NCBI GenBank assembly: GCA_030835135.1
Contig: JAUQWO010000004.1
Coordinates: 1-64,000 of the forward strand
Direction: 5' to 3'
DNA: 64,000 nucleotides
DNA from: Bacteroidota bacterium
Lineage (GTDB): Bacteria > Bacteroidota > Ignavibacteria > UBA10030 > UBA6906
Position 1 is the first letter of the stretch. Every line of letters starts with the position of its first letter. The notes below the pieces were generated by a model. That model was not told the DNA's origin. It worked only from the letters and a program-made list of their open reading frames with translations, and searched no databases. Positions 1 to 64,000 of this stretch are shown in pieces. The translations under genes were made by a program, and so were the position numbers.

Positions 1-123
1 AGAGCCGCCATTGCGACGTTCATCGACGAATACAATCACTACTGGCTCATTGAACGCCTCGGGCATCGATCCCCTCGGGAGTACCGAGAGGACCATACCA
101 ATACTGTCTTAAAAAGTGCTTGA
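1..123 (+). pseudogene. C-terminal remnant of an IS3-type (rve) transposase
   Basis: The first frame is open from base 1 to a TGA at 121-123 and encodes 40 residues that look like the end of a DDE integrase-core transposase: FIDEYNHYWLIERLGHRSP followed by REYRED. The arrangement YN, then about 5-7 residues to a G-(H/Y)-(R/K)-SP-x-E/Y motif, is typical of the rve/rve_3 tail in IS3-family and related elements. The rest of the gene lies left of the window, so it may be intact there. No terminal inverted repeat could be confirmed downstream. The element must end within about 30 bases, because a T9SS tail homology begins near 150. IS3 against IS481 cannot be decided from this tail. Confidence 0.65.
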
Positions 124-332
124 CTAATTGGGGCCTATACACACGCCAACACGTCGAGCTCAGCATCATTGATAACCTGGGTCGGCAGGTCCAGGTCCTC
201 GAGGATAGCCAGCGGGAGCCGGGCGTGCACGAGGTGATCTTTGACGGGACTCGTTTGCCATCGGCCGTCTACTTCTATAGGGTGCAGATAGGAGAAAAGT
301 CGCTTACCCGGCCTCTTCTCCTTGTGAAGTAG
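123..332 (+). pseudogene. Orphan T9SS C-terminal sorting domain, 5' part missing
   Basis: About 60 residues from position 150 to the TAG at 330-332 match the type IX secretion C-terminal sorting domain: VELSIIDNLGRQVQVL, a HEVIFDGT strand, LPSAVYFYRVQ, and a final KSLTRPLLLVK. There is no passenger domain and no signal peptide; the only possible start is a TTG at 120. The normal N-terminal part would be a secreted enzyme or adhesin. The break lies immediately after the transposase tail, so an IS insertion or deletion probably removed the front of the gene. The tail resembles that of the intact peptidase gene beginning 99 bases downstream, so a local duplication is also possible. Confidence 0.65.
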
Positions 333-430
333 CGGTGGACTGGGGAAATCTTGATCTAATCACGATTGGTGGACACATGACCAGCAGGAAGCCAGGTCCG
401 TGTGTCCACGACCACGTTCCGGGAGAACTT

Positions 431-1690
431 ATGGACGAGCGGAAGGCAGTGGTGCGGGTACAACGAGTCTTGCTCTGCATTGTTCTCCTATATCTGGTGG
501 GACTGCACCAGGCATGGGGGCAGTCGCCGATACTTCAAGGGATCATCGGCGACGTCAGCCCTGACACACTTCTGTCAACGCTCCGCATCCTCACCGGTGA
601 GGAAGGCTCCACGAATGATGGCCAGAAGGACACCATCGTCTCCCGCAATTACCGGATGCCGGCGCACGCCTTGGCTGCTGCGTTCCTGGAGCACCGCTTG
701 GCAGCGCTCGGGTTCGGAGTGGCGAGGGATACCTTTTATAACTCGATCTTAATGACCGGCGGGACAAACATCCTGGCCGAGCGGACAGGAGCCCGTTTTC
801 CCCAACATAAGTACATATTGTGCGCCCACTATGATGCGACGGCCGAGGACACACGAGATACCGTTGCCCCGGGAGCCGATGACAATGCCACGGGCGTGGC
901 CGCCGTCTTGGAAGCAGCGCGCCTGCTCTCCCGTTACCAGACAGACTACACGGTCCTCTATGCCCTCTGGGATTGTGAGGAAGTTGGGACAGTCGGAAGC
1001 GATGCCTATGCCAAAGCTGCCCGTGCCCGGGGAGACTCGATCATGGGGGTGATCAATCTTGATATGCTCGGGACCGATACCAACAACGATAGCCTCATCT
1101 ACGTGGCTGCGGGCACGGCCCGGGAAATTGCCGATACTGTTTCCCAACTGTGCCAACTCTATCAGATTGGCCTCAAGCCCCTGCTGGTTTTTCCCGGAAA
1201 CCAAAGCAGCGACCATGCTTCCTTCATCCGGCAAAAGTACCCCGCCATGATGCTTATCGAGTACATGCCCACGGACTTTAGCCCCGTCAATCACTCAAGC
1301 CTGGACAGGATCGACAGGCTCAACCTCGACTACTTCCACCGCCAGACGAAGCTGGCCGTCGCAACGATTGCGTTTCTTGCCGGCGTCAGCCCCCCCTCCA
1401 GCGTGGCTGCGGCCGAGAATGGTGCCACGGCAATTTGTCTTGAGCAGAACTACCCCAACCCGTTCAATCCGGCGACATCAATTCGGTATGCTCTGCCACG
1501 CAGATCAACGGTGTACTTGAAGGTGTTCAATACTCTTGGCCAGGTCGTCGCAGTGTTAGAGCGCGGTGAGCGGACAGCCGGGTACCATGAAGCGAGATTT
1601 TCGCCACACAATCTATCAAGCGGGGTTTACATCTACCGATTGGAGGCAGATGGATTTGTTCAATCTCGGAAGCTCTTGTTGGTTAGATAG
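431..1690 (+). CDS. Secreted M28 zinc peptidase with T9SS sorting tail
   Basis: A 419-residue protein. The ATG at 431 was chosen because GGGAGA precedes it by a few bases and a signal peptide starts there (basic start, hydrophobic LLCIVLLYLVGL, then AWGQ). The frame is open further upstream. The M28 catalytic core shows the co-catalytic zinc ligands HYDA (His133), GADDNATG (Asp150), CEE (Glu183/Glu184), NLDMLG and SSDH. From about residue 335 a T9SS tail follows: NYPNPFNPATSIRYALP, a LGQVV strand, SSGVYIYRLE and a basic KLLLVR end. It is expected to be exported by Sec, carried across the outer membrane by T9SS and to act on peptides outside the cell. The gene sits between gene fragments, yet its frame is uninterrupted. 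The exact substrate is unknown. Confidence 0.9.
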   Translation: MDERKAVVRVQRVLLCIVLLYLVGLHQAWGQSPILQGIIGDVSPDTLLSTLRILTGEEGSTNDGQKDTIVSRNYRMPAHALAAAFLEHRLAALGFGVARDTFYNSILMTGGTNILAERTGARFPQHKYILCAHYDATAEDTRDTVAPGADDNATGVAAVLEAARLLSRYQTDYTVLYALWDCEEVGTVGSDAYAKAARARGDSIMGVINLDMLGTDTNNDSLIYVAAGTAREIADTVSQLCQLYQIGLKPLLVFPGNQSSDHASFIRQKYPAMMLIEYMPTDFSPVNHSSLDRIDRLNLDYFHRQTKLAVATIAFLAGVSPPSSVAAAENGATAICLEQNYPNPFNPATSIRYALPRRSTVYLKVFNTLGQVVAVLERGERTAGYHEARFSPHNLSSGVYIYRLEADGFVQSRKLLLVR

Positions 1691-1800
1691 ATCCGGCCGA
1701 ACCCTCCATATGTGTCTGTTGTCCGCAGGGTCGCTATTCCATTAAGTGGAGGAGAAAAACACAGCCCTGGGAGAGCTGTGCTCCAATTGGTGTTACTTAC

Positions 1801-2043
1801 TCAGTCACGTGGTCCCTTTGTTCGCGACCCCAAATAGCAACAAATCTGATGGCGTGAGTTCTTCCGAGGCATGCTCCCGTGCTCCCAGTTCCATATGGTG
1901 GCCTCATCCACACCAATTGATGTGGCAGCCTCGCGTTGGGTATGACCTAGCTCCCATCGACGGTTTCTGAGGCGTTCACCGATGGTTTGAGGGTTGGGAT
2001 AGGGGGGAGCAGAGATTTCCGGCCTCAAAATGCCTGTGGTCAT
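1801..2043 (-). CDS. Short XRE-type helix-turn-helix ORF, possibly a remnant
   Basis: Eighty residues whose centre reads TIGERLRNRRWELGHTQRE, then AATSIGVDEATIWNWE, the standard Cro/C1 HTH fold with the recognition helix ending in IWNWE. The N-terminal segment is proline-rich and looks like part of a longer protein. After the HTH only about 25 residues remain. Proteins of this kind are usually transcriptional regulators or helper proteins of mobile elements. It lies antisense, back to back with the truncated comM piece at 2046 and just after other fragments, so it may be a broken gene. No clear ribosome binding site was found for the ATG at 2043. Confidence 0.45.
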   Translation of the reverse strand: MTTGILRPEISAPPYPNPQTIGERLRNRRWELGHTQREAATSIGVDEATIWNWEHGSMPRKNSRHQICCYLGSRTKGPRD

Positions 2044-2045
2044 GA

Positions 2046-2555
2046 CCTCGCCGCCTGGAGAAGGTGGCGCAGGAGTGTCCGTGCGGCCACTACGGCGACC
2101 CTAACAAGGAGTGCGCCTGTCAGGCGGGGAGTGTGCAGAAGTACATGATGCGAATCTCCGGTCCTCTCATGGACCGGATAGACTTGCACATTGAAGTGCC
2201 GGCGGTGAAGTACCGCGAGCTGTCGAGCCGGGAGAACGGTGAGCCGTCGGCAAAGATCCGCGATCGGGTAACCCAGGCACGAGCAGTGCAGTCCAAGAGG
2301 TTCGATGGCCACACCGGACTCTTCTCCAATGCCGACATGCAGTCGAGGGAGATCCGGCAGTTCTGCCGGATCGACGAAGCAGGGGAGGACCTCCTCAAAA
2401 TGGCGATCCAGAAGCTCGGGCTCTCGGCGCGTGCCTACGACCGCATCCTGAAGGTCGCGCGCACCATCGCAGATCTCGGATGCAGCGATGCCATCCTGCC
2501 GGAGCACATCGGTGAGGCGATACAGTACCGGTCTCTGGATCGGACCATGCTATGA
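2046..2555 (+). pseudogene. comM: comM/YifB C-terminal fragment (Mg-chelatase-like AAA+ protein)
   Basis: The frame encodes the last third of the ComM/YifB family: CPCGHYGDP with a following cysteine pair, RISGPLMDRIDLHIEVP (family hallmark), then the Mg_chelatase_C domain with LGLSARAYDRILKVARTIADL and the ending IGEAIQYRSLD. Full-length members have about 500 residues with a Lon-like fold and an AAA+ P-loop at the front. All of that is missing here, and the frame is closed by a TGA at 2043. ComM acts as a hexameric helicase in branch migration during natural transformation. The remnant is unlikely to work alone. It adjoins other fragments, so it marks a recombination boundary. Confidence 0.8.
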
Positions 2556-2671
2556 GGAGGTCCCGGTTATTGACTGAGGCCGGTGGCTGACTCAAGGAGC
2601 GGCCACTGTGCGCGGCGAATTCCTCCCACGTGCGCGCGCGTGAGTCTCCTCGCGCCCATGACTTCGTTTCC

Positions 2672-2700
2672 TTGACAACCTGCCTCTCAGCCTGTATATT
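2672..2700 (+). promoter_or_regulatory. Sigma-70-like promoter for a short transcript
   Basis: TTGACA (2672-2677), a 17-base spacer and TATATT (2695-2700) form a near-consensus promoter. The predicted start is near 2707. No credible coding gene begins within the next 300 bases, and a rho-independent terminator follows at about 2749-2783. Confidence 0.65.
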
Positions 2701-2706
2701 GCTCTC

Positions 2707-2783
2707 GACCTCTTGGGGAGGGGAGAAAAAGTCGAACAGGATCTGGATCCTCACTCCGATGAAGGGATGTGGGGCTTTTTTTT
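2707..2783 (+). ncRNA. Candidate small RNA of about 77 nt (or terminated leader)
   Basis: The stretch between the strong promoter (start near 2707) and the U-tract ending at 2783 would give a transcript of about 77 nt. It is purine-rich at its 5' end (a CCTC/GAGG mini-hairpin near 2709-2720, then AGGGGAGAAAAAG) and ends in a terminator stem. No family was recognised. An alternative is a terminated leader that controls the gene at 3027 by attenuation. The reading frame crossing this region has no family resemblance, so it is not annotated as protein coding. From 2784 to 3026 nothing further was recognised. Confidence 0.4.
2749..2783 (+). terminator. Rho-independent terminator with U8 tract
   Basis: CCTCAC (2749-2754) pairs with GTGGGG (2769-2774), extended inside by TCC with GGA/GGG pairing, and is followed directly by C and eight Ts (2776-2783). 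Confidence 0.55.
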
Positions 2784-3026
2784 GTTTCGTGCGTACAATT
2801 CGGATCCTCCGATTCGTGAGGTTCGAGTCTCTATCCTTCAAACGAAAAGGGCGTGGGTTTCATTGCCTACCTTGGTTCGGCACAACAACAAGATGTTACA
2901 GAACCAAGGCCGCGACCCCGACTGTCTCTATATCATCGACGACAAAGGATGTGTCCGTCGTGGTGGTCCGGTACAGAAAGGGTCAAGAAACTCACCTTCT
3001 CCGGTACGTGATATGCGGATACGCAC

Positions 3027-4064
3027 ATGCGAGTGCTCTTCCTTCTCACATTCGTAACACTCCTGACCCTCGTGGACGTGGCACAGAGCCAGCCACTCTC
3101 CATGGTCACAGGTGTGGTTCGTGATTCCGTGACCGGTCAGCCGGTCGAGAACGTCAACGTCTTCCTCTCCTCAACGACGTTGGGCGTGGGGACGGACCGC
3201 GATGGCCGCTATGCGCTGAAGGGCGTCCCTATCGGACGCTACACGCTGATCTATTCGCGCGTCGGCTATGCGCTCAAGACCAGACTCGTGGACATCTCGC
3301 ACGCTGACACGATCGTCAGCACTGTCTCTCTGGCACCCCGGGTCATCGTGCTCGGCGATGTCGAGGTCAGCGCGGAAGCAGCCCGTGAGTTCCAGAACGA
3401 TCTGAAACGGTTTTCGGGGATCTTCCTCGGCGATGGCCCGCATGCACCACAGTGCGCGATCGTAAACCCGGACGTGCTGAGTCTGCTCTACGATCCCGAA
3501 AGCGGGATCCTCCTTGCGCGGGCCGATCAACCCCTCGTTGTCATCAACAAGGCTCTCGGCTACGAGATCCACGTCTCCCTGACGGATTTCCGCTGGGACA
3601 CGAAACTGGATTTTGGCTCCTACCTGGTCTATCCGCAGTTCAAAACTCTCGCCCCTGAGAACGGGCTCGATTCCATGGTCTGGAGAACGAACCGGGCGAG
3701 GTCGTACGAAGGATCCTTCCAGCATTTCCTCAGGGCACTTGCGCTGGGAGCTGTCGAGGCGGAGGGCTTCGTGGTGTACAGCGGTGCGCTCTCCGACCTT
3801 CAGGGGGGGCATGGTACGCACGTCTTCCCGGACGATATCAGGCCCGAGATCCTGCCGGGCTCGGCGTTGACGCGATGGACATTCGACGGCTGGCTCCGGG
3901 TCGACAGGATGGGGGACATCAACTCCCGCCCGAGCTACATTGCGCTGGAAGGCCTCGGAGCCTTCGTCGACCATCATGGCACGTTGGATAACCCACTCTC
4001 TGTCCGGCTTCTCGGGCGTTGGGCCCGCGAGCGGGTCGCAGACATGCTTCCCCTGAACGAATGA
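3027..4064 (+). CDS. Exported carboxypeptidase-regulatory-like domain protein
   Basis: 345 residues. A signal peptide (residues 1-21, MRVLFLLTFVTLLTLVDVAQS) is followed by a CarboxypepD_reg-like beta-sandwich at about 27-110 with GVVRDSVTGQPVENVNVFL, the G-T-x-x-D-G-x-Y turn and the SRVGY strand. The rest (about 115-345) is a conserved but unnamed region with WRTNRARSYEGSFQHFLRAL, often found after this domain in Bacteroidota proteins that lack the TonB receptor part. It is probably periplasmic or outer-membrane associated. The ATG at 3027 gives the signal peptide, although its ribosome binding site is weak. It is transcribed alone; the next gene has its own promoter. Function unknown. Confidence 0.8.
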   Translation: MRVLFLLTFVTLLTLVDVAQSQPLSMVTGVVRDSVTGQPVENVNVFLSSTTLGVGTDRDGRYALKGVPIGRYTLIYSRVGYALKTRLVDISHADTIVSTVSLAPRVIVLGDVEVSAEAAREFQNDLKRFSGIFLGDGPHAPQCAIVNPDVLSLLYDPESGILLARADQPLVVINKALGYEIHVSLTDFRWDTKLDFGSYLVYPQFKTLAPENGLDSMVWRTNRARSYEGSFQHFLRALALGAVEAEGFVVYSGALSDLQGGHGTHVFPDDIRPEILPGSALTRWTFDGWLRVDRMGDINSRPSYIALEGLGAFVDHHGTLDNPLSVRLLGRWARERVADMLPLNE

Positions 4065-4098
4065 TGACCCGCTGCAGGGCCACCCTCCCGCCTGCCCT

Positions 4099-4127
4099 TG
4101 ACACTTGAGGCCCAAGCACTGATATTG
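4099..4127 (+). promoter_or_regulatory. Sigma-70-like promoter of the CDF exporter gene
   Basis: TTGACA (4099-4104), 17 bases, GATATT (4122-4127). The predicted start is near 4134, about 13 bases before the ATG at 4147. Confidence 0.55.
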
Positions 4128-4146
4128 GAATGGTCACGTCCGGGGG

Positions 4147-5100
4147 ATGGACATCTGCGACCATGAAAGCTCAGAGCGAATGGCAGAGAGACGATCACTG
4201 AACACCCACGGGCACGCCCACGCAGTCACCGACCACTCCCGCGCGTTTGCATTCGGCATCGCGCTGAACGTCGTCTATATCGCGGTGGAGATCGTGTCCG
4301 GGTTCATGGCCAATTCCACCGCGCTCTTCGCTGATGCGGGACACAACCTGAGTGATGTGATCGGGCTCCTTCTCGCGTGGGGTGCGGCCTATGCAGCGCG
4401 CCTGCCCGCGACCTCGCACCGGACCTATGGATTGCGGAAGGCGACGATCCTCGCCGCACTGTTCAATGCACTGCTCCTGCTCGTCGCGGCGGGCGGGATC
4501 ACCGTGGAGGCGATCCGCAAGATCGCCCACCCGGACCCCGTGGGTGGCACCGTGATGATGGTCGTGGCAGGCATCGGGGTGGTGATCAATGGTGCGACGG
4601 CGATGCTGTTCATCAAAGGGAAGGACCACGACATCAACATCAAGGGCGCCTTCCTCCACATGGCGGCCGACGCAGGCGTCTCGGTGGGCGTCGTCCTTTC
4701 AGGACTCATCATCACCCTGACGGGCTGGAACGCGATCGACTCCATCATCAGTCTGGCGATCGTCGTGATCATCACCGTGGGGACCTGGGGGCTGCTCAAG
4801 GATTCTTTCCATCTCTCCATGGATGCCGTCCCCAGCTCCATCCTGCTGGATGATGTCAGGGCCTATCTGTGCGGACTTCCGGGGGTGGATGAGGTCCACC
4901 ACCTTCACGTCTGGGCGATGAGCACAACGGAGATCGCGCTCACGGTGCACCTGGTGATGCCACTCGACAGATATGCCACCGAACGCACATTTCTGCCGGA
5001 CGTCTGCCGTGAGTTGCACGCACGCTTCGGGATCGAACACCCCACGATCCAGATCGAGGCGGGGGCTCACGGCGACTCGTGCAGGGAGCCTCATTTCTGA
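4147..5100 (+). CDS. Cation diffusion facilitator (CzcD/ZitB-like zinc exporter)
   Basis: 317 residues with six predicted transmembrane segments and a short His-containing N-terminus (DHESSER..HGHAHAV). The family's metal site is present as FADAGHNLSD in the second helix and HMAAD in the fifth helix (the two HxxxD motifs). The C-terminal cytoplasmic ferredoxin-like domain (about 230-317) has VDEVHHLHVWAMS, where His residues bind regulatory zinc in relatives. It exchanges cytoplasmic Zn2+ (possibly Cd2+/Co2+) for protons at the inner membrane. A later in-frame ATG at 4180 is possible, but the leader predicted from the promoter favours 4147. The gene is monocistronic as far as can be seen. Confidence 0.9.
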   Translation: MDICDHESSERMAERRSLNTHGHAHAVTDHSRAFAFGIALNVVYIAVEIVSGFMANSTALFADAGHNLSDVIGLLLAWGAAYAARLPATSHRTYGLRKATILAALFNALLLLVAAGGITVEAIRKIAHPDPVGGTVMMVVAGIGVVINGATAMLFIKGKDHDINIKGAFLHMAADAGVSVGVVLSGLIITLTGWNAIDSIISLAIVVIITVGTWGLLKDSFHLSMDAVPSSILLDDVRAYLCGLPGVDEVHHLHVWAMSTTEIALTVHLVMPLDRYATERTFLPDVCRELHARFGIEHPTIQIEAGAHGDSCREPHF

Positions 5101-5199
5101 TCGTTGACCGGGCCGCGTCGGTTGCTTGACGTTGTTCGAGGGGGTGGACGCTCATCCCGGGGATCGATGTCTTTCATCGGGTCCCGACCGCAGGAAGCC

Positions 5200-5221
5200 G
5201 GGCGGGCGGGCGGGGGGAGGG
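5200..5221 (+). other. G-quadruplex-capable G-tract cluster
   Basis: Four runs of three or more Gs separated by a single C, and a fifth run after an A (5200-5202, 5204-5206, 5208-5210, 5212-5217, 5219-5221), lie on the coding strand upstream of the small gene at 5367. With one-base loops this would fold stably in DNA or RNA. The rest of 5101-5366 shows no gene. Confidence 0.4.
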
Positions 5222-5366
5222 AATCAATTCCCCCGATGGTGTGTTAACGGTGCACAGGACATTCCGCCGCAGAGAGGATGCCTGGGACCAGTGCCCCGGG
5301 GTGAACGAGTGTGGGGCCAGAAAGGTGCGGCAGGGGCCACACGTACACGGAGGGAGGGAAGCACCG

Positions 5367-5669
5367 ATGCTCATCATTCGGGATGTGTTCACCGCTAAAC
5401 CCGGTCAGGCCAGCAAACTCGCCCGGTTGCTCAAGAAGGTGTTCGGCCATGAGCCCCAGGCGCGGGTCATGACCGATCTGATCGGGCCGTACAACACCGT
5501 TGTCATGGAGATGACGGTGAAGGACCTCTCCGAGTTCGAGCGCCACATGGAGGAGTACCGGACGGGGAAGAGGGCTCCCACCATGGACCCGAAGGTCGCC
5601 GAGGAAATGTCCAACTATACCGAGATGTGGCAGTCCGGACGGCGGGAGGTCTTTCAGGTGCTGGAGTAG
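5367..5669 (+). CDS. Small hypothetical protein, possible dimeric alpha-beta barrel fold
   Basis: 100 residues starting at an ATG with GGAGGGAGG about ten bases upstream. The sequence begins LIIRDVFTAKPGQASKLARLLK, continues with VMTDLIGPYNTVVMEMTVKDLSEFERHM and ends EMWQSGRREVFQVLE. A beta strand, a long helix and an FExHM helix are compatible with a NIPSNAP/ABM-type ferredoxin-like barrel, but no catalytic residue can be named. It has no signal peptide and is probably cytoplasmic. It is isolated: convergent with the YidB gene ending at 5818 and downstream of the G-rich tract. Confidence 0.65.
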   Translation: MLIIRDVFTAKPGQASKLARLLKKVFGHEPQARVMTDLIGPYNTVVMEMTVKDLSEFERHMEEYRTGKRAPTMDPKVAEEMSNYTEMWQSGRREVFQVLE

Positions 5670-5817
5670 ATCCCGGGCTGCTGCCTTCGGATGTACACAC
5701 AGCGTTACCGCGTCCGTAGATCCTCCGGACCCGGAGGCACTGGTGCGCGTTCATGACGCGACCCGTGGCGTGAGCGATGCATGCCTGCCGCTGGCAAGGG
5801 CGCAGCATACGGCGCCA

Positions 5818-6213
5818 CTACAACGTCATTCCTGCCAGGAAGGAAAAGCGGTTCGGGGCCGGGCCCTGCGACGGCACGACACCATTGGGCGTCAGTGTAT
5901 CGATGATGCGGGGGAAAAGGGCCGGGAGACGGGAGGCGACCGCTTCTTCGGTCATCCCCGCGCGTTGCGCAAGGTTCCGCACGGCATCACCGCCGAGGGC
6001 GTCCCTGATCTGTTCCTGTGTGACTGGTATATTGGGACCGGTGCCGACCCATGATCTGACGTGTTCGCCAAGCCCGGCTTCGGTGAGTTGCGCCAGGATA
6101 CCCGGAAGCCCTTTCGGACGCCCGCCGATCATGTCCATGATGGCATTGTAGAGCGCGACCTGCGAGGATCCGCCACCCAATACCTGCCACGTGAGACTAT
6201 CGAGGAAACCCAT
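5818..6213 (-). CDS. YidB-family (DUF937) protein, distal paralogue
   Basis: 131 residues, exactly the length of its paralogue at 6543-6938. It begins MGFLDSLTWQVLGGGSSQ, continues with LYNAIMDMIGG, GLPGILAQLTEAGLGEHVRSWVGTG and NIPVTQEQIRDALG, and ends with the conserved R(I)IDTLTPNGVVP. All are YidB/DUF937 hallmarks. The family is small, soluble and of unknown role. The C-terminus (GPAPNRFSFLAGMTL) differs from the paralogue's MSQGMSLLKGLMK. A GG-N10-GC promoter candidate lies about 105 bases upstream, with a palindromic element beyond it that resembles the one upstream of the OmpA gene at 7026. This suggests co-regulation by the nearby enhancer-binding protein. Confidence 0.8.
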   Translation of the reverse strand: MGFLDSLTWQVLGGGSSQVALYNAIMDMIGGRPKGLPGILAQLTEAGLGEHVRSWVGTGPNIPVTQEQIRDALGGDAVRNLAQRAGMTEEAVASRLPALFPRIIDTLTPNGVVPSQGPAPNRFSFLAGMTL

Positions 6214-6318
6214 AGCGACCTCATCAATGCCGGAATATGCACGCGATCAGCGGTCCCGTGTTCCTGCTTGTGCCGGATGCGCCGCGGACACCGCCGGACG
6301 GGGGATGCTATGACAGAG

Positions 6319-6332
6319 GCCAAAGTCATGCC
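6319..6332 (-). promoter_or_regulatory. Sigma-54-type promoter candidate for the distal YidB gene
   Basis: On the minus strand CTGGCATG-ACTT-TGGCC gives GG (6332-6331), exactly ten bases, then GC (6320-6319). Against the consensus TGGCACG-N4-TTGC there is one mismatch in each half. The predicted start is near 6307, about 95 bases before the ATG at 6213. The remainder of 6214-6542 holds only the palindrome and the terminator listed separately. Confidence 0.5.
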
Positions 6333-6432
6333 AGCAGGGGACAGTGGGGAGGAGGCGATTTTGCACGTTATTCGGGGATTTCCGACGGCCTGTTCGCTGT
6401 GAAGGCGTGCGTCGTGGCATTGGCTCGCGAAA

Positions 6433-6450
6433 TATCGTGGAGCCGTGATG
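6433..6450. promoter_or_regulatory. Candidate enhancer (UAS) for the distal YidB promoter
   Basis: TATCGTGGAGCCGTGATG matches 14 of 18 positions of the perfect palindrome at 8843-8860. It lies about 101-118 bases upstream of the -24 element at 6331-6332, a normal distance for an enhancer-binding protein. Confidence 0.45.
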
Positions 6451-6483
6451 CGGGGATGTGGTCCGTAGCGCGGTGGGAGTAAG

Positions 6484-6518
6484 AAAGACAAGAGGCCCGG
6501 AGTCACCCCCGGGCCTCG
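6484..6518 (-). terminator. Rho-independent terminator after the proximal YidB gene
   Basis: GAGGCCCGG (6493-6501) and CCGGGCCTC (6510-6518) form a nine-pair stem with an eight-base loop. Read on the minus strand it is followed by a T-rich run (TTGTCTTTCTT) down to 6482. Confidence 0.7.
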
Positions 6519-6542
6519 TCGCTTACGGTACCCAATGACGTC

Positions 6543-6938
6543 CTATTTCATCAGGCCCTTCAGCAATGACATGCCCTGCGACATGAGGTCGCCCTGGGGC
6601 AGCGCGCCATTCGGCGTCAGCTTGTCGATGACCTGGGGGAGGACCTTCGACAGCTGGGACACGACATCGTCCTTTGACAGTCCCGCCTGATCGGCGATCT
6701 GGCCGATGGCCTTGGGGCCGAGTCCCTTCTGCAACTGTGCGGGGGTGACAGGCAGGTTCGCGCCGGTGCTGACCCACGAGTTGATGATGTCGCCGAGCCC
6801 TGCACCCGAGAACTGCTTCACGAGTCCCGCGATGCCGCCTTCCTGGCTGCCGAGGACCTTCATGATCGCGTTGATGAGAACGTCCTGTGATTTGCCGCCC
6901 CCAAGGACCTGATTGGTGATCGAATCGAGCAGACCCAT
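6543..6938 (-). CDS. YidB-family (DUF937) protein, proximal paralogue
   Basis: 131 residues beginning MGLLDSITNQVLGGGKSQ. The start at 6938 was chosen over upstream in-frame codons because GGAAGGATTGACC precedes it and it aligns exactly with its paralogue. Conserved blocks are LINAIMKVLGS, AGLVKQFSGAGLGDIINSWVSTG, NLPVTPAQLQKGLG and PQVIDKLTPNGALPQGD. No signal peptide or membrane span. Function of the family is unknown. It lies 87 bases after the OmpA-TSP3 gene, separated from it by a strong hairpin, and may be read from the same sigma-54-type promoter by partial read-through. Its own terminator follows. Confidence 0.85.
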   Translation of the reverse strand: MGLLDSITNQVLGGGKSQDVLINAIMKVLGSQEGGIAGLVKQFSGAGLGDIINSWVSTGANLPVTPAQLQKGLGPKAIGQIADQAGLSKDDVVSQLSKVLPQVIDKLTPNGALPQGDLMSQGMSLLKGLMK

Positions 6939-6986
6939 GGTCAATCCTTCCTGAAAGATATCGTTGTGTGAGAGTGTGCGCCGACG

Positions 6987-7011
6987 GGACGCCACCATGC
7001 TGGTGGCGTCC
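6987..7011 (-). terminator. Strong hairpin between the OmpA gene and YidB gene
   Basis: GGACGCCACC (6987-6996) and GGTGGCGTCC (7002-7011) are a perfect ten-pair stem with a five-base loop. No T-run follows on either strand, so it may be an mRNA-stabilising or attenuating structure instead of a full terminator. Confidence 0.5.
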
Positions 7012-7025
7012 ATCCGGCAACGGTT

Positions 7026-8546
7026 TTACTTCAGGCGGAAGAACTCGATGCGGCGGTTCTTCGCGCGGCCTTCCGGCGTGGTGTTATCGTCGATCGGATT
7101 CTCGGCACCCATGCCCTTCACACCGATGCGGGAGGCATCGATGCCCTTGGCCACGAGCCATGCCTTCACGGATTCCGCACGGCGCTGCGAGAGCTTCTGG
7201 TTCGATGCGGCCTTGCCGACGTTATCCGTGTAGCCGCGGATCTCCACAGCGATCTCCGGGTTGCCGGCCAGCACTTCGTATGCCTGGTTCAGGGTCTCTT
7301 CCGACTGGGGTTCGATGAGCGCCTTGCCGGTCTTGAAGACGATGCCTTCCAGCACGATCGCCTTGCCAACTTCCACCGTCTGCACTGCCGGCTTCGGCAC
7401 ATCGTCCGCCGGGTTGAGCGGGTTGGAGCCACGCGTGATCTCCGCGCCGTCGTTCACCGTGCCGGCGTCCGTGTCGGCCACCAGCGGGTTGGTCTTGTGC
7501 GTGCGCACCTCAGCTGCATCGGTGAGGCCATCGCCATCGGTATCAGCCTTCAACGGGCTGGTCTTCGTGGTGCGGACCTCTTCGGCGTCGGCCAGGCCGT
7601 CGCCATCCGTGTCTGCCTTCAACGGGTCGGTGCGCAGCGAGGCAACTTCCTCGCCGTCGGTCAGACCTTCATGATCCGTGTCCTTCTCCACCGGCGAAGT
7701 GTGATACGTGATCACTTCGTCGCCGTCCTTCAGGCCGTCTTCGTCCGTGTCCGCGACGATCGCCTTGGTCTTGTACTTCACAACCTCTTCATAGTCATTC
7801 AGACCATCGCCGTCCGTGTCCGCCTTGTCGATCGACGTGCCGATGCCCTTCTCATAGCCGTTGGTCAGGCCGTCACCATCGTTGTCGTCATCATCGCTGT
7901 TGCCGATGTAGAGCGCCACGCCGACGCGGGCCGTCGGATACCAGTCCATGCCCAGCGGGGGCTTCTTGCCGCCATCCGTGAGCAGATCGGTCTTCTTGTC
8001 CATGATCCGCGCACCGAGTTCGAAGTTGAATGCGCCGGCCCTGGAGAATGCCCACTCACCGCCGATCCCGACCGGGATGTGGATGGTGTGCTGGGTCAGG
8101 GTGTTCGGCACGCCGACTTCGTTCTCCGCGGTCCGCTCGTACCAGTACTGACCGACACCGGCGTAGATGTACGGGGAAAACGTGCTGCCCGGATTGAAGT
8201 GCAACCAGGCCACCAGATCCGCTGCCCAGCCCTCGTCCCGGAGGAAGGAGTGGCTCAGCGCCACATCCGTCGGCACGAGCGTGCTGTTCTTCGCCTTCAG
8301 CTTCGCGTACTCGGCCATCACGCCGACCGAGAAGACGCGCGTGAAGTGGTGACGGAGGAAGAGATCGGCACCCCCGGTGATCTCGCGCTTGTCGAAATTG
8401 TTCATCCACATGTTCGCACCACCGTGGAAGCCGACCGCCGTCTTGCCGACCCGGTTGAACTTACCGGGGGCCTGCGGGGGAACATCCTGTGCCATCGCGA
8501 GCTGTGCCGCGAAAAGCACCAGGAGCGTATAGACGAGTCTTTTCAT
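7026..8546 (-). CDS. OmpA-family outer-membrane protein with TSP3-type calcium repeats
   Basis: 506 residues. A signal peptide (MKRLVYTLLVLFAAQLAMAQ) is followed by a beta-barrel region (about 25-215) with alternating aromatic strands. Then come seven DxDxDGLxDxxE thrombospondin type-3 repeats of about 23 residues (about 216-370), and a C-terminal OmpA peptidoglycan-binding domain (about 385-506) with GYTDNVGKAASNQKLSQRRAESVKAWLV and the RIGVKGMGAENPI end. Repeats of this kind bind Ca2+ and act as a stiff linker. It would anchor the outer membrane to the wall. A GG-N10-GC promoter candidate and palindromes lie upstream, immediately below the enhancer-binding-protein gene, suggesting that this porin is a main target of that regulator. 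Confidence 0.92.
   Translation of the reverse strand: MKRLVYTLLVLFAAQLAMAQDVPPQAPGKFNRVGKTAVGFHGGANMWMNNFDKREITGGADLFLRHHFTRVFSVGVMAEYAKLKAKNSTLVPTDVALSHSFLRDEGWAADLVAWLHFNPGSTFSPYIYAGVGQYWYERTAENEVGVPNTLTQHTIHIPVGIGGEWAFSRAGAFNFELGARIMDKKTDLLTDGGKKPPLGMDWYPTARVGVALYIGNSDDDDNDGDGLTNGYEKGIGTSIDKADTDGDGLNDYEEVVKYKTKAIVADTDEDGLKDGDEVITYHTSPVEKDTDHEGLTDGEEVASLRTDPLKADTDGDGLADAEEVRTTKTSPLKADTDGDGLTDAAEVRTHKTNPLVADTDAGTVNDGAEITRGSNPLNPADDVPKPAVQTVEVGKAIVLEGIVFKTGKALIEPQSEETLNQAYEVLAGNPEIAVEIRGYTDNVGKAASNQKLSQRRAESVKAWLVAKGIDASRIGVKGMGAENPIDDNTTPEGRAKNRRIEFFRLK
7452..7896 (-). repeat. Tandem 69-bp (23-residue) TSP3 repeats inside the OmpA gene
   Basis: Seven units starting with DTDGDGL or a close variant; most are exactly 23 residues long. 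Two neighbouring units (DTDGDGLADAEEVRTTKTSP and DTDGDGLTDAAEVRTHKTNP) are almost identical, which points to recent unit duplication. Confidence 0.85.
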
Positions 8547-8710
8547 GAGTGTACTCCGTCAATAGTGGAGAAATGTAGAGTGAATGGAGGACCGGGTGAC
8601 CGGTGCCAACCGCTTCTGGGCCGATCGGTGATCCCACTTCGCCCTCACGATCACAGGAGTTCCGTGACGCGGGAGCAATCGATACTGCATGGATCACCGG
8701 GGAAGGTTAC

Positions 8711-8793
8711 TAACCGTTTAGCGAATGGCATGCCACAGTCACTCGGATGGAGCAAAAAATTGCTAATCCCCTGATGTGTAACGATTTAGCAAA
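8711..8793. repeat. Two 15-bp direct repeats around the sigma-54-type promoter
   Basis: TAACCGTTTAGCGAA (8711-8725) and TAACGATTTAGCAAA (8779-8793) agree at 12 of 15 bases and lie 68 bp apart. The second overlaps a TTGCTAA (8760-8766) / TTAGCAA (8786-8792) inverted repeat. They could be binding sites for a second regulator. Confidence 0.35.
8721..8734 (-). promoter_or_regulatory. Sigma-54-type promoter candidate for the OmpA-TSP3 gene
   Basis: On the minus strand TGGCATG-CCAT-TCGCT gives GG (8734-8733), exactly ten bases, then GC (8722-8721). It differs from TGGCACG-N4-TTGCW at one base in each half. The predicted start is near 8709, leaving a leader of about 160 bases before the ATG at 8546. 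The leader contains no recognised riboswitch. Confidence 0.55.
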
Positions 8794-8842
8794 ACGTGAA
8801 GTTCCATTGGTGGGACAACATTAGTAGTTTGTCCCCGTGACA

Positions 8843-8860
8843 TATCGTGGAACCACGATA
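8843..8860. promoter_or_regulatory. Perfect palindrome, candidate enhancer (UAS)
   Basis: TATCGTGGAACCACGATA is a perfect inverted repeat of eight bases with a two-base centre. A further half-site (ATCGTGG, 8862-8868) follows. It lies about 110-127 bases upstream of the -24 element at 8733-8734 and resembles the site at 6433-6450. Confidence 0.5.
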
Positions 8861-8893
8861 CATCGTGGTGGGTTCGTGGCGAGGGTGGGTGTT

Positions 8894-10661
<1,768 letters not shown>

Positions 10662-10678
<17 letters not shown>

Positions 10679-11198
10679 TGCCGGAGTCCGTCAGGAAGTG
10701 GTGGGCAAGGGCGACGAATGCGCCATCGACGCCGTCGCCGGAAAGTGCCGATGTGCGGAACGTGCTGAGGACGGCATCCATGGTGCGGAGGGACGCGGGC
10801 ACGAGGACCCCCTGGTCGTGGTCCATGTCGGATTTGTTCAATGCGAGAAGGAGCACCCCGTGCGGGTTGATCCGGAGGAAGTGGAGGGCATGCCGCTCGA
10901 GTGCGTCGATGGTCTGTGGCCGTGTGACATCGGCCACGACGATCGCGCCCCGCGCTCCCTGCAAATAGGATGTCGTCATGTCGCTGAAGGATTCTCCACC
11001 CTCGAGATCCCAGAGGACAAGCTGAATGCCGTCCGGATGATCCCCGGCACCTTCATGCGGAGGAACATGCTTCTTGCTGATCTTCACCCCGACGGTGGTC
11101 AGATAGGCATCGCTGAAGGAACGGTCCACGAATCTGCGGACCAGACTGGTCTTTCCGACCGACATTTCGCCTATGATGCACACCTTGGCGAGCATCAT
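10662..11198 (-). CDS. Rab-like small GTPase with altered switch II
   Basis: 178 residues. The ATG at 11198 was chosen because it forms an ATGA overlap with the stop of the preceding gene; a second ATG follows directly. G1 is GEMSVGKT (10-17), the switch I threonine lies in TTVG (34-37), G3 is WDLEGGE (63-69), G4 is NKSD (121-124) and G5 is TSALSG. The Ras Gln61 position carries Gly68, and Glu66 replaces the usual Ala, so intrinsic GTP hydrolysis should be slow or need a partner. Bacterial Rab-like proteins with WDLxG variants are known, but their roles are largely open. It lies between a membrane OmpA/BON protein and a sigma-54 activator, suggesting a signalling switch between the two. Confidence 0.88.
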
Positions 11199-13075
11199 GG
11201 CGTTGCCCCCGGCGCTGGCGGGAGAAGCGTGAACACCACGCAACGGTTCAGACTGTCGGCATACTGGATCTCCGTGCCCGCGGGTGTTGCACCTGCACCG
11301 ATGCTGACCAGCCGGCCGGGATCGATGCCGCGGTTGACCAGTGCCGATGCGACAGCCTGTGCCCGCAAGAGCGCGATCCGTTCTTTGGAATTCTCGTCGC
11401 CGGCACTGTCGCTGTGCCCCGTGATCTGAATGTGGATCCAGGGTGCACGTGCCAGGAGTGCGTACACGGAGGAGACCGTCCTCAGCGCATCCGCGGAGAG
11501 TTCCGCCGAGGCGCGGGGAAAGTGGATCCGGTCCGCCACCGCCGTTGTGCCCGGCTGCAGGCGGTTCGTGATCTCCCGCAGTCCGGGTAACGAGGCATAT
11601 GCCTCAACGATGCGAAGGGCGGTGCGCGTATCGGGGATCTGGCCGTTCAGCGTGAGTGCGCCGTCAGCGTACGCGGATTCGATGCAGACGCCGGGGATCC
11701 GGTTGAGAGCGGCCGTGATCCCTCCTGCCTGGGCTGCAGTCAGCTCCGGAAAGGGTGGGGCAGGCGGAAGTTCGAGTGCATCGGTCAGGGATCCACCCTG
11801 CGTGTAGGTGCGGATGAAATCCGTGATCTGTGCACGGCGGTATGCGTTCTCGATGGTCCCGCGGAGCAGGATGTCCCCGCGCTCCACCTGCAGGGCAACC
11901 GTCCTCGAGGGTCCGGGGAATGCGTTGGCGACGGCGGTGCGCAGCCTGGTCTCTGCGTCCCGATCCTGTCCGTTGCGGTAGAGCCAGATCCCGGCCGGGA
12001 TGAGGAGTGCGAGCAGAAGGACGGCGCCGATCCACAGGACGCCCCGGGGCGCTCTGTGTGGGGCGGCGGGGGCGACCGTCAGCGGCTGTTCGACGACCGA
12101 GCGGAGGTGCCCGCCGACCTGCAGGGGGATGTTCGTGGCGTCGCCCGCATACGTCTCGGGTGTGAACCCTTTGATCTGGATGATCTCCGTCAGCGTGTCC
12201 CGGAGTCGCGCCCGCACGTTGTCATCGGGCACGCCGCGTACGACGGCAGCGAGGTAGCAGTAGCCGGCAACCTCGATGATGATGGTGGATTCACCGTACG
12301 AGATCTGATCGAGCTCCTGCGGCCGCGCGGGTGTATGCATCGAGTCGTTGAACAGACTTCTGATCGCGGTGAGCATGCCCGAGAGCAGATCGGGATCGAG
12401 CAACGGGATCGCCGGCGCCTGCGCCTGTGCCATGACGAGTCCGGATGCCGCGTGGATCAGGAACGCGGCATCGATGTGCACGGGAACGGATTCGCGGAGA
12501 AGGAGCTCGGCCTCCGAAACGCCGGTCAGCCGCGCGCGGATCTTCCGTGTGAGCGCACGAACGCTCAGCCGGGATTCGATGCGCTCGTTCATCTGGCGGA
12601 CGAGTGAGGAGAGGGTCTCGGAGACATATTTCGAAATGGTGCTTCCGATGACCGGGTAGAGTGCGTCGATCATTGCTTCGCGCTCTCCGCGGACGGTCTC
12701 TTTGATCGCCGAACTCACCAGCGGGGCGAGGTCGGCCGATGCCTGTTCCGGTTCGACCGCGTAATACCGTGCGATCGCCTGTGTACTCGTGGGGGCAAGG
12801 GCCGTCGCCAGAGCGCCGGCGCTGATGCGGGTGTTCTCACGGATCGCCCGCTCCAGCACGGGAACGAGCGCCTGGAGGAGAGCATTCCGGAGCGGGGCAT
12901 CCTCCCGGCCGGCGGCGTCCGCGAGGAGCGGTTCGATGAGTCGTGCCAGTTCCGCCGGGTCGTTGATCTGGCAGCGGATGGCATCAAGATCCCCGGCGAG
13001 GGTGCGCAGCGTCGAAGACTCGGGTGCGAAGAGCAGCTCCCGGAGTTGATCGTATTCTGAAGGAAGGGGGGGCAC
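11195..13075 (-). CDS. Single-span OmpA/BON protein with large cytoplasmic region
   Basis: 626 residues. No signal peptide. Residues 1-340 are predicted cytoplasmic. A segment near 205-320 (FLIHAASGLVMAQ, LDPDLLSGMLTAIRS, then SYGESTIIIEVAGYCYLAAVVRG) has the strand-helix pattern of roadblock/longin-like GTPase-partner domains. One transmembrane helix lies at about 345-366 (VLWIGAVLLLALLIPAGIWLY). The periplasmic part has two BON-like modules (about 370-430 and 440-505) and an OmpA peptidoglycan-binding domain (about 515-626) with ITGHSDSAGDENSKERIALLRAQAV. It would tie the cell wall to a cytoplasmic module next to the co-encoded GTPase. The roadblock assignment is inference from pattern only. 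It ends in an ATGA overlap with the GTPase gene. Confidence 0.85.
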   Translation of the reverse strand: MPPLPSEYDQLRELLFAPESSTLRTLAGDLDAIRCQINDPAELARLIEPLLADAAGREDAPLRNALLQALVPVLERAIRENTRISAGALATALAPTSTQAIARYYAVEPEQASADLAPLVSSAIKETVRGEREAMIDALYPVIGSTISKYVSETLSSLVRQMNERIESRLSVRALTRKIRARLTGVSEAELLLRESVPVHIDAAFLIHAASGLVMAQAQAPAIPLLDPDLLSGMLTAIRSLFNDSMHTPARPQELDQISYGESTIIIEVAGYCYLAAVVRGVPDDNVRARLRDTLTEIIQIKGFTPETYAGDATNIPLQVGGHLRSVVEQPLTVAPAAPHRAPRGVLWIGAVLLLALLIPAGIWLYRNGQDRDAETRLRTAVANAFPGPSRTVALQVERGDILLRGTIENAYRRAQITDFIRTYTQGGSLTDALELPPAPPFPELTAAQAGGITAALNRIPGVCIESAYADGALTLNGQIPDTRTALRIVEAYASLPGLREITNRLQPGTTAVADRIHFPRASAELSADALRTVSSVYALLARAPWIHIQITGHSDSAGDENSKERIALLRAQAVASALVNRGIDPGRLVSIGAGATPAGTEIQYADSLNRCVVFTLLPPAPGATP

Positions 13076-13077
13076 CC

Positions 13078-13587
13078 TCAGGATCCTTCACCCGTGCGCA
13101 CGGCGTTGCTGAACTCTTCGAGCACGGCATCGTTACGCAACTTCATGGCGACTTCCTGGAGCAGCTCCGCAAGCCGTTCACGTGCCACCGAGCTGTCGCG
13201 CAGTGCCGTGATGTTCCGTTCCAGGTCGGACGCCAGCTGTTCGCGGGTGGTGCGAAGGTCGTTCTGGAATTTCGTCCGGAGCGCGGCCAGTTCCTGGCGG
13301 TGATCCTCCTGGACGGACGCGAGTTCGCGGGCCTTCGCCGCGAGCGCATCCTCGAGGTCCGCCCGGTTCTGCTGCATCGTCTTGGAGATTCGAGCAACCT
13401 CGGCATTGATCAGCGCGCGGATCTCGTCGAGATGCGTCCCGGTGTCCTCCTGATGCCTGCGCAGGTCCGCCGCAAGCCGGTCATGACGCTGATCCATCTC
13501 ACGCTTCTGCGGCCCCATGATGATGTCACGGATCTGATCGATATGGTCCGGGCTGTGCTGGAGCTCGTCGTTGGTGGGCTTTGCCAT
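13078..13587 (-). CDS. Coiled-coil protein, first gene of the GTPase operon
   Basis: 169 residues starting MAKPTNDELQ at 13587, where GGGAGAGG stands five bases upstream. The longer upstream frame lacks a good start. From about residue 20 to 160 it is almost wholly helical with heptad spacing and many Arg/Glu/Gln residues (for example QQNRADLEDALAAKARELAS and LRTTREQLASDLERNITAL). There is no membrane span or signal peptide. The stop codon lies two bases before the next gene, so it is co-transcribed with the OmpA/BON protein. It may be a scaffold or effector for the GTPase module. No family was recognised. Confidence 0.75.
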   Translation of the reverse strand: MAKPTNDELQHSPDHIDQIRDIIMGPQKREMDQRHDRLAADLRRHQEDTGTHLDEIRALINAEVARISKTMQQNRADLEDALAAKARELASVQEDHRQELAALRTKFQNDLRTTREQLASDLERNITALRDSSVARERLAELLQEVAMKLRNDAVLEEFSNAVRTGEGS

Positions 13588-13821
13588 GATGCCTCTCCCT
13601 TCAGGCGGTGCCTTGGTCTGATGCGGAATTCGCGAATAACAGCGGTCGTTCATAGTAGAGAAAAACACAGAGAGTATCAAGCGTTCCGGAGTGGCGGACG
13701 CCCGCGCGTCCGGCATCTGCCTCCGGCGGGCCGTGGGGCTGCTTCTGGAATCTGACCACCGGAATATGTACCTTGTGCGGGCAAAATCGAACGAAAACGA
13801 CACTCATTCCAGGTGAAGCGC

Positions 13822-14835
13822 ATGCACGAAGTGACCCTTATCCCGGGAGACGGCATCGGACCCAGCATCGCCGAAGCGACCGTCCGGATCATCGAGGCCG
13901 CTGGCGTGAAGATCCAGTGGGAGAAGGTGGAAGCGGGGATGGCGGGGATCGACAAGTACAAGGATCCCCTGCCGAAGCATGTCATCGATTCGATCGCACG
14001 GACGCGCGTCGCTCTGAAGGGCCCCCTCACCACGCCCGTGGGATCGGGGTTCCGGAGCGTCAACGTCGCCCTCAGGAAGGAATTCGACCTGTACGCGAAC
14101 GTCCGTCCGGCCCATACCTTCGAGGGCGTGAGCTCGCAACACGAAGACCTGGATATCGTGACGGTACGTGAGAATACCGAGGAGTTCTATGCCGGCATCG
14201 AACACTACATCGACCCGCAGCGCAGCGCGGCGGAGACGATCGGGATCGTGACGCGTTCCGGTTCGGCGCGCATCCTCCGCTATGCCTATGAGTATGCACG
14301 CAAGTACGGGCGCAAGAAGGTCACGACGGTCCACAAGGCGAACATCCTGAAGTACACCGGCGGACTCTTCCTCGATGTCTCGCGCGAGATCGCCAGCGAA
14401 TATCCCGAGATCGAATCGAACGACCGCATCATCGATAATATGGCGATGCAGATGGTGATGAATCCCCACCAGTTCGACGTGATCGTGACGACGAACCTGT
14501 TCGGCGACATCCTTTCCGATCTTGCCTCCGGATTGGTCGGCGGACTTGGCCTCGCGCCCGGGTCGAACATCGGCTACAACGCGTCGATCTTCGAGGCGGT
14601 GCATGGCAGTGCGCCGGACATCGCGGGGAAGAACCTGGCGAACCCCTGTGCGCTGGTACTGGCGGGTGTGATGATGTTGCGTCAGCTGAACGAGACCGCG
14701 GCGGCCGACCGCATCGAGAAAGCCGTGCGTGCCGTGATCAAGGCGGGCACCTCGGTGACGCGTGACCTGAACCCGACGTCTCCCGTGGGCACGATCGAGA
14801 TGACCGATGCGATCATCAGGGAGATGGGTGCGTAA
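13822..14835 (+). CDS. NAD-type isocitrate dehydrogenase (IDH3/IMDH superfamily)
   Basis: 337 residues. The ATG at 13822 is preceded by AGGTGA with a five-base gap; a GTG nine bases earlier is possible. It has LIPGDGIGPSIAE, the substrate loop GPLTTPVGSGFRSVNVALRK with the Ser and Asn that bind isocitrate, DLYANVRP, VRENTEEFYAGIEH, NLFGDILSDLASG and the cofactor loop EAVHGSAPDIAGKNLANP. The SGFRSVNV loop separates isocitrate from isopropylmalate enzymes, so oxidative decarboxylation of isocitrate to 2-oxoglutarate in the TCA cycle is the likely role. It is divergent from the GTPase operon and overlaps the convergent M16 gene by 20 bases. Confidence 0.9.
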   Translation: MHEVTLIPGDGIGPSIAEATVRIIEAAGVKIQWEKVEAGMAGIDKYKDPLPKHVIDSIARTRVALKGPLTTPVGSGFRSVNVALRKEFDLYANVRPAHTFEGVSSQHEDLDIVTVRENTEEFYAGIEHYIDPQRSAAETIGIVTRSGSARILRYAYEYARKYGRKKVTTVHKANILKYTGGLFLDVSREIASEYPEIESNDRIIDNMAMQMVMNPHQFDVIVTTNLFGDILSDLASGLVGGLGLAPGSNIGYNASIFEAVHGSAPDIAGKNLANPCALVLAGVMMLRQLNETAAADRIEKAVRAVIKAGTSVTRDLNPTSPVGTIEMTDAIIREMGA

Positions 14836-16150
14836 GGATCGCGCCGTCGGGTGAGGCAAGACGGACCGGGAGCGTCATGGTCCGCTGAACGGCAGGCAGG
14901 ACCGCCCCCGCGTCCCCGACGATCACCGTCGTCATGGAGGCGGGATCGAGGAATGTCCGCGCCACGCGCAGGACATCGTCGCGTGTCACGGCGCGCAGCC
15001 GCGCCAGGTAGGTCGTGAACGTATCCGCGGGCATGTCGTACAGTTCCCGCACCTGCAGGGCCAGGGCAACCTGGCCCGACGTTTCGAACGCGAGTGCATA
15101 CGCCCCGGCAAGACTCTCCACGGCGAACGCATGCTCTTCTTCCGTGATCCCGCTCTCCCGCATCTTGTCCAGCTCTGCGATCATCTCGCGTACCGATTCT
15201 TCGGTCTTCTCGGCGTGGAATGCGCCGCCCGCCATGAACGGCCCCTCTTCGCGGTACGCCTGGAAGGATGACCAGGCACCATAGGTCAGGCCGCGCTTCT
15301 CGCGGAGATTGGCGTTGAGCCTGCTGTTGAATTGTCCACCGAGGATCCTGTTCAGGACAACTGCCGCCTGATACTCCGGCGCGTTCCTCCGCATGGCGAT
15401 CGCTCCCATCCTGATCTCCGACTGCACCGAACCGGGCCGGTCGGCGATCAGAACCCCGGGAGTACGTGCGGGCGGTGCAGGAAAGGGCGGCACGATGGCC
15501 GGCGCCGGTTCCGCCCAATCTCCGAATTCCCGTTCGACCAGCGACTCCAGGCGCGGCATCGTGATGTCGCCGACGCACATGACCGCCATGCTCGCCGGTG
15601 TGATGTGCGCTCTCTTGAATCCCGCAACATCGGCACGCCCGATCCGCCGCAATGCATCCTCCGTCCCCTCCGACTCCGTGCCGTACGGATGCTGATCTCC
15701 GTACAGCGTGCGGTAGAAGACGGTACTTGCGATGTGTGATGGCCGGTCCTTGTGCTGAACGATCGCCGTGAGCCGCTGCTGCCGGAGCCGTTCGACCTCG
15801 GCTTCGGGATAGGCGGCGTTGCGGAGGATGTCTGCCATGACCGCGGCCATCTGATCCAGAGCGGGAGTGAGCGTGGAGACGGAGAAGACGGTCCCGTCGT
15901 GCGTCACGCTGGATTGGTAGTATGCCCCCGCGGCGTCGAACGCATCCGCGATCGCAGCGAGCGGACGACCGGGTGTACCGGTATCCAGCGCATCGGCGGC
16001 GAGTGTTGCGAGTCCCGCCCTGCCGGCGGGGTCTGCGTTCGCGCCGGACCGGAACACGAACGAAAGGTGGACGAGCGGGAGGGCGGTCCGTTCGACCAGA
16101 AGGAGACGGATGCCGTTCCGCAGACGCGCTTCCTGGATGACCGGTATCAT
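14816..16150 (-). CDS. M16-family peptidase, non-catalytic subunit
   Basis: 444 residues starting at 16150 in an ATGA overlap with its partner. The M16 fold is clear: RLRNGIRLLLVERTALPLVHLSFVFRSGA, REFGDW, the NRILGGQFNSRLNANLREKRGLTYGA signature of the second half, and a C-terminal FLDPASMTTVIVGDA. The zinc motif HxxEH is missing; the matching region reads GLATLAADAL. It should pair with the catalytic gene immediately upstream as a heterodimer, as in mitochondrial processing peptidase-like bacterial pairs. No signal peptide is evident in the chosen frame, so the location is unclear. Confidence 0.88.
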   Translation of the reverse strand: MIPVIQEARLRNGIRLLLVERTALPLVHLSFVFRSGANADPAGRAGLATLAADALDTGTPGRPLAAIADAFDAAGAYYQSSVTHDGTVFSVSTLTPALDQMAAVMADILRNAAYPEAEVERLRQQRLTAIVQHKDRPSHIASTVFYRTLYGDQHPYGTESEGTEDALRRIGRADVAGFKRAHITPASMAVMCVGDITMPRLESLVEREFGDWAEPAPAIVPPFPAPPARTPGVLIADRPGSVQSEIRMGAIAMRRNAPEYQAAVVLNRILGGQFNSRLNANLREKRGLTYGAWSSFQAYREEGPFMAGGAFHAEKTEESVREMIAELDKMRESGITEEEHAFAVESLAGAYALAFETSGQVALALQVRELYDMPADTFTTYLARLRAVTRDDVLRVARTFLDPASMTTVIVGDAGAVLPAVQRTMTLPVRLASPDGAILTHPSP

Positions 16151-17427
16151 GCGCGTCCGTCCTTGTGTGGAACCACGGTCAATGTCACGGAAGGGGGCGC
16201 GAGCACACGTGCGGCACACGCCCGTACTTCTTCCGGTGTGATGCCCTGGTAACGGTCGGGGTACGTGTTCAGCAGTCCCGCCGATCCCCCGAGCGTGTGA
16301 TAGGTTGCCATCGCGTCGGCCCGGTGCAGCATGCTGGAAAGGCCGTGGATGTGCTGGGAAAGATTCATCATGATGGACTTCTCGACCTCGCCCGGGTCTG
16401 GGCCGTGCGTGAGGACATCCTGCACCACGGCCATGGTTGCATCGCGCACCTCCCCGATCGTGTGACCGGTGCGCGGCGTGATCTGCATGACCAGCCGGCC
16501 GGTCCGCTCGAGTCCGTGGTGATACGTGATCACCGACTGCGCGCACTGCTGGTCCACCACCAGCGAGCGGTACAGGCGTGAGTTCTTCCCCGAGCTCAGC
16601 ACATCAGTGAAGACGTCGAGGAGGATATCCTCGCGCGTGTTCCATGGGGCGCCGTGCCAGGCGATGTAGAGTCGGGGGAGCTGGACGGCATCGGGGAGTG
16701 TGATCTCGCATGGGGCCGCCAGCGTCCCCGGGCCGATCGCAGGCCGGGGCGGTTCGCCGTGCGACGGGATCGGGCCGAAATACCGCTCGATCAGTGTCCG
16801 GGCCTCGTCGATACGGAAATTCCCGGCGAGTACCAGACACGCGTTGTCCGGGGCATAATACGTGTGAAAGAATGCCCGCACATCATCCAGACGTGCGGCG
16901 GCAAGATCCTCCATGGACCCGATCACGGGCCAGTGGTGCGGGTAGTCCGGCGGGTACAACGCCGCCATCAGGGTTTCGTGGGCAAGGCCGTATGGCTGGT
17001 TCTCATAACTCTGCCGGCGTTCGTTCCTCACGACATCACGCTGGTTGTCCAGCTTCTCCTGCGTGAGGGCGGGCAGCAACGCGCCCATCCTGTCCGATTC
17101 CAGAAAGAGTGCGAGTTCGAGCTGATCGGCGGGAACCAGCTCATAGTAATTCGTCCGGTCCTCGTTCGTGGAACCATTCACCTGTCCGCCCACTGCCTGC
17201 AGCCGGTGGAAGTGCTCGCCGTCCGGTACGTTCTGCGAACCCTTGAACATCATATGTTCGAAGAGATGGGCGAGTCCGGTGTGACCCGGCGATTCGTTCT
17301 TGGAGCCGACGTGATACATCACTTCAACGGCGACCACGGGGACCGATGGATCGGGATGGAGAATGACGTGCAATCCGTTGGAAAGGCGGTCTTCGGTGAT
17401 CGGGAGGTTGACGCGGAGTGTCTGCAT
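16147..17427 (-). CDS. M16-family zinc peptidase, catalytic subunit
   Basis: 426 residues starting MQTLRVNLPITEDRLSNGL at 17427. The inverted zinc motif is HLFEH (His54, Glu57, His58), and the distal ligand is Glu136 in VVRNERR. NYYELVP, PHHWPVIGS and a C-terminal AARVLAPPSVTLTVVP complete the family pattern. It cleaves short to medium peptides, probably inside the clam-shell formed with the non-catalytic protein encoded just downstream (ATGA overlap). No signal peptide is seen. The start lies about 70-90 bases from the divergent GWxTD gene, so the promoters share that gap. Confidence 0.9.
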   Translation of the reverse strand: MQTLRVNLPITEDRLSNGLHVILHPDPSVPVVAVEVMYHVGSKNESPGHTGLAHLFEHMMFKGSQNVPDGEHFHRLQAVGGQVNGSTNEDRTNYYELVPADQLELALFLESDRMGALLPALTQEKLDNQRDVVRNERRQSYENQPYGLAHETLMAALYPPDYPHHWPVIGSMEDLAAARLDDVRAFFHTYYAPDNACLVLAGNFRIDEARTLIERYFGPIPSHGEPPRPAIGPGTLAAPCEITLPDAVQLPRLYIAWHGAPWNTREDILLDVFTDVLSSGKNSRLYRSLVVDQQCAQSVITYHHGLERTGRLVMQITPRTGHTIGEVRDATMAVVQDVLTHGPDPGEVEKSIMMNLSQHIHGLSSMLHRADAMATYHTLGGSAGLLNTYPDRYQGITPEEVRACAARVLAPPSVTLTVVPHKDGRA

Positions 17428-17499
17428 GCCGCAATATCGCACTTTGTGCCGCGAAAAGCCACAATTGCATCTTTCTCCGAACAACCGTTTCTTATATTC

Positions 17500-18918
17500 A
17501 TGACGCGACTGAGGTTCATGGACCGGTGGGCCGTCACCACCGTACTCGTGGTACTGTTCGCAGGATGCTCCAACTGGTATGAGAGCGGGACATCACCCCG
17601 TACCGCGGGGTATCGGCCAGGCTACCCGTCGTTCGATGTAGAGTGTGTGCCACAGGTGACGGGCGGCCGGTCGGGGTTGGACATTCACCTGCGGACGGTC
17701 ACGCCGACGCTCACGTTCCTGAAAACGGATGACGGGTTCGTGGCGCAGCTCCTGATCCAGGTGCGCGTGATGGCGATGGATGGGGAGACGCAGGTGGCGG
17801 AGGCCGCATGGCCGGAGACGCTGAAGGTGGCGAGCTATGCCGGGACACAGGCGCACCCGCCACTCCACATCCGGAGGTTCGTTCCCGTTGCCCCGGGCGC
17901 ATACCGGGTACGCGTCGAACTCGAAGATCGTGCGACCGGCAAGACGGGGGACCGTTTCCCGTCGGTGACCGTCCCGCGGGTCGCGGAAGGAGAACCGTCG
18001 CTCGGAGGTATCGTGCTCAGCCGTCGCGGCGACGGCAGCGATGGCGAGCCGGTGGTGGGATTCCATATACCCGCATCACGCGATACGGTGTTCGCGCGGG
18101 CTCCGGCGATCAACGTCCCGGTGGGAACGCCGTTGCGGGTATCGTACACGATCTCCCGGTTCGTCACCGACACGCTCCGGGCCACGGCGCCATATCTGTT
18201 CATGCCGTCGATCCTGGCCATGGAACGGAAGCGCATCTACCCCGAGCGCATCGATACGCTCCTGGTCATGGACGAGACCAGGCACCTCGGTGCGGACGGG
18301 CTCGTGCTCAACGACCCGTTGCCGCTGCTCGAACGGGGTGTCTATCAACTGGCCCTTGCGGTGTGGGGACCGGGGCAGGAACCCACGGAGGCAACCGCCG
18401 CGGGTGCGATCAAGTATTTCGTCATCGTCGGTCCGTCCTTTCCGCGGCCGACGCTCGTGCGGGACATGGTGGATGCCTCCGGCTATCTTGCCCGCAGGCC
18501 CGAACAAGCAGCGTTGGACACCGTGCGGGGGCAGCAGGAACTGCGCGCTGCGTTCGACCGGTTCTGGCTGTCGATAACGCGCGACAGGGACCGCGCGGTG
18601 CGGTCGATGCGGACGTACTTCGGGAGGATCGAGGAAGCCAACCGGCTCTTCTCGAGCTACAAGGAAGGGTGGAAGACGGACCGGGGGATGGTCTATGCGG
18701 TCTTCGGGCCGCCCGAGAGTGTGGAGAAGAAACCCGAGGCGGAGATCTGGCATTATAGTCTGTCCGGCGCCTCGCAGGGGAATGTGTTCGAGTTCCGCCG
18801 TGTCTTCTTTGCCCAGGCCGGCCTGGCGATCGAGGACTATCTGTTGCGGCGGAGTACGGCGTATGAAGCTTCATGGGATCGCATGGTCGAGAAATGGCGT
18901 GAGGGAGAGGTGTTCTGA
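17500..18918 (+). CDS. GWxTD-domain lipoprotein
   Basis: 472 residues from the ATG at 17500; an in-frame ATG at 17518 with GAGG just before it is equally plausible. The hydrophobic start ends in VVLFAGC, giving a lipoprotein with Cys near residue 23. The middle (about 60-330) is beta-rich. The C-terminal GWxTD domain (about 350-465) shows AAFDRFWLSITRDRDRAVRSMR, FGRIEEANRLFSSYKEGWKTDRGMVYAVFGPP and EIWHYS. The domain is widespread in FCB bacteria and Acidobacteriota, but its function is not established. The stop overlaps the next start (TGATG), so it is coupled to the dihydrouridine synthase gene. Confidence 0.88.
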   Translation: MTRLRFMDRWAVTTVLVVLFAGCSNWYESGTSPRTAGYRPGYPSFDVECVPQVTGGRSGLDIHLRTVTPTLTFLKTDDGFVAQLLIQVRVMAMDGETQVAEAAWPETLKVASYAGTQAHPPLHIRRFVPVAPGAYRVRVELEDRATGKTGDRFPSVTVPRVAEGEPSLGGIVLSRRGDGSDGEPVVGFHIPASRDTVFARAPAINVPVGTPLRVSYTISRFVTDTLRATAPYLFMPSILAMERKRIYPERIDTLLVMDETRHLGADGLVLNDPLPLLERGVYQLALAVWGPGQEPTEATAAGAIKYFVIVGPSFPRPTLVRDMVDASGYLARRPEQAALDTVRGQQELRAAFDRFWLSITRDRDRAVRSMRTYFGRIEEANRLFSSYKEGWKTDRGMVYAVFGPPESVEKKPEAEIWHYSLSGASQGNVFEFRRVFFAQAGLAIEDYLLRRSTAYEASWDRMVEKWREGEVF

Positions 18919-19907
18919 TGAAGATCGGTACTGTGGAGATCGAGCGTGGCTTGTTGTTGGCGCCCATGGAGGATGTCACCGACCTGCCGTTCCGTCTCAT
19001 CTGCAAGGAGATGGGTGCGGACCTGATGTACACGGAGTTCGTGAACTCCGACGGCCTGGTGCGCGGGAATGCGAAGACCCGGAAGAAGATGGCCTTCCTC
19101 GAGCACGAGCGTCCGATCGGGATCCAGATCTACGGCGGCAACGTGGATGCGATGGAAGGGGCCGCGCGTGAGGCCGAAAGCTTCAACCCCGATCTCATCG
19201 ACATCAACGCCGGCTGCTGGGTGCGCGACGTTGCGCTGCGGGGCGCCGGTGCGGGACTGCTGCGCGATCTTCCGCGCCTGGAGCAGATGGTGAACGCCGT
19301 GGTGAGATCCGTGCGCACGCCGGTGACACTCAAGACACGGCTCGGGTGGGATGCGAAGTCTATCCGCATTGTCGATGTGGCGAAGATGTGCGAGCAATCG
19401 GGCATCGCCGCGCTGACGGTGCATTGCCGGACGCGAGATCAGGGGCACAAGGGTTCCGTCGACTATTCCTGGATCCCCCGCATCAAGGAAGCCGTAGGGA
19501 TCCCGGTGATCCTCAACGGTGACATCGTCACCCCCGAGGATGTGCAGAACGCCTTTGCGTCCACCGGCTGCGATGCGGTGATGATCGGCCGCGGCGCGAT
19601 CAACAACCCGTGGATCTTCCGTCAGGCGAAGCACTTCATGGCCACGGGGACGCTCCTCCCGGAACCGACGCTGGAGGAGCGGGTGGACCTTCTCAAGAAG
19701 CATCTGCATCTTGCCGTAGAGCACAAAGGTGAACGCACCGGTGTGATCGAGCTCCGGAAGCACTACTCCGGGTTCCTCCGGGGACTGCCGCATGTCTCGA
19801 AGATCCGGACCGAACTGATGCAGTTCACCGAGGCCGAACCGATCCTGCAGCATCTGACCGCATTTCTGGAGTACTACTCGCCCGGGGCTCCCGCCGGCCC
19901 TGCTTGA
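18918..19907 (+). CDS. tRNA-dihydrouridine synthase family protein
   Basis: 329 residues, FMN-dependent TIM barrel. Seen are LAPMEDVTDLPFRLICKEMGAD, YTEFVNSDGL, PIGIQIYGGN, DINAGC with the catalytic-cysteine position, GAGAGLLRDLP, the FMN-binding KTRLGWD, HCRTRDQGHKG, LNGDI and GRGAINNPWIF. It reduces uridine in the tRNA D-loop with NADPH. One oddity is that the Pro after the catalytic Cys is Trp (GCW instead of GCP), also compatible with a diverged subfamily. It overlaps the GWxTD gene by one base. Confidence 0.9.
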   Translation: MKIGTVEIERGLLLAPMEDVTDLPFRLICKEMGADLMYTEFVNSDGLVRGNAKTRKKMAFLEHERPIGIQIYGGNVDAMEGAAREAESFNPDLIDINAGCWVRDVALRGAGAGLLRDLPRLEQMVNAVVRSVRTPVTLKTRLGWDAKSIRIVDVAKMCEQSGIAALTVHCRTRDQGHKGSVDYSWIPRIKEAVGIPVILNGDIVTPEDVQNAFASTGCDAVMIGRGAINNPWIFRQAKHFMATGTLLPEPTLEERVDLLKKHLHLAVEHKGERTGVIELRKHYSGFLRGLPHVSKIRTELMQFTEAEPILQHLTAFLEYYSPGAPAGPA

Positions 19908-19932
19908 ACGGAACGTAACCGTTTCGTACATT
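19904..19932 (+). promoter_or_regulatory. Sigma-70-like promoter of the S46 peptidase gene
   Basis: TTGAAC (19904-19909), 17 bases, TACATT (19927-19932). The -35 box overlaps the stop codon of the previous gene. The predicted start is near 19939, giving a leader of about 45 bases with GGGAGGA before the ATG at 19985. Confidence 0.55.
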
Positions 19933-19984
19933 CATAAGCTTGTCACCCGCTTGGCGTGACCTACCTGTCCTTTGGGAGGATTCC

Positions 19985-22057
19985 ATGGTCGTACAACGTT
20001 CAATGCGGCTGCTTCTTGCGGCCGTCGTGGGAATACTGTGTGTTTCGTATGCGGTGGCTGACGAAGGGATGTGGACATTCGACAACCCGCCCCGCACACG
20101 ATTGAAAGAGCTCTACGGTTTTGAACCGACGAAAGAATGGTTGGACCATGTCCGGCTCTCCAGCGTCCGTTTCAATGATGGCGGCTCCGGCGCGTTCGTC
20201 AGCGCCGACGGGCTCGTGATCACCAATCATCACGTCGCCCGCGGACAATTGCAGAAGATGTCGTCGCCGCAGAAGAACTATGTGGCGGAGGGTTTCTATG
20301 CCCGGACATTCGCCGAGGAACTCAAGGCGACCGATCTGGAGCTCAACGTGCTCTTCGGTATGCAGGATGTCACCGCCCGCGTGATGGCAGCGGTGAAGCC
20401 CGGGATGTCGACCAAGGAAGCCGTCGATGCCCGCAAGGCGGTCATGGCCGCGATCAGCAAGGAGAGCAAAGAGAAGACCGGCCTCCGTGCCGATGTCGTG
20501 AGTCTGTACCAGGGCGGCGAGTACTGGCTGTACACGTACAAACAGTACACCGACGTGCGCCTGGTGATGGCGCCGGAAGAGAAGATCGCGTTCTACGGCG
20601 GCGATGCGGACAACTTCACGTACCCGCGCTACGATCTGGACATGGCGTTCTTCCGCGTGTATGAGAACGACAAACCCGTGAAGGTCGACCACTACTTCCG
20701 CTGGAACGCCGCGGGCGCGGCGGACGGCGAGCTCGTGTTCGTGTCGGGCCACCCCGGCTCCACGAACCGTCTGCAGACCTATGCGCAGACCGAGTATCAG
20801 CGCGACGTTGCCTATCCGATGACGCTGAAGACGCTCAAGCGCCGCCTCGCGGTGCTCAATACGTACGCGGCGCGCGGCGGTGAACAGGCACGCCAGGCCC
20901 GCGGGTCCATCTTCGGACTGGAAAACTCCCTGAAGGCGATGACCGGCGAATTCGGCGGCCTGAACGACCGGGAGACGATGGCGAAGAAAGCGGCAGAGGA
21001 GAAGGACTTCCGTGACCGCGTCATGGCGAACCCGGCATGGAAGGCACAGTACGCCTGGGCATGGGATTCGATCGGCGTGGCCATCGAGCGTCAGCGTGCG
21101 AAGGCCGCCACCCGTTCGTTCCGCTCCGTGCGCAGCCGGCTCCTCAGCTTTGCCACGACGCTCGTGCAGTATGTGGAAGAAGTGAAGAAGCCGAACGGCG
21201 AACGCCTCGCGCCGTATCAGGATGCGAACATCGAAGGGACGAAGTTCCGTCTGTTCTCCAGGGCACCGGTGTATCTCGACCTCGATGAGGAGCAGTGCGT
21301 CGACGGACTCCGCGAGTCGCTCGAGGCGCTCGGGCCGGATGAGCCGTTCATGAAGGCCGTTCTGCGCGGGAAGTCGCCGGAGGCGCTGGCAAACGAACTC
21401 GTACGCCGCTCGAAGCTGGTGGATCCCGCCGTGCGCCGTCAGCTCCTCGAGGGTGGCGAGCAAGCGGTCACGGCATCGGACGATCCTGCGATCGTGCTGG
21501 CCCGCATCATCGAACCGATGAACCGCGAGACCCGCGCGTGGGAGGAGAAGAACATCTCCGGCCTGATCACGAAGGCGAGCGAGAAACTCGGCGAGGCACG
21601 CTTCGCGGTGTACGGGAAGACCGCGTATCCCGATGCCACCTTCACGCTGCGCCTGTCCTACGGCACCGTGAAGGGGTATCCGATGAATGGGACCATTGCG
21701 CCCGCGAAGACAACGCTGTTCGGCCTCTACGACCGTGCCTACAGCTTCGACATGAAGGGCGACTTCGACCTGCCGCAGCGGTATCTGGACCGCATCGGGT
21801 CGGTGGACCTGAAGACCCCGGTGAACTTCGTGAGCACCTGCGACATCATCGGTGGCAACTCCGGATCGCCGGTGATCAACGCGAAGGGTGAATATGTCGG
21901 TCTGATCTTCGATGGGAACATCGAAAGCCTGCCCGGCCGTTTCCTGTACTCCGAGAAGGCGAACCGCGCGGTGTCCGTTCACTCCGCGTACATCATTCAT
22001 AGCCTGCGGACACTGTACGACGCCGCACCGCTGGCGGATGAACTGGAAGGGAAGTAA
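19985..22057 (+). CDS. S46-family dipeptidyl-peptidase (DPP7/DPP11 type)
   Basis: 690 residues with a signal peptide (to about residue 25, YAVA). The family start GMWTFDNPP is followed by SADGLVITNHH (catalytic His, 82/83), YGGDADNFTYPRYDLDMAFFRVYEND (region of the catalytic Asp) and GGNSGSPV with nucleophile Ser626. The protein removes dipeptides from N-termini in the periplasm, as studied in Porphyromonas and relatives. The acidic versus hydrophobic preference (DPP11 versus DPP7) was not decided. It has its own promoter and ends at a shared bidirectional terminator. Confidence 0.93.
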   Translation: MVVQRSMRLLLAAVVGILCVSYAVADEGMWTFDNPPRTRLKELYGFEPTKEWLDHVRLSSVRFNDGGSGAFVSADGLVITNHHVARGQLQKMSSPQKNYVAEGFYARTFAEELKATDLELNVLFGMQDVTARVMAAVKPGMSTKEAVDARKAVMAAISKESKEKTGLRADVVSLYQGGEYWLYTYKQYTDVRLVMAPEEKIAFYGGDADNFTYPRYDLDMAFFRVYENDKPVKVDHYFRWNAAGAADGELVFVSGHPGSTNRLQTYAQTEYQRDVAYPMTLKTLKRRLAVLNTYAARGGEQARQARGSIFGLENSLKAMTGEFGGLNDRETMAKKAAEEKDFRDRVMANPAWKAQYAWAWDSIGVAIERQRAKAATRSFRSVRSRLLSFATTLVQYVEEVKKPNGERLAPYQDANIEGTKFRLFSRAPVYLDLDEEQCVDGLRESLEALGPDEPFMKAVLRGKSPEALANELVRRSKLVDPAVRRQLLEGGEQAVTASDDPAIVLARIIEPMNRETRAWEEKNISGLITKASEKLGEARFAVYGKTAYPDATFTLRLSYGTVKGYPMNGTIAPAKTTLFGLYDRAYSFDMKGDFDLPQRYLDRIGSVDLKTPVNFVSTCDIIGGNSGSPVINAKGEYVGLIFDGNIESLPGRFLYSEKANRAVSVHSAYIIHSLRTLYDAAPLADELEGK

Positions 22058-22107
22058 GGATCGGGGTGGGGCAAGGGATCAATGGCACATGCACCGTGCC
22101 CGGGTTC

Positions 22108-22144
22108 AAACACGAAGCGCGCCGGTCCGGCGCGCTTCGTGTTT
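22108..22144. terminator. Bidirectional terminator, 18-pair perfect stem
   Basis: The arm AAACACGAAGCGCGCCGG (22108-22125) and its exact complement (22127-22144) lie between two convergent genes. The A/T-rich ends supply a T-run on both strands. Confidence 0.8.
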
Positions 22145-22202
22145 GCGTATGTCCCCGTTCACGTTCCGTATCGCGTGTCCCTGCTCCGCGTTCCGTTCTT
22201 CG

Positions 22203-23603
22203 CTAGAATGGCCATTGCCCCTGCCGCTTCAACCGCTGCTCCATCCCTGATCTCCTGAAATTCTCCAACCGCTCCTCCAACGGCGTTCTGCGCAGCGGCA
22301 ACGCGGTACCGTTCGCGAGTTCCCGCACGAGTAACGCTGCCACGGCGCTCGCATCGACCAACGCCCGGCGGTCGACCTTGTCGAAGCTGTCGCCCATGTC
22401 GTGATAGTGGTGCACGGATTCCTTCTCGAGATGCCCCATGAAGGTGAAGGAGGGGATGCCCTCGAGCAGGAACCACTGGTGGTCACTGTTCGTCCACGGC
22501 ACGCTGATCACGCTGTCCGTGAAGCTGAACCCGGGCAGTCCGGCGAGGAACGTGCGAGCGAACGGGATGAGGGCGTCATGGCCCATGACGTTGATCCCCG
22601 TCGGCCGCCCCGGCATGTCCAGGTTCACCATCGCGATGATGCTGTCCTGTGTATGCGCCTTCAGGTAGGCCGCCGAACCCCAGATCCCGAGCTCTTCGCC
22701 GTTGAACCACACGCAATCCACGGTGTACTCGTTGACGGGGGAGAACCGTGCAAGCAACCGCGCGATCTCAAAGACGGTCGCCGACCCGACGCCATTGTCC
22801 ACGGCAGCCTGCCCGATGTCCCAGCCATCGACATGTCCACCGACGACGATCCGTGCCTTCCGCTTGCCCGGGAAGGTCGCGACGAGGTTCGCCGTCGTCA
22901 CCGGCGTGCAGCGCGATGCGGTGGCCACGCGGACCGTGACCGCATGCCCCGCTGCGAGGAGCCGGCGCAGGCGCTGGCCTTCTTCATAGGTGATGCTGTA
23001 CGCGGGCACGGCAGCCGGCGTGCCAAGGAAATTGCTGACGCCCGCAAGCAAGAGGCCACCTGGTTTGTCGTTGATGAACAGAACGGCCCGTGCGCCGGCG
23101 GATGCCGCACGACCGATAACCTCGTAGCGCAGGGGCGATTCACCTTCCTTCGGGGCCTCGGAGGTGACGAGGGCCACCGAACCCCGGAGTCCGGTGCATT
23201 CGGCCTCCCGTCCGCGTCCGGCCCACACGAGCGGCGCATCGAACGCTGCCCGGGCATCGACGTAGCCAAGCGCGATGGCGCGCAACGGACGCGGCTCCGG
23301 GGTGAGCACCGTGACGGCATCGTCCCCGCGTGTCCAGCCGGGCATGGTGAATGCCTCCCGGTGGGCCGCAACCCCGTGCTTCTGCAATTCCTGTTCGAGG
23401 ATCCGGAGCGTCCGGTCATTGGCAGGGGAGCCCGGGAGCCTGCCACCGGCCTCGTCGCAGATGCGCTGGAGAACGCCGTATCCCTCGTGCGCGCTGTAGG
23501 CTGAGCCGAGCATGGCATCCCGGACCGGGTCACCCGCAACGGCAGGTATGATCCCAAGCGTGAACGCGAGAGCGAGGAACGGGATGCGGAGCGAACGGCA
23601 CAT
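22203..23603 (-). CDS. Exported M28-family carboxypeptidase/aminopeptidase
   Basis: 466 residues with a signal peptide (MCRSLRIPFLALAFTLGIIP, cut after AVAG). A PA-like insert (about 125-225) precedes the metal core: GGHVDGWDIGQAAVDNGVGSAT (His and Asp ligands), WFNGEELGIWGSAAY (catalytic Glu pair), NLDMPG and a C-terminal HHYHDMGDSFDKVD. This layout resembles plasma glutamate carboxypeptidase-like M28 proteins. The longer upstream frame was rejected because the signal peptide starts at the ATG at 23603 and a promoter lies just above it. It is expected in the periplasm, removing single residues from peptides. Confidence 0.92.
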   Translation of the reverse strand: MCRSLRIPFLALAFTLGIIPAVAGDPVRDAMLGSAYSAHEGYGVLQRICDEAGGRLPGSPANDRTLRILEQELQKHGVAAHREAFTMPGWTRGDDAVTVLTPEPRPLRAIALGYVDARAAFDAPLVWAGRGREAECTGLRGSVALVTSEAPKEGESPLRYEVIGRAASAGARAVLFINDKPGGLLLAGVSNFLGTPAAVPAYSITYEEGQRLRRLLAAGHAVTVRVATASRCTPVTTANLVATFPGKRKARIVVGGHVDGWDIGQAAVDNGVGSATVFEIARLLARFSPVNEYTVDCVWFNGEELGIWGSAAYLKAHTQDSIIAMVNLDMPGRPTGINVMGHDALIPFARTFLAGLPGFSFTDSVISVPWTNSDHQWFLLEGIPSFTFMGHLEKESVHHYHDMGDSFDKVDRRALVDASAVAALLVRELANGTALPLRRTPLEERLENFRRSGMEQRLKRQGQWPF

Positions 23604-23652
23604 GGACGTGACCTCTGACGATGGTTTCTCAATGGACCTGTAACGGATGTGC

Positions 23653-23681
23653 AGTGTAGGGAAGTCGGATGTGAGAGTCAA
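23653..23681 (-). promoter_or_regulatory. Sigma-70-like promoter of the M28 gene (minus strand)
   Basis: On the minus strand TTGACT (23681-23676), 17 bases, TACACT (23658-23653). The predicted start is near 23646, about 43 bases before the ATG at 23603. Its -35 box is only 19 bp from the -35 box of the divergent xdhA promoter. Confidence 0.5.
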
Positions 23682-23699
23682 TCCACCAGTGCAACGGCG

Positions 23700-23728
23700 T
23701 TGATTGTCCAGAGGGATTATCGTACATT
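23700..23728 (+). promoter_or_regulatory. Sigma-70-like promoter of the xdhA operon
   Basis: TTGATT (23700-23705), 17 bases, TACATT (23723-23728). The predicted start is near 23735, leaving only about seven bases before the xdhA ATG, too few for a Shine-Dalgarno site. Confidence 0.55.
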
Positions 23729-23741
23729 TCTGCACTCTACC

Positions 23742-25196
23742 ATGCGCGATACCATCCAATTCCTTGTGAACGGCGAACCCGCGCGGATCGACCTCGGCCC
23801 GGGGTCGCCCTGGCGGCCCACCACGACGGTCCTGCAGTATCTCCGGGCCCACCCGGAGTACCGTGGCGTGAAGGAAGGATGCGCGGAGGGCGATTGCGGA
23901 GCATGTACGGTGGTCCTGGCGGAGGATGGGACAGACGGTGCCCTGCAGTACCGGGCCGTCGATTCCTGCCTTCTGTTCCTCCCGACCCTTCACCGGAAGA
24001 ACCTGATCACGATCGAAGGACTCCGCGCAACCGATGGAGCGCTGCATCCCGTCCAGGATGCGATCGTCCGTCATTCGGGCAGCCAATGTGGATTCTGCAC
24101 CCCCGGCATCGTGATGTCCCTCTTCGCACTCTATCATACGGCAGGGGTCATCGGCAGGCATGACGTGATCGATGCGCTTGCGGGGAACCTGTGCCGCTGC
24201 ACGGGGTACCGGCCTGTTGTTGATGCCGCACTCGATTCCTGTGCGGCCCGCGGGCCGGATCACTTCAGCGCCGCTGAGCCCGGTGTTCTCCGTGCACTGG
24301 GCGCGATCCCGTCAGACGACATGCTCATCGAGACGGAGACCCAGGCCTACTGCCGTCCCGCGACGCTCGCGTTCGCCCTCCGCTACCGGAGCATCAAGCC
24401 GGAGGCGATCATCGTCAATGGTGCCACGGATGTGGCGCTACGCGTGACCAAGCGTCACGAACAGCTCGCCTCGGTCCTCGACCTCTCGGGCATCGCGGAA
24501 CTCCGGTCGCTCCGAGTGTCGCCGGCGGCTATCGACGCAGGTGCCGGGGTGACGATCGAGGAATTGCGGCGGGTGGCCACCGGCAGGATCCCCGCCCTCG
24601 CGGAGATGCTGTCAGTGTTCGGCTCGCGCCAGATCCGCAACGTGGCGACCCTCGGCGGCAATCTCGGCACCGGCTCGCCGATCGGCGATACCCTCCCCGT
24701 GCTGCTTGCGCTCGAGGCCACGGTGTCGGTGTCCGGACCCCGCGGAGAACGCGCGGTACCGATCCAGGATTTCTTTACCGGATACCGCTCCACCGCATGC
24801 GCACCGGACGAGATCATCGTTGCCGTCCATATTCCCATTCCCCCGCAGGGAACCGATGTGCGTGCGATCAAGGTGTCGCGCAGGAAAGAGCTCGACATCT
24901 CCACCGTGAGCGCGGCGATGCGGTTGCGGACCACAGGAAACGGTTCCGTGGACGAGATCGTGCTGGCGTACGGCGGGATGGCGGCAACGCCGCAACGCGC
25001 GTCGGCGACCGAGGCGTTCCTCTCCGGAAAGCCGTGGTCGCGCTCGACGGTGGAAGCGGCCATGGATGCCGTGGCCAACGACTTTGCGCCGCTCACCGAC
25101 GTCCGGGGTTCGGCGCAGTACCGCACGCTCATCGCGCGCAATGTGCTCCTGAAGTTCTGGGCCGCAACGGACGGGAAGGAGGGTGCTGCATCATGA
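23742..25196 (+). CDS. xdhA: Xanthine dehydrogenase small subunit (2x[2Fe-2S], FAD)
   Basis: 484 residues. The plant-type [2Fe-2S] ligands are Cys47, Cys52 and Cys55 (GCAEGDCGACTVV) with a fourth Cys further on. The second cluster is bound by CGFCTPGIVMS and CRCTGYRP. The FAD-binding domain (about 195-370) has GATDVALRVTKRH and NVATLGGNLGTGSPIGDTLP. The last 110 residues form the CO-dehydrogenase flavoprotein C-terminal domain. It takes electrons from the molybdenum subunit and passes them to NAD+ or another acceptor. The ATG at 23742 starts just before the Fe-S domain and almost at the predicted transcript start. The stop overlaps xdhB (ATGA). Confidence 0.95.
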   Translation: MRDTIQFLVNGEPARIDLGPGSPWRPTTTVLQYLRAHPEYRGVKEGCAEGDCGACTVVLAEDGTDGALQYRAVDSCLLFLPTLHRKNLITIEGLRATDGALHPVQDAIVRHSGSQCGFCTPGIVMSLFALYHTAGVIGRHDVIDALAGNLCRCTGYRPVVDAALDSCAARGPDHFSAAEPGVLRALGAIPSDDMLIETETQAYCRPATLAFALRYRSIKPEAIIVNGATDVALRVTKRHEQLASVLDLSGIAELRSLRVSPAAIDAGAGVTIEELRRVATGRIPALAEMLSVFGSRQIRNVATLGGNLGTGSPIGDTLPVLLALEATVSVSGPRGERAVPIQDFFTGYRSTACAPDEIIVAVHIPIPPQGTDVRAIKVSRRKELDISTVSAAMRLRTTGNGSVDEIVLAYGGMAATPQRASATEAFLSGKPWSRSTVEAAMDAVANDFAPLTDVRGSAQYRTLIARNVLLKFWAATDGKEGAAS

Positions 25197-27502
25197 GCAT
25201 GCCCCTCCTGCATGAGAGCGCCGTGGGCCATGTGACCGGCGAAGCGCAGTACATCGACGATCTGTCGCATCCGGAACGGCTGCTCGCGGGGCGCGTGGTG
25301 TACGGTCCGCATGCGCACGCACGGGTCGTGACATTCGATCTTACGGCCGCGCGTTCCATTCCGGGAGTCCGTGCCGTGCTGAGCGCCAGGGACATCCCCG
25401 GTGAGAATCAGGTCGGACCGGTGGTGCACGATGAAGTGTTGCTTGCCGACGATGAGGTCACCTTCATCGGCCAGGCGGTCTTCCTCATTGCGGCGGATTC
25501 GGACGAACTCTGCCGCGAGGCCGAACGTGCGATCGCCGTGGAGTACGAGCAACTGCCCGCTGTTCTGGACCTGCCCTCCGCCATGGCAGCCGGCGCACTG
25601 ATGGGACCCCCGCGGCGCATCCTCCGCGGCGATCCGGCGGGGGCGATCGGGAAGGCACTGCACCGCATCAGCGGCGAACTCGAGACCGGTGCGCAGGAGC
25701 ACTGGTACCTCGAGACACAGGCCGCGCTGTGCGTGCCCGCGGAAGACCGGCGCATGCTCGTGTACAGCTCTACCCAGCATCCGTCGGAGACCCAGACCCT
25801 GGTCGCGGAGGTGCTTGGCTGGCCACGCAACGCCGTGGAGGTGGAGGTCCGCCGACTCGGCGGCGGGTTCGGCGGCAAGGAGACACAGGCGAACCATACC
25901 GCGTGCTGGGCAGCCGTGCTCGCGCATGCAACGGGGCGGCCGGTGAAGATCCGGCTATTCCGCGATGACGATATGATCATGACCGGCAAACGCCACCGGT
26001 TCCTCTCGCGCTACGAGGCGGGGTTCGATGCGGAGGGCGTGCTCCAGGGTGTTGCCATCGAGCTGAACAGCGATGGCGGTGCCACAACGGACCTCTCGTT
26101 CGCGATCCTCGAACGGGCCATGCTGCACGCGGACAACAGCTACTTCGTCCCGGACTTCGGCGTCACGGGTTCGGTCTGGAAGACGAACCTCCCGTCGAAC
26201 ACGGCGTTCCGCGGGTTCGGCGGTCCGCAGGGCATCGCGGTGATGGAGACCATCATCGACAGGATCGCACGCACGCTCGGACGTGACGCGGCGGAGATCC
26301 GCAGGAAGAATTTCTATCGCGCCGCACCGGCCGACACGACGCACTACGGACAGGTTGTCGAGGACAACCGCCTCGCGCTGATCCACGACAGGCTGATGGC
26401 GTCATCGGGCTATACGCAACGGCGCGCCGCCGTGGCTGCGTTCAACGCAGGAAGCGCATTCGTCAGGCGCGGCATCGCCCTCACCCCGGTGAAGTTCGGC
26501 ATCTCGTTCACCACCACGTTCCTCAACCAGGCAGGTGCGCTGGTGCACATCTATACGGACGGCACGGTGCTCGTGAGCCATGGCGGCGTGGAGATGGGGC
26601 AGGGGTTGCACACCAAGATCCGGGGCATCGCCGCCGCGGAACTCGGGATCGATCCGGCGCGGGTGCGCGTGGGTGCGACGAACACGGCGAAGGTCCCGAA
26701 CACCTCCGCCACGGCGGCGTCCTCCGGCGCCGACCTCAACGGCATGGCGGTCAGGAATGCCATCGACACCATCAAGACACGGATGTCTGCGGCGCTCTCT
26801 GAAAAACTTTCACCGGGCGCAGGGGGCGAGCCATCCCGTGCCGCCGACCTGCGGTTCGCGGCCGGCCGCATCGTGGACAGCGTGCATCCGGAGCGCGCGA
26901 TCACATTCGACGAGGCCGTGCGGTGGCTCTATCTCCAGCGCATCGGTCTGAGCGCTGCCGGATTCTACAGCACGCCGGGTATCGGGTGGGACCGTGACGC
27001 GGGGCGCGGCACGCCCTTCCTGTACTATGCATTCGGGATGGCCGTCAGTGAGGTGAGCGTTGACCTGCTCACGGGTGCGCACACGGTCGAGCGCGTGGAC
27101 ATCCTGCACGATGTCGGGGATTCGCTCAATCCGGCCATCGACCGCGGACAGGTGGAGGGCGGGTTCGTGCAGGGACTGGGTTGGTGCACCACGGAGGAGA
27201 TCCTCTGGGATGCGCGCGGAACACTCATGACGCATTCGCCCGATACGTACAAGATCCCGACCGCCGGGGACGTTCCGGAGGACCTTCGTGTTGCACTGGT
27301 GGACGGGGTCCCGAATCCGCATGTCATCAGGAACAGCAAGGCGGTGGGTGAGCCGCCATTCATGCTCGCACTGTCCGTCTGGCTCGCGATCAAAGACGCC
27401 CTGTCGTCGATCGCCGGCCATACGGTCGAGCCTCAGTTCTCACTACCCGCCACGCGCGAGAGGATCGCGCTGGAGGCGGAACGTCTGCGCCGGCTGGCAT
27501 GA
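25193..27502 (+). CDS. xdhB: Xanthine dehydrogenase large (molybdenum) subunit
   Basis: 769 residues starting MSMPLLHESAVGHVTGEAQY in an ATGA overlap with xdhA, with GGAGGG upstream. The molybdopterin-binding blocks are GGGFGGKE, FRGFGGPQG, GGVEMGQGLHTK and KAVGEPPFMLA. The residues matching bovine Glu802 (GVEM), Arg880 (FRGF) and Glu1261 (GEPP) are all present, which favours true hypoxanthine/xanthine oxidation over aldehyde or CO oxidation. No XdhC-type cofactor-insertion gene lies in the window. Next to it are PduS- and PduT-like genes, an unusual partnership. Confidence 0.95.
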   Translation: MSMPLLHESAVGHVTGEAQYIDDLSHPERLLAGRVVYGPHAHARVVTFDLTAARSIPGVRAVLSARDIPGENQVGPVVHDEVLLADDEVTFIGQAVFLIAADSDELCREAERAIAVEYEQLPAVLDLPSAMAAGALMGPPRRILRGDPAGAIGKALHRISGELETGAQEHWYLETQAALCVPAEDRRMLVYSSTQHPSETQTLVAEVLGWPRNAVEVEVRRLGGGFGGKETQANHTACWAAVLAHATGRPVKIRLFRDDDMIMTGKRHRFLSRYEAGFDAEGVLQGVAIELNSDGGATTDLSFAILERAMLHADNSYFVPDFGVTGSVWKTNLPSNTAFRGFGGPQGIAVMETIIDRIARTLGRDAAEIRRKNFYRAAPADTTHYGQVVEDNRLALIHDRLMASSGYTQRRAAVAAFNAGSAFVRRGIALTPVKFGISFTTTFLNQAGALVHIYTDGTVLVSHGGVEMGQGLHTKIRGIAAAELGIDPARVRVGATNTAKVPNTSATAASSGADLNGMAVRNAIDTIKTRMSAALSEKLSPGAGGEPSRAADLRFAAGRIVDSVHPERAITFDEAVRWLYLQRIGLSAAGFYSTPGIGWDRDAGRGTPFLYYAFGMAVSEVSVDLLTGAHTVERVDILHDVGDSLNPAIDRGQVEGGFVQGLGWCTTEEILWDARGTLMTHSPDTYKIPTAGDVPEDLRVALVDGVPNPHVIRNSKAVGEPPFMLALSVWLAIKDALSSIAGHTVEPQFSLPATRERIALEAERLRRLA

Positions 27503-27544
27503 TGCCTGCGCGGTGAAGTCTCAGTCCATGAACCACAGGAGTCT

Positions 27545-28870
27545 ATGAAGACCGCAACACAGATACAGGACGCGATCCGGGCCGCGGGCGTCGTTGGTGC
27601 TGGTGGCGCCGGCTTCCCGTCGCACGTGAAGGCCGGGGCGAGCGTGGACACGATCATCGCCAATGGCGCCGAATGTGAGCCCCTGATCCACAAGGATTTC
27701 GAGATCATGACGCGGCATGCGGCGGAGGTCGTCCGCGGCGTGCGGCTGCTCATGCAGGCAACGGGCGCAGCGCGGGGGATCATAGGGATCAAAGAGAAGA
27801 ACGCGGCAGCGGTGAAGGCCGTGACGGCGGCGCTGGACGGCAAGGACATGACGGTGCATCTGCTCGGCGACTTCTATCCATCCGGCGACGAATACATCCT
27901 TGTCTACGAGGCCACCGGGCGTCTGATCCCGCCGCAGGGGATCCCGCTCGACGTGAAGGTGGTCGTGAACAATGTCGAGACCCTGGTGAATATCGCGCGC
28001 GCCGTGGAGGGAGAGCCGGTCACCGAGAAGTGGGTGAGCGTCGCCGGTGCCGTGAATCATCCGGTGTCGTTCACGGCGCCGCTGGGCACGCCGTTCAGCG
28101 AGCTGCTGAAGGCCGCCGGCGGCGCGACGGCCGCGGATTTCGGCTTCTTCGTGGGCGGCATCATGATGGGTGCCCTGGAGTTCGATCTGACGCAGGTCGT
28201 GACCAAGACCACGGGCGGGTTGATCGTGCTGCCCCGCGAGCATCAGCTCATCACGCGCAAGAGCCGTCCCGCGAAAGCGATGCACCGCATCGGGAAGTCG
28301 GCGTGCGACCAATGCACCTTCTGCACCGAACTCTGCCCCCGCTATCTCCTGGGCTACGATGTGCAACCGCACAAGGTGATGCGGAGTCTCGGGTTCACAA
28401 CGACCGGCGAAGCGTACTGGAACCAGTTCGCGTCGCTCTGCTGTGCCTGCGGACTCTGTACGCTGTACGCCTGTCCCGAAGGGCTGTTCCCGAAAGAAGC
28501 CTGCGACAAGGGGAAGGCCGACATGAAAGCGGCGGGGCAGAAGTGGGACGGCCGCAAGGAAGTGAAACCGCACGCCATGTATGAAGGCCGGCGGACGCCG
28601 TTGAAGCAACTCATGAAGAAGCTCGGGGTCCTGTCGTATGACCACCCATCGGCGTATACGGACACGAAGGTCACCCCGCGCACGGTGACCATCCCGCTTG
28701 CGCAGCACATCGGTGCCCCCGCGGTACCCGTTGTGTCGCCCGGCCAGCGAGTGGAACGCGGTGCGTGCATCGCGGACATTCCCGCAGGGAAGCTCGGTTC
28801 GCGCATTCACGCCAGCATCACCGGCATCGTCCGGAGCATTGATACCACCATCGTCATTGAGCAAGGATGA
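27545..28870 (+). CDS. PduS/RnfC-like flavo- and iron-sulfur electron-transfer protein
   Basis: 441 residues, close to PduS length. The N-terminal part (1-145) is the complex I 51-kDa-type FMN/NADH domain (GVVGAGGAGFPSHVK, IANGAECEPLIHKDFEIM). An SLBB-like domain follows. Two [4Fe-4S] motifs are at C254-x2-C257-x2-C260-x3-C264 and the Cys set 299/300, 302, 305 and 310. The C-terminal 60 residues form an RnfC-type barrel-sandwich (VSPGQRVERGACIADIP). In propanediol-utilising organelles PduS reduces cobalamin. Here no cobalamin enzyme is nearby, so it may pass electrons between xanthine dehydrogenase, NAD(H) and the adjacent shell protein. It follows xdhB by 42 bases with an AGGAG site. Confidence 0.9.
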   Translation: MKTATQIQDAIRAAGVVGAGGAGFPSHVKAGASVDTIIANGAECEPLIHKDFEIMTRHAAEVVRGVRLLMQATGAARGIIGIKEKNAAAVKAVTAALDGKDMTVHLLGDFYPSGDEYILVYEATGRLIPPQGIPLDVKVVVNNVETLVNIARAVEGEPVTEKWVSVAGAVNHPVSFTAPLGTPFSELLKAAGGATAADFGFFVGGIMMGALEFDLTQVVTKTTGGLIVLPREHQLITRKSRPAKAMHRIGKSACDQCTFCTELCPRYLLGYDVQPHKVMRSLGFTTTGEAYWNQFASLCCACGLCTLYACPEGLFPKEACDKGKADMKAAGQKWDGRKEVKPHAMYEGRRTPLKQLMKKLGVLSYDHPSAYTDTKVTPRTVTIPLAQHIGAPAVPVVSPGQRVERGACIADIPAGKLGSRIHASITGIVRSIDTTIVIEQG

Positions 28871-28873
28871 TCT

Positions 28874-29425
28874 ATGCAGAAGAATTCGATCGGACTCATT
28901 GAACTCTCCAGCATCGCTGCGGGCTTTCTCGTCGCGGACGCGATGTTGAAGGCCGCGGAGGTGGAGATCGTGCTCTCCCGCAGCATCTGTTCCGGGAAAT
29001 ACATGGTACTCGTCGGCGGTGATGTCGCCGCCGTCACCGCCAGCGTCGAAGCCGGCACCACGGCGGGCGAAGGGTCGGTGATCGATACCTTCGTGATCCC
29101 GAACGTCCACCCGTCGCTGTTCCCCGCCCTGGGCGGCTCCGCCACGGTCACGACGCTTGAATCGCTCGGGATCATCGAATCGTTCTCTGTGGCAACGATG
29201 ATCGAGGCCGCCGACGCCGCCGCCAAGGCAGCGAACGTGCAGATCATCGAGCTCCGCCTGGCTATGGCGCTCGGAGGGAAAGCATTCGTGACGCTCACCG
29301 GCGACGTTGCCGCGGCACAGGCAGCCGTCGATGCCGGCGCGGCCGTTGTTGCCGCGAAGGGCATGCTCGTGAATAAGGTCGTTATCCCCGCACCGCGCCG
29401 TGAACTCCTGACGGAGATCGTGTGA
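28874..29425 (+). CDS. PduT-like tandem BMC-domain shell protein
   Basis: 183 residues made of two BMC domains (about 4-85 and 95-180). The first begins SIGLIELSSIAAGFLVADAMLKAA and the second TTLESLGIIESFSVATMIEAADAAAKAA. Such proteins form trimers that look like hexagonal tiles in microcompartment shells. Cys39 in SRSICSGKYMVLVGGD matches the pore cysteine (Cys38) that holds a [4Fe-4S] cluster in PduT, so electron transfer through the trimer pore is plausible. No other shell gene (hexamer or pentamer) is present in the window. It starts three bases after the PduS-like gene and overlaps the next gene by GTGA. Confidence 0.92.
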   Translation: MQKNSIGLIELSSIAAGFLVADAMLKAAEVEIVLSRSICSGKYMVLVGGDVAAVTASVEAGTTAGEGSVIDTFVIPNVHPSLFPALGGSATVTTLESLGIIESFSVATMIEAADAAAKAANVQIIELRLAMALGGKAFVTLTGDVAAAQAAVDAGAAVVAAKGMLVNKVVIPAPRRELLTEIV

Positions 29426-30975
29426 CCCCAACCTTTCGCTTCCGCGCCGGCTCCGCCGGCATCCTGGTCCTTGCAGTCCTTCAGTTCTCGTGCGGTTCCG
29501 ACAGTCAGCTCATGCGTGCCTCACGGTCCGCCTCCGCTGCCGGCGCGGCCGCACATGTTGCCTACCTGGCATCGGATGCCCTGCTCGGGCGCAACACCCC
29601 GTCGCCCGGACTCGACAGCGCCGCCGCATACATCGCACGTCAGTTCCGGCAGGCCGGACTGCAGCCGGTGAACGGCTCCTGGATGCAGGAGGTGCGGATG
29701 CAGGTGATCGCGCTCGGCGACTCGAACGCGCTTGCACTCACGGTGAACGGGACCACCGCAGACTTCACGCTCAAGGACGACTTCGTGCCGTTCGATATGA
29801 CGGCCAACCGCCGCGTCGCGGGCGATCTGGTCTTCGCAGGATACGGCATCACGGCGGCTGACAAGAAGTACGACGACTACGAGGGCATCGATGTCCGCGG
29901 GAAGATCGTCCTCATCTTCCGTCATGAGCCGCGCGAGAATGATACCACCTCGCAGTTCAAGGGGCGGAAGGATGCGGACCGGTGGTCGCTGGCGGCAAAA
30001 GTGAAACGGGCGAAGGAACTCGGGGCCATCGGCCTGATCGTCATGAACGAGCCCCTGTCCCACATGTCGCTCGCGCCGCGCGGATTCCCGTGGCCGTCTC
30101 TGTCCCGCATCATCCCCAAAGATGCCCTGCCGATGACCCTCATGACGGACGACGCCGAGAAGATCCCGGTGATCCACGCCGGCGAACGGGTCATCACCTC
30201 GCTGTTCGGGAGCGTCGACTCGCTGAAGAAGATCCAGCAGCGCATCGATGCGGATCTGCATCCGGCATCGTTCGCATTCCGGGGCGTGACCGTTGTGCTG
30301 CGCACCTCCACGGTGGTCACGATCCACCGTGCGCAGAATGTCGTCGGCATGCTGCCGGGAACGGACAGTACGCTGCAGGATGCGCCCGTCATCGTTGGCG
30401 CTCACTATGACCATGTCGGATATAAGAAGAACGCCGCGGCGGGAGCGGATTCGATCTTCAACGGCGCCGATGACAATGCCTCGGGCACGTCGGCGCTGAT
30501 CGAGGCGGCGAAAGCGGCAGGGGCCATGGGCACGCGGCCGCTCCGGCCGATCCTGTTCATCGCGTTCGCCGGCGAGGAAAAGGGCCTGTTCGGGTCGGAG
30601 TGGTATGCCCGGCACCCGCTGTTCCCCCTTCCCCGCACACGCGCGATGCTGAACCTGGATATGGTGGGTATGAATGCCCCGGATTCGCTGCTGCTGATCG
30701 CGGAAGAACGCCACCGCTCGCTGGAGGAGACTGCCCGTGCACAGAATGGCGGCTCGGGCTTCACGCTCGTGACCTCAACGCTGGATGCAGGTGGGAGCGA
30801 TCATATGAGCTTCACGAAGCGCAATGTGCCGGCCCTCTTCTTCCATTCCGGACTGCATCCGTACTACCACAAGGTCGTTGATGAAGCATCTTTGCTGAAC
30901 CCGGACAAGATCGCCAGGGTCGCCGGACTCGTCTTCCGGACGGCGTGGACGCTGGCGGGAACCACCGATCGCTGA
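29422..30975 (+). CDS. M28-family peptidase lipoprotein with PA-like insert
   Basis: 517 residues. The GTG at 29422 forms a GTGA overlap with the shell-protein stop. The hydrophobic start AGILVLAVLQFSCG ends in a lipobox Cys, so it is probably a lipoprotein. A protease-associated-like insert lies at about 125-290. The zinc site is VGAHYDHVGY, NGADDNASGTSAL, FAGEEKGLFGSEWY, MLNLDMVGMN and GGSDHMSF, with HPYYH near the end. It would release N-terminal residues from peptides at the membrane. It is unrelated to purine breakdown, so its place behind xdh/pdu genes is notable. Confidence 0.92.
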   Translation: MTPTFRFRAGSAGILVLAVLQFSCGSDSQLMRASRSASAAGAAAHVAYLASDALLGRNTPSPGLDSAAAYIARQFRQAGLQPVNGSWMQEVRMQVIALGDSNALALTVNGTTADFTLKDDFVPFDMTANRRVAGDLVFAGYGITAADKKYDDYEGIDVRGKIVLIFRHEPRENDTTSQFKGRKDADRWSLAAKVKRAKELGAIGLIVMNEPLSHMSLAPRGFPWPSLSRIIPKDALPMTLMTDDAEKIPVIHAGERVITSLFGSVDSLKKIQQRIDADLHPASFAFRGVTVVLRTSTVVTIHRAQNVVGMLPGTDSTLQDAPVIVGAHYDHVGYKKNAAAGADSIFNGADDNASGTSALIEAAKAAGAMGTRPLRPILFIAFAGEEKGLFGSEWYARHPLFPLPRTRAMLNLDMVGMNAPDSLLLIAEERHRSLEETARAQNGGSGFTLVTSTLDAGGSDHMSFTKRNVPALFFHSGLHPYYHKVVDEASLLNPDKIARVAGLVFRTAWTLAGTTDR

Positions 30976-31001
30976 CTTCTCACTTCCACTCAAGGAGAAC
31001 C

Positions 31002-31862
31002 ATGAATCACCGCACCATGCTGTTCCTCGTCTGCGCACTCTGCTGCGCGGCTCTCACATCCCAGACCATGGCCGGCGGTCCGTACACGCTCCGGCTGGGA
31101 TTGCAGCAGGGGAAGACCTATCTGTACGCGGATGTCGTCCATGCAGACGTCACCCAGGAAATGATGGGACAGGAGATGAAATCCGCGACCGTCTCCACAA
31201 GTCTCAGCCGGTTCGTGGTCGAGAAGGCGGGGGCGGATGGGATCTCTGCCATCACGTCTCTGGACTCGATGACGGTCTCCGTGAAGAACGCGCGGATGGA
31301 CACGACGATGGTGATGCCGGACCTGCTCGGCAAGCGGTCGCGCCTCGTCCTTTCGCCGCTCGGCAGGGTCCTGAGCAAGGCCGTGATCGATACGATCGGG
31401 AAGGCGGGCTCGCCGATGCGTGGCGCCTCCGCGCGCGATGCGATGCGCGTGCACATCTTCCCGGAAGCACCCGTGGCCGTGGGTGGCACGTGGAGCGGCG
31501 TGATCGCCGATACGAATGAAGCGATGGGCGGAAAGATGGTGACCGCCTCCACGCTGACCTACACGCTGGCGGGCGAGGAGCAGAAGGGTGGCCGCGCGTG
31601 CGTGAAGATCGCCTATACGGGAACGATCGTGGTGGAGGGGAAGGGGAGCATGATGGGCGCGGAGATCTTCACGGAAGGGAAGGGGACGGTGAGCGGCGTG
31701 CTGTATTTCGATCCGGCAGCCGGCGTGACGGTCGCGGATGAATCGAAGATGGAGACGGACATGACGGCCGCCATCACGGGGGCCCAGAACATGACCATGC
31801 CGATATCGACGGTCGGTTCGAGCGCGCGGACCCTCCGTGCCGTCGTGGACACGGCGCCGTGA
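31002..31862 (+). CDS. Exported protein of unknown function (DUF6263-like)
   Basis: 286 residues. AAGGAGAA precedes the ATG at 31002. The signal peptide runs to about residue 24 (LVCALCCAALTSQTMA). The mature protein is a beta-rich single domain: YTLRLGLQQGKTYLYADVV, VSTSLSRFVVEKAGADGISAI, LSPLGRVLSKAVID, HIFPEAPVAVGGTWSG and GTVSGVLYFDPAAGVTV. The pattern of an initial L-x-x-G-x-x-Y strand and a late FD-x-x-x-G strand resembles DUF6263-type periplasmic proteins. No catalytic residue is visible. It lies between two peptidase genes and its stop overlaps the start of the next gene. Confidence 0.75.
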   Translation: MNHRTMLFLVCALCCAALTSQTMAGGPYTLRLGLQQGKTYLYADVVHADVTQEMMGQEMKSATVSTSLSRFVVEKAGADGISAITSLDSMTVSVKNARMDTTMVMPDLLGKRSRLVLSPLGRVLSKAVIDTIGKAGSPMRGASARDAMRVHIFPEAPVAVGGTWSGVIADTNEAMGGKMVTASTLTYTLAGEEQKGGRACVKIAYTGTIVVEGKGSMMGAEIFTEGKGTVSGVLYFDPAAGVTVADESKMETDMTAAITGAQNMTMPISTVGSSARTLRAVVDTAP

Positions 31863-33166
31863 CCATGCGTACGATCCTGTCCATGATCGTTGCGTGTGCC
31901 GCGATGCTTGCGGCACACCCTGCCATGGCCGCCCCCGGAGCCACAGAACTTGCGGCACGCCGCGCGCGCGTCCTGGCCGCGCTGGATACGACGGCGGCGA
32001 TGGTGCTGCGGGCTCCCGAGGAACGGAACCGCTCGGGAGATACGGGGTACAAATACCGCACCGACAGCAATCTGTTGTACCTGACCGGTGAGGACCGGCC
32101 GGGGCTCACGCTGGTCCTGGCACCCCGCGGGGTGCGTATCGGCGATACGACGGTGCATGTGGTGCTCTTCGCGAAGACGGGAATGCATGATGGGGCGCCG
32201 CCGCTGCCGGCGCTGACCGAGGGCGTGATCCGTCCGCCGGAAGACCTCAAGGCCGTGCTCGAGGAGTTGCTCCCCTCCATCCGCACGCTGTACGCCATTC
32301 CGGTCACCCCCGCGTTCATCGCCGACTGGCTGAACGCGCGGCCGCTCTTCCTCGAGCGGGACGTGAAGAAAGAACTCGAAAAGAAGTACCCGCTGCTGAA
32401 GGTCAGAAATCCGTCGCTGGTCGTCGGGCCACTACGTGCGATCAAGAGCCCCGCGGAGATCGCACAGATCCGGCGGTCGATCGTGGCAACGGGTGAGGGG
32501 CTTGCGTCAGCATTCCGCATCTGCCGGCAGGGTATGAAGGAATACGAACTGCAGGCGGCGATCGAATATCCGATGTATCGTGCAGGCGCCACGGCTCCCG
32601 CGTTCTCCTCGATCGTGGGCTCGGGTCCGAACGCGTTGATCCTGCACTACGAGCGCAATCGGCGGATGATGCAGGCCGGTGATGTGGTGGTGATGGATGT
32701 CGGTGCCGAGATCGAAGGGTATGCCGCGGACATCACGCGCACGATCCCGGTGTCCGGTACGTTCTCGGCAGAGCAGCGGATGGTGTATGACGTTGTCCTC
32801 CGCGCGCAGGAGGCGATCGTCGGCGCGATCAGACCCGGCGCGTTGTGGTCCGACCTCGACCGTGCGGCACGGGGGGTGATCGATGGGGCGGGATACGGGA
32901 AGTTCTGGCGGCATTCGGTATCGCACCATCTGGGCATCGACGTACATGACGCGGGGCCGATGGACACGCTGCGCGTGGGGATGGTGATCACGATGGAGCC
33001 GGGGGTGTACATTCCGGTGGGCGACACGACGGTAGCTCCGGGCTTCCGGGGTATCGGCATTCGCATCGAGGATGACGCCCTGGTGACGGAGCGGGGGTGT
33101 GAGGTGTTGACCCGGGCGGTGCCGAAGAGTGTGCGGGAGATCGAGCGGGCGATGAAGAAGAAGTAG
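31859..33166 (+). CDS. Exported M24 Xaa-Pro aminopeptidase (aminopeptidase P)
   Basis: 435 residues from a GTG that overlaps the previous stop (GTGA); the ATG at 31865 is an alternative. A signal peptide ends near ...AAHPAMA. The N-terminal creatinase-like domain (about 30-185) has KYRTDSNLLYLTGEDRPG. The pita-bread catalytic domain shows the dinuclear metal ligands in VVMDVGAEIEGYAADITRT (two Asp), HHLGIDVHD (His), MEPGVY (Glu) and GIRIEDDALV (Glu). It splits the bond before proline in peptides, complementing the M28 peptidase two genes upstream. It is the last gene before a strong terminator. Confidence 0.93.
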   Translation: MTMRTILSMIVACAAMLAAHPAMAAPGATELAARRARVLAALDTTAAMVLRAPEERNRSGDTGYKYRTDSNLLYLTGEDRPGLTLVLAPRGVRIGDTTVHVVLFAKTGMHDGAPPLPALTEGVIRPPEDLKAVLEELLPSIRTLYAIPVTPAFIADWLNARPLFLERDVKKELEKKYPLLKVRNPSLVVGPLRAIKSPAEIAQIRRSIVATGEGLASAFRICRQGMKEYELQAAIEYPMYRAGATAPAFSSIVGSGPNALILHYERNRRMMQAGDVVVMDVGAEIEGYAADITRTIPVSGTFSAEQRMVYDVVLRAQEAIVGAIRPGALWSDLDRAARGVIDGAGYGKFWRHSVSHHLGIDVHDAGPMDTLRVGMVITMEPGVYIPVGDTTVAPGFRGIGIRIEDDALVTERGCEVLTRAVPKSVREIERAMKKK

Positions 33167-33197
33167 GGTGGGGTTCGCTGTTCCAGGTGTTCTGTTT

Positions 33198-33229
33198 GGG
33201 TGGCCGTTATTGCGGCCACCCTTCTTTTT
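33198..33229 (+). terminator. Rho-independent terminator ending the xdhA-pepP operon
   Basis: GGGTGGCCG (33198-33206) and CGGCCACCC (33213-33221) form a nine-pair stem with a six-base loop, followed by TTCTTTTT. Confidence 0.85.
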
Positions 33230-33232
33230 CCC

Positions 33233-33261
33233 TTGACACTGTGATATAGAAATGATATCAT
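33233..33261 (+). promoter_or_regulatory. Sigma-70-like promoter of the SPFH-RHH operon
   Basis: TTGACA (33233-33238), 17 bases, TATCAT (33256-33261). The predicted start near 33268 leaves a 20-base leader with AGGAAAGG before the ATG at 33288. Confidence 0.65.
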
Positions 33262-33272
33262 TGTACTATCAC
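33241..33272. promoter_or_regulatory. 32-bp palindromic operator candidate over the -10 box
   Basis: The outer arms GTGATA (33241-33246) and TATCAC (33267-33272) and the perfect inner palindrome AATGATATCATT (33251-33262) share one centre. Of 16 base pairs in the half-sites 12 match. The site covers the spacer, the -10 box and the predicted start, so a bound protein would block the promoter. Confidence 0.6.
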
Positions 33273-33287
33273 AGTCAGGAAAGGACG

Positions 33288-34163
33288 ATGATGAACTCCA
33301 TTCAGGAATTTCAGGCAAAGAAGATCAACGGATTTGCCGTATTGCTGTTCGCTCTCATCTACTGGACCGCGGTCGTCATCGTCTTCGTGATGATGATCCG
33401 GCACGAGGATATCGGGTTGCTTATCCTGGAGATCCCGCTGATCATTGTGGCCCTGATCATCCCGGGCGGCTTCTATGTCGTGCAACCGAATGAAGCGCGG
33501 GTCCTGGTGTTCTTCGGCAAGTATGTGGGTTCGGTCCGCGATTCGGGGTTCTGGTTCTCGAACCCGTTCGCCACCAAGCGGCATGTTTCGCTCCGCATTC
33601 GCAATTTCAACAGCGAGCGGCTGAAGGTGAACGACCTCCAGGGCAACCCGATCGAGATCGCCGCGGTGATCGTGTGGCGGGTGGTGGACAGCGCCAAGGC
33701 GCTGTTCGATGTCGAGAACTACGAAGGGTTCGTCGCGATCCAGAGCGAGACCGCCATCCGCGCGCTGGCGTCGCACTATCCATACGATGCGCACGTCGAG
33801 GGACATGCGTCGCTGCGAGGCAGTCCGGGCGAGGTGTCGGACAATCTGCGGCAGCAGGTGGAGGCGCGGCTCGGGGTCGCCGGCGTGGAGATCTCTGAAG
33901 CCAGGATCAGCCACCTCGCGTATGCCCAGGAGATCGCCCAGGCCATGTTGCGTCGTCAGCAGGCCGAGGCCATCGTTGCCGCGCGTCAGAAGATCGTGGA
34001 AGGTGCTGTCGGGATGGTGGAGAGTGCACTGAAGATGTTGCGTGATCAGAACGTGATCGAACTGGATCACGAGCGGAAGGCGGCCATGATCAATAACCTG
34101 CTGGTGGCGCTCGTCTCGGAACGCGAGTCCCAGCCGGTCATCAATGCAGGGTCGCTGTACTGA
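33288..34163 (+). CDS. SPFH (prohibitin/flotillin-like) membrane protein
   Basis: 291 residues from the ATG with AGGAAAGG. Two hydrophobic segments (about 15-40 and 45-66) precede an SPFH/Band 7 domain (about 66-245) that starts [22 protein letters not shown] and includes the family block [15 protein letters not shown]. The C-terminal helix ([20 protein letters not shown]) is typical of oligomer formation. Such proteins build rings that organise membranes or proteases. The next gene, an RHH protein, overlaps its stop by one base, a pairing that recurs in other bacteria. Confidence 0.9.
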
Positions 34164-34369
34164 TGACAGAGAAAAAGCGCTTCCTCCTGCGGCTCAACGC
34201 CGAACTGTACGATGCCCTCGAGCGGTGGGCGGCGGATGATCTGCGGAGTGCGAATGCGCAAATCGAGTACCTGCTGACCGAGGCCGCCCGGAGATCCGGG
34301 CGGCTTCCCGGCACCACACGACCCCCCGGGGGTCCCGCAGGCGGGACCCCACCGCCGCCTACTGTTTGA
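34163..34369 (+). CDS. Ribbon-helix-helix (Arc/MetJ-type) DNA-binding protein
   Basis: 68 residues. [20 protein letters not shown] (beta strand and helix A) and [16 protein letters not shown] (helix B) form an Arc-type RHH, with the strand residues R-x-N likely to contact DNA. The last 20 residues are rich in Gly/Pro and are encoded by two inverted repeats that can work as terminators. As the second gene of an operon whose promoter is covered by a 32-bp palindrome, it is a natural candidate for autoregulation, because RHH dimers bind such sites. The 3' end overlaps the convergent MscS gene by 11 bases. Confidence 0.8.
34283..34350. terminator. Two tandem hairpins inside the RHH gene 3' end
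   Basis: GCCGCCCGG (34283-34291) pairs with CCGGGCGGC (34296-34304), and GGGGTCCCGC (34329-34338) with GCGGGACCCC (34341-34350). Both lie in coding sequence just before a convergent gene end. T-runs are absent. Confidence 0.45.
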
Positions 34370-35399
34370 CGTACAGCGTCCGGCTCGGGTAGGCAAAGCG
34401 GATCCCCTCGACGGCAAGGCGGCGGAGGATGGACAGGTTGATGGACTGTTGCGTGTTCATGAACAGGGCATAGTCCGGTTCCAGCATGAAGTACACCACC
34501 TCAAAGATGATCGCGGACTCGCCGAGTGTCTGCAGATGTGCGCGGTCGAACCGTACCCGGTCGTGCGCTCCCACGATCTCCTTCAGCATCGCCGGCACCT
34601 GTTCGAGTTTTTCCGCCGGCGTACCATACTCCACCCCGATCGTGAAGACTGCCCGGCGTTCCTGCATGCGCTTGTAGTTCCTGATCCTGCTCTTCAGCAG
34701 ATCGGCATTCGACACGATGATCTGCTCACCCGAGATGCTCCGGATGTGCGTCGTCTTCAGTCCCACATGCTCCACCGTCCCCAGTACCGTATCGACCACG
34801 ATGAAGTCGCCGATCACGAATGGTTTGTCCAGCACTATCGAGAGCGATGCGAACAGATCGCCGAGCACATTCTGGATCGCCAGTGCGACGGCGATACCCG
34901 TGACGCCGAGCCCGGCCACCAGCGCGGTGATATCGAACCCCAGGTTGTCCAGCGCCAGCAACAACACGATCGCCCACAGGAGGATCTTCCCGACGAACCC
35001 GAGGGCCGAGAGGGTGGTGGCGCTGGCGGCATCCTCCGTCATCTTCTGTTTGGTCGCCCGCGCGATCCCGTACACGATCAGGCCGTTCCCCCAGATCGCA
35101 CCCTGCAGCAGGAGGATCAGTATGACCGCCGTCTTGATGAACTCCGCGACCTCCGGTGTCCTGGTGATCATGTGCGACGCGCCATAGGTCGCGAACGCGA
35201 TGAGGAACGACAGGCGCGTCCGGCCGAGCAGGTCCACGATCAGGTCATCGATGTCGGTTGTGGTCTTCTCCGCCAGCATCCGGAGGCGGTGCACGATGAT
35301 GCGCTTGGCGACCGTAAGGATGGCCGTACTCACGACGACCACCGCCAGGGCGGTCACCCATACGCGCACGGTAGTACCGAACCAGATCTCGTCGAACAT
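34359..35399 (-). CDS. MscS-family mechanosensitive ion channel
   Basis: 346 residues starting MFDEIWFG at 35399, with GGAGATG upstream. Four to five transmembrane helices precede the pore-lining helix [20 protein letters not shown] with its alternating Gly/Ala pattern. The MscS beta domain follows at [25 protein letters not shown] with [15 protein letters not shown], and a C-terminal alpha/beta domain ends the protein. It opens under membrane tension to release solutes in osmotic downshock. It lies one base after the metallo-hydrolase gene on the same strand, so they are one operon. Confidence 0.93.
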
Positions 35400-35400
35400 G

Positions 35401-36132
35401 TCACATCTCCACTGCTTCGCCGGGGGTGAAGACAACGACCTTCTTCTTCATCGACTCCGGCAGGTGATCCTTCAGTTGTTCCGGCGTGCCCTCGAGCACC
35501 GGAGAGGTCCCGTAGTGCATCCCGATGATGTGCTGGGGCTTGAGCAGCTTGCACGCGTACGCCGCTTCCAGCGGCCCCATCGTATAGGCACCCCCGATGG
35601 GGAGCATGACGATGTGCGGCTTGTACAGATGTCCGATCAGCTGCATGTCGCCGAACACCCCCGTGTCGCCGGCATGATAGATCGTCTGGCCGTTCTCGAG
35701 CCGGATGATGAAACCCGCCGGATCACCCCCGGAGATGATCGGGCCGCCCGGTTCCAGTCCGCCGCTGTGCTCGGCGTGGGTCATGGTGAACTGCAGCCCC
35801 TTGAAGGACCCGGTGCCGGACTTATTGAGGCCATGCACATTCTGGATCCCGCGCGCCTGCAGATAGACCGAGATCTCATAGATCGCATAGACATGGGCGC
35901 CGGTCCGTTGCGCCAGCTCGATCGTGTTCCCGAAGTGGTCCCCGTGTCCGTGGGTCACGAGGATGACATCGGCCTGCGCCTGGGCCAGCGCATCCGGCGG
36001 CGCGTTGGGATTGTCGAGCCAGGGATCGATGAGCACGGTGACCCCCCCGGGGGAGCGCAAGGAGAAGGCGGAATGGCCGAACCACGTGATGGTGACCGAT
36101 GAGGAATGGGGGTGCCGCGAACGGTGTGGCAT
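35401..36132 (-). CDS. UPF0173/UlaG-like metal-dependent hydrolase
   Basis: 243 residues from 36132, with GAGAGG six bases upstream. It is a compact metallo-beta-lactamase fold: TITWFGHSAF, LIDPWLDNP, VTHGHGDHFGN (HxHxDH metal motif), THAEHSGG, YHAGDTGVFGDM and a C-terminal IIGMHYGTSPVLEG. Members of this group (UPF0173) are conserved but mostly uncharacterised; UlaG itself is an ascorbate-6-phosphate lactonase. It is cytoplasmic and starts an operon with the MscS gene. Confidence 0.9.
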   Translation of the reverse strand: MPHRSRHPHSSSVTITWFGHSAFSLRSPGGVTVLIDPWLDNPNAPPDALAQAQADVILVTHGHGDHFGNTIELAQRTGAHVYAIYEISVYLQARGIQNVHGLNKSGTGSFKGLQFTMTHAEHSGGLEPGGPIISGGDPAGFIIRLENGQTIYHAGDTGVFGDMQLIGHLYKPHIVMLPIGGAYTMGPLEAAYACKLLKPQHIIGMHYGTSPVLEGTPEQLKDHLPESMKKKVVVFTPGEAVEM

Positions 36133-36239
36133 GGTGTGCCTCTCGGGACAGTGGACAAAACGAAGGGTATAGTACCAAATTTCCGCCAATCTTCCTATAT
36201 TGAGGGAACTTCAATTTCTCTGACTCCGGGAACCATCCC

Positions 36240-37727
36240 ATGCGCCTCCGTCTCCTCATCGTTGCCCTGCTCGGGTCCGTTCTTGCCGCATGCGCACAGC
36301 CGCTGCCGCTCACGGTCCTCCACACGAATGACATGCATGCGTCGTTCGTGCCGCGCGAGGCGATCTGGGTGAAGCAAACACCGATCCCCCTGATCGGCGG
36401 GTTCAAGCAGGTCCAGTTCGCCATCGACTCGATCCGCGTGGGGCGCACGGACGTGCTGGTCCTGGATGCCGGGGATGTCATGACCGGCAACCCGATCACC
36501 GAACGCGTGTACCGGGATGCGCAGGGTGGTGCGCTGTTCGCCATGATGACCATGATCGGGTACGATGCCTGGTGCGTCGGGAACCACGACCTGGACATCT
36601 CCCAGAAGAATCTCGCCGGACTCATGAACGTGGCCGGCTTTCCGACCGTTTCCGCGAACCTCGTCAATGACGCGGGCGCGCCCCTGCTGGGCAATCGTCC
36701 GTATGTCATCATCGAACGCGGCGGGTTGAAGATCGGCATCATCGGGATCATCTCGCAGGAGCTGTACAGTCTCGTGCTGCAGACCAACCTTGTCGGTGCG
36801 CGCGTGCTATCGCCCACGGAGACCGCCCAGAAGTACGCCGATGAACTCGGTCCGAAGACCGACCTGGTGATCGCCCTGACGCATCAGGGCGTGGACGAGG
36901 ATTCCGTGCTGGCGGCATCGGTGCGAGGCATCGATCTCATCGTCGGAGGCCACTCGCACACCCGCCTGAAGTCGCCGCTCATCGTGCATGGCGTCCCGAT
37001 CGTGCAGGCCGGTTCCAATACCGAATATCTCGGCGTCGTGGACCTCCTCGTCGAGAAGCACAGGATCGTGAAGATCAACGGCAAGCTGCTGCCGCTCTGG
37101 GCGGCGCAGGCGCGTCCGCAGACCCGTCTGGGTGCGTTCGTGGATTCGCTCCAGAAGGAGATCGACCACGAGTACGATGAGGTGATCGGCACCCTCACGG
37201 GGAACTGGGAACGGAAGCAGGGAGCCAATACCATCGGCAGCTATGTCACCGAGGTCCAGCGTCAGGCCGTACACGCCGATGTGGCATTCATGAACCTGCA
37301 CGGGATCCGGAGGGATATCCCCGCCGGACCGCTCACGAAGCGCGAACTGTTCGAGGCATTGCCGTTCCGCAATGTGCTCACCACCTTCCGGCTGAAGGGG
37401 AGGGACCTCGAGAACATCCTTGCCCATGCCATCGGGCAGCGGGAACCGATCATCGTCGCCGGCGTCACGGGCACATGGTCCGCCGGACCCGGCGGTGCCG
37501 TCAGCGTGCATGACATCCGCATCAATGGCGCACCACTCGACCGCGGGCGGTCGTACATCTGCACCGCGAACGATTATCTCGTCGGCGAAGCGAAGCGCTA
37601 TCTCGGGATGCCGCTCCCCGATGTGATCTATCTCCAGCGCACGCTGTTCGCCACGGTCGAAGAGGCCATCCGCAGGGACCGCGAGATCACCCCGGCCGTC
37701 CTGCCTTCACTCACACGTTCACACTGA
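36240..37727 (+). CDS. Lipoprotein 5'-nucleotidase/2',3'-cyclic phosphodiesterase (UshA family)
   Basis: 495 residues. The start MRLRLLIVALLGSVLAAC ends in a lipobox. The metallophosphoesterase domain (about 22-290) shows LTVLHTNDMHASF, LVLDAGDVMTGNP, CVGNHDLD, ALTHQGVDED and IVGGHSHTRL. The C-terminal 5_nucleotid_C domain (about 310-470) includes GSYVTEVQRQAVHADVAFMNLHGIRRDI and FRNVLTTFRLKG. It removes phosphate from nucleotides in the periplasm, which would feed nucleosides and purine bases to the cell. The P-loop gene follows after 17 bases. Confidence 0.92.
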   Translation: MRLRLLIVALLGSVLAACAQPLPLTVLHTNDMHASFVPREAIWVKQTPIPLIGGFKQVQFAIDSIRVGRTDVLVLDAGDVMTGNPITERVYRDAQGGALFAMMTMIGYDAWCVGNHDLDISQKNLAGLMNVAGFPTVSANLVNDAGAPLLGNRPYVIIERGGLKIGIIGIISQELYSLVLQTNLVGARVLSPTETAQKYADELGPKTDLVIALTHQGVDEDSVLAASVRGIDLIVGGHSHTRLKSPLIVHGVPIVQAGSNTEYLGVVDLLVEKHRIVKINGKLLPLWAAQARPQTRLGAFVDSLQKEIDHEYDEVIGTLTGNWERKQGANTIGSYVTEVQRQAVHADVAFMNLHGIRRDIPAGPLTKRELFEALPFRNVLTTFRLKGRDLENILAHAIGQREPIIVAGVTGTWSAGPGGAVSVHDIRINGAPLDRGRSYICTANDYLVGEAKRYLGMPLPDVIYLQRTLFATVEEAIRRDREITPAVLPSLTRSH

Positions 37728-37744
37728 TCGAGCCGGAGCATCTC

Positions 37745-38458
37745 ATGAGCACTGCTGCACCACATTTCCCCATTCTGATCATCACCGGCCGCCCCGCCGC
37801 GGGCAAGTCGGAACTGATCGATTTCCTCAAGAAGTGCGATCCGGCCGAGCGCAAGCGCCGGTTCAACATCGGCGAGTTCGAAGAGCTCGACGACTTCCTG
37901 TACGTCTGGGAAACCTTCGAGACCGACGATATCCTGACGCGTCACGGGAAGCCCCGCGTCTGGACCGACGAGAAGTACTGGTTCAAGGAACACTTCATCT
38001 GGAACCTGTACATCGAACGGATCAGTCTGGAGTACCGCAAGAAGGTGGCCCGCGATCCGCGGTACCACGACACGATGACGACCCTCATCGAGTTCGCACG
38101 GGGCGGGGAGAACGGGATCGAGGAAGCGTTGAGCTACATGCACGAGGACATCCTCAAGCGCGCGAAGCTGATCTACATCCGCGTGTCGTATGAGGAATCC
38201 GTCCGGAAGAACCACCGCCGTGCACGGAAGGGTCAGGAGGATTCCATCCTCTACCATTCGCTGCCGGATGAGAAGATGGAGTACTACTACAAGACGAACG
38301 ATTGGGACACGCTCGAGGCACGCGATCCGAAGTTCATCACGGTGAAGGGCATCAAGGTCCCGTATGCCGTGTTCGAGAACATGCCGGAGAAGACACTCGA
38401 CCCGGCGATGATCGGTACCGAGCTGGAGCGCGTGACGGGGATCCTGCGCAATTCCTGA
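37745..38458 (+). CDS. P-loop NTPase of unknown function (nucleotide-kinase-like)
   Basis: 237 residues. A Walker A motif GRPAAGKS (15-22) follows the first beta strand ILIIT. Then come KRRFNIGEFEELDDFLYVWETFE, WTDEKYWFKEHFIWNLYIERIS, a strand KLIYIRVSYEESVRKNHRRAR and a late basic region. The fold looks like a small-molecule kinase, but no named family is recognised. The long run of acidic and aromatic residues between 45 and 95 is distinctive. It is predicted cytoplasmic. It lies 17 bases after the nucleotidase gene, which hints at nucleoside or nucleotide metabolism, but this is only context. Confidence 0.7.
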   Translation: MSTAAPHFPILIITGRPAAGKSELIDFLKKCDPAERKRRFNIGEFEELDDFLYVWETFETDDILTRHGKPRVWTDEKYWFKEHFIWNLYIERISLEYRKKVARDPRYHDTMTTLIEFARGGENGIEEALSYMHEDILKRAKLIYIRVSYEESVRKNHRRARKGQEDSILYHSLPDEKMEYYYKTNDWDTLEARDPKFITVKGIKVPYAVFENMPEKTLDPAMIGTELERVTGILRNS

Positions 38459-38487
38459 GAATGAGGGGTGTTCCGTGGGTGGAAACA

Positions 38488-38520
38488 CGAACGCCATCCC
38501 GCTCCGCGGGATGGCGTTCG
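38488..38520. terminator. Bidirectional hairpin, 15-pair stem
   Basis: Arms 38488-38502 and 38506-38520 pair perfectly around a three-base loop (TCC) between two convergent genes. Its core CATCCCGC-TCC-GCGGGATG returns at 45830-45848. Confidence 0.75.
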
Positions 38521-38570
38521 TCGTTTCATGGGGCCTTCGCCGGGCCGGCGCTGTGCCGGTGTCGGTCCGC

Positions 38571-39923
38571 TCAGTGCGCGGCACCCCGGCCTTTGGGGAT
38601 CGCATGCCAGATCATCCGCGTCATGGCGATGCCCGCGATGGCGAAGGGGATGAGGAACACCGGCCAGTAACTCCAGTTCCAGCTCGTGATGTATCCGAGG
38701 GCGAGGGACTGCACGCCCGTGCCCAGATACACCAGTCCGTCGATGAGCCCGACCGCCGTTGCCGCCGCTTTCCGGCCTCCGAAGTCCATCGTGGCCGTGC
38801 CGCTCAACATGCCGTGTGTTCCGATCACCGTGACCGACACGATGGACACCAGTATCCCGAGCAGGAGAGGCGTGCTGTACAACGTCATGGTCATCCCGAT
38901 CACCGCGAGCAGGAGGACGGAGTAGAGGATCCCTGCCACCGGTGCGCGGCGCGAGCCGAAGAGATGATCGGACATCCATCCCGCCAGCATGCCTCCGCTC
39001 GCACCGGCGAGCATCAGCATGAGTCCCCAGTTGTTCAACCAGAATCGCCACGCCTCGGAGGTGACGGGGTCAGCGGCGATCTGCTCCTTGGCGAAGATCG
39101 GGAACCAGTGCATCACGCCGTTCCGCAGCACGCCTGTGCAGAATTCGATCAACCCCACGATGATGAGGACGCGGTTGGTGAAGATCCTGATCAGGATCTC
39201 TTTCAGGTTGAAAGGGGTATTCTCCTCACCTGACGACGCATCGCCCGTATCGAAGTCCGCGAAGCCGGCCTGGCCGGGAGTGTCGCGCAGGAACAACATA
39301 TCCAGGAGGACCCAGAAGAGGAGGATGGCCGCGGGGATGAAGAAGACTAGCCAGTACTGCGGGCTTGCGGGGTTCATGGTCTCGGTGAAGTTGACGACGG
39401 CCTGGCTCCAGTCGAAGGCGAAGTACAGTCCCAGCGATATGAGGATGCCGAAGATGCCGCCGAAGATCCCGCGCTCCCGTACATGGAACCACGCGGCGTT
39501 GACCTTCACGATCGCGACGGCGCCGTAGCTCTGGAAATACATGTTCAGCGAGTAGATCACCGCGAAGGACAGCGTGAGGTTGAGCGCCCAGTGCTCCACG
39601 AGAATGCCGTACACCACGATGCCGAGGAGGATGTTCATCAGGGCGGACCCGATGGCCCCGATCAGCATGGCGCGCTTCCCGCCGATCCGGTCCGTGAGCG
39701 GGCCGTTGATCAGAAAAGAGAAGGCATAGGTGATGGTCCCTGCGGCGAAGATGATGCCGAAGGCCTCCTTCGGCATGAGGTCGCCGAGCGCATTCTTGGA
39801 GACGGTGAGGTTGTACCGTGCCATGTACAGGAAGGCGTACGTGAGGCCGAGGGGCAACCAGTTGAAGAGCCGGCGGCGGCGGAACGCCGCGGAGTGAACC
39901 GGACGGTCAGAGACTGAGGTCAT
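38571..39923 (-). CDS. GlpT/UhpT-type major facilitator (organophosphate:phosphate antiporter)
   Basis: 450 residues with twelve predicted transmembrane helices, starting MTSVSDRPVHSAAFRRRR at 39923. FNWLPLGLTYAFLYMARYNLTVSKNAL is the OPA-family first helix with the conserved Arg that binds phosphate; INGPLTDRIGGKRAMLIGA is the MFS loop 2-3 motif. Later blocks are RERGIFGGIFGILISLG and a second-half motif GGMLAGWMSDHLFGSRRAP. It probably exchanges glycerol-3-phosphate, a hexose phosphate or phosphoglycerate for phosphate. The substrate cannot be read from the sequence. It is monocistronic and divergent from corA. Confidence 0.9.
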   Translation of the reverse strand: MTSVSDRPVHSAAFRRRRLFNWLPLGLTYAFLYMARYNLTVSKNALGDLMPKEAFGIIFAAGTITYAFSFLINGPLTDRIGGKRAMLIGAIGSALMNILLGIVVYGILVEHWALNLTLSFAVIYSLNMYFQSYGAVAIVKVNAAWFHVRERGIFGGIFGILISLGLYFAFDWSQAVVNFTETMNPASPQYWLVFFIPAAILLFWVLLDMLFLRDTPGQAGFADFDTGDASSGEENTPFNLKEILIRIFTNRVLIIVGLIEFCTGVLRNGVMHWFPIFAKEQIAADPVTSEAWRFWLNNWGLMLMLAGASGGMLAGWMSDHLFGSRRAPVAGILYSVLLLAVIGMTMTLYSTPLLLGILVSIVSVTVIGTHGMLSGTATMDFGGRKAAATAVGLIDGLVYLGTGVQSLALGYITSWNWSYWPVFLIPFAIAGIAMTRMIWHAIPKGRGAAH

Positions 39924-40028
39924 GGGATGTCGTGTTGATGTGTCGGAACAGGATGGTGATAGGTCGTCCAGCAATATACCAAATCGTTCTGAAACATGCG
40001 CTCCGTTCAGGCAATCTTTCGCGCGTGC

Positions 40029-40057
40029 TTGACCAAGTCGGGTTCGTTTCGTATGTT
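40029..40057 (+). promoter_or_regulatory. Sigma-70-like promoter of corA
   Basis: TTGACC (40029-40034), 17 bases, TATGTT (40052-40057). The predicted start is near 40064, about 85 bases before the ATG. No known Mg2+ riboswitch fold was recognised in the leader. Confidence 0.6.
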
Positions 40058-40148
40058 TTGCTGTCCCGCCGGGCACCTCTGCCCGGCCGCTGTGTTTGAG
40101 GCGGATCGGACGCAGCCCGGACCCTACGGGGCCCACACCGGAGGAAGC

Positions 40149-41150
40149 ATGGTCAACATCTATCAGTTCCTGAATGGCGAGATCCGCAAGCTGACGTTCA
40201 AGGAGTTGCGGGCAGCCATCCTTGACCACACCAGCATCCTCTGGGTGGATATGGACGATCCCATGGAGGCCGAAGAGGAGACCCTGCTGGTCTCGATGTG
40301 CGACTTCCACCACCTGGCTGTCGAGGACTGTCAACGCGGCCGCGGGGAAGAAGGGCACCTTCCAAAGGTCGAGGACTTCGGCGAGTACCTGTTCGTCATT
40401 TTCAATCCGGTGGAGGGGATCGCGACGAACGACCAGACCGATGCGATCGCCCGCCTCGAAGTGACCACGTCCCAGCTCAGCGCGTTCCTCCTGAAGAACA
40501 TGCTGGTCACCCACCATTATAAGCCCCTGCGGTCCATCTCGTACGTCGCCGGCCTTTGCTCGAAGAACCCGCAGGTGATGGGCCGCGGACCGGATTACAT
40601 CTTCCATATGATCATCGACGACATCGTGGACAACTACACGCCGATGCTGGATAACCTGGATGACGCCATCGACCGTACGGAGGACGAGGTGTTCCACCAG
40701 CCGACATCGGATACGATGATGCGGATCCTCCAACTCAAGCGGAACATCATGACCATCCGCCGCGTCGCCGTGTACCAGCGCGAAATGCTCAACCGCCTCT
40801 CCCGCGGCGAGTTCCCGCTGATCACGACCGATGAGATGCTGTACTACCGCAACGTGTACGACCACCTGGTCCGCATGACCGACATGACGGATTCCTACCG
40901 CGATATGGTCTCGTCATTGCTGGATGCCTATCTGTCCGTGACCTCCAACAGGTTGAACCAGGTGATGAAGGTCCTGACGATCATCTCGACGATCTTCCTT
41001 CCCCTGAGCGTGATCACCGGGTTCTTCGGGATGAACTTCACCCATCTCCCGATCGCTACATGGGAACACGGGGTGCTGATCACGACCATCGGCATGCTGA
41101 TCGTAGCGGGCGGGATGCTCGCGTTCTTCCGCTGGAACGACTGGATCTGA
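40149..41150 (+). CDS. corA: CorA-family Mg2+/Co2+ channel
   Basis: 333 residues from the ATG with GGAGGAAGC upstream; the longer upstream frame has no family resemblance. The large N-terminal cytoplasmic domain (1-265) has ILWVDMDDPMEAEEETLL and FHHLAVEDC, and a long stalk helix. Two C-terminal membrane helices follow, with the signature FGMNF (Gly294-Met295-Asn296) at the pore mouth and a basic/aromatic end FFRWNDWI. It forms pentamers that import Mg2+ (or Co2+) down the membrane potential. Confidence 0.95.
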   Translation: MVNIYQFLNGEIRKLTFKELRAAILDHTSILWVDMDDPMEAEEETLLVSMCDFHHLAVEDCQRGRGEEGHLPKVEDFGEYLFVIFNPVEGIATNDQTDAIARLEVTTSQLSAFLLKNMLVTHHYKPLRSISYVAGLCSKNPQVMGRGPDYIFHMIIDDIVDNYTPMLDNLDDAIDRTEDEVFHQPTSDTMMRILQLKRNIMTIRRVAVYQREMLNRLSRGEFPLITTDEMLYYRNVYDHLVRMTDMTDSYRDMVSSLLDAYLSVTSNRLNQVMKVLTIISTIFLPLSVITGFFGMNFTHLPIATWEHGVLITTIGMLIVAGGMLAFFRWNDWI

Positions 41151-41165
41151 GCCCGGCGCGGCGCG

Positions 41166-41194
41166 TTGCTTCTGCGGGCCTGTTTGGGTATATT
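41166..41194 (+). promoter_or_regulatory. Promoter producing a leaderless mRNA (GT9 gene)
   Basis: TTGCTT (41166-41171), 17 bases, TATATT (41189-41194). The predicted start at 41201-41202 coincides with the ATG at 41202, and no Shine-Dalgarno sequence is present. Confidence 0.55.
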
Positions 41195-41201
41195 TGTTGG
41201 C

Positions 41202-42269
41202 ATGTCGACCGTCCCGCAGCCCCGACCATCCATTCCGTTCGCAACGATCCGCCGCACGCTGGTGATCAAACTCCGTGCGGTGGGCGACGTCGTGCTCTCG
41301 TCGATCGTCCTGAACAACCTCCGGCATGCCCTGCCGCACGCAACCCTGGATGTGCTCACCGAACGGGCCAGCGAAGCCGTCGTCCGCACGCACCCCGCGG
41401 TCTCGTCCGTCGTGGTGTTCGATGCGAAGCACATGTCGGGGCTCGATCTCATCCGGGATGTCCGCCGACGCCGGTATGACCTTGTGATCGACCTCTTTGG
41501 GAATCCCCGGACGGCCCTCGTGACACGCCTGAGCGGGGCGCCGTACCGTGTGGGGTACCGGTTCCGGGGCCGTGCCTACGCATACAACCTGATCGCGGAG
41601 CCGCGGGGCGGATCGGTCCATAATACCCAGTTCAATCTCGATGCCCTCGAGCGCATCGGGATCCCGATCATCGACCGCGCGGTGCATCTCTATCCCTCGG
41701 CCGACGACCGCTCCTACGTTGATGCCTTCCTGCGTGAAGCCGGTCTTGCCGATGCGACACTCGTCGCCATCAATACCGGCGGGGGATGGTACACGAAACG
41801 GTGGGGGATCGACAGGTTCGCGACGCTTGCGGACCGGATCGCCGCGACGACAGGATGGAAGATCATCCTGACCTGGGGGCCCGGTCAACAGCACGAGGTG
41901 GAGCAGCTGAGGTCGCAGATGACCACTCCTGCCTTCATCCCGCCACCCACGACGCTCATGCAGCTGACCGCCCTCTTCGAACGCACCGGATGGGTCGTGA
42001 GCAACGATTCCGGACCGATGCACATCGCCGCCGCGGCGGGTTCCCGCGTCCTCGGCATCTTCGGGCCGACACGTCCTGCACTGCAGGGACCATATGGCGA
42101 AGCGAATCTCACCGTCCGCCGTGAGATCCTCACCTGCCTGGGCTGCAATCTCACGTCCTGTACGATCGGGAACGTGTGCATGACCGAGCTGACCGTGGAT
42201 GAAGTGTACGACGCGTTCATGAGGCTCGCGCAGCGATCATCACCATCATCACCGGGTATACACTCATGA
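41202..42269 (+). CDS. Glycosyltransferase family 9 (heptosyltransferase type), first copy
   Basis: 355 residues. The GT9 pattern is RTLVIKLRAVGDVVLSSIVLNNLR (acceptor-side loop with the catalytic Asp), DLVIDLFGNPRTALVTRLSGAPYRVGY, VAINTGGGWYTKRWG (the nucleotide-sugar motif), VVSNDSGPMHIAAAAGSRVLGIFGPT and a four-cysteine region near the end (TCLGCNLTSC, VCM). Such enzymes add heptose or similar sugars to the lipopolysaccharide core at the cytoplasmic face. The mRNA seems leaderless. The stop overlaps the next gene by ATGA. Confidence 0.9.
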   Translation: MSTVPQPRPSIPFATIRRTLVIKLRAVGDVVLSSIVLNNLRHALPHATLDVLTERASEAVVRTHPAVSSVVVFDAKHMSGLDLIRDVRRRRYDLVIDLFGNPRTALVTRLSGAPYRVGYRFRGRAYAYNLIAEPRGGSVHNTQFNLDALERIGIPIIDRAVHLYPSADDRSYVDAFLREAGLADATLVAINTGGGWYTKRWGIDRFATLADRIAATTGWKIILTWGPGQQHEVEQLRSQMTTPAFIPPPTTLMQLTALFERTGWVVSNDSGPMHIAAAAGSRVLGIFGPTRPALQGPYGEANLTVRREILTCLGCNLTSCTIGNVCMTELTVDEVYDAFMRLAQRSSPSSPGIHS

Positions 42270-43408
42270 CGACCCCGCTCACCATCCCATCCTGCAAGCA
42301 CTTCACCGGATACAAGCCCTGCTTCCCCGGCGTGAACTGTCTCGAGCAATGCCGCGAGGACGTTCCGGTCGGGACACGCATTCTGATCGTGAACCTGGAC
42401 GCGATGGGAAACGTGCTCGTGACCACGAGCATCCTCCCCGCGATCAAGCGGAAGTATCCGCAGAGCACCATCTCCTGGATCACCCTGAAGAACGCCGCGC
42501 CACTGCTCAAACACAATCCGCTCATCGACCGCGTGTGGCTCTGGGAGCCGGAGAGCTGGCTCATCCTCAACCGGATGACGTTCGACGTCGTGCTCAACGT
42601 GGACAAGTCGCAGCGCTCGGGTGCGTTCACGATGGGAGTGACGGCACCGGTGAAGCTCGGCTTTGGCATCAACGGGAATGGCACGATCATCCCGCTGAAT
42701 CCGGAAGCGGAGGAGAACTACCGTCTCGGCCTGGACGATCACCTCAAGTTCAAGGTCAACACCAAGACCGTGGCACAGCTGCAGTGCGAGCAGTTCGCGC
42801 TGGAGTACCGCCGCGATCCCTACGTCCTCGTCCTCTCGAAGGAGGAACAGGAGTTCTGCGCGGCGTACCGGGCGGAGCACGGATTGGACTGTGCCGAACT
42901 CGTGGTCGGGTTCAACACGGGGTGCTCGGAATTGTATCCGAACAAGAAGCTGACCATCGATCAGCACGTTGCGCTCATCGAACGGCTCTCCGCCGTGCCC
43001 GGCATCCGCCTCGTGCTGCTCGGCGGGCCGGAGGATACGGTGCGCAACGCCGAGATCGAACGGCGGGTCGGGAAGAAGGTCCTGAATACCCCGACGACGG
43101 ACGGGGTGCGGAAGGGGTTGTGCTCCATCAATGTGGCCGACCTGGTGATCTCGGGTGATTCGTTCGGCATGCATGCCGCCATCGGGCTGGGGAAGCATGT
43201 GCTCGTGTGGTTCGGACTGAGCACGTGGACCGAGATCGATCTGTTCGAGCGTGGGGCGAAGTTCATCCCGGAAGGGCTCTTCTGTGCGCCGTGCTGGAAG
43301 CGGGCCTGTCCTTATGGACTGGAGTGTATCTCGATGGTGGACCTCGACGGCATGGTGCGGCACGTGCTGACGTTCCATGATGCCCACCGGTCCACGCCGG
43401 CCGGATGA
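42266..43408 (+). CDS. Glycosyltransferase family 9, second copy with cysteine-rich ends
   Basis: 380 residues. The N-terminus has four cysteines (CKHFTGYKPC, then two more up to Cys29) before the GT9 core RILIVNLDAMGNVLVTTSILPAIKR. Conserved blocks are VVLNVDKSQRSGAF, GFNTGCSELYPNKKLTIDQH, ADLVISGDSFGMHAAIGLGK and a second cysteine cluster (CAPCWKRAC, LEC) near the C-terminus. The cysteine groups suggest a structural metal or disulfides, a trait of one GT9 subgroup. It is expected to act with the previous gene in surface-glycan assembly (ATGA overlaps on both sides). Confidence 0.88.
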   Translation: MTTPLTIPSCKHFTGYKPCFPGVNCLEQCREDVPVGTRILIVNLDAMGNVLVTTSILPAIKRKYPQSTISWITLKNAAPLLKHNPLIDRVWLWEPESWLILNRMTFDVVLNVDKSQRSGAFTMGVTAPVKLGFGINGNGTIIPLNPEAEENYRLGLDDHLKFKVNTKTVAQLQCEQFALEYRRDPYVLVLSKEEQEFCAAYRAEHGLDCAELVVGFNTGCSELYPNKKLTIDQHVALIERLSAVPGIRLVLLGGPEDTVRNAEIERRVGKKVLNTPTTDGVRKGLCSINVADLVISGDSFGMHAAIGLGKHVLVWFGLSTWTEIDLFERGAKFIPEGLFCAPCWKRACPYGLECISMVDLDGMVRHVLTFHDAHRSTPAG

Positions 43409-44271
43409 AGCGCGCGCTCATCGTCTGTCTCCTGCTGGCCGGGCACGCCTGGGGACAGGACACGCTGGCGGTCCGGCAGAACACCTTGCCACGCCGTCCG
43501 ATGCCGGTGCAGCCCTCCACACCATTGCGCCGGTACATCGCCACCGGCATGGTTGGCGCGCTCCTCGGCGGCTCGCTGGTCAGTTCCTACTTCGACTGGT
43601 GGCAGGGGGCGGACAGGAAATTCCATACCTCCGACGACGGGATGTTCAACAACTACTCCCTCGGCATCGACAAGGTCGGGCACGCATACACCTCCTACTT
43701 CTATTTCCACACGTTCCACAATGTGATGCGGTGGGGCGGGTACGATGAGCATTCGGCGCGCTGGTGGGCCGCCGGGACCGCCGCGTTCTTTGCGGTGTCG
43801 ATCGAAGTGGGGGATGGACTCAGCGACTACGGGTTTTCGTTCGGCGACCTGGGCTTCAACATGGCGGGGCTGGGCTACGGGCTCGCGCAGACCTACGTCC
43901 CGTTCCTGCGCAACTTCAACTTCAAGTGGAGTTACGTCCCGCTGGATGGCTACCGCTGGCCGCCGCGGTTCACGGACCACTATGATGCGCACATCTACTG
44001 GATGACCGTGAACGTGCATAACCTGCTGCCGGACGACGCGCGGCCGTGGTGGCCGGAGTTCCTGCAGCTTGCGGTGGGGTACGGGGTGGACGATCACCAG
44101 ACGCGGCGGGAGGGGTTCATCGGGCTCGACCTGAACCTGCGGGTGTTTCGCCCGACCCAGCCGGACCTGCGGCTGCTGGTGCAGACCGTGGACCTGTTCC
44201 ACATTCCAATGCCGGGCATAAAGACCACCGGGGGCCGAAGCCCCCGGTATCAATGGATCGTGTGGAACTGA
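43405..44271 (+). CDS. DUF2279-family exported protein
   Basis: 288 residues. Signal peptide MKRALIVCLLLAGHAWG. Conserved blocks are GIDKVGHAYTSYFYF, WWAAGTAAFFAVSIEVGDGLSDYGFSFGDLGFNMAGLGYG and YDAHIYWMTVNVHNLLP, matching DUF2279 (YfiM-like), whose His/Asp/Glu residues could bind a metal or lipid. It is likely an outer-membrane or periplasmic protein that works in envelope biogenesis with the two GT9 enzymes, with which it forms a translationally coupled trio. A terminator-like hairpin sits inside its last codons. Confidence 0.85.
   Translation: MKRALIVCLLLAGHAWGQDTLAVRQNTLPRRPMPVQPSTPLRRYIATGMVGALLGGSLVSSYFDWWQGADRKFHTSDDGMFNNYSLGIDKVGHAYTSYFYFHTFHNVMRWGGYDEHSARWWAAGTAAFFAVSIEVGDGLSDYGFSFGDLGFNMAGLGYGLAQTYVPFLRNFNFKWSYVPLDGYRWPPRFTDHYDAHIYWMTVNVHNLLPDDARPWWPEFLQLAVGYGVDDHQTRREGFIGLDLNLRVFRPTQPDLRLLVQTVDLFHIPMPGIKTTGGRSPRYQWIVWN
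44227..44248 (+). terminator. Hairpin inside the DUF2279 gene end
   Basis: ACCGGGGGC (44227-44235) pairs with GCCCCCGGT (44240-44248) around the tetraloop CGAA. It lies 23 bases before the stop codon and faces a convergent gene end at 44292. Confidence 0.45.
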
Positions 44272-44291
44272 CGCTGGTGCGTCGGCGGCTC

Positions 44292-45224
44292 CTACTTCTC
44301 TTTCTTCAGGGCTGACGTCTCATTGAAGACGCGGGAGACGGCGCTCACCATCCCTGCGACGTCGGCCAGATTCGACGGAATGATCATCGTGTTGTTCGTC
44401 TTGGCGAGTTTGCCGAACTCTCCGAGATAGGCCTCGGCGATGCGGAGGTTGACGGCATCCATGCCGCCCTTGTCGCTGATGGCGCTGGCGATCTCACGGA
44501 TACCTTTCGCGGTTGCCATGGCGACGCGCTCGATCTCCGCTGCACGGCCCTCGGCCTCGTTGATGCGCTTCATCTTCTCGCCTTCGGACTTCGCGATCGC
44601 TTCCTGTTTGTCGCCTTCCGCCCGGTTGATCTTCGCCTGCTTGTCGCCTTCCGATTCCGCGATCAGCGCCCGCTTCTCGCGCTCGGCGCGCATCTGCTTC
44701 TCCATGGCATCCTTGATGCTCGCCGGCGGCACGATGTTCTTGATCTCGTAGCGGGTCACCTTCAGTCCCCACGGTTCGGCCGCCTTATCGACCGACCTGA
44801 CGATCTCGTGGTTGATCTTCTCGCGCTCTTCAAAGGTCCTGTCCAGTTCGATCTTCCCGACCTCGCTGCGCATCGTGGTCTGCGCCAGCTGGATCGATGC
44901 GAAGGCATACTCGCTGATGCCGTAGGATGCCTTGACGGGATCCACGATCTGGAAGTAGAGGATGCCATCGACTTCCACCTGGATGTTGTCCTTCGTGATG
45001 CATGCCTGGGGCGGGACATCCATCGCGACCTCTTTCAGCATATGCTTGTAGGCGATCCGGTCCACGAAGGGGACGAGGATATGGAACCCGGCTTCCAGCG
45101 TGCGGCTGTACTTGCCGAGGCGTTCGACGATGAACACGGTCTTCTGCGGAACGACCCGGGCGGTTTTGAGCAGGGTGACGAACGCGAGAAAGATCAGTCC
45201 GGCTATGATGATGGTCTCGAACAT
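44292..45224 (-). CDS. Stomatin/QmcA-like SPFH membrane protein
   Basis: 310 residues starting MFETIIIAGLIFLAFVTLLK at 45224, where GGAG stands six bases before; a start 12 bases upstream has no such site. One N-terminal helix anchors the SPFH domain (about 25-210) with VPQKTVFIVERLGKYSRTLEAGFHILVPFVDRIAY, EVDGILYFQIVDP and VDKAAEPWGLKVTRYEIKNI. A coiled coil rich in KQ/AEG repeats follows (about 165-245). It oligomerises in the membrane and often works with NfeD proteins, encoded just upstream here. Confidence 0.92.
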   Translation of the reverse strand: MFETIIIAGLIFLAFVTLLKTARVVPQKTVFIVERLGKYSRTLEAGFHILVPFVDRIAYKHMLKEVAMDVPPQACITKDNIQVEVDGILYFQIVDPVKASYGISEYAFASIQLAQTTMRSEVGKIELDRTFEEREKINHEIVRSVDKAAEPWGLKVTRYEIKNIVPPASIKDAMEKQMRAEREKRALIAESEGDKQAKINRAEGDKQEAIAKSEGEKMKRINEAEGRAAEIERVAMATAKGIREIASAISDKGGMDAVNLRIAEAYLGEFGKLAKTNNTMIIPSNLADVAGMVSAVSRVFNETSALKKEK

Positions 45225-45248
45225 TGGCTGCTCCATGGTCGTGTCTGG

Positions 45249-45707
45249 TTAGGAAAGAGGTTTGACATGAAGGGTGAGATTGTCCTGGCTGGTGATCTCC
45301 ACCATCTGGCCGGCCGGGATCGCGACATCCGCTTCCGCACTCCAGGGTGTTCCGTGGAACTCCACACGTCCACCCGGCGCCCCGGGGGTGATGGCCTGCA
45401 GCACCACCGCGCGCTGTCCCCGCACATCATCCATGGATGTTTCAGGGCTCAGGATGCGGCTGACCTTTCCTTCGAACAGGCGTTTGCCCTTCCTCCGGAA
45501 CACGACAAGACAGAGGATCGAAGAGATCAGGAACACGAGCAACTGCGCATTGAACGTCGGCAGGAGTCCGAAGCCGACGAGCAACGCGGTGATCCACGCG
45601 CCGAAGCCGAAGAAGATGATGACGAAACCGGGGAGCGCGAGTTCAGAGACGAGGAGGACGAGGCCGACCAGGAACCAGAGCAGTTCGGCGCTTGCATTAT
45701 CGAGCAT
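45249..45707 (-). CDS. NfeD-family membrane protein, partner of the stomatin gene
   Basis: 152 residues from the ATG at 45707, nine bases after GGGA; an ATG at 45716 is an alternative. Three or four transmembrane segments (ELLWFLVGLVLLVSELALPG, IIFFGFGAWITALLVG, LLVFLISSILCLVVF) are followed by a soluble OB-fold C-domain (about 90-150) with GQRAVVLQAITPGAPGGRVEFHG. This short form lacks the ClpP-like protease part. NfeD1b proteins bind stomatin complexes. The genes are 24 bases apart and co-transcribed. Confidence 0.88.
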   Translation of the reverse strand: MLDNASAELLWFLVGLVLLVSELALPGFVIIFFGFGAWITALLVGFGLLPTFNAQLLVFLISSILCLVVFRRKGKRLFEGKVSRILSPETSMDDVRGQRAVVLQAITPGAPGGRVEFHGTPWSAEADVAIPAGQMVEITSQDNLTLHVKPLS

Positions 45708-45823
45708 GGTGAGCATTCCCGAGACGTGTGGTGGATGATACGGCGAGGCAGGAACGGTGTTGCAATACTACGGGGAAGTCATGATAATGTCAAGTCTGGC
45801 GCGGGGTTTCGGCCTTTCCATGC

Positions 45824-45854
45824 AGATATCATCCCGCTTCGCGGGATGATATCT
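45824..45854 (-). terminator. Hairpin after the PorV-like gene
   Basis: Arms 45824-45837 and 45841-45854 form a 14-pair stem around TTC, directly after the stop codon at 45855. It shares the palindrome core CATCCCGC-TTC-GCGGGATG with 38495-38513. Confidence 0.7.
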
Positions 45855-46799
45855 TCACAGCGCAAGCCCCAGTGCGATCGTATGGCCGTTGCCGAGCGCC
45901 GTGGCGAGCTTGCTGTACGCGTAGTCGACAGACACGATGCCGTACCGCACACCGCCGCCGAGACTCAGGCCACGCCCCTCGGAACCCGACTGGTAGCCGG
46001 CGCGCACGGCGACCAGATCCGCGAACAGGAGTTCGCCGCCGAATGCCGCAAGCGTCCGGCCCTCACGGAAGAGATGGAGGCCGTCCACCGCGATGCGCGC
46101 CTGCGCATCGAGCGACGGCACCGCCAGCGGATACGCGGCACCGAACCGCGCGAGGAGCGGGAGAACGATGTCCTCGCTGCGCATGGCATTCATGCTGCCG
46201 ATGTTCGCGATCGCCGCGCCCGCAACCAGCCCGTCGAACGGGGTATCCACCTGAACACCGATGTCGCCGGCAACGCCCGAGGCCTCGTCCACCAGGATCT
46301 GTTCATACAGGTACCGGACCGACACACCGGCGCGGATATGGTCCGCCACCTGATGCGCATAGGAGACGCTTACGGCAAGGTCGCGTGCGGTGAATGTTCC
46401 CTGTGCCTCACCGGGCCGCGTACGGATCTCGATGTCGGATACCGTGGTGGTATTCACCGACACGCCCAGCGCATCGTTCCCGCCCAGGCCGAATGCCGTG
46501 CCGATGAACTGCGACCGCGTGTCCTGGATCCACTCCTTGTGCATCACCATGAACGTTGGCGCAGCCGGCGTGCGTGTGAGGATCCCCGCGGGGTTGTAAT
46601 AGGTCGCCGCCGCACCGGAGGCCGAGGCGCTCATGGCGTCGCCCATGGCCACACCCTGCGATGAGACGCCAAGCTTCAGGAACGCCATGCCCGATGCGCC
46701 GGTGCCGGCCATTGCCGGCGTCGCATGCACAAGGGCTGCTGCCGCAAGAGCGGCCACCCGCAGGAAGCGGGCACAGGGTCGTTCGATCGTAGTGGTCAC
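45855..46799 (-). CDS. PorV/PorQ-like outer-membrane barrel protein, copy 2
   Basis: 314 residues from a GTG at 46799 with GAAGGAGAA upstream; an upstream ATG at 46829 is less likely because it overlaps the previous gene. The signal peptide ends at TPAMAG. GASGMAFLKLGVSSQGVAMGDAMSASASGAAATYYNPAGI is the family start (G-A-R-x-x-G-M-G-x-A), followed by alternating barrel strands and a C-terminal GNGHTIALGLAL. PorV shuttles T9SS cargo and PorQ belongs to the same FadL-like group. It forms a pair with the next gene, 13 bases apart. Confidence 0.85.
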   Translation of the reverse strand: MTTTIERPCARFLRVAALAAAALVHATPAMAGTGASGMAFLKLGVSSQGVAMGDAMSASASGAAATYYNPAGILTRTPAAPTFMVMHKEWIQDTRSQFIGTAFGLGGNDALGVSVNTTTVSDIEIRTRPGEAQGTFTARDLAVSVSYAHQVADHIRAGVSVRYLYEQILVDEASGVAGDIGVQVDTPFDGLVAGAAIANIGSMNAMRSEDIVLPLLARFGAAYPLAVPSLDAQARIAVDGLHLFREGRTLAAFGGELLFADLVAVRAGYQSGSEGRGLSLGGGVRYGIVSVDYAYSKLATALGNGHTIALGLAL

Positions 46800-46812
46800 T
46801 GTCTTCTCCTTC

Positions 46813-47787
46813 TCAGAACGCAACTGCAAGCGAGATCATATGGAGCGGCGACGGCGAGAACGGCTCCAGGACGAGCGCGTAGTGCACCGCCGGTTGCCAC
46901 GAGCCGAGGCTGGTCCGCGCGGTGAATCCGAACGAGGGGCGGACCCCGTTGCCCTGTTCACGCACATCCAGCCGGTCGATCCCCGCACGGACCGTGAATG
47001 CCGGCACCAGGGGAACCTCCACACCCGCCCGCGCGATGGTGGACGAACGGTTGGAGTTTTCCAGCTCCACGGCGACGAGCGCGATGCTGTCGGGCAGCAT
47101 GTACGCGACGCCGGCTGTGATCAGCATCGGGAACTTGTCTTCGGTGGTCTGACCGTTCTGTCCGAACAACGTCGAGGTGTCCCACTTGTACCGCGAATTG
47201 ATGTCGCGCGCGGTCAGTGCGACGGTGACCCCGCCTCCCAGCCGGTAGAGGGCACCGAGGTCGATGCCGACCGTGGTGGATGCCACGTCGGTGTACAGAT
47301 GATAGTAATAGAGCTTCAGTGCGATACCCATCTGCAGCGCGTCCGTCACCCGCACACCGAAGCCGAGGAACGCCTGGTTCTCGGAAGTGCGGAGCGCGCC
47401 GGTCTGCCGGCCATCGCTGTCCCTGCCATCGATCGCGCTCACGCCGGCATTGATCAGTCCGATGGACAACCCCGCCTTCGGGCGCAGGGCCTGGGTGTAG
47501 GAGACGAAGTTCAGGCTGCGGTCCAGACTGAGGATACCGAACGACGCCGTTGCGTTGCGCGTGACGGCAGAGGGCGAGAGTGCCGGGTTGTAATACGACA
47601 CGACGTCGCCGGCGGTCACCGCCGACATCGCATTGCCCATGGCCATGCCGCGGGCGCCGAAGCCGAGGCGCGAGAAGGCGCCCGGTTCGCCGCCGATCTG
47701 CGCCAGTGCGGTGGTGGACAGGGCGAGTGTGCCGCAGAGGATGGCTGTCGCCACCCGGTACCGGGTATGCATGGGTGAGGTTCTCAT
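46813..47787 (-). CDS. PorV/PorQ-like outer-membrane barrel protein, copy 1
   Basis: 324 residues starting MRTSPMHTRYR at 47787 in an ATGA overlap with the BNR gene. After the signal peptide (to about residue 29, ALAQ) it has FSRLGFGARGMAMGNAMSAVTAGDVVSYYNPA, the same entry motif as its neighbour. The barrel ends with HMISLAVAF. The two neighbours differ enough to be old duplicates. Both may escort or anchor the T9SS protein encoded just upstream. Confidence 0.85.
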   Translation of the reverse strand: MRTSPMHTRYRVATAILCGTLALSTTALAQIGGEPGAFSRLGFGARGMAMGNAMSAVTAGDVVSYYNPALSPSAVTRNATASFGILSLDRSLNFVSYTQALRPKAGLSIGLINAGVSAIDGRDSDGRQTGALRTSENQAFLGFGVRVTDALQMGIALKLYYYHLYTDVASTTVGIDLGALYRLGGGVTVALTARDINSRYKWDTSTLFGQNGQTTEDKFPMLITAGVAYMLPDSIALVAVELENSNRSSTIARAGVEVPLVPAFTVRAGIDRLDVREQGNGVRPSFGFTARTSLGSWQPAVHYALVLEPFSPSPLHMISLAVAF

Positions 47788-49334
47788 TGCAGCACCATGA
47801 TCTTGCCCCACATCGGTTCACCGCCGTCGATGACGACGCGGTAGAAATAGACGCCGTTCTTCACACGGTCTCCGGCGTCATTCAGTCCATTCCAGGTCTC
47901 GTCGTGCTCTCCCGTGCCGGTGCGCTGTGCATCCTTCAGGACCGTGCGCACACGGTGCATCCCGAAGTCGAAGACCTCGATCGTCACCGCGCCCGATGCG
48001 GCGGTGAGTGCGTAGTGGATGCGCACGGTCTCGATCCGCGGTGCGAACGGATTGGGATACGCGTACACACTGGTGGGTGAGGGGAGCGGCGCAAAGGACC
48101 GGAGGATGCTCCAGGAAGAGCCGAACACCGTTCCCGGGGCGTCGACCGTCTTCACGAGTCCTTCCGAGCTGCCGGCATACACCGTGTCGCCGAGGACGCC
48201 CACCGCATAGAAGCGGTTCGCCGTGATGCGTTCCCGTGTCGCCGCGTCGATCACATCGCCGGAACGCTGCCATGTCGCGCCGGCGTCAGCCGAGCGGTAG
48301 ATCCCGCCTTCCGCCGCGACGTACACGATCGAATCGCGGAACGTGAAGTCGTATGCCTTGACCCCATGCAGAAAGTTCTTCCAGGTGCGGCCGCCATCGT
48401 CCGTCATCGAGATGCCGTATTCCTGACCGGGACCCTCGGCGGGCCAGTTGGTCGTCCACACACGCACACCGCCCGCCACCCGCTGACTGGCGATCGCGAT
48501 CACCCAATCGCTGAGAATGTGTTCGACCTGATTATCACGCGTGAATTTCGTCCAGCTCTTCCCGCCATCGGTCGAACGGTTCACGCCGCCCGCGGTGCCG
48601 GCCCAGACCGTGTCGTCGCTCTGCACGTGCACGGCGAAGCCGAGATAGTTGTTGTCCTGCCGCGGATCGATCTTGGTGTTCACCAGCGTATCTGTTGGTG
48701 CGATCGACGCCAGCAGCCGGGAAGGAAGGACGGTGCGCTGCCATGTCGCGCCGCGATCGGTGGACCGCCGGATGCCGCTGGACCAGCTCGCGATCCACAC
48801 GGTGCCCGTACCCAGGGAGATATCGAACGTCACGTTCTGCTCGTCGACCACGATCGGCAGGAACTTCACCGTGTTGATGCCGTAGGTCACCATGCTGTCC
48901 GACAGGTTATCGAGGGCCTGCGGGATGGCGGTCCACGTTGATCCGTTGTCCAGCGTGTAGGTGTATCCCGCGCCGGTCTGGACGGCGGTGCCTTCGAGGT
49001 CCTGGGAGTAGCCCGTGGACGTCCAGACCGTATCGTTGGCGAGCGCGATGGAGAAGATGCCCCGCCGTGCGAACCGGGTGTCGTTGGCGAAGCTTTCCCA
49101 GGTCCGGCCTCCGTTCGTGCTGCGCGCGAGGCCATTGCTGGTGCCGATCCAGAGCGTTGTCCCGCGTATGGCGATGTGCGAGATGCTGTTGCTCGGGATC
49201 GTCGAGGTGATCTCGCCGGCGGTGCGGTCGAGAGTATAGGCGGAAAGGAATCGGGACTGCCCGTGCGCGGTCACCGCAAGCGACACCATGACTGCCACGA
49301 GGACGAGGGTCGGGTACACTGTTCGGCGTGTCAT
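47784..49334 (-). CDS. Secreted BNR/sialidase-type repeat protein with T9SS-like tail
   Basis: 516 residues. The signal peptide ends at VTAHGQ. A seven-bladed-propeller-like region carries at least five Asp-box (S-x-D-x-G-x-x-W) repeats: RSTNGGRTW, RSTDRGATW, RSTDGGKSW, MTDDGGRTW and RSADAGATW. After a linker the tail YAYPNPFAPRIETVRIHYAL and VKNGVYFYRVVIDGG is a FlgD-Ig/T9SS-type sorting domain. It is presumably exported and surface-bound. There is no visible catalytic site, so binding or adhesion is as likely as hydrolysis. It is the second gene of a four-gene operon. Confidence 0.88.
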   Translation of the reverse strand: MTRRTVYPTLVLVAVMVSLAVTAHGQSRFLSAYTLDRTAGEITSTIPSNSISHIAIRGTTLWIGTSNGLARSTNGGRTWESFANDTRFARRGIFSIALANDTVWTSTGYSQDLEGTAVQTGAGYTYTLDNGSTWTAIPQALDNLSDSMVTYGINTVKFLPIVVDEQNVTFDISLGTGTVWIASWSSGIRRSTDRGATWQRTVLPSRLLASIAPTDTLVNTKIDPRQDNNYLGFAVHVQSDDTVWAGTAGGVNRSTDGGKSWTKFTRDNQVEHILSDWVIAIASQRVAGGVRVWTTNWPAEGPGQEYGISMTDDGGRTWKNFLHGVKAYDFTFRDSIVYVAAEGGIYRSADAGATWQRSGDVIDAATRERITANRFYAVGVLGDTVYAGSSEGLVKTVDAPGTVFGSSWSILRSFAPLPSPTSVYAYPNPFAPRIETVRIHYALTAASGAVTIEVFDFGMHRVRTVLKDAQRTGTGEHDETWNGLNDAGDRVKNGVYFYRVVIDGGEPMWGKIMVLQ

Positions 49335-49339
49335 GGCGG

Positions 49340-50479
49340 TCAGTTGATCGTGATGATGCGTGTGGTATCGGACCTCGCTCCTGCGCGGTCGGTCGCGGAG
49401 AACCGGAAGGTCTTTGCCCCGGTCGAAGTCGCCGCATCGATCGACAGGCGGCGTGACCAGATGCCATCGGCTGCGGTCGAATCGCCGTGCGTTGTCACAT
49501 CGCCGTCATCGTACATCAGGATGATCGAGGGGCTGGTGGAGCTGAGGTTGATGAAGTACACCGAATCGATGTCGGCGCGTCCGTTTGCATCGGTCACGGT
49601 CGCGAAGAAGGAGACCGGGATGGATCCGCTGGCCGGACGGGTGATGGTTGCCGGGACGGCGAGGGCGGTGAAGCGCGGGCCCTCATTGTTCGCCGACCGG
49701 AAGAGGACATTGCTCAGCCTCCCGGCGGCGTCCAGGCCCGTATACTCAAAGAGGATGGCCGCCACGACGGTTGTGGGGCGGACCCAGCGGAGGCCGCTGA
49801 AGATCCCGTCGCCGGCGATGGCGTCGCCGTGTGCCCGGGTGCCGTCATCGTAGAGTTGTGTCGCGGATGAATCGCGACTGGCGAGCGCACGGACCTGGAT
49901 GCGCGTGATATCCGCGAGGCCGTTCGAATCGGATGCCTGGACGCTCAGGGCGAACAGCGTGGAGTCGCCGCTGGTACTCACCTGCCGTGCCCCGGCGAGT
50001 GCAAGCACGGGCGCACTGCTGCCCAGGCGCACGACCAGTCCGAGCCGGGTGATCGTGCTGCGCGAACCCGCGGCATCGATCGCCGAGACATCGAGGGGAT
50101 ACGCACCCACGGTCGTCCGGGCGACGTCGAACGCTATCGAAGCGAAGTACTCGCGGTTCCCGCCCGGTCCTGTGGCCCCCGCCTGGAGCGTTCCGCTCGC
50201 GACAACTGACGTGCCCGCGGGGTCGCGCAGGACCCACTGTACCTCACGGACATCGGCAAGTCCCTGGGGATCCGCGACCGAAGCGGAAACGTACGTCGTG
50301 AGATGGTACACACCATTCCGTTGCTGGAGCGCATCGAGATCGAAGACCGCGGGTGTCGCCGATGCGGTTGCCAGGATGGGGGAGGTGCCCGTCAGGTCGG
50401 TACCGGTGGACGGGTTTTCTTCGCAGCCGGGGAGGGCCGCGACGAGAAGAACGAACAATGCTTTGCGCACGTGCTTCAC
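49340..50479 (-). CDS. Lipoprotein with repeated Ig-like modules
   Basis: 379 residues. MKHVRKALFVLLVAALPGC is a lipoprotein signal peptide with Cys19. Three beta-sandwich modules of about 100-115 residues follow (VDxxGxxD-type strands). The second and third contain the recurring motif LYDDG/MYDDG, then THGD/AHGD, AIAGDGIFS / TAADGIWS. This YDDG-x-x-x-x-GD-x-x-x-x-DGI-x-S motif is a typical Ca2+-binding loop of Bacteroidota surface modules. It is the first gene of the operon leading to the BNR and PorV-like genes. Function unknown. Confidence 0.8.
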   Translation of the reverse strand: MKHVRKALFVLLVAALPGCEENPSTGTDLTGTSPILATASATPAVFDLDALQQRNGVYHLTTYVSASVADPQGLADVREVQWVLRDPAGTSVVASGTLQAGATGPGGNREYFASIAFDVARTTVGAYPLDVSAIDAAGSRSTITRLGLVVRLGSSAPVLALAGARQVSTSGDSTLFALSVQASDSNGLADITRIQVRALASRDSSATQLYDDGTRAHGDAIAGDGIFSGLRWVRPTTVVAAILFEYTGLDAAGRLSNVLFRSANNEGPRFTALAVPATITRPASGSIPVSFFATVTDANGRADIDSVYFINLSSTSPSIILMYDDGDVTTHGDSTAADGIWSRRLSIDAATSTGAKTFRFSATDRAGARSDTTRIITIN

Positions 50480-50572
50480 CGAGCGTTGGTGATGTGATTC
50501 ATCTGGACCTTGAACAGCTGCAGTACCAACGCCGAGTGTGCCGGTTCCTCTTCTATGCGTGGCTGTGTGAGT

Positions 50573-50592
50573 AGAGTATTCAAAGAGTACTC
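50573..50592. promoter_or_regulatory. Candidate operator overlapping the minus-strand -10 box
   Basis: GAGTA (50573-50577) and TACTC (50588-50592) are inverted arms. They overlap the -10 box (50584-50589) and the predicted start of the lipoprotein-operon promoter. Confidence 0.4.
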
Positions 50593-50612
50593 AAAACCCG
50601 CGACAATGTCAA
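50584..50612 (-). promoter_or_regulatory. Sigma-70-like promoter of the lipoprotein-BNR-PorV operon
   Basis: On the minus strand TTGACA (50612-50607), 17 bases, TACTCT followed by TTG (50589-50584). The predicted start is near 50577, about 98 bases before the ATG at 50479. Confidence 0.6.
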
Positions 50613-50712
50613 GGTCAGGCACGGGCGTGCGGACGTTACTTGCTTTCGCGAATGAACATTCGTTTCTTAGTGTATATTCAGGAGTATCGCGTATCACGGG
50701 AAGGGTTTGGGC

Positions 50713-53700
50713 ATGTTCAGGGATGCGATCGGCCGGACACTGTGCGGCATCATCGTGTGCATGACATCGGTCGCAGCGGCAGGTGTTCCCGTGCGCAGCG
50801 CAGGGGGTGGCGGGTCGGGCGCAGACGTCGTTCCCGGAATTGTCATCGTCGCCATGCGCGACGGCTCGTCAGCGGTGACGACCGCCGTGCAGGGAGGGCA
50901 GGCTGCCCCGGTGAGCGCCCTCCGGAGCGCGGGCGTGCTCTCCGCCCGCCAGATGTTCGCACAGGCGCCGGCAACGCCGGACCCCGCGCGCGCCACGGCA
51001 CTCGCACGCCTCGGGCGTATCTTCGAATGCAGGATCCCGACTGACGCCGATCCGCGTACGGTCGCGGCACGACTCGCTCGCTCACCCGATGTCGAGTATG
51101 CCGAACCCCGCTACCTCCACACGCTCTACGATACACCGAACGATCCGCTTCTGGCGAGCCAGAATTCCGCGTTCGCCCAGATGAATGCCTTCGCGGGTTG
51201 GACCGCTGCCAAGGGAGCCTCCGCGGTCCTCATCGCCACGGTTGATGGCGGGACCCACTGGCGTCATGAAGACCTGCTGCCGAACGTCCGGATCAATGCC
51301 GGCGAAGATGCGAACACGAACGGTGTCTTCGATGCGCCGGACAACAACGGCATCGATGATGACGGGAACGGGTTCATCGACGATGTGGTCGGGTGGAACT
51401 TCGCGAACGGCACCAATGATCCCTCCGGCCTGAGCACGATGCCCCAGAGCTACGCCCATGGCACCGCAACGGCAAGTCACTTTGGTGCTGTGGCAAACAA
51501 CGGCGTCGGCATGGCCGGGTCGTCGTGGAACTGCGCGCTGCTGCCGGTCTGTGCTGCATCTTCCACATCCGACAACTCCATCGCGTACGGCTACGAAGGG
51601 ATCGTGTATGCCGCGGAGCGTGGTGCCGCGGTCATCAATTGCAGCTGGGGGCGTCTCGGCGGGTACTCGCGCTTCGAACAGGACGTGATCACATCCGTGA
51701 CTGCCGGAGGTTCTCTGGTGGTCGCTGCTGCCGGGAATGACAATACCGACCTCGATGCAACCCCGCACTACCCGGCGAACTATCGCGGCGTCCTCGCCGT
51801 GGGGGCCACGGCATCCACCAGCGATGCCCGTGCCTCGTTCTCGAACTACGGAACGAACGTCCCGGTGTTCGCGCCCGGCACGAACATCTTCAGTGCCCTC
51901 GTGGGTGGCGGTTATGGCAACGGCGGGAGCGGAACGTCGTATTCCAGTCCGCTTGTTGCAGGACTGGCCGGGCTCCTGAAGACCTCACGCCCGTCGCTGA
52001 CGCCGGAGCAGATCGCGGCACAGATCCGTGCGACTGCGGACCCGATCGATGCCGCGAATCCGGGTTATGCCGGCCTCCTCGGGAAGGGACGTGTGAACTT
52101 CGCCCGCGCGCTCACGGAGAACAACCCTGCGGTGGCCGTGACCGAGGCAACGGTGCTCTCACGGAGCGGCCGGACGTTCTTCCTTCCCGGCGATACGGTG
52201 CTGCTCTCGATCACATTCAAGAATCCGCTCCAGCTGACGGCATCGAATATCAGCTTCTCCACAGCGTCGTCGAGTGCGCTCGTCACGCCCCTGGACGGAC
52301 CGGCACCGGTCACTTCCGTTGCCGCAGGACAGATCCTCCAGGTCGCCCCGTTCCGCTTCACCGTTGGTGCCGTGACCGGTGCAACGAATGCCGTGCTGAC
52401 CGTCCGGTGGACGATCGATGGCGCCAACGGCGATGGCTTTGCCGCGTCCGCAATGCTCTTCCCGGTCATGCCGCAATGGGTGATGCAACTCGACGGAGCT
52501 GATGCGGCATTCTTCAGTGTCTGTGCGGTCAGCACGTCGGTGGTCTGGGCCTCCGGCGGCAGCGGTACGGCATCACTGCCGATGGTCGTGCGCAGCACGG
52601 ATGGTGGCACGAATTGGTCCGACCGCACCGGGAACCTGACGGGCGTCGACCTCTATTGCGTGACGGCGCTCGACGTCAACCGTGCGTGGGCGGGGACGAG
52701 CGACGGGAAGATCTTTGCCACCACCAACGGCGGCGCGAGCTGGACCCGGCAATCCTATCCGGACAGGCAGAGCCCGTTCATCAACGGCATCCGGATGTTC
52801 CCGGATGGTACCGGCTATGCGCAGGGCGATCCGCCCGGTGATGCGAAGTTCGTGCTGTTGAAGACGACGGACTTCGGCGGGACGTGGACACATCTTGCGG
52901 CAGAGCCGCAGGGGACGACGGGCGAGGCGAGCTGGAACAATTCGTTCTGGTGGACGGACCAGCAGCATGGCTGGTTCGGGACCAACCACAGCAGGGTCTG
53001 GCGGACGACCGACGGCGGTGCCTCCTGGTCGTCGGGTTCCACGGGCTCCAGCAACAGCTTCGGCGTGGCATTCCGCGATTCGCTCACCGGCTATGCCATC
53101 CACGACGCGGGCTATGTCGCGCGCTCGACGAACGGCGGACAGACCTGGGCGGCGTTGCCGTCCGCGACCACGAACAACATCTATGCTGTTGCCGCTCCGG
53201 CCGGCACCCCGTCCGTGTGGTTCATCACCGCGGCCGATCCGTTCCGCTCCCGCAACGAGGGGAATGCCTGGACGACCGAATCGCTGTTCCCGTTCCTGGG
53301 GTCCCTCAATCATCTGTCGTTCGCGGATACGACCACCGGATGGGTTGTCACTTCGTTCGGCGAGATCCTGAAATACACCGCACCGGTCGCGACCGGCATA
53401 GCGCAGGAACCCGCCGGCGATCTGCCGTCGGGCTTCGCACTCCTGCGCAGCTATCCCAATCCCTTCAACGGGAGTGCGCGCATCACGTACCGGATCCCCG
53501 GCGCATCCGCATACCGCATCGCCCTGCGGGTCTTCGACCTGCTGGGGAGGGAGGTGGGCGTGCTCGCCGACGGCGTGCAGGACCCCGGTGATCACTCCGT
53601 GGACTTCGACGCCCGTGGCCGGGCCAGCGGTATGTACATCTGTGTCCTTGAAGCAACGCCAGTGTCCGGCGGAACGTCCGTCCGGCTGACCCATTCCATG

Positions 53701-53715
53701 ATCCTTCTCCGGTAG
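50713..53715 (+). CDS. Large subtilase (S8) with BNR/YCF48-like repeats and T9SS tail
   Basis: 1000 residues from the ATG at 50713 (GGGAAGGG upstream). After the signal peptide and a propeptide-like part, the S8 domain shows the catalytic Asp (IATVDGGTHWRH), an EF-hand-like calcium loop DANTNGVFDAPDNNGIDDDG, the catalytic His (YAHGTATASH), the oxyanion Asn (AAAGNDNTD) and the nucleophile Ser (GTSYSSPLVAGLAG). A beta-sandwich and a YCF48-like propeller with Asp-box repeats (RSTDGGTNWSD, TTNGGASWTR, TTDGGASW, STNGGQTWAA) follow. The end is a T9SS tail: LRSYPNPFNGSARITYRIP and GRASGMYICVLE. It is a secreted protease, divergent from the lipoprotein operon. Confidence 0.93.
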   Translation: MFRDAIGRTLCGIIVCMTSVAAAGVPVRSAGGGGSGADVVPGIVIVAMRDGSSAVTTAVQGGQAAPVSALRSAGVLSARQMFAQAPATPDPARATALARLGRIFECRIPTDADPRTVAARLARSPDVEYAEPRYLHTLYDTPNDPLLASQNSAFAQMNAFAGWTAAKGASAVLIATVDGGTHWRHEDLLPNVRINAGEDANTNGVFDAPDNNGIDDDGNGFIDDVVGWNFANGTNDPSGLSTMPQSYAHGTATASHFGAVANNGVGMAGSSWNCALLPVCAASSTSDNSIAYGYEGIVYAAERGAAVINCSWGRLGGYSRFEQDVITSVTAGGSLVVAAAGNDNTDLDATPHYPANYRGVLAVGATASTSDARASFSNYGTNVPVFAPGTNIFSALVGGGYGNGGSGTSYSSPLVAGLAGLLKTSRPSLTPEQIAAQIRATADPIDAANPGYAGLLGKGRVNFARALTENNPAVAVTEATVLSRSGRTFFLPGDTVLLSITFKNPLQLTASNISFSTASSSALVTPLDGPAPVTSVAAGQILQVAPFRFTVGAVTGATNAVLTVRWTIDGANGDGFAASAMLFPVMPQWVMQLDGADAAFFSVCAVSTSVVWASGGSGTASLPMVVRSTDGGTNWSDRTGNLTGVDLYCVTALDVNRAWAGTSDGKIFATTNGGASWTRQSYPDRQSPFINGIRMFPDGTGYAQGDPPGDAKFVLLKTTDFGGTWTHLAAEPQGTTGEASWNNSFWWTDQQHGWFGTNHSRVWRTTDGGASWSSGSTGSSNSFGVAFRDSLTGYAIHDAGYVARSTNGGQTWAALPSATTNNIYAVAAPAGTPSVWFITAADPFRSRNEGNAWTTESLFPFLGSLNHLSFADTTTGWVVTSFGEILKYTAPVATGIAQEPAGDLPSGFALLRSYPNPFNGSARITYRIPGASAYRIALRVFDLLGREVGVLADGVQDPGDHSVDFDARGRASGMYICVLEATPVSGGTSVRLTHSMILLR

Positions 53716-53719
53716 ACCC

Positions 53720-54388
53720 ATGCGACCGCTTGTCCTCTTTCTGTTCCTTTCGCTCATCGCCGCTCTGCAGGTGCATGCCGGTTCGCAATTTGAAGGGACG
53801 ATCGTCAGCGTCAACCGGAGCATGGACGATGCCGGCGCTCAACAGACCTATCAGATGATCATCCATGTGAAGAAATCGATGGTCCGCGTTGAAGTGCCAT
53901 CGATCGCCGGGATGCCGGCCTCGACCGCCATCTACCGCCGCGACCGGAAGACCACCTGGATGCTGGATGCCGCAAGCCGGACATACTTCGAGATCCGGAC
54001 ACCGCACGGCGACGTGCGCGAAGAAGGGATCGTCGAAAAGAAAGAAATGCCCGCCGCCCAGCGCACGAAGAAGACGAAGAAGGTGCTCGGGTTCACATGC
54101 GAGCAGGTGATCGTGACGCGCAACGAGATGCGGACCGAGGTCTGGGGGGCGCGCGGTCTCGAGGACCTTGCCGCTGTTCTTGCCGATGTGCTCGGTGATG
54201 GCCAGGGGCCTGCGTCGGATGACGTTATCGCGGCCATGGGGCTCTTCCCCTTGCTCTCCACGACCACGGTCGAGGGCCGGGAGCTGGAATCGCAAGAGGT
54301 CACGCGGATCGAACGCAAGGTGCTGGACCCGGCCCTGTTCGAGATCCCGCAGGGGTATACGAAACAGAAAGCTGCCGATGTAGAATAG
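53720..54388 (+). CDS. DUF4412-family exported protein
   Basis: 222 residues, four bases after the subtilase stop. The signal peptide is MRPLVLFLFLSLIAALQVHA. SQFEGTIVSVNRSM, YQMIIHVKKSMVRVEVPSI, YRRDRKTTWMLDAASRTYFEI, then VLGFTCEQVIVTRNEMRTEVW and VLDPALFEIPQGYTKQK. The C-x-x-V-I-V/EVW and F-x-I-P-x-G-Y pattern is typical of DUF4412, a small periplasmic or outer-membrane-associated lipocalin-like fold. Function unknown; it probably shares the subtilase transcript. Confidence 0.85.
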   Translation: MRPLVLFLFLSLIAALQVHAGSQFEGTIVSVNRSMDDAGAQQTYQMIIHVKKSMVRVEVPSIAGMPASTAIYRRDRKTTWMLDAASRTYFEIRTPHGDVREEGIVEKKEMPAAQRTKKTKKVLGFTCEQVIVTRNEMRTEVWGARGLEDLAAVLADVLGDGQGPASDDVIAAMGLFPLLSTTTVEGRELESQEVTRIERKVLDPALFEIPQGYTKQKAADVE

Positions 54389-54442
54389 CAGTACCGCACA
54401 CCGCAACGATCCATCCGCCACACGATCAAGGAATCCTGGCCC

Positions 54443-56503
54443 ATGTCCACCCCGACGCCCCATACCCCGGTCGTTCCACCGCACTCCACCATGCGGGAAT
54501 TCAGTCTTCGCTCCGTCGTGCTCGGCGTGTTCCTCGCCATGATCATGGGCGCGGCGAATGCCTATCTCGGGCTTAAGGCCGGCATGACCATCGCCGCGAC
54601 GTACACGACCGCGGTGGTCGGCATGGCCGTGCTGAAGGCGCTGAAGGGGACACTGCTCGAAGAGAATACAGCGAGGACCGTCGGGTCGATCGGCGGGAAT
54701 GTTGCCACCGGTGCGATCTTCACGCTCCCGGCATTCTTCATCGCCTCCGTCTGGAATCCCTTCTTCTCCATGAGCCATTATGTGATCTCGACGATCGTCC
54801 TCGCAGTGGCCGGGATCCTCGGCATCCTGTTCGTCACCATCCTGCGGCGCGTCCTGGTGGAGGACCGTGAACTGCCCTTCCCGGAATCCATCGCCGCGGC
54901 GGAGATCCACAAGTCGGGGCAGGGCGGCACCCAGAACTCGCGCTTTCTCTTCGGCGGGATGGGACTCGGCGCGTTGTTCGGCGCTCTGGTGGAATTCAAG
55001 GTCATTGCCTCCGGCTGGCAATGGATCCTCAAGCTGACGAAGGGCACGCTGTTGTTCCGTGCACCGGGTATGAACCCCGCGTTCTTCGGCGTCGGGTATA
55101 TCATCGGGCCGAAGCTTGGTGCCGTGAACTTCAGCGGCGGCGTGCTGGCGTGGGGACTTCTCACGCCGGTCATCGCCTATTTCATGCACCGCGAGAACCC
55201 CGGCGCGGTCACGGACTGGGCGGCAGAGATGACCGCGGTGTGGAAGGGCACGGTCCGCTACATCGCCATCGGGGGCATGCTTACGGGCGCCTTCTATACG
55301 CTCTACAAGATGCGCGGGAGTCTCGTCAGCGGCATCACCCGCTCCGTGAGCTACCTGCGGCAGTCGGCCGGTGGCGGCGCTGAGGTGCTGCGGACGGACC
55401 GCGACATTTCGTTGCGGTGGTCGCTGCCGGCATTCGGCGCGATCCTCGTGGTCATGTTCTTCATCTTCCAGCATTTCGCGGGCGCATGGATGCCGGCAGG
55501 CGTCGCCGCGGTGGTGATGCTCGTGCTCGGGTTCGTGTTCGCCGCGGTGTCGGGATACCTCGTCGGGATCATCGGCGTCAGCAACAACCCCACCAGCGGA
55601 CTCACGGTGTCGGTCCTGATCGTCGTGGCATTCCTGATGCTCGCACTCGGCATGAGCGGCGAACCCGCCGTGGCCGCGGTGCTCGGCGTGGCCGCATTCA
55701 CCTGCACGAGCGTGTCGGTGGCCGGTGAGATGATGCAGGACCTCAAGGCCGGACACATCCTCGGCTGCACGCCGTGGAAGATGCAGGTGGGCGACATGCT
55801 GAGCGTCACCGCCGCGTCGCTGGTCATGTTCCTGGTGCTGTCGCTCCTTCATCTCGGCGACCTGAAACGCGCCGTGGGTGAAGAACTGGAACGGCTCCAG
55901 GAGGCGGGGACGACCACGGTGGTCTACAAGGGGAATGAATCCACGATGAAGGGAAAGACCTTCACGCTGGATGAAGTGCGGGCCCTCACCCCCGAACAGC
56001 AGAACGATGTGCTCGGCACGCAGGCAGGGTTCGGCGGCGAAAAACTTCCGGCCCCGCAGGCCAGTCTGATGGCCGTCGTGACCCGCGGGATCGTGGAATC
56101 GAAAGCGGAGCTGATCCTGATCCTCACGGGTGTCTTCTTCGGGCTCGCACTCATCCTCATGCAGGTGAAGAGTCCGATGCTCATCTCGGTGGGGATGTAT
56201 CTGCCGATCGATACGACGTTCGCGATCTTTGCGGGCGGGCTGATGAAAGGCGCGCTGGAACGGCTCCTTGCCGCGCGCAAGGTGGAAGGAGCGGCAAAAG
56301 ACCGGATCGATAATATCGGCGTGCTGCTGGCGTCCGGACTCATCGCCGGTGAAGCGCTGCTGGGGTTGCTGTTCGCAGGACTCGCGTTCGCGGAGGTGGA
56401 CATTCCGCATCTGTTCGCACAACCATCGTATCTGTTGAGTCTCGTGGCGATCGGCATCCTGGCCCTCGTGCTTGTGCGCGTTCCACTGAAGCAGGCGGAC
56501 TAG
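54443..56503 (+). CDS. OPT-family oligopeptide transporter
   Basis: 686 residues with about 14-16 transmembrane segments. The first helix contains SVVLGVFLAMIMGAANAYLGLKAGMTI, then GGNVATGAIFTLPAFF, FPESIAAAEIHKSG, GIIGVSNNPTSGLTVS and AGEMMQDLKAGHILG. These are hallmarks of the bacterial OPT branch that moves short peptides or metal chelates. It may take up the peptides released by the many secreted peptidases in the window. A 54-base gap follows the DUF4412 gene, with AAGGA about ten bases before the start. Confidence 0.93.
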   Translation: MSTPTPHTPVVPPHSTMREFSLRSVVLGVFLAMIMGAANAYLGLKAGMTIAATYTTAVVGMAVLKALKGTLLEENTARTVGSIGGNVATGAIFTLPAFFIASVWNPFFSMSHYVISTIVLAVAGILGILFVTILRRVLVEDRELPFPESIAAAEIHKSGQGGTQNSRFLFGGMGLGALFGALVEFKVIASGWQWILKLTKGTLLFRAPGMNPAFFGVGYIIGPKLGAVNFSGGVLAWGLLTPVIAYFMHRENPGAVTDWAAEMTAVWKGTVRYIAIGGMLTGAFYTLYKMRGSLVSGITRSVSYLRQSAGGGAEVLRTDRDISLRWSLPAFGAILVVMFFIFQHFAGAWMPAGVAAVVMLVLGFVFAAVSGYLVGIIGVSNNPTSGLTVSVLIVVAFLMLALGMSGEPAVAAVLGVAAFTCTSVSVAGEMMQDLKAGHILGCTPWKMQVGDMLSVTAASLVMFLVLSLLHLGDLKRAVGEELERLQEAGTTTVVYKGNESTMKGKTFTLDEVRALTPEQQNDVLGTQAGFGGEKLPAPQASLMAVVTRGIVESKAELILILTGVFFGLALILMQVKSPMLISVGMYLPIDTTFAIFAGGLMKGALERLLAARKVEGAAKDRIDNIGVLLASGLIAGEALLGLLFAGLAFAEVDIPHLFAQPSYLLSLVAIGILALVLVRVPLKQAD

Positions 56504-56549
56504 CTCACGGTCGGCGCGGCACGGTACCTCATTCATAGAGGAGGATCAG

Positions 56550-57371
56550 GTGCACGTTACCTATCAACTCCGGAATCTGCAATACCGGATCGCTCCCGGC
56601 ACGACGGAGATCGTCCGCCGGTTGCGCCGCGAACAGGATCCCGGCTATGTGCACGAACGCGACCGGCATCCGGTGCGCGCAAAGCACCACGGTGGGGGCG
56701 GATGGAAGGAAGAGCACGCGGGGAACCTGCACTACCGTGACTACGCATCGTACGATGAGTATGTGGCACACCAGCAGCAGAAGTTCACGGAGATGCTCAA
56801 GCTCAAAGGCGGGTTCACCGGGAAGGAGATCCTCGCGTACCGCGAGCGCTTCTACCGTCGCTTCCGTCATCTGCCCGGCGTGCTGCAGCCCGATGCGGTG
56901 ATCGTGTGTGCGGGGGCCCGGCAGGGGACCGAAGTGGAAGTGCTGCGTGACCTCGGATTCCGGAATGCGTACGGGATCGATCTCAATCCCGGACCCGACA
57001 ATCCGTTCGTCCGGCCCGGCGACTTCATGAAGATGGACAATGCCCCGGGCACGGTCGATCTCATCTACAGCAATTGTCTCGATCACGCATTCGACCTCGA
57101 TGGATTTCTGCGTGAGCACCGGCGCGTGCTCAGGCCCGAAGGGTACGCACTGTATGATTTCGTGCCTGCCGGTGGGACGGGCGCGTTCGAGGCGGTGGAA
57201 TGGGATTCCGAAGAGGCGCTTCTGAAACCGCTTCTTGCTTCGTTCCGGTCCGTGGTGAAGCTGGAGTCTGAAGAACACTGGAAGTGGGTCCTTCTGCAGG
57301 GGCCTCGTCCTGACGACACGATCGACCTGCTCCTGCAGCGCGCACGCAGTGCGGGGGACCACCATGGATGA
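56550..57371 (+). CDS. Class I SAM-dependent methyltransferase
   Basis: 273 residues from a GTG with GAGGAGGATCAG just upstream. An unusual N-terminal region (1-100), with a histidine-rich HERDRHPVRAKHHGGGGWK, precedes the Rossmann fold. Motif I is PDAVIVCAGARQGTEVEVLRDLG, the acidic loop is GIDLNPG, and motif IV is DLIYSNCLDHAFDLDGFLREHRRVLRPEGYALYDF. This looks like a methyltransferase for a sugar or small molecule (Methyltransf_11 type). The substrate is not evident. It shares its end with the DUF4328 gene (8-base overlap). Confidence 0.85.
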   Translation: MHVTYQLRNLQYRIAPGTTEIVRRLRREQDPGYVHERDRHPVRAKHHGGGGWKEEHAGNLHYRDYASYDEYVAHQQQKFTEMLKLKGGFTGKEILAYRERFYRRFRHLPGVLQPDAVIVCAGARQGTEVEVLRDLGFRNAYGIDLNPGPDNPFVRPGDFMKMDNAPGTVDLIYSNCLDHAFDLDGFLREHRRVLRPEGYALYDFVPAGGTGAFEAVEWDSEEALLKPLLASFRSVVKLESEEHWKWVLLQGPRPDDTIDLLLQRARSAGDHHG

Positions 57372-58089
57372 TGCCCGCACGCCGGCAGAGGGGGCGATCC
57401 ACGTTCCTCTCAGCGACTATGATGCGTATCGGCCGATCCGGGAACTCTCCCACTGGCTCATCATCTTCCTGATCGGCATCGCCGTCCTCTCCGTTGCATC
57501 CTTCGGATCGGGGCTGCTGCAGTTGCGTTTGCTCGAACAGATCCAGGCGGGCGTCCAGGTTACCCAGGACGTCGTCGAAGCGCATGACGATCGGTACTTC
57601 GTCACCGCGATGATGGAACTGGGTTCGATGGTGACGACCGGGATCCTTTTTCTGACTTGGATGCGGCGGGCGTACAACAACCTTCCGGCCTTCGGCATGA
57701 GAGATCCGGCGTATTCGCCCGGGTGGGCGGTCTGGGGGTTCCTGATCCCTTTCCTCAATATCATCCGTCCGTATCAGGTGATGAAAGAACTCTGGAGAGC
57801 CAGCGATCCCGATGTCAGGCCCGGCCCCGGATGGGTGACCGCCCGGGTGTCGCCTCTGGTCGGTTGGTGGTGGGGGATGTACCTGACGATGAATTTCGTG
57901 GCAAGCCTCGGGGTGCGCATCGCATTGAAGGGGAGCGCCGATGTGTCGGATCTCCGTGCATTGACCCAGATCGATGTCGCGGCAAGCGCCCTCACCATCC
58001 CCGCCGCTGTCCTGGCGGCGGGTGTCGTCCGCGATATCATGGTGAAACAGGCACAGAAGAGAGAGATGACGGTGCCGACGCAGGGATAG
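57364..58089 (+). CDS. DUF4328-family membrane protein
   Basis: 241 residues, starting inside the end of the methyltransferase gene. Four transmembrane segments are predicted: ELSHWLIIFLIGIAVLSVAS, MVTTGILFLTWMRRAYNNL, WAVWGFLIPFLNIIRPYQVMKELWRAS (the DUF4328 signature) and two near the C-terminus, LVGWWWGMYLTMNFVASLG and ALTIPAAVLAAGVV. No catalytic residue is visible; members occur in many bacteria without assigned role. It is an inner-membrane protein co-translated with the methyltransferase. Confidence 0.85.
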   Translation: MDDARTPAEGAIHVPLSDYDAYRPIRELSHWLIIFLIGIAVLSVASFGSGLLQLRLLEQIQAGVQVTQDVVEAHDDRYFVTAMMELGSMVTTGILFLTWMRRAYNNLPAFGMRDPAYSPGWAVWGFLIPFLNIIRPYQVMKELWRASDPDVRPGPGWVTARVSPLVGWWWGMYLTMNFVASLGVRIALKGSADVSDLRALTQIDVAASALTIPAAVLAAGVVRDIMVKQAQKREMTVPTQG

Positions 58090-58173
58090 TGCGCGATCCC
58101 GAGTGGCTGCAAGGATCTTCCGTGCCCCGGGAACCGCAGGGTTGATGCCGTTTGGAGCGGTTCAATTCTCTGC

Positions 58174-58202
58174 TTGACTTTGTGCTCTATAGAGAGCATA
58201 TT
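58174..58202 (+). promoter_or_regulatory. Sigma-70-like promoter of the AmpG-like/chbP unit
   Basis: TTGACT (58174-58179), 17 bases, CATATT (58197-58202). The predicted start is near 58209, so the leader is about 120 bases. It is AT-rich at its start and shows no recognised riboswitch. Upstream 58090-58173 holds nothing else. Confidence 0.5.
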
Positions 58203-58329
58203 AGCCCTATTAGTTGTTTGGAAAGACAAATTAATCCCGGTTCGGTCGTTACTGGCGAGTGCTGTGTTTCCGGGGTTCTCCCATCATTCTCCCGATCGCG
58301 GTCACGCACCTTCCCCGAAAGGCTGGCGT

Positions 58330-59622
58330 ATGTCCAATACCTCCGTAGAGAGCGGATCACCCGTGCGTTGGGTGCCGACGCTCTATTTCGCTGAGGGGCT
58401 GCCTTTCGTTGCCATTGCCACCGTATCGACATTGATGTATAAGGGGCTGGGCGTCAGCGATGCACAGATCGCATTCTGGACGTCGCTGGTCATGCTCCCA
58501 TGGACCCTCAAGCCTCTGTGGGGTCCGCTCCTCGAGATGTTCCGCACCAAGAAATGGTTCGTCGTCCTCACACAGTCGGTGATCGGCGTCTGCTTCGCGC
58601 TTCTTGCCTTCTCGCTTCCGCTCAGCGCATTCTTCCAGTATTCACTCGCACTCTTCGCGATCATAGCGTTCAACGGGGCGACGCACGACATCGCCGCCGA
58701 TGGCCTTTATATCTCCGTCCTGTCGGAGAAGCGACAGAGTGAGTTCGTCGGATGGCAGGGCGCATCGTACAATACCGCCAAGATCTTCACACAGGGGCTC
58801 CTTGTCTATATCGCCGGTCAGCTGGAGAGCAGCATCGGTGTCGTGAACGCGTGGATGATCGTCATGGGCGTGTTCGGCGCGATCATGCTGCTCCTCGGGC
58901 TCTATCACTCCCGCTTCCTCCCCGCAGGGGCCGATGCGGGCGTCCGTCCCACCATGGCCGATGCGGCGCGGACGGTGAGCGATGTGGTGAAGACGTTCTT
59001 CACCAAGAAGCATGTCTGGGCGGGGATCGCGTTCATCATCCTGTACCGGTTTGCCGAGGGGCAGGCAGTGAAAATCGTGCCGTTGTTCATGAAAGCCGCA
59101 CGGGAGCAGGGGGGATTGGCGCTCAGCACGTCCGAGATCGGCATCATCTACGGCACGTTCGGGGTGGCGGCCTTCGTTCTCGGCTCGATCCTCGCGGGGT
59201 ATTTCACCGCACGGCGCGGACTCCGCGGCTCACTGATGATCCTGTGCGCATTCTTCAACATCCCGTTCGCCGTGTATGCGTTCCTCGCCATGATGCAGCC
59301 GACCGATCTGCTGACGATCGGCGCGGCGGTGGTCTTCGAATATTTCGGGTATGGCTTCGGGTTCGTGGGGCTGACGCTGTTCATGATGCAGCAGATCGCC
59401 CCCGGGAAATACCGCACGGCACATTATGCGTTCGCCACCGGTATCATGAGTCTGGGGATGATGATCCCCTCGATGCTCAGCGGGTTCATCAGCGACTGGC
59501 TGGGCTATCGCGAGTTCTTCATCTGGGTGATGATCGCGACGATCCCGTCGTTCGTCGTGACATGGCTGGTGCCGTTCCGCGATACCGCGGACGACGGGGG
59601 GATTGCAGCGGGAGAGGTGTGA
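58330..59622 (+). CDS. AmpG-like MFS permease
   Basis: 430 residues starting MSNTSVESGSPVRWVPTL (AAAGG upstream). Twelve transmembrane segments. YFAEGLPFVAIATVSTLMYKGLGVSD, LPWTLKPLWGPLLE, ATHDIAADGLYISVLSEKRQSEFVGWQGASYNTAKI and FSPK-type loops match the AmpG/acetyl-CoA-transporter branch. AmpG brings GlcNAc-anhydro-muropeptides into the cytoplasm. As it stands directly before a diacetylchitobiose phosphorylase gene (66-base gap), uptake of chitobiose or muropeptide-derived disaccharides is a fair guess. Confidence 0.88.
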   Translation: MSNTSVESGSPVRWVPTLYFAEGLPFVAIATVSTLMYKGLGVSDAQIAFWTSLVMLPWTLKPLWGPLLEMFRTKKWFVVLTQSVIGVCFALLAFSLPLSAFFQYSLALFAIIAFNGATHDIAADGLYISVLSEKRQSEFVGWQGASYNTAKIFTQGLLVYIAGQLESSIGVVNAWMIVMGVFGAIMLLLGLYHSRFLPAGADAGVRPTMADAARTVSDVVKTFFTKKHVWAGIAFIILYRFAEGQAVKIVPLFMKAAREQGGLALSTSEIGIIYGTFGVAAFVLGSILAGYFTARRGLRGSLMILCAFFNIPFAVYAFLAMMQPTDLLTIGAAVVFEYFGYGFGFVGLTLFMMQQIAPGKYRTAHYAFATGIMSLGMMIPSMLSGFISDWLGYREFFIWVMIATIPSFVVTWLVPFRDTADDGGIAAGEV

Positions 59623-59688
59623 TGTGCAGCATGGGCTGTGGCGCGCGCCTCTCCGCCGCCGCAGCGGAACATAGTGTAAGGATCGCTT

Positions 59689-62088
59689 ATGCGTTACGGT
59701 TACTTCGACGATGACAACTGTGAGTATGTGATCCAGCGGCCGGATGTCCCGGTCTCCTGGACGAATTACCTCGGGGTGAAGGACCTCTGCACCGTGATCT
59801 CGCACAATGCGGGCGGGTACTCCTTCTACAAGAGTGCGGAGCACCACCGCATCACGCGCTTCCGCCAGAACGGCGTCCCTCTCGACCGCCCCGGCCACTA
59901 CGTGTACATCCGCGATGATGACACCGGCGAATTCTGGTCGGTCTCCTGGCAGCCGGTCGGCAAGGACCTTGACAGCGCAACCTATGAGGTCCGCCATGGC
60001 CTCTCCTATACCCGCTTCTCCAGCACGTACCGCGGCATCACCGCACACCAGACGGTGTTCATCCCGGTGGACGACGACGTTGAGCTGTGGGATGTCGTCA
60101 TCGGCAACACCGGCAGCACGCCACGCCGGCTGAGCATCTTCGGGTATGTCGAGTTCTCGTTCCATCACGTCGAGATCGATAACCAGAACCTGCAGATGTC
60201 GCTCTATGCGAGCGGGTCCAGCTGTCAGGACGGCATCATCGAGTACGACTTCTTCTACGAGCCGTGGACGTTCCATTACTTCACCACGGACGGGACGCCG
60301 GACAGCTACGACTGTCTGCGCGACCGCTTCATCGGGAACTACCGCACGGAGACCGATCCGCAGGCGGTGGTGAACGGCACGTGCAGCGGCAGCAGCGAGC
60401 TCGGCGGTAATCATTGCGGAGCGCTCCACCGCCGCATCACCCTGGCCCCCGGCACGGAGCAGCGGCTGCTGTTCATGCTCGGCGTGGGTCCGCGCGCGGC
60501 CGGTGCGACGATGCGCGCGAAGTACGCGAAGCCCGCCGCCGTCGATGCCGCGTTCGCGCAGCTCAAGCAGTATTGGGCGGCGAAACGCTCGGTGTTCCAG
60601 TGCTCCACGCCGCATCCGGGCATGAACTCCATGATGAACACCTGGACGCTCCTGCAGGCAGAGACCTGCGTCGTCTGGTCGCGCTTTGCGTCGTTCATCG
60701 AAGTGGGAGGTCGGACCGGACTCGGGTACCGCGATACCTCGCAGGACGTGATGTCCGTTCCCCATACGAACCCGGGTGCCGTCAGGGCGCGCATGCTGGA
60801 ACTCCTGCACGGACAGGTGAGCCAGGGGTACGGACTGCATCTGTTCGATCCGGACGTCTTCAAGCCGCGGGAAGAGAAGCTCCCCGGCGTGAAACTCCCG
60901 ACGGTCGTCCCGACGCCGAACATCGCGGATATCATTCACGGTCTCAAGGACACCTGTTCCGACGATGCGCTGTGGCTCGTGCCGTCGATCTGCGAATACG
61001 TGAAAGAGACCGGCGACGTGGCGTTCTTCGATCATGTCGTGCCGTTCGCCGACAAGGGCGAAGGCACGGTGTACGAGCACATGAAGAAGGCGCTGGATTT
61101 CTCGGCCGAGCAGATCGGAGCAACGGGGATCTGCAAGGGCCTGCGTGCCGACTGGAACGACTGTCTGAACCTGGGTGGGGGTGAGAGCGCGATGGTGTCG
61201 TTCCTGCACCACTGGGCGCTCGTGCATTTCATCGAAGCGGCGACGTTCCTGAAACGCGACGCGGATGTGCGGACGTACACCGCGATGGCGGACACGGTGC
61301 GTGCGACCTGCGAACGCGAACTCTGGGATGGCGAGTGGTACATCCGGGGCTTCACGCGCAAGGGCATCAAGATCGGGTCGAAGGAGAATGCGGAAGGGAA
61401 GATCTTCCTCGAGAGCAACAGTCTCGCGGTGCTCTCCGATGCGGCTTCCCCGGAGCGCGGCAACAAGGCGGTCGATGCGATCTACCGCCATCTGTTCTCG
61501 AAAGAGCACGGCATCCATCTCGTGTGGCCATCATTCACGAAGCCGGACGATGACATCGGATATGTGACGCGCGTCTACCGCGGCATCAAGGAGAATGGCG
61601 CCATCTTCAGTCACCCCAACCCCTGGGCGTGGGTGGCGGCATGCAAGCTGGGCCGCGGCACCACGGCCATGGAATTCCACGATGCGCTGCTCCCGTACAA
61701 TCACAATGACGATATCGAAGTGCGCGAAGCGGAGCCGTACTCCTACGTGCAGTTCGTGATGGGACGCGATCATACGGCGCACGGCCGCGGGCGTCACCCC
61801 TGGCTCACGGGGAGCGGTGGATGGGCGTACTACGCCGTCACGCACTGGATGCTCGGTGTCCGTCCCGGCTTCGATGCAATGACGGTCGATCCGTGCATCC
61901 CGGCGGCGTGGCCCGGATTCGAGGTGACGCGCCAGTGGCGCGGCGCGACCTATCGCATCGTGGTCAAGAACCCGGCGGGCGTGGAGAAGGGTGTTGCCAG
62001 CATGACGCTGAACGGGAAACAGGTCCGCGGTGCTGTTCCCGTGCAGCCGGCGGGGTCGGTGAACACGGTCGAAGTGGTGATGGGGTGA
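59689..62088 (+). CDS. chbP: N,N'-diacetylchitobiose phosphorylase (GH94)
   Basis: 799 residues, the normal length. It matches the well-studied Vibrio enzyme throughout: RYGYFDDDNCEYVIQRPDVP, SWTNYLGVKDLCTVISHNAG, SRFASFIEVGGRTGLGYRDT, KGLRADWNDCLNLGGGES and SHPNPWAWVAACKLGRG. Asp491 in RADWND is the general acid (Asp492 in the Vibrio enzyme). It splits chitobiose with phosphate into GlcNAc-1-phosphate and GlcNAc. It acts in the cytoplasm, so a disaccharide importer is required; the AmpG-like gene stands directly before it. AAGGA precedes the ATG by six bases. A terminator follows. Confidence 0.95.
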   Translation: MRYGYFDDDNCEYVIQRPDVPVSWTNYLGVKDLCTVISHNAGGYSFYKSAEHHRITRFRQNGVPLDRPGHYVYIRDDDTGEFWSVSWQPVGKDLDSATYEVRHGLSYTRFSSTYRGITAHQTVFIPVDDDVELWDVVIGNTGSTPRRLSIFGYVEFSFHHVEIDNQNLQMSLYASGSSCQDGIIEYDFFYEPWTFHYFTTDGTPDSYDCLRDRFIGNYRTETDPQAVVNGTCSGSSELGGNHCGALHRRITLAPGTEQRLLFMLGVGPRAAGATMRAKYAKPAAVDAAFAQLKQYWAAKRSVFQCSTPHPGMNSMMNTWTLLQAETCVVWSRFASFIEVGGRTGLGYRDTSQDVMSVPHTNPGAVRARMLELLHGQVSQGYGLHLFDPDVFKPREEKLPGVKLPTVVPTPNIADIIHGLKDTCSDDALWLVPSICEYVKETGDVAFFDHVVPFADKGEGTVYEHMKKALDFSAEQIGATGICKGLRADWNDCLNLGGGESAMVSFLHHWALVHFIEAATFLKRDADVRTYTAMADTVRATCERELWDGEWYIRGFTRKGIKIGSKENAEGKIFLESNSLAVLSDAASPERGNKAVDAIYRHLFSKEHGIHLVWPSFTKPDDDIGYVTRVYRGIKENGAIFSHPNPWAWVAACKLGRGTTAMEFHDALLPYNHNDDIEVREAEPYSYVQFVMGRDHTAHGRGRHPWLTGSGGWAYYAVTHWMLGVRPGFDAMTVDPCIPAAWPGFEVTRQWRGATYRIVVKNPAGVEKGVASMTLNGKQVRGAVPVQPAGSVNTVEVVMG

Positions 62089-62130
62089 TGAATTAAGAAT
62101 GAAGAACTGAGAATTATTAGTTCCTAATTG

Positions 62131-62158
62131 AAAAGCCCGGAATCTCTTCCGGGCTTTT
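62131..62158 (+). terminator. Rho-independent terminator after chbP
   Basis: AAAAGCCCGGAA (62131-62142) and TTCCGGGCTTTT (62147-62158) form a twelve-pair stem with loop TCTC. Extra Ts follow, and the A-run makes it usable in both directions. Confidence 0.9.
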
Positions 62159-62174
62159 TCTTGTTCAGGCCACC

Positions 62175-62244
62175 GGGCGGTGTATACACCGCCCCTACAC
62201 GTTCGTACCTGCGTCCACCGCCCCTACACGAACGCACCTGCATG
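62175..62244. repeat. Palindrome with two 29-bp direct repeats (REP/MITE-like)
   Basis: GGGCGGTGTATACACCGCCC (62175-62194) is a perfect palindrome. The block CACCGCCCCTACACG occurs at 62187-62201 and again at 62216-62230, spaced by 29 bases, each followed by an ACCTGC box. The stretch 62159-62282 has no other feature. Confidence 0.6.
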
Positions 62245-62282
62245 CACACCCTGCACGATCTGCGTGGACCCACAAGGGCTCG

Positions 62283-64000
62283 TCACCGCTCGCAGCGCAC
62301 GGTCATGATGCCGAATGCGGGCAGGGACAACGACGTGCCGACCTCCCCGTCCTTCGTTTCATTCACGGAACTGCGGTAGACCTTCGACGGCCGCAGCCCC
62401 TTCCATTGCAGAGTGAATGTCTCGGGCTTGCCTCCGCAATTGAAGAGCCGTACGATCACCGCCGCACCGTCCGCACTGGGCTTCACGGAGGTGACCGCGA
62501 CACCGGGTACCGACACGCCGAACAGCGTGAGGGGAAGCGGCGACGATGCTGCCGTCGTCCGCACGACCAGCGGCTGGTTCAGCTCGACCCCGCGCCGGAA
62601 TGCGTCAGTGGCATTAAAGGCCCCGTGCGGGGTGACCGCATACGTGACGGTCGCCGGTCCGGCCTGATCGGCGGCATAGTTCGTATGCCAGTAGTTGTTC
62701 ATCGCATAGGCGTAGAAATTCGTTCCCGCCGGCCGGGTGGTTCGCCACTGCCGCAGGCCACGGCTGTCCGGCGATTCATCCACCATCGCCCCGAGCTGAA
62801 CGAGCGGCGATTCGACCGTCGCCCACGTCAGTCCACGGTCCTGGTTCGAGAGGTCCAGCCACCTGCCCGCAGAGAAATACTCCATGTTGGAGCCGGGAAG
62901 CTGGTCCGCGCCCGGACGCATGACCCCCCAGCCACCATCGAGCCGGAATGTCCCATCCGCCGGTTCCGCCGGGAAGGCAAAATGCACCGCTTCCTTCTCA
63001 CGCACCTTTTCACGGTCCATGGTGTTCACCATTACCAGTCGATCGAGGCCGTCCACGATCCGGTACTCCTGTACCAGCGACCGGCAGCCGGGAGCCGCGG
63101 AGGTCACACGCACCGTGGCGACGAGCGGACCGGTGTCCACGACCGAGAACGTTGTGACCGTTGCCGTCCGCGCCTTCGCAGGGTCCTTGCCGGGTACATA
63201 GAGGTACTGGTTCAATCCGGCACTCTGGCCCGCTTTCACATACTCGATTCCATATCGGTCCTTCAGGCTGGTGATCGCTCCGGCTGACCTGTCGATGGTC
63301 ACGGTGATGAGACCGTTCGTGACGGTGGTGTTGCTCACCCGCACGTTCCCCGATGCTGATGCCTTTCCCCCGGCAATCGTATAGCGCAGGGAGCCGAGCG
63401 ATGGTACGCTGCGGGCCAGGAAGGCAAGGTCGCCATCCGCCAGCCGTTGCGACGGAACCGGGCGTCCATCGGGGCCGAGGACGACGTCGCCGGCACTGCT
63501 CTGGTCCCGTGGCACCGTCACGAGATCGGTGCGGTCCCAGGACGACGAGTTGATCACATCGAATGCCTGGCCCGCGGTGGCGCCGAGGACCTGCGTGAAC
63601 AGTGCGCGTGATCTCTTGTCGGCACCGGTCATGTATCCCAGCTTCACGCGGAGTTGCTCCACGGCGAAGGGGTTGTCCGGATCGGAGACGCTGTTGTGCG
63701 CGCCCCATGTGTGCTCCGTGGAAAGATGGATATCCCTCCACGCATCGTTCCATTGCGCCGCGGAGGGGAGGGGAGTACCGGTGATACAGGCGAGTGCTTC
63801 GGCCTGCACGAGACGTTCGGCGGCGCGACGGGAGAGCGCAAGCTCGCGGAGCGTGGACAGTGCACCATCCTCCCAGTACGGCGTGATGTCGCCGGCGAAT
63901 GAGGGTAGCACGGAGCCCCAGCGCCGCTCGAACTCTTCGAACATCTGGCGCGACGTTGCGACGACGAATTTCGGCGATACGTACTTCTCGTTCCATTTCC
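62283..64000 (-). CDS. GH38 alpha-mannosidase, C-terminal part (runs off the window)
   Basis: The minus-strand frame is open to the window edge and encodes about 572 residues. The N-terminal portion of the protein (the GH38 catalytic barrel with its zinc site) lies right of the window. What is present begins with NEKYVSPKFVVATSRQMFEE and FAGDITPYWEDGALSTLRELALSRRAAERL. These are the helical middle domain, and are followed by the beta-sandwich galactose-mutarotase-like C-terminal domain with LKDRYGIEYVKAGQ and FAFPAEPADGTFRL. It removes alpha-mannose from glycans, possibly after export. It is convergent with chbP, so both could serve glycan breakdown. Confidence 0.88.
   Translation of the reverse strand, partial: KWNEKYVSPKFVVATSRQMFEEFERRWGSVLPSFAGDITPYWEDGALSTLRELALSRRAAERLVQAEALACITGTPLPSAAQWNDAWRDIHLSTEHTWGAHNSVSDPDNPFAVEQLRVKLGYMTGADKRSRALFTQVLGATAGQAFDVINSSSWDRTDLVTVPRDQSSAGDVVLGPDGRPVPSQRLADGDLAFLARSVPSLGSLRYTIAGGKASASGNVRVSNTTVTNGLITVTIDRSAGAITSLKDRYGIEYVKAGQSAGLNQYLYVPGKDPAKARTATVTTFSVVDTGPLVATVRVTSAAPGCRSLVQEYRIVDGLDRLVMVNTMDREKVREKEAVHFAFPAEPADGTFRLDGGWGVMRPGADQLPGSNMEYFSAGRWLDLSNQDRGLTWATVESPLVQLGAMVDESPDSRGLRQWRTTRPAGTNFYAYAMNNYWHTNYAADQAGPATVTYAVTPHGAFNATDAFRRGVELNQPLVVRTTAASSPLPLTLFGVSVPGVAVTSVKPSADGAAVIVRLFNCGGKPETFTLQWKGLRPSKVYRSSVNETKDGEVGTSLSLPAFGIMTVRCER

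Follow-up and report, generated by a model that had tools for sequence, protein, structure and literature searches.

What does a shell protein of bacterial microcompartments (BMC) do in an operon with xanthine dehydrogenase (XDH)? The question is raised by a locus of an Ignavibacteria genome, assembled in 88 contigs and estimated to be 100% complete, in which xdhA and xdhB are followed by genes for a PduS-like and a PduT-like protein. The initial annotation of the window (the whole stretch of 64,000 nucleotides that was analysed) had described the shell protein as an orphan, and had proposed either a minimal purine-linked module for electron transfer or a satellite to a shell locus at another site in the genome. 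Both proposals are considered here in the light of the remainder of the genome, of its relatives and of the literature.

An operon of xdhAB, pduS and pduT

The four genes lie on the forward strand, at positions 23742-29425, and form the tight operon recognized at the outset: xdhA (23742-25196) overlaps xdhB (25193-27502) by 4 bases, 42 bases separate xdhB from the pduS-like gene (27545-28870), and 3 bases separate the latter from the pduT-like gene (28874-29425). All four reading frames are intact, with no internal stop. XdhA, the small subunit predicted to carry [2Fe-2S] and FAD (PF00941, PF03450 and PF01799), scores 533.8 bits against TIGR02963 (curated cut-off 467), and XdhB, the molybdopterin subunit, whose orthologues in relatives are 62-72% identical, scores 1035.4 bits against TIGR02965 (curated cut-off 849.5). 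Judged by these models, the enzyme is a two-subunit bacterial xanthine dehydrogenase, XdhAB. The order xdhA-xdhB-pduS is kept in all five genomes seen, from two genera (G000, G001, G002, G010 and G016), and is therefore not due to chance; in G002 the contig stops inside pduS and pduT is not covered. The operon probably extends further downstream, into a gene for an M28-family peptidase (29422-30975; PF04389, 144 bits) that overlaps pduT by 4 bases and keeps its place in both genera (same order in L043, L044 and L068), a conserved gene with no assigned family (30945-31862) and a gene for an M24/aminopeptidase-P family peptidase (31859-33166; PF00557 and PF05195), the last two in the same order in L043 and L044. 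At Rfam gathering thresholds, no structured RNA was detected in the window or in the C74 region described below.

The PduS-like protein is an RnfC-like flavoprotein, predicted to oxidize NADH and to bind FMN and two [4Fe-4S] clusters. It combines the domains Complex1_51K (PF01512), SLBB (PF10531), Fer4_17 (PF13534) and RnfC_N (PF13375) with two tetra-cysteine motifs, C254-C257-C260-C264 and C299-C302-C305-C310, whose spacing agrees with the pair of cluster motifs published for PduS of Citrobacter (PMC2982820). The four domains and the two motifs place it among the PduS proteins, and its nearest solved structures are RnfC subunits. The Citrobacter protein carries FMN as well as two [4Fe-4S] clusters, oxidizes NADH and binds PduT (PMC2982820).

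The PduT-like protein is a tandem-domain BMC-T shell protein made of two fused PF00936 domains (157 bits), and a profile search with it recovered the solved PduT structures 3pac/3n79 and 3nwg. Cys39 (motif CSGK), which had been noticed at the position where PduT holds its cluster, is invariant in the alignment of 18 homologues. Two fused BMC domains and a pore cysteine make the protein a BMC-T of the PduT type; we keep the label PduT-like because its score against the PduT equivalog TIGR02526 (119.6 bits) lies under the cut-off of 250.3. The pairing of pduS with pduT is kept through the order and in Acidobacteria. In three relatives, a short open reading frame (L045:9124-9465, L048:9620-9997 and L049:9437-9814) is inserted between the two genes; its product resembles, by eye, the four-helix-bundle proteins of 23S rRNA intervening sequences.

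Shell genes at other sites of the genome

Searches of the whole genome ruled out an orphan shell protein. PF00936 finds five BMC domains in four genes: the window gene has two of them, and single-domain genes lie on contigs C17 (two genes) and C45 (one gene). PF03319 finds three BMC-P genes, all on C45. The remark that hexameric and pentameric shell genes are lacking thus holds within the window and fails for the genome, which elsewhere has three genes each for single-domain BMC proteins and for BMC-P. The C45 locus (C45:474341-479692) encodes, in this order, three BMC-P proteins, PduL, an aldehyde dehydrogenase (AldDH), a BMC-H protein, a class II aldolase and acetate kinase (AckA). PduL has an N-terminal extension of 30 residues, and similar helix-like stretches are present at the N-terminus of AldDH and at the C-terminus of the aldolase; by eye, all three look like typical encapsulation peptides. 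A complete BMC locus with a PduS and a PduT of its own, which would make the window pair a recent copy, was sought at the two other BMC loci, C45 and C17, and neither gene was found there; the PF00936 search returned no second PduT-type gene, leaving the window copy as the only one in the genome.

A satellite BMC locus has been defined as one where only PF00936 or only PF03319 is present, in a genome that has one or more non-satellite BMC loci in addition (PMC4207490). The window locus has a single PF00936 gene, the other shell genes being on other contigs, and C45, with three BMC-P genes and one for BMC-H, is a non-satellite locus. The window locus is thus a satellite BMC locus by the published definition, and the second of the two original proposals is borne out, with the shell and the metabolosome core on C45 and C17 and a single PduT-type gene in the window.

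The MAG USDV_metabat.15 carries, in one run (L172:7041-15238), genes for P1, P2, P3, PduS, PduT, PduL, AldDH, BMC-H, aldolase and AckA, where P1 to P3 are BMC-P proteins. The gene order is that of C45 and the products are 55-73% identical to proteins of the present genome; the L172 locus looks like the one-locus form of a system that is split here.

In relatives, the scattered genes for BMC-P and BMC-H occupy conserved neighbourhoods of housekeeping type, as in FRAG microcompartments, to which no function has been assigned since their shell genes sit among housekeeping genes (PMC8217296). In the neighbourhoods viewed (L077-L096 and L070-L076), housekeeping-type genes are the only neighbours and no conserved cargo enzyme is found; by eye, they encode a sigma factor, a deformylase and a formyltransferase, a phosphoglucosamine mutase and a DprA-like protein, or a YbbR-like protein.

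One BMC-H protein of C17 (C17:111497-112009 of G000; L009:18498-19010) has a C-terminal extension that is conserved in relatives (L047, L071, L073 and L074) and ends in a Rho_N/SAP-like motif (MTVHQLR...GRQISKANK..L), with a weak match to Pfam Rho_N of 21.4 bits, under the cut-off of 24.9. EutK is a shell protein with an added domain of the nucleic-acid-binding type, and the C17 protein recalls it.

Urate genes and the pduS-pduT pair

Another contig, C74, appears from its gene content to hold a cluster of the urate-reduction type (C74:121403-130752). It encodes a PreT/PreA-like reductase of 831 residues, SsnA (NF005540, 490.5 bits, cut-off 444), YgeY (TIGR03526, 515.4 bits, cut-off 321.5), a threonine-synthase-like PLP enzyme, a second amidohydrolase and an XdhD-like protein, whose gene is partial, cut at the contig end beyond which the cluster continues. 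SsnA and YgeY, both above their cut-offs on C74, are markers of the reductive uric acid pathway, which was characterized in 2025 (PMC12507026). Of the further pathway components (YgfK or UacX reductase, XdhD, YgeW/UacY and YgeX), the candidates seen up to the contig end are the PreT/PreA-like reductase and the partial XdhD-like gene. Outside the two genera of the window, XdhB orthologues are 62-66% identical, and orthologues of the window XDH lie in or beside a urate cluster in six genomes (G022, G049, G026, G020, G015 and G039). In G022, about 25 kb hold xdhAB, xdhD, the reductase, a ygeX-like gene, pduS, pduT, ygeY, a ygeW-like gene and xdhC in this order. On one contig of G049, a full XDH-urate cluster (C82:30950-48730) lies about 22 kb from a locus for an aldolase microcompartment that has a divergent PduS/PduT pair of its own (C82:62-8765).

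Around pduS-pduT, most lineages show unrelated neighbours of housekeeping type, and purine genes appear in three contexts: xdhAB in the two genera of the window, the urate cluster in two other families of the order (f3 and f4), where the pair lies between ygeX and ygeY, and a cluster in Acidobacteria. The pair adjoins ygeX, ygeY or both in G022, G027, G028, G041, G047, G023 and further MAGs. In two Acidobacteria it is found with SsnA, an XdhA relative, carbamate kinase, a YgeW-like carbamoyltransferase that scores under the YgeW cut-off and a partial match to YgfK; the SsnA scores are close to the cut-offs applied (451.6 versus 444 and 450.2 versus 455.5), and a YgfK relative occurs in only 9 of the 29 acidobacterial genomes with PduT. 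Acidobacterial clusters of this kind, in the Terriglobia MAGs of L113 and L125, have SsnA-like, YgeW-like and YgfK-like proteins around the pair, with carbamate kinase in L125, and also encode an aminotransferase and a 436-residue protein that matches no NCBIfam model. If each context is assumed to have a 1% chance of being purine-linked, three out of ten corresponds to a rough binomial probability of ~1e-4. In a tree of concatenated PduS and PduT, XDH-linked and urate-linked pairs fall in one larger clade, and may therefore not be independent events; the acidobacterial context is separate. Thus, two to three origins are likely. The L172 pair branches just outside the main group.

The same association was seen in gene content. 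The comparison covered the 81 genomes of the order with a completeness of 85% or more: 29 of the 31 that have PduT also have YgeY, against 12 of the 50 that lack PduT (Fisher p 3.5e-10). (A PduT fragment at a contig edge in G040 was counted by hand as presence; G002, in which the contig breaks off within pduS, was scored as lacking PduT, a conservative choice.) Shared ancestry contributes to such a figure, and its effect is reduced, not removed, by shuffling within families (p ~1e-5) or by keeping one genome per genus (median p 2e-6, maximum 3.6e-4). The association concerns PduT rather than the shell: among genomes with BMC-P, YgeY accompanies PduT in 28 of 30 and occurs in 4 of 25 without it (p 4.1e-9), while BMC-P alone is not clearly associated with YgeY (p 0.06 over the 81 genomes). 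XDH was rejected as a general driver, its association with PduT being weaker than that of YgeY (p 0.004) and vanishing once YgeY is known: in a set of 60 relatives, YgeY predicts PduT among XDH-bearing genomes (p 5.5e-5), and XDH adds nothing among YgeY-bearing ones (p 0.32). The metabolosome core was rejected likewise, PduL accounting for few of the PduT genomes. The purine link of the initial annotation is thereby supported by the urate cluster of this genome, by XDH orthologues and pduST inside such clusters elsewhere, and by the phylogenetic profile.

A proposed redox port, its rivals and the known systems

We lean towards the reading that the pair oxidizes NADH as the redox port of a microcompartment whose genes are dispersed, and that this port is tied to purine and urate catabolism. 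The two-subunit XDH would convert hypoxanthine and xanthine into urate, producing NADH in the cytosol, and the C74 cluster would then degrade urate by reduction and hydrolysis. PduS, to judge from its domains and cysteine motifs, would take electrons from NADH and dock on a PduT trimer, in whose pore three Cys39 side chains would hold a predicted [4Fe-4S] cluster; the surrounding shell would consist of the BMC-H and BMC-P proteins that other parts of the genome encode. By analogy, the most likely electron route would run from NADH through PduS and PduT to an acceptor of higher potential across the shell, and would regenerate NAD+. Since the published potential of the PduT cluster is about +99 mV (PMC2982820), PduT would be an electron outlet and not a source for urate reduction, which such a cluster cannot drive; the chemical link must therefore be indirect. 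XDH makes NADH and the reduction of urate uses up reducing power; the tie is most likely one of redox balancing, and we infer that PduS and PduT act in the redox balance of the purine pathway. A targeting helix on the XDH was ruled out: no targeting-type extension was seen on XdhA or XdhB, where the family models span nearly the full length and leave no space for one. The enzyme is therefore probably cytosolic, outside the shell.

The main rival to this port holds that PduS and PduT serve only the aldolase metabolosome of C45, taking over from an alcohol dehydrogenase the re-oxidation of the NADH that AldDH makes, and that they came to lie behind xdhAB by historical accident. Indeed, no alcohol dehydrogenase was seen in the C45 locus, the L172 locus carries the pair within a single aldolase/AldDH/PduL/BMC-P locus, divergent pairs of G049, G038 and G015 sit in comparable loci, and PduS/PduT were present in 57 of 57 GRM5 loci surveyed (PMC6325248). 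The L172 arrangement suggests that the aldolase metabolosome may be the home of the pair, which may have begun there and then been recruited, or may serve both systems. As its only function, the aldolase role nevertheless appears rather unlikely: of the 60 relatives, 28 have PduT, yet 8 have PduL and 7 a BMC-type AldDH, and PduT tracks YgeY even in PduL-negative genomes (19/21 versus 7/31, p 2.3e-6). Most PduT genomes are without the metabolosome AldDH and PduL, and the existence of such genomes with both PduT and YgeY speaks against the aldolase role being the general one.

Ecology can also produce correlated profiles, and PduT and the urate cluster could be retained together by an anaerobic, detritus-feeding life style, with no direct tie and with adjacencies due to chance. 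The unrelated neighbours of the pair in most lineages and the weak link in Acidobacteria would fit this explanation, which we judge unlikely since the shell itself fails to track YgeY (among genomes without PduT, YgeY occurs in 4 of 25 with a shell and 8 of 25 without) and the pair is physically linked to purine genes in three lineages. That XDH, PduS and PduT form an electron-transfer complex with no shell, as the stand-alone module had implied, is very improbable. The tightness of the operon would suit such a complex, as would G040, where PduS and a PduT fragment were found and BMC-P was not. However, the G040 assembly is fragmented, BMC-P genes are present in 30 of the 31 PduT-bearing genomes of the order, and the present genome has a complete shell set. 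Overall, the initial annotation is partly supported: right about the satellite, broadly right about purines, wrong about the module.

The interesting part is the wider pattern across genomes, more than the window operon itself. A shell protein that follows the urate pathway, its gene sometimes lying inside the cluster, provides a testable substrate for FRAG-type microcompartments, and a pair kept almost only where urate breakdown without oxygen is encoded hints at the role of a class of organelles to which no function has been assigned. If the redox port is real, the range of PduS and PduT would no longer be confined to cobalamin and glycyl-radical chemistry, in which their role is itself unsettled (PMC6325248), and anaerobic urate breakdown may gain a redox partner. 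It is more doubtful that the dispersed Ignavibacteria microcompartments, which in most genomes are without the aldehyde core, are purine or urate organelles, or become so with PduS/PduT as electron port; their chemistry would then differ from that of aldehyde metabolosomes and from that of the Firmicutes Xau type. In the open-access literature searched, from which most subscription journals are missing, we found no earlier description of pduST with urate or XDH genes, nor of a shell protein linked to the reductive urate cluster.

The pair resembles the PduS/PduT of PDU and GRM loci (PMC2982820, PMC6325248) in gene adjacency, PduS domains and cysteine motifs, and in the pore motif C-[PSA]-G-K. 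It differs from them in that the partners are xdhAB and the locus shows no cobalamin or glycyl-radical enzyme, the shell genes are on other contigs, and the PduT-like protein falls under the equivalog cut-off. PVM-like aldolase metabolosomes have their counterpart in C45, with its class II aldolase, AldDH, PduL, AckA and BMC-P triplet, although C45 is without PduS/PduT and the pair sits with xdhAB. The xanthine microcompartment predicted in Firmicutes, Xau (PMC6620236; named BUF1 in PMC8156839), also links XDH genes to BMC shell genes around a purine substrate. However, a single Xau locus holds the full shell together with amidohydrolases and has no AldDH, whereas here the shell is dispersed, with no complete shell beside the purine enzymes, the urate markers are reductive, and an AldDH and PduL core is present at C45, though most PduT-bearing relatives are without both; the text of PMC6620236 contains none of PduS, PduT, YgeW and YgeY. 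With the reductive uric acid pathway known from E. coli and C. difficile (PMC12507026), the clusters share SsnA, YgeY and XdhD-like proteins and, in relatives, also YgeX-like and YgeW-like ones; in contrast to it, ignavibacterial clusters can hold PduS/PduT between ygeX and ygeY, and the sections consulted of PMC12507026 name no shell protein. Finally, as in the FRAG and satellite loci described for Ignavibacteriae and their relatives (PMC8217296), the shell genes occupy several sites, three in this genome, and include a BMC-P triplet; in contrast to those loci, the triplet belongs here to one enzyme-bearing locus, and PduS/PduT have a likely metabolic link.
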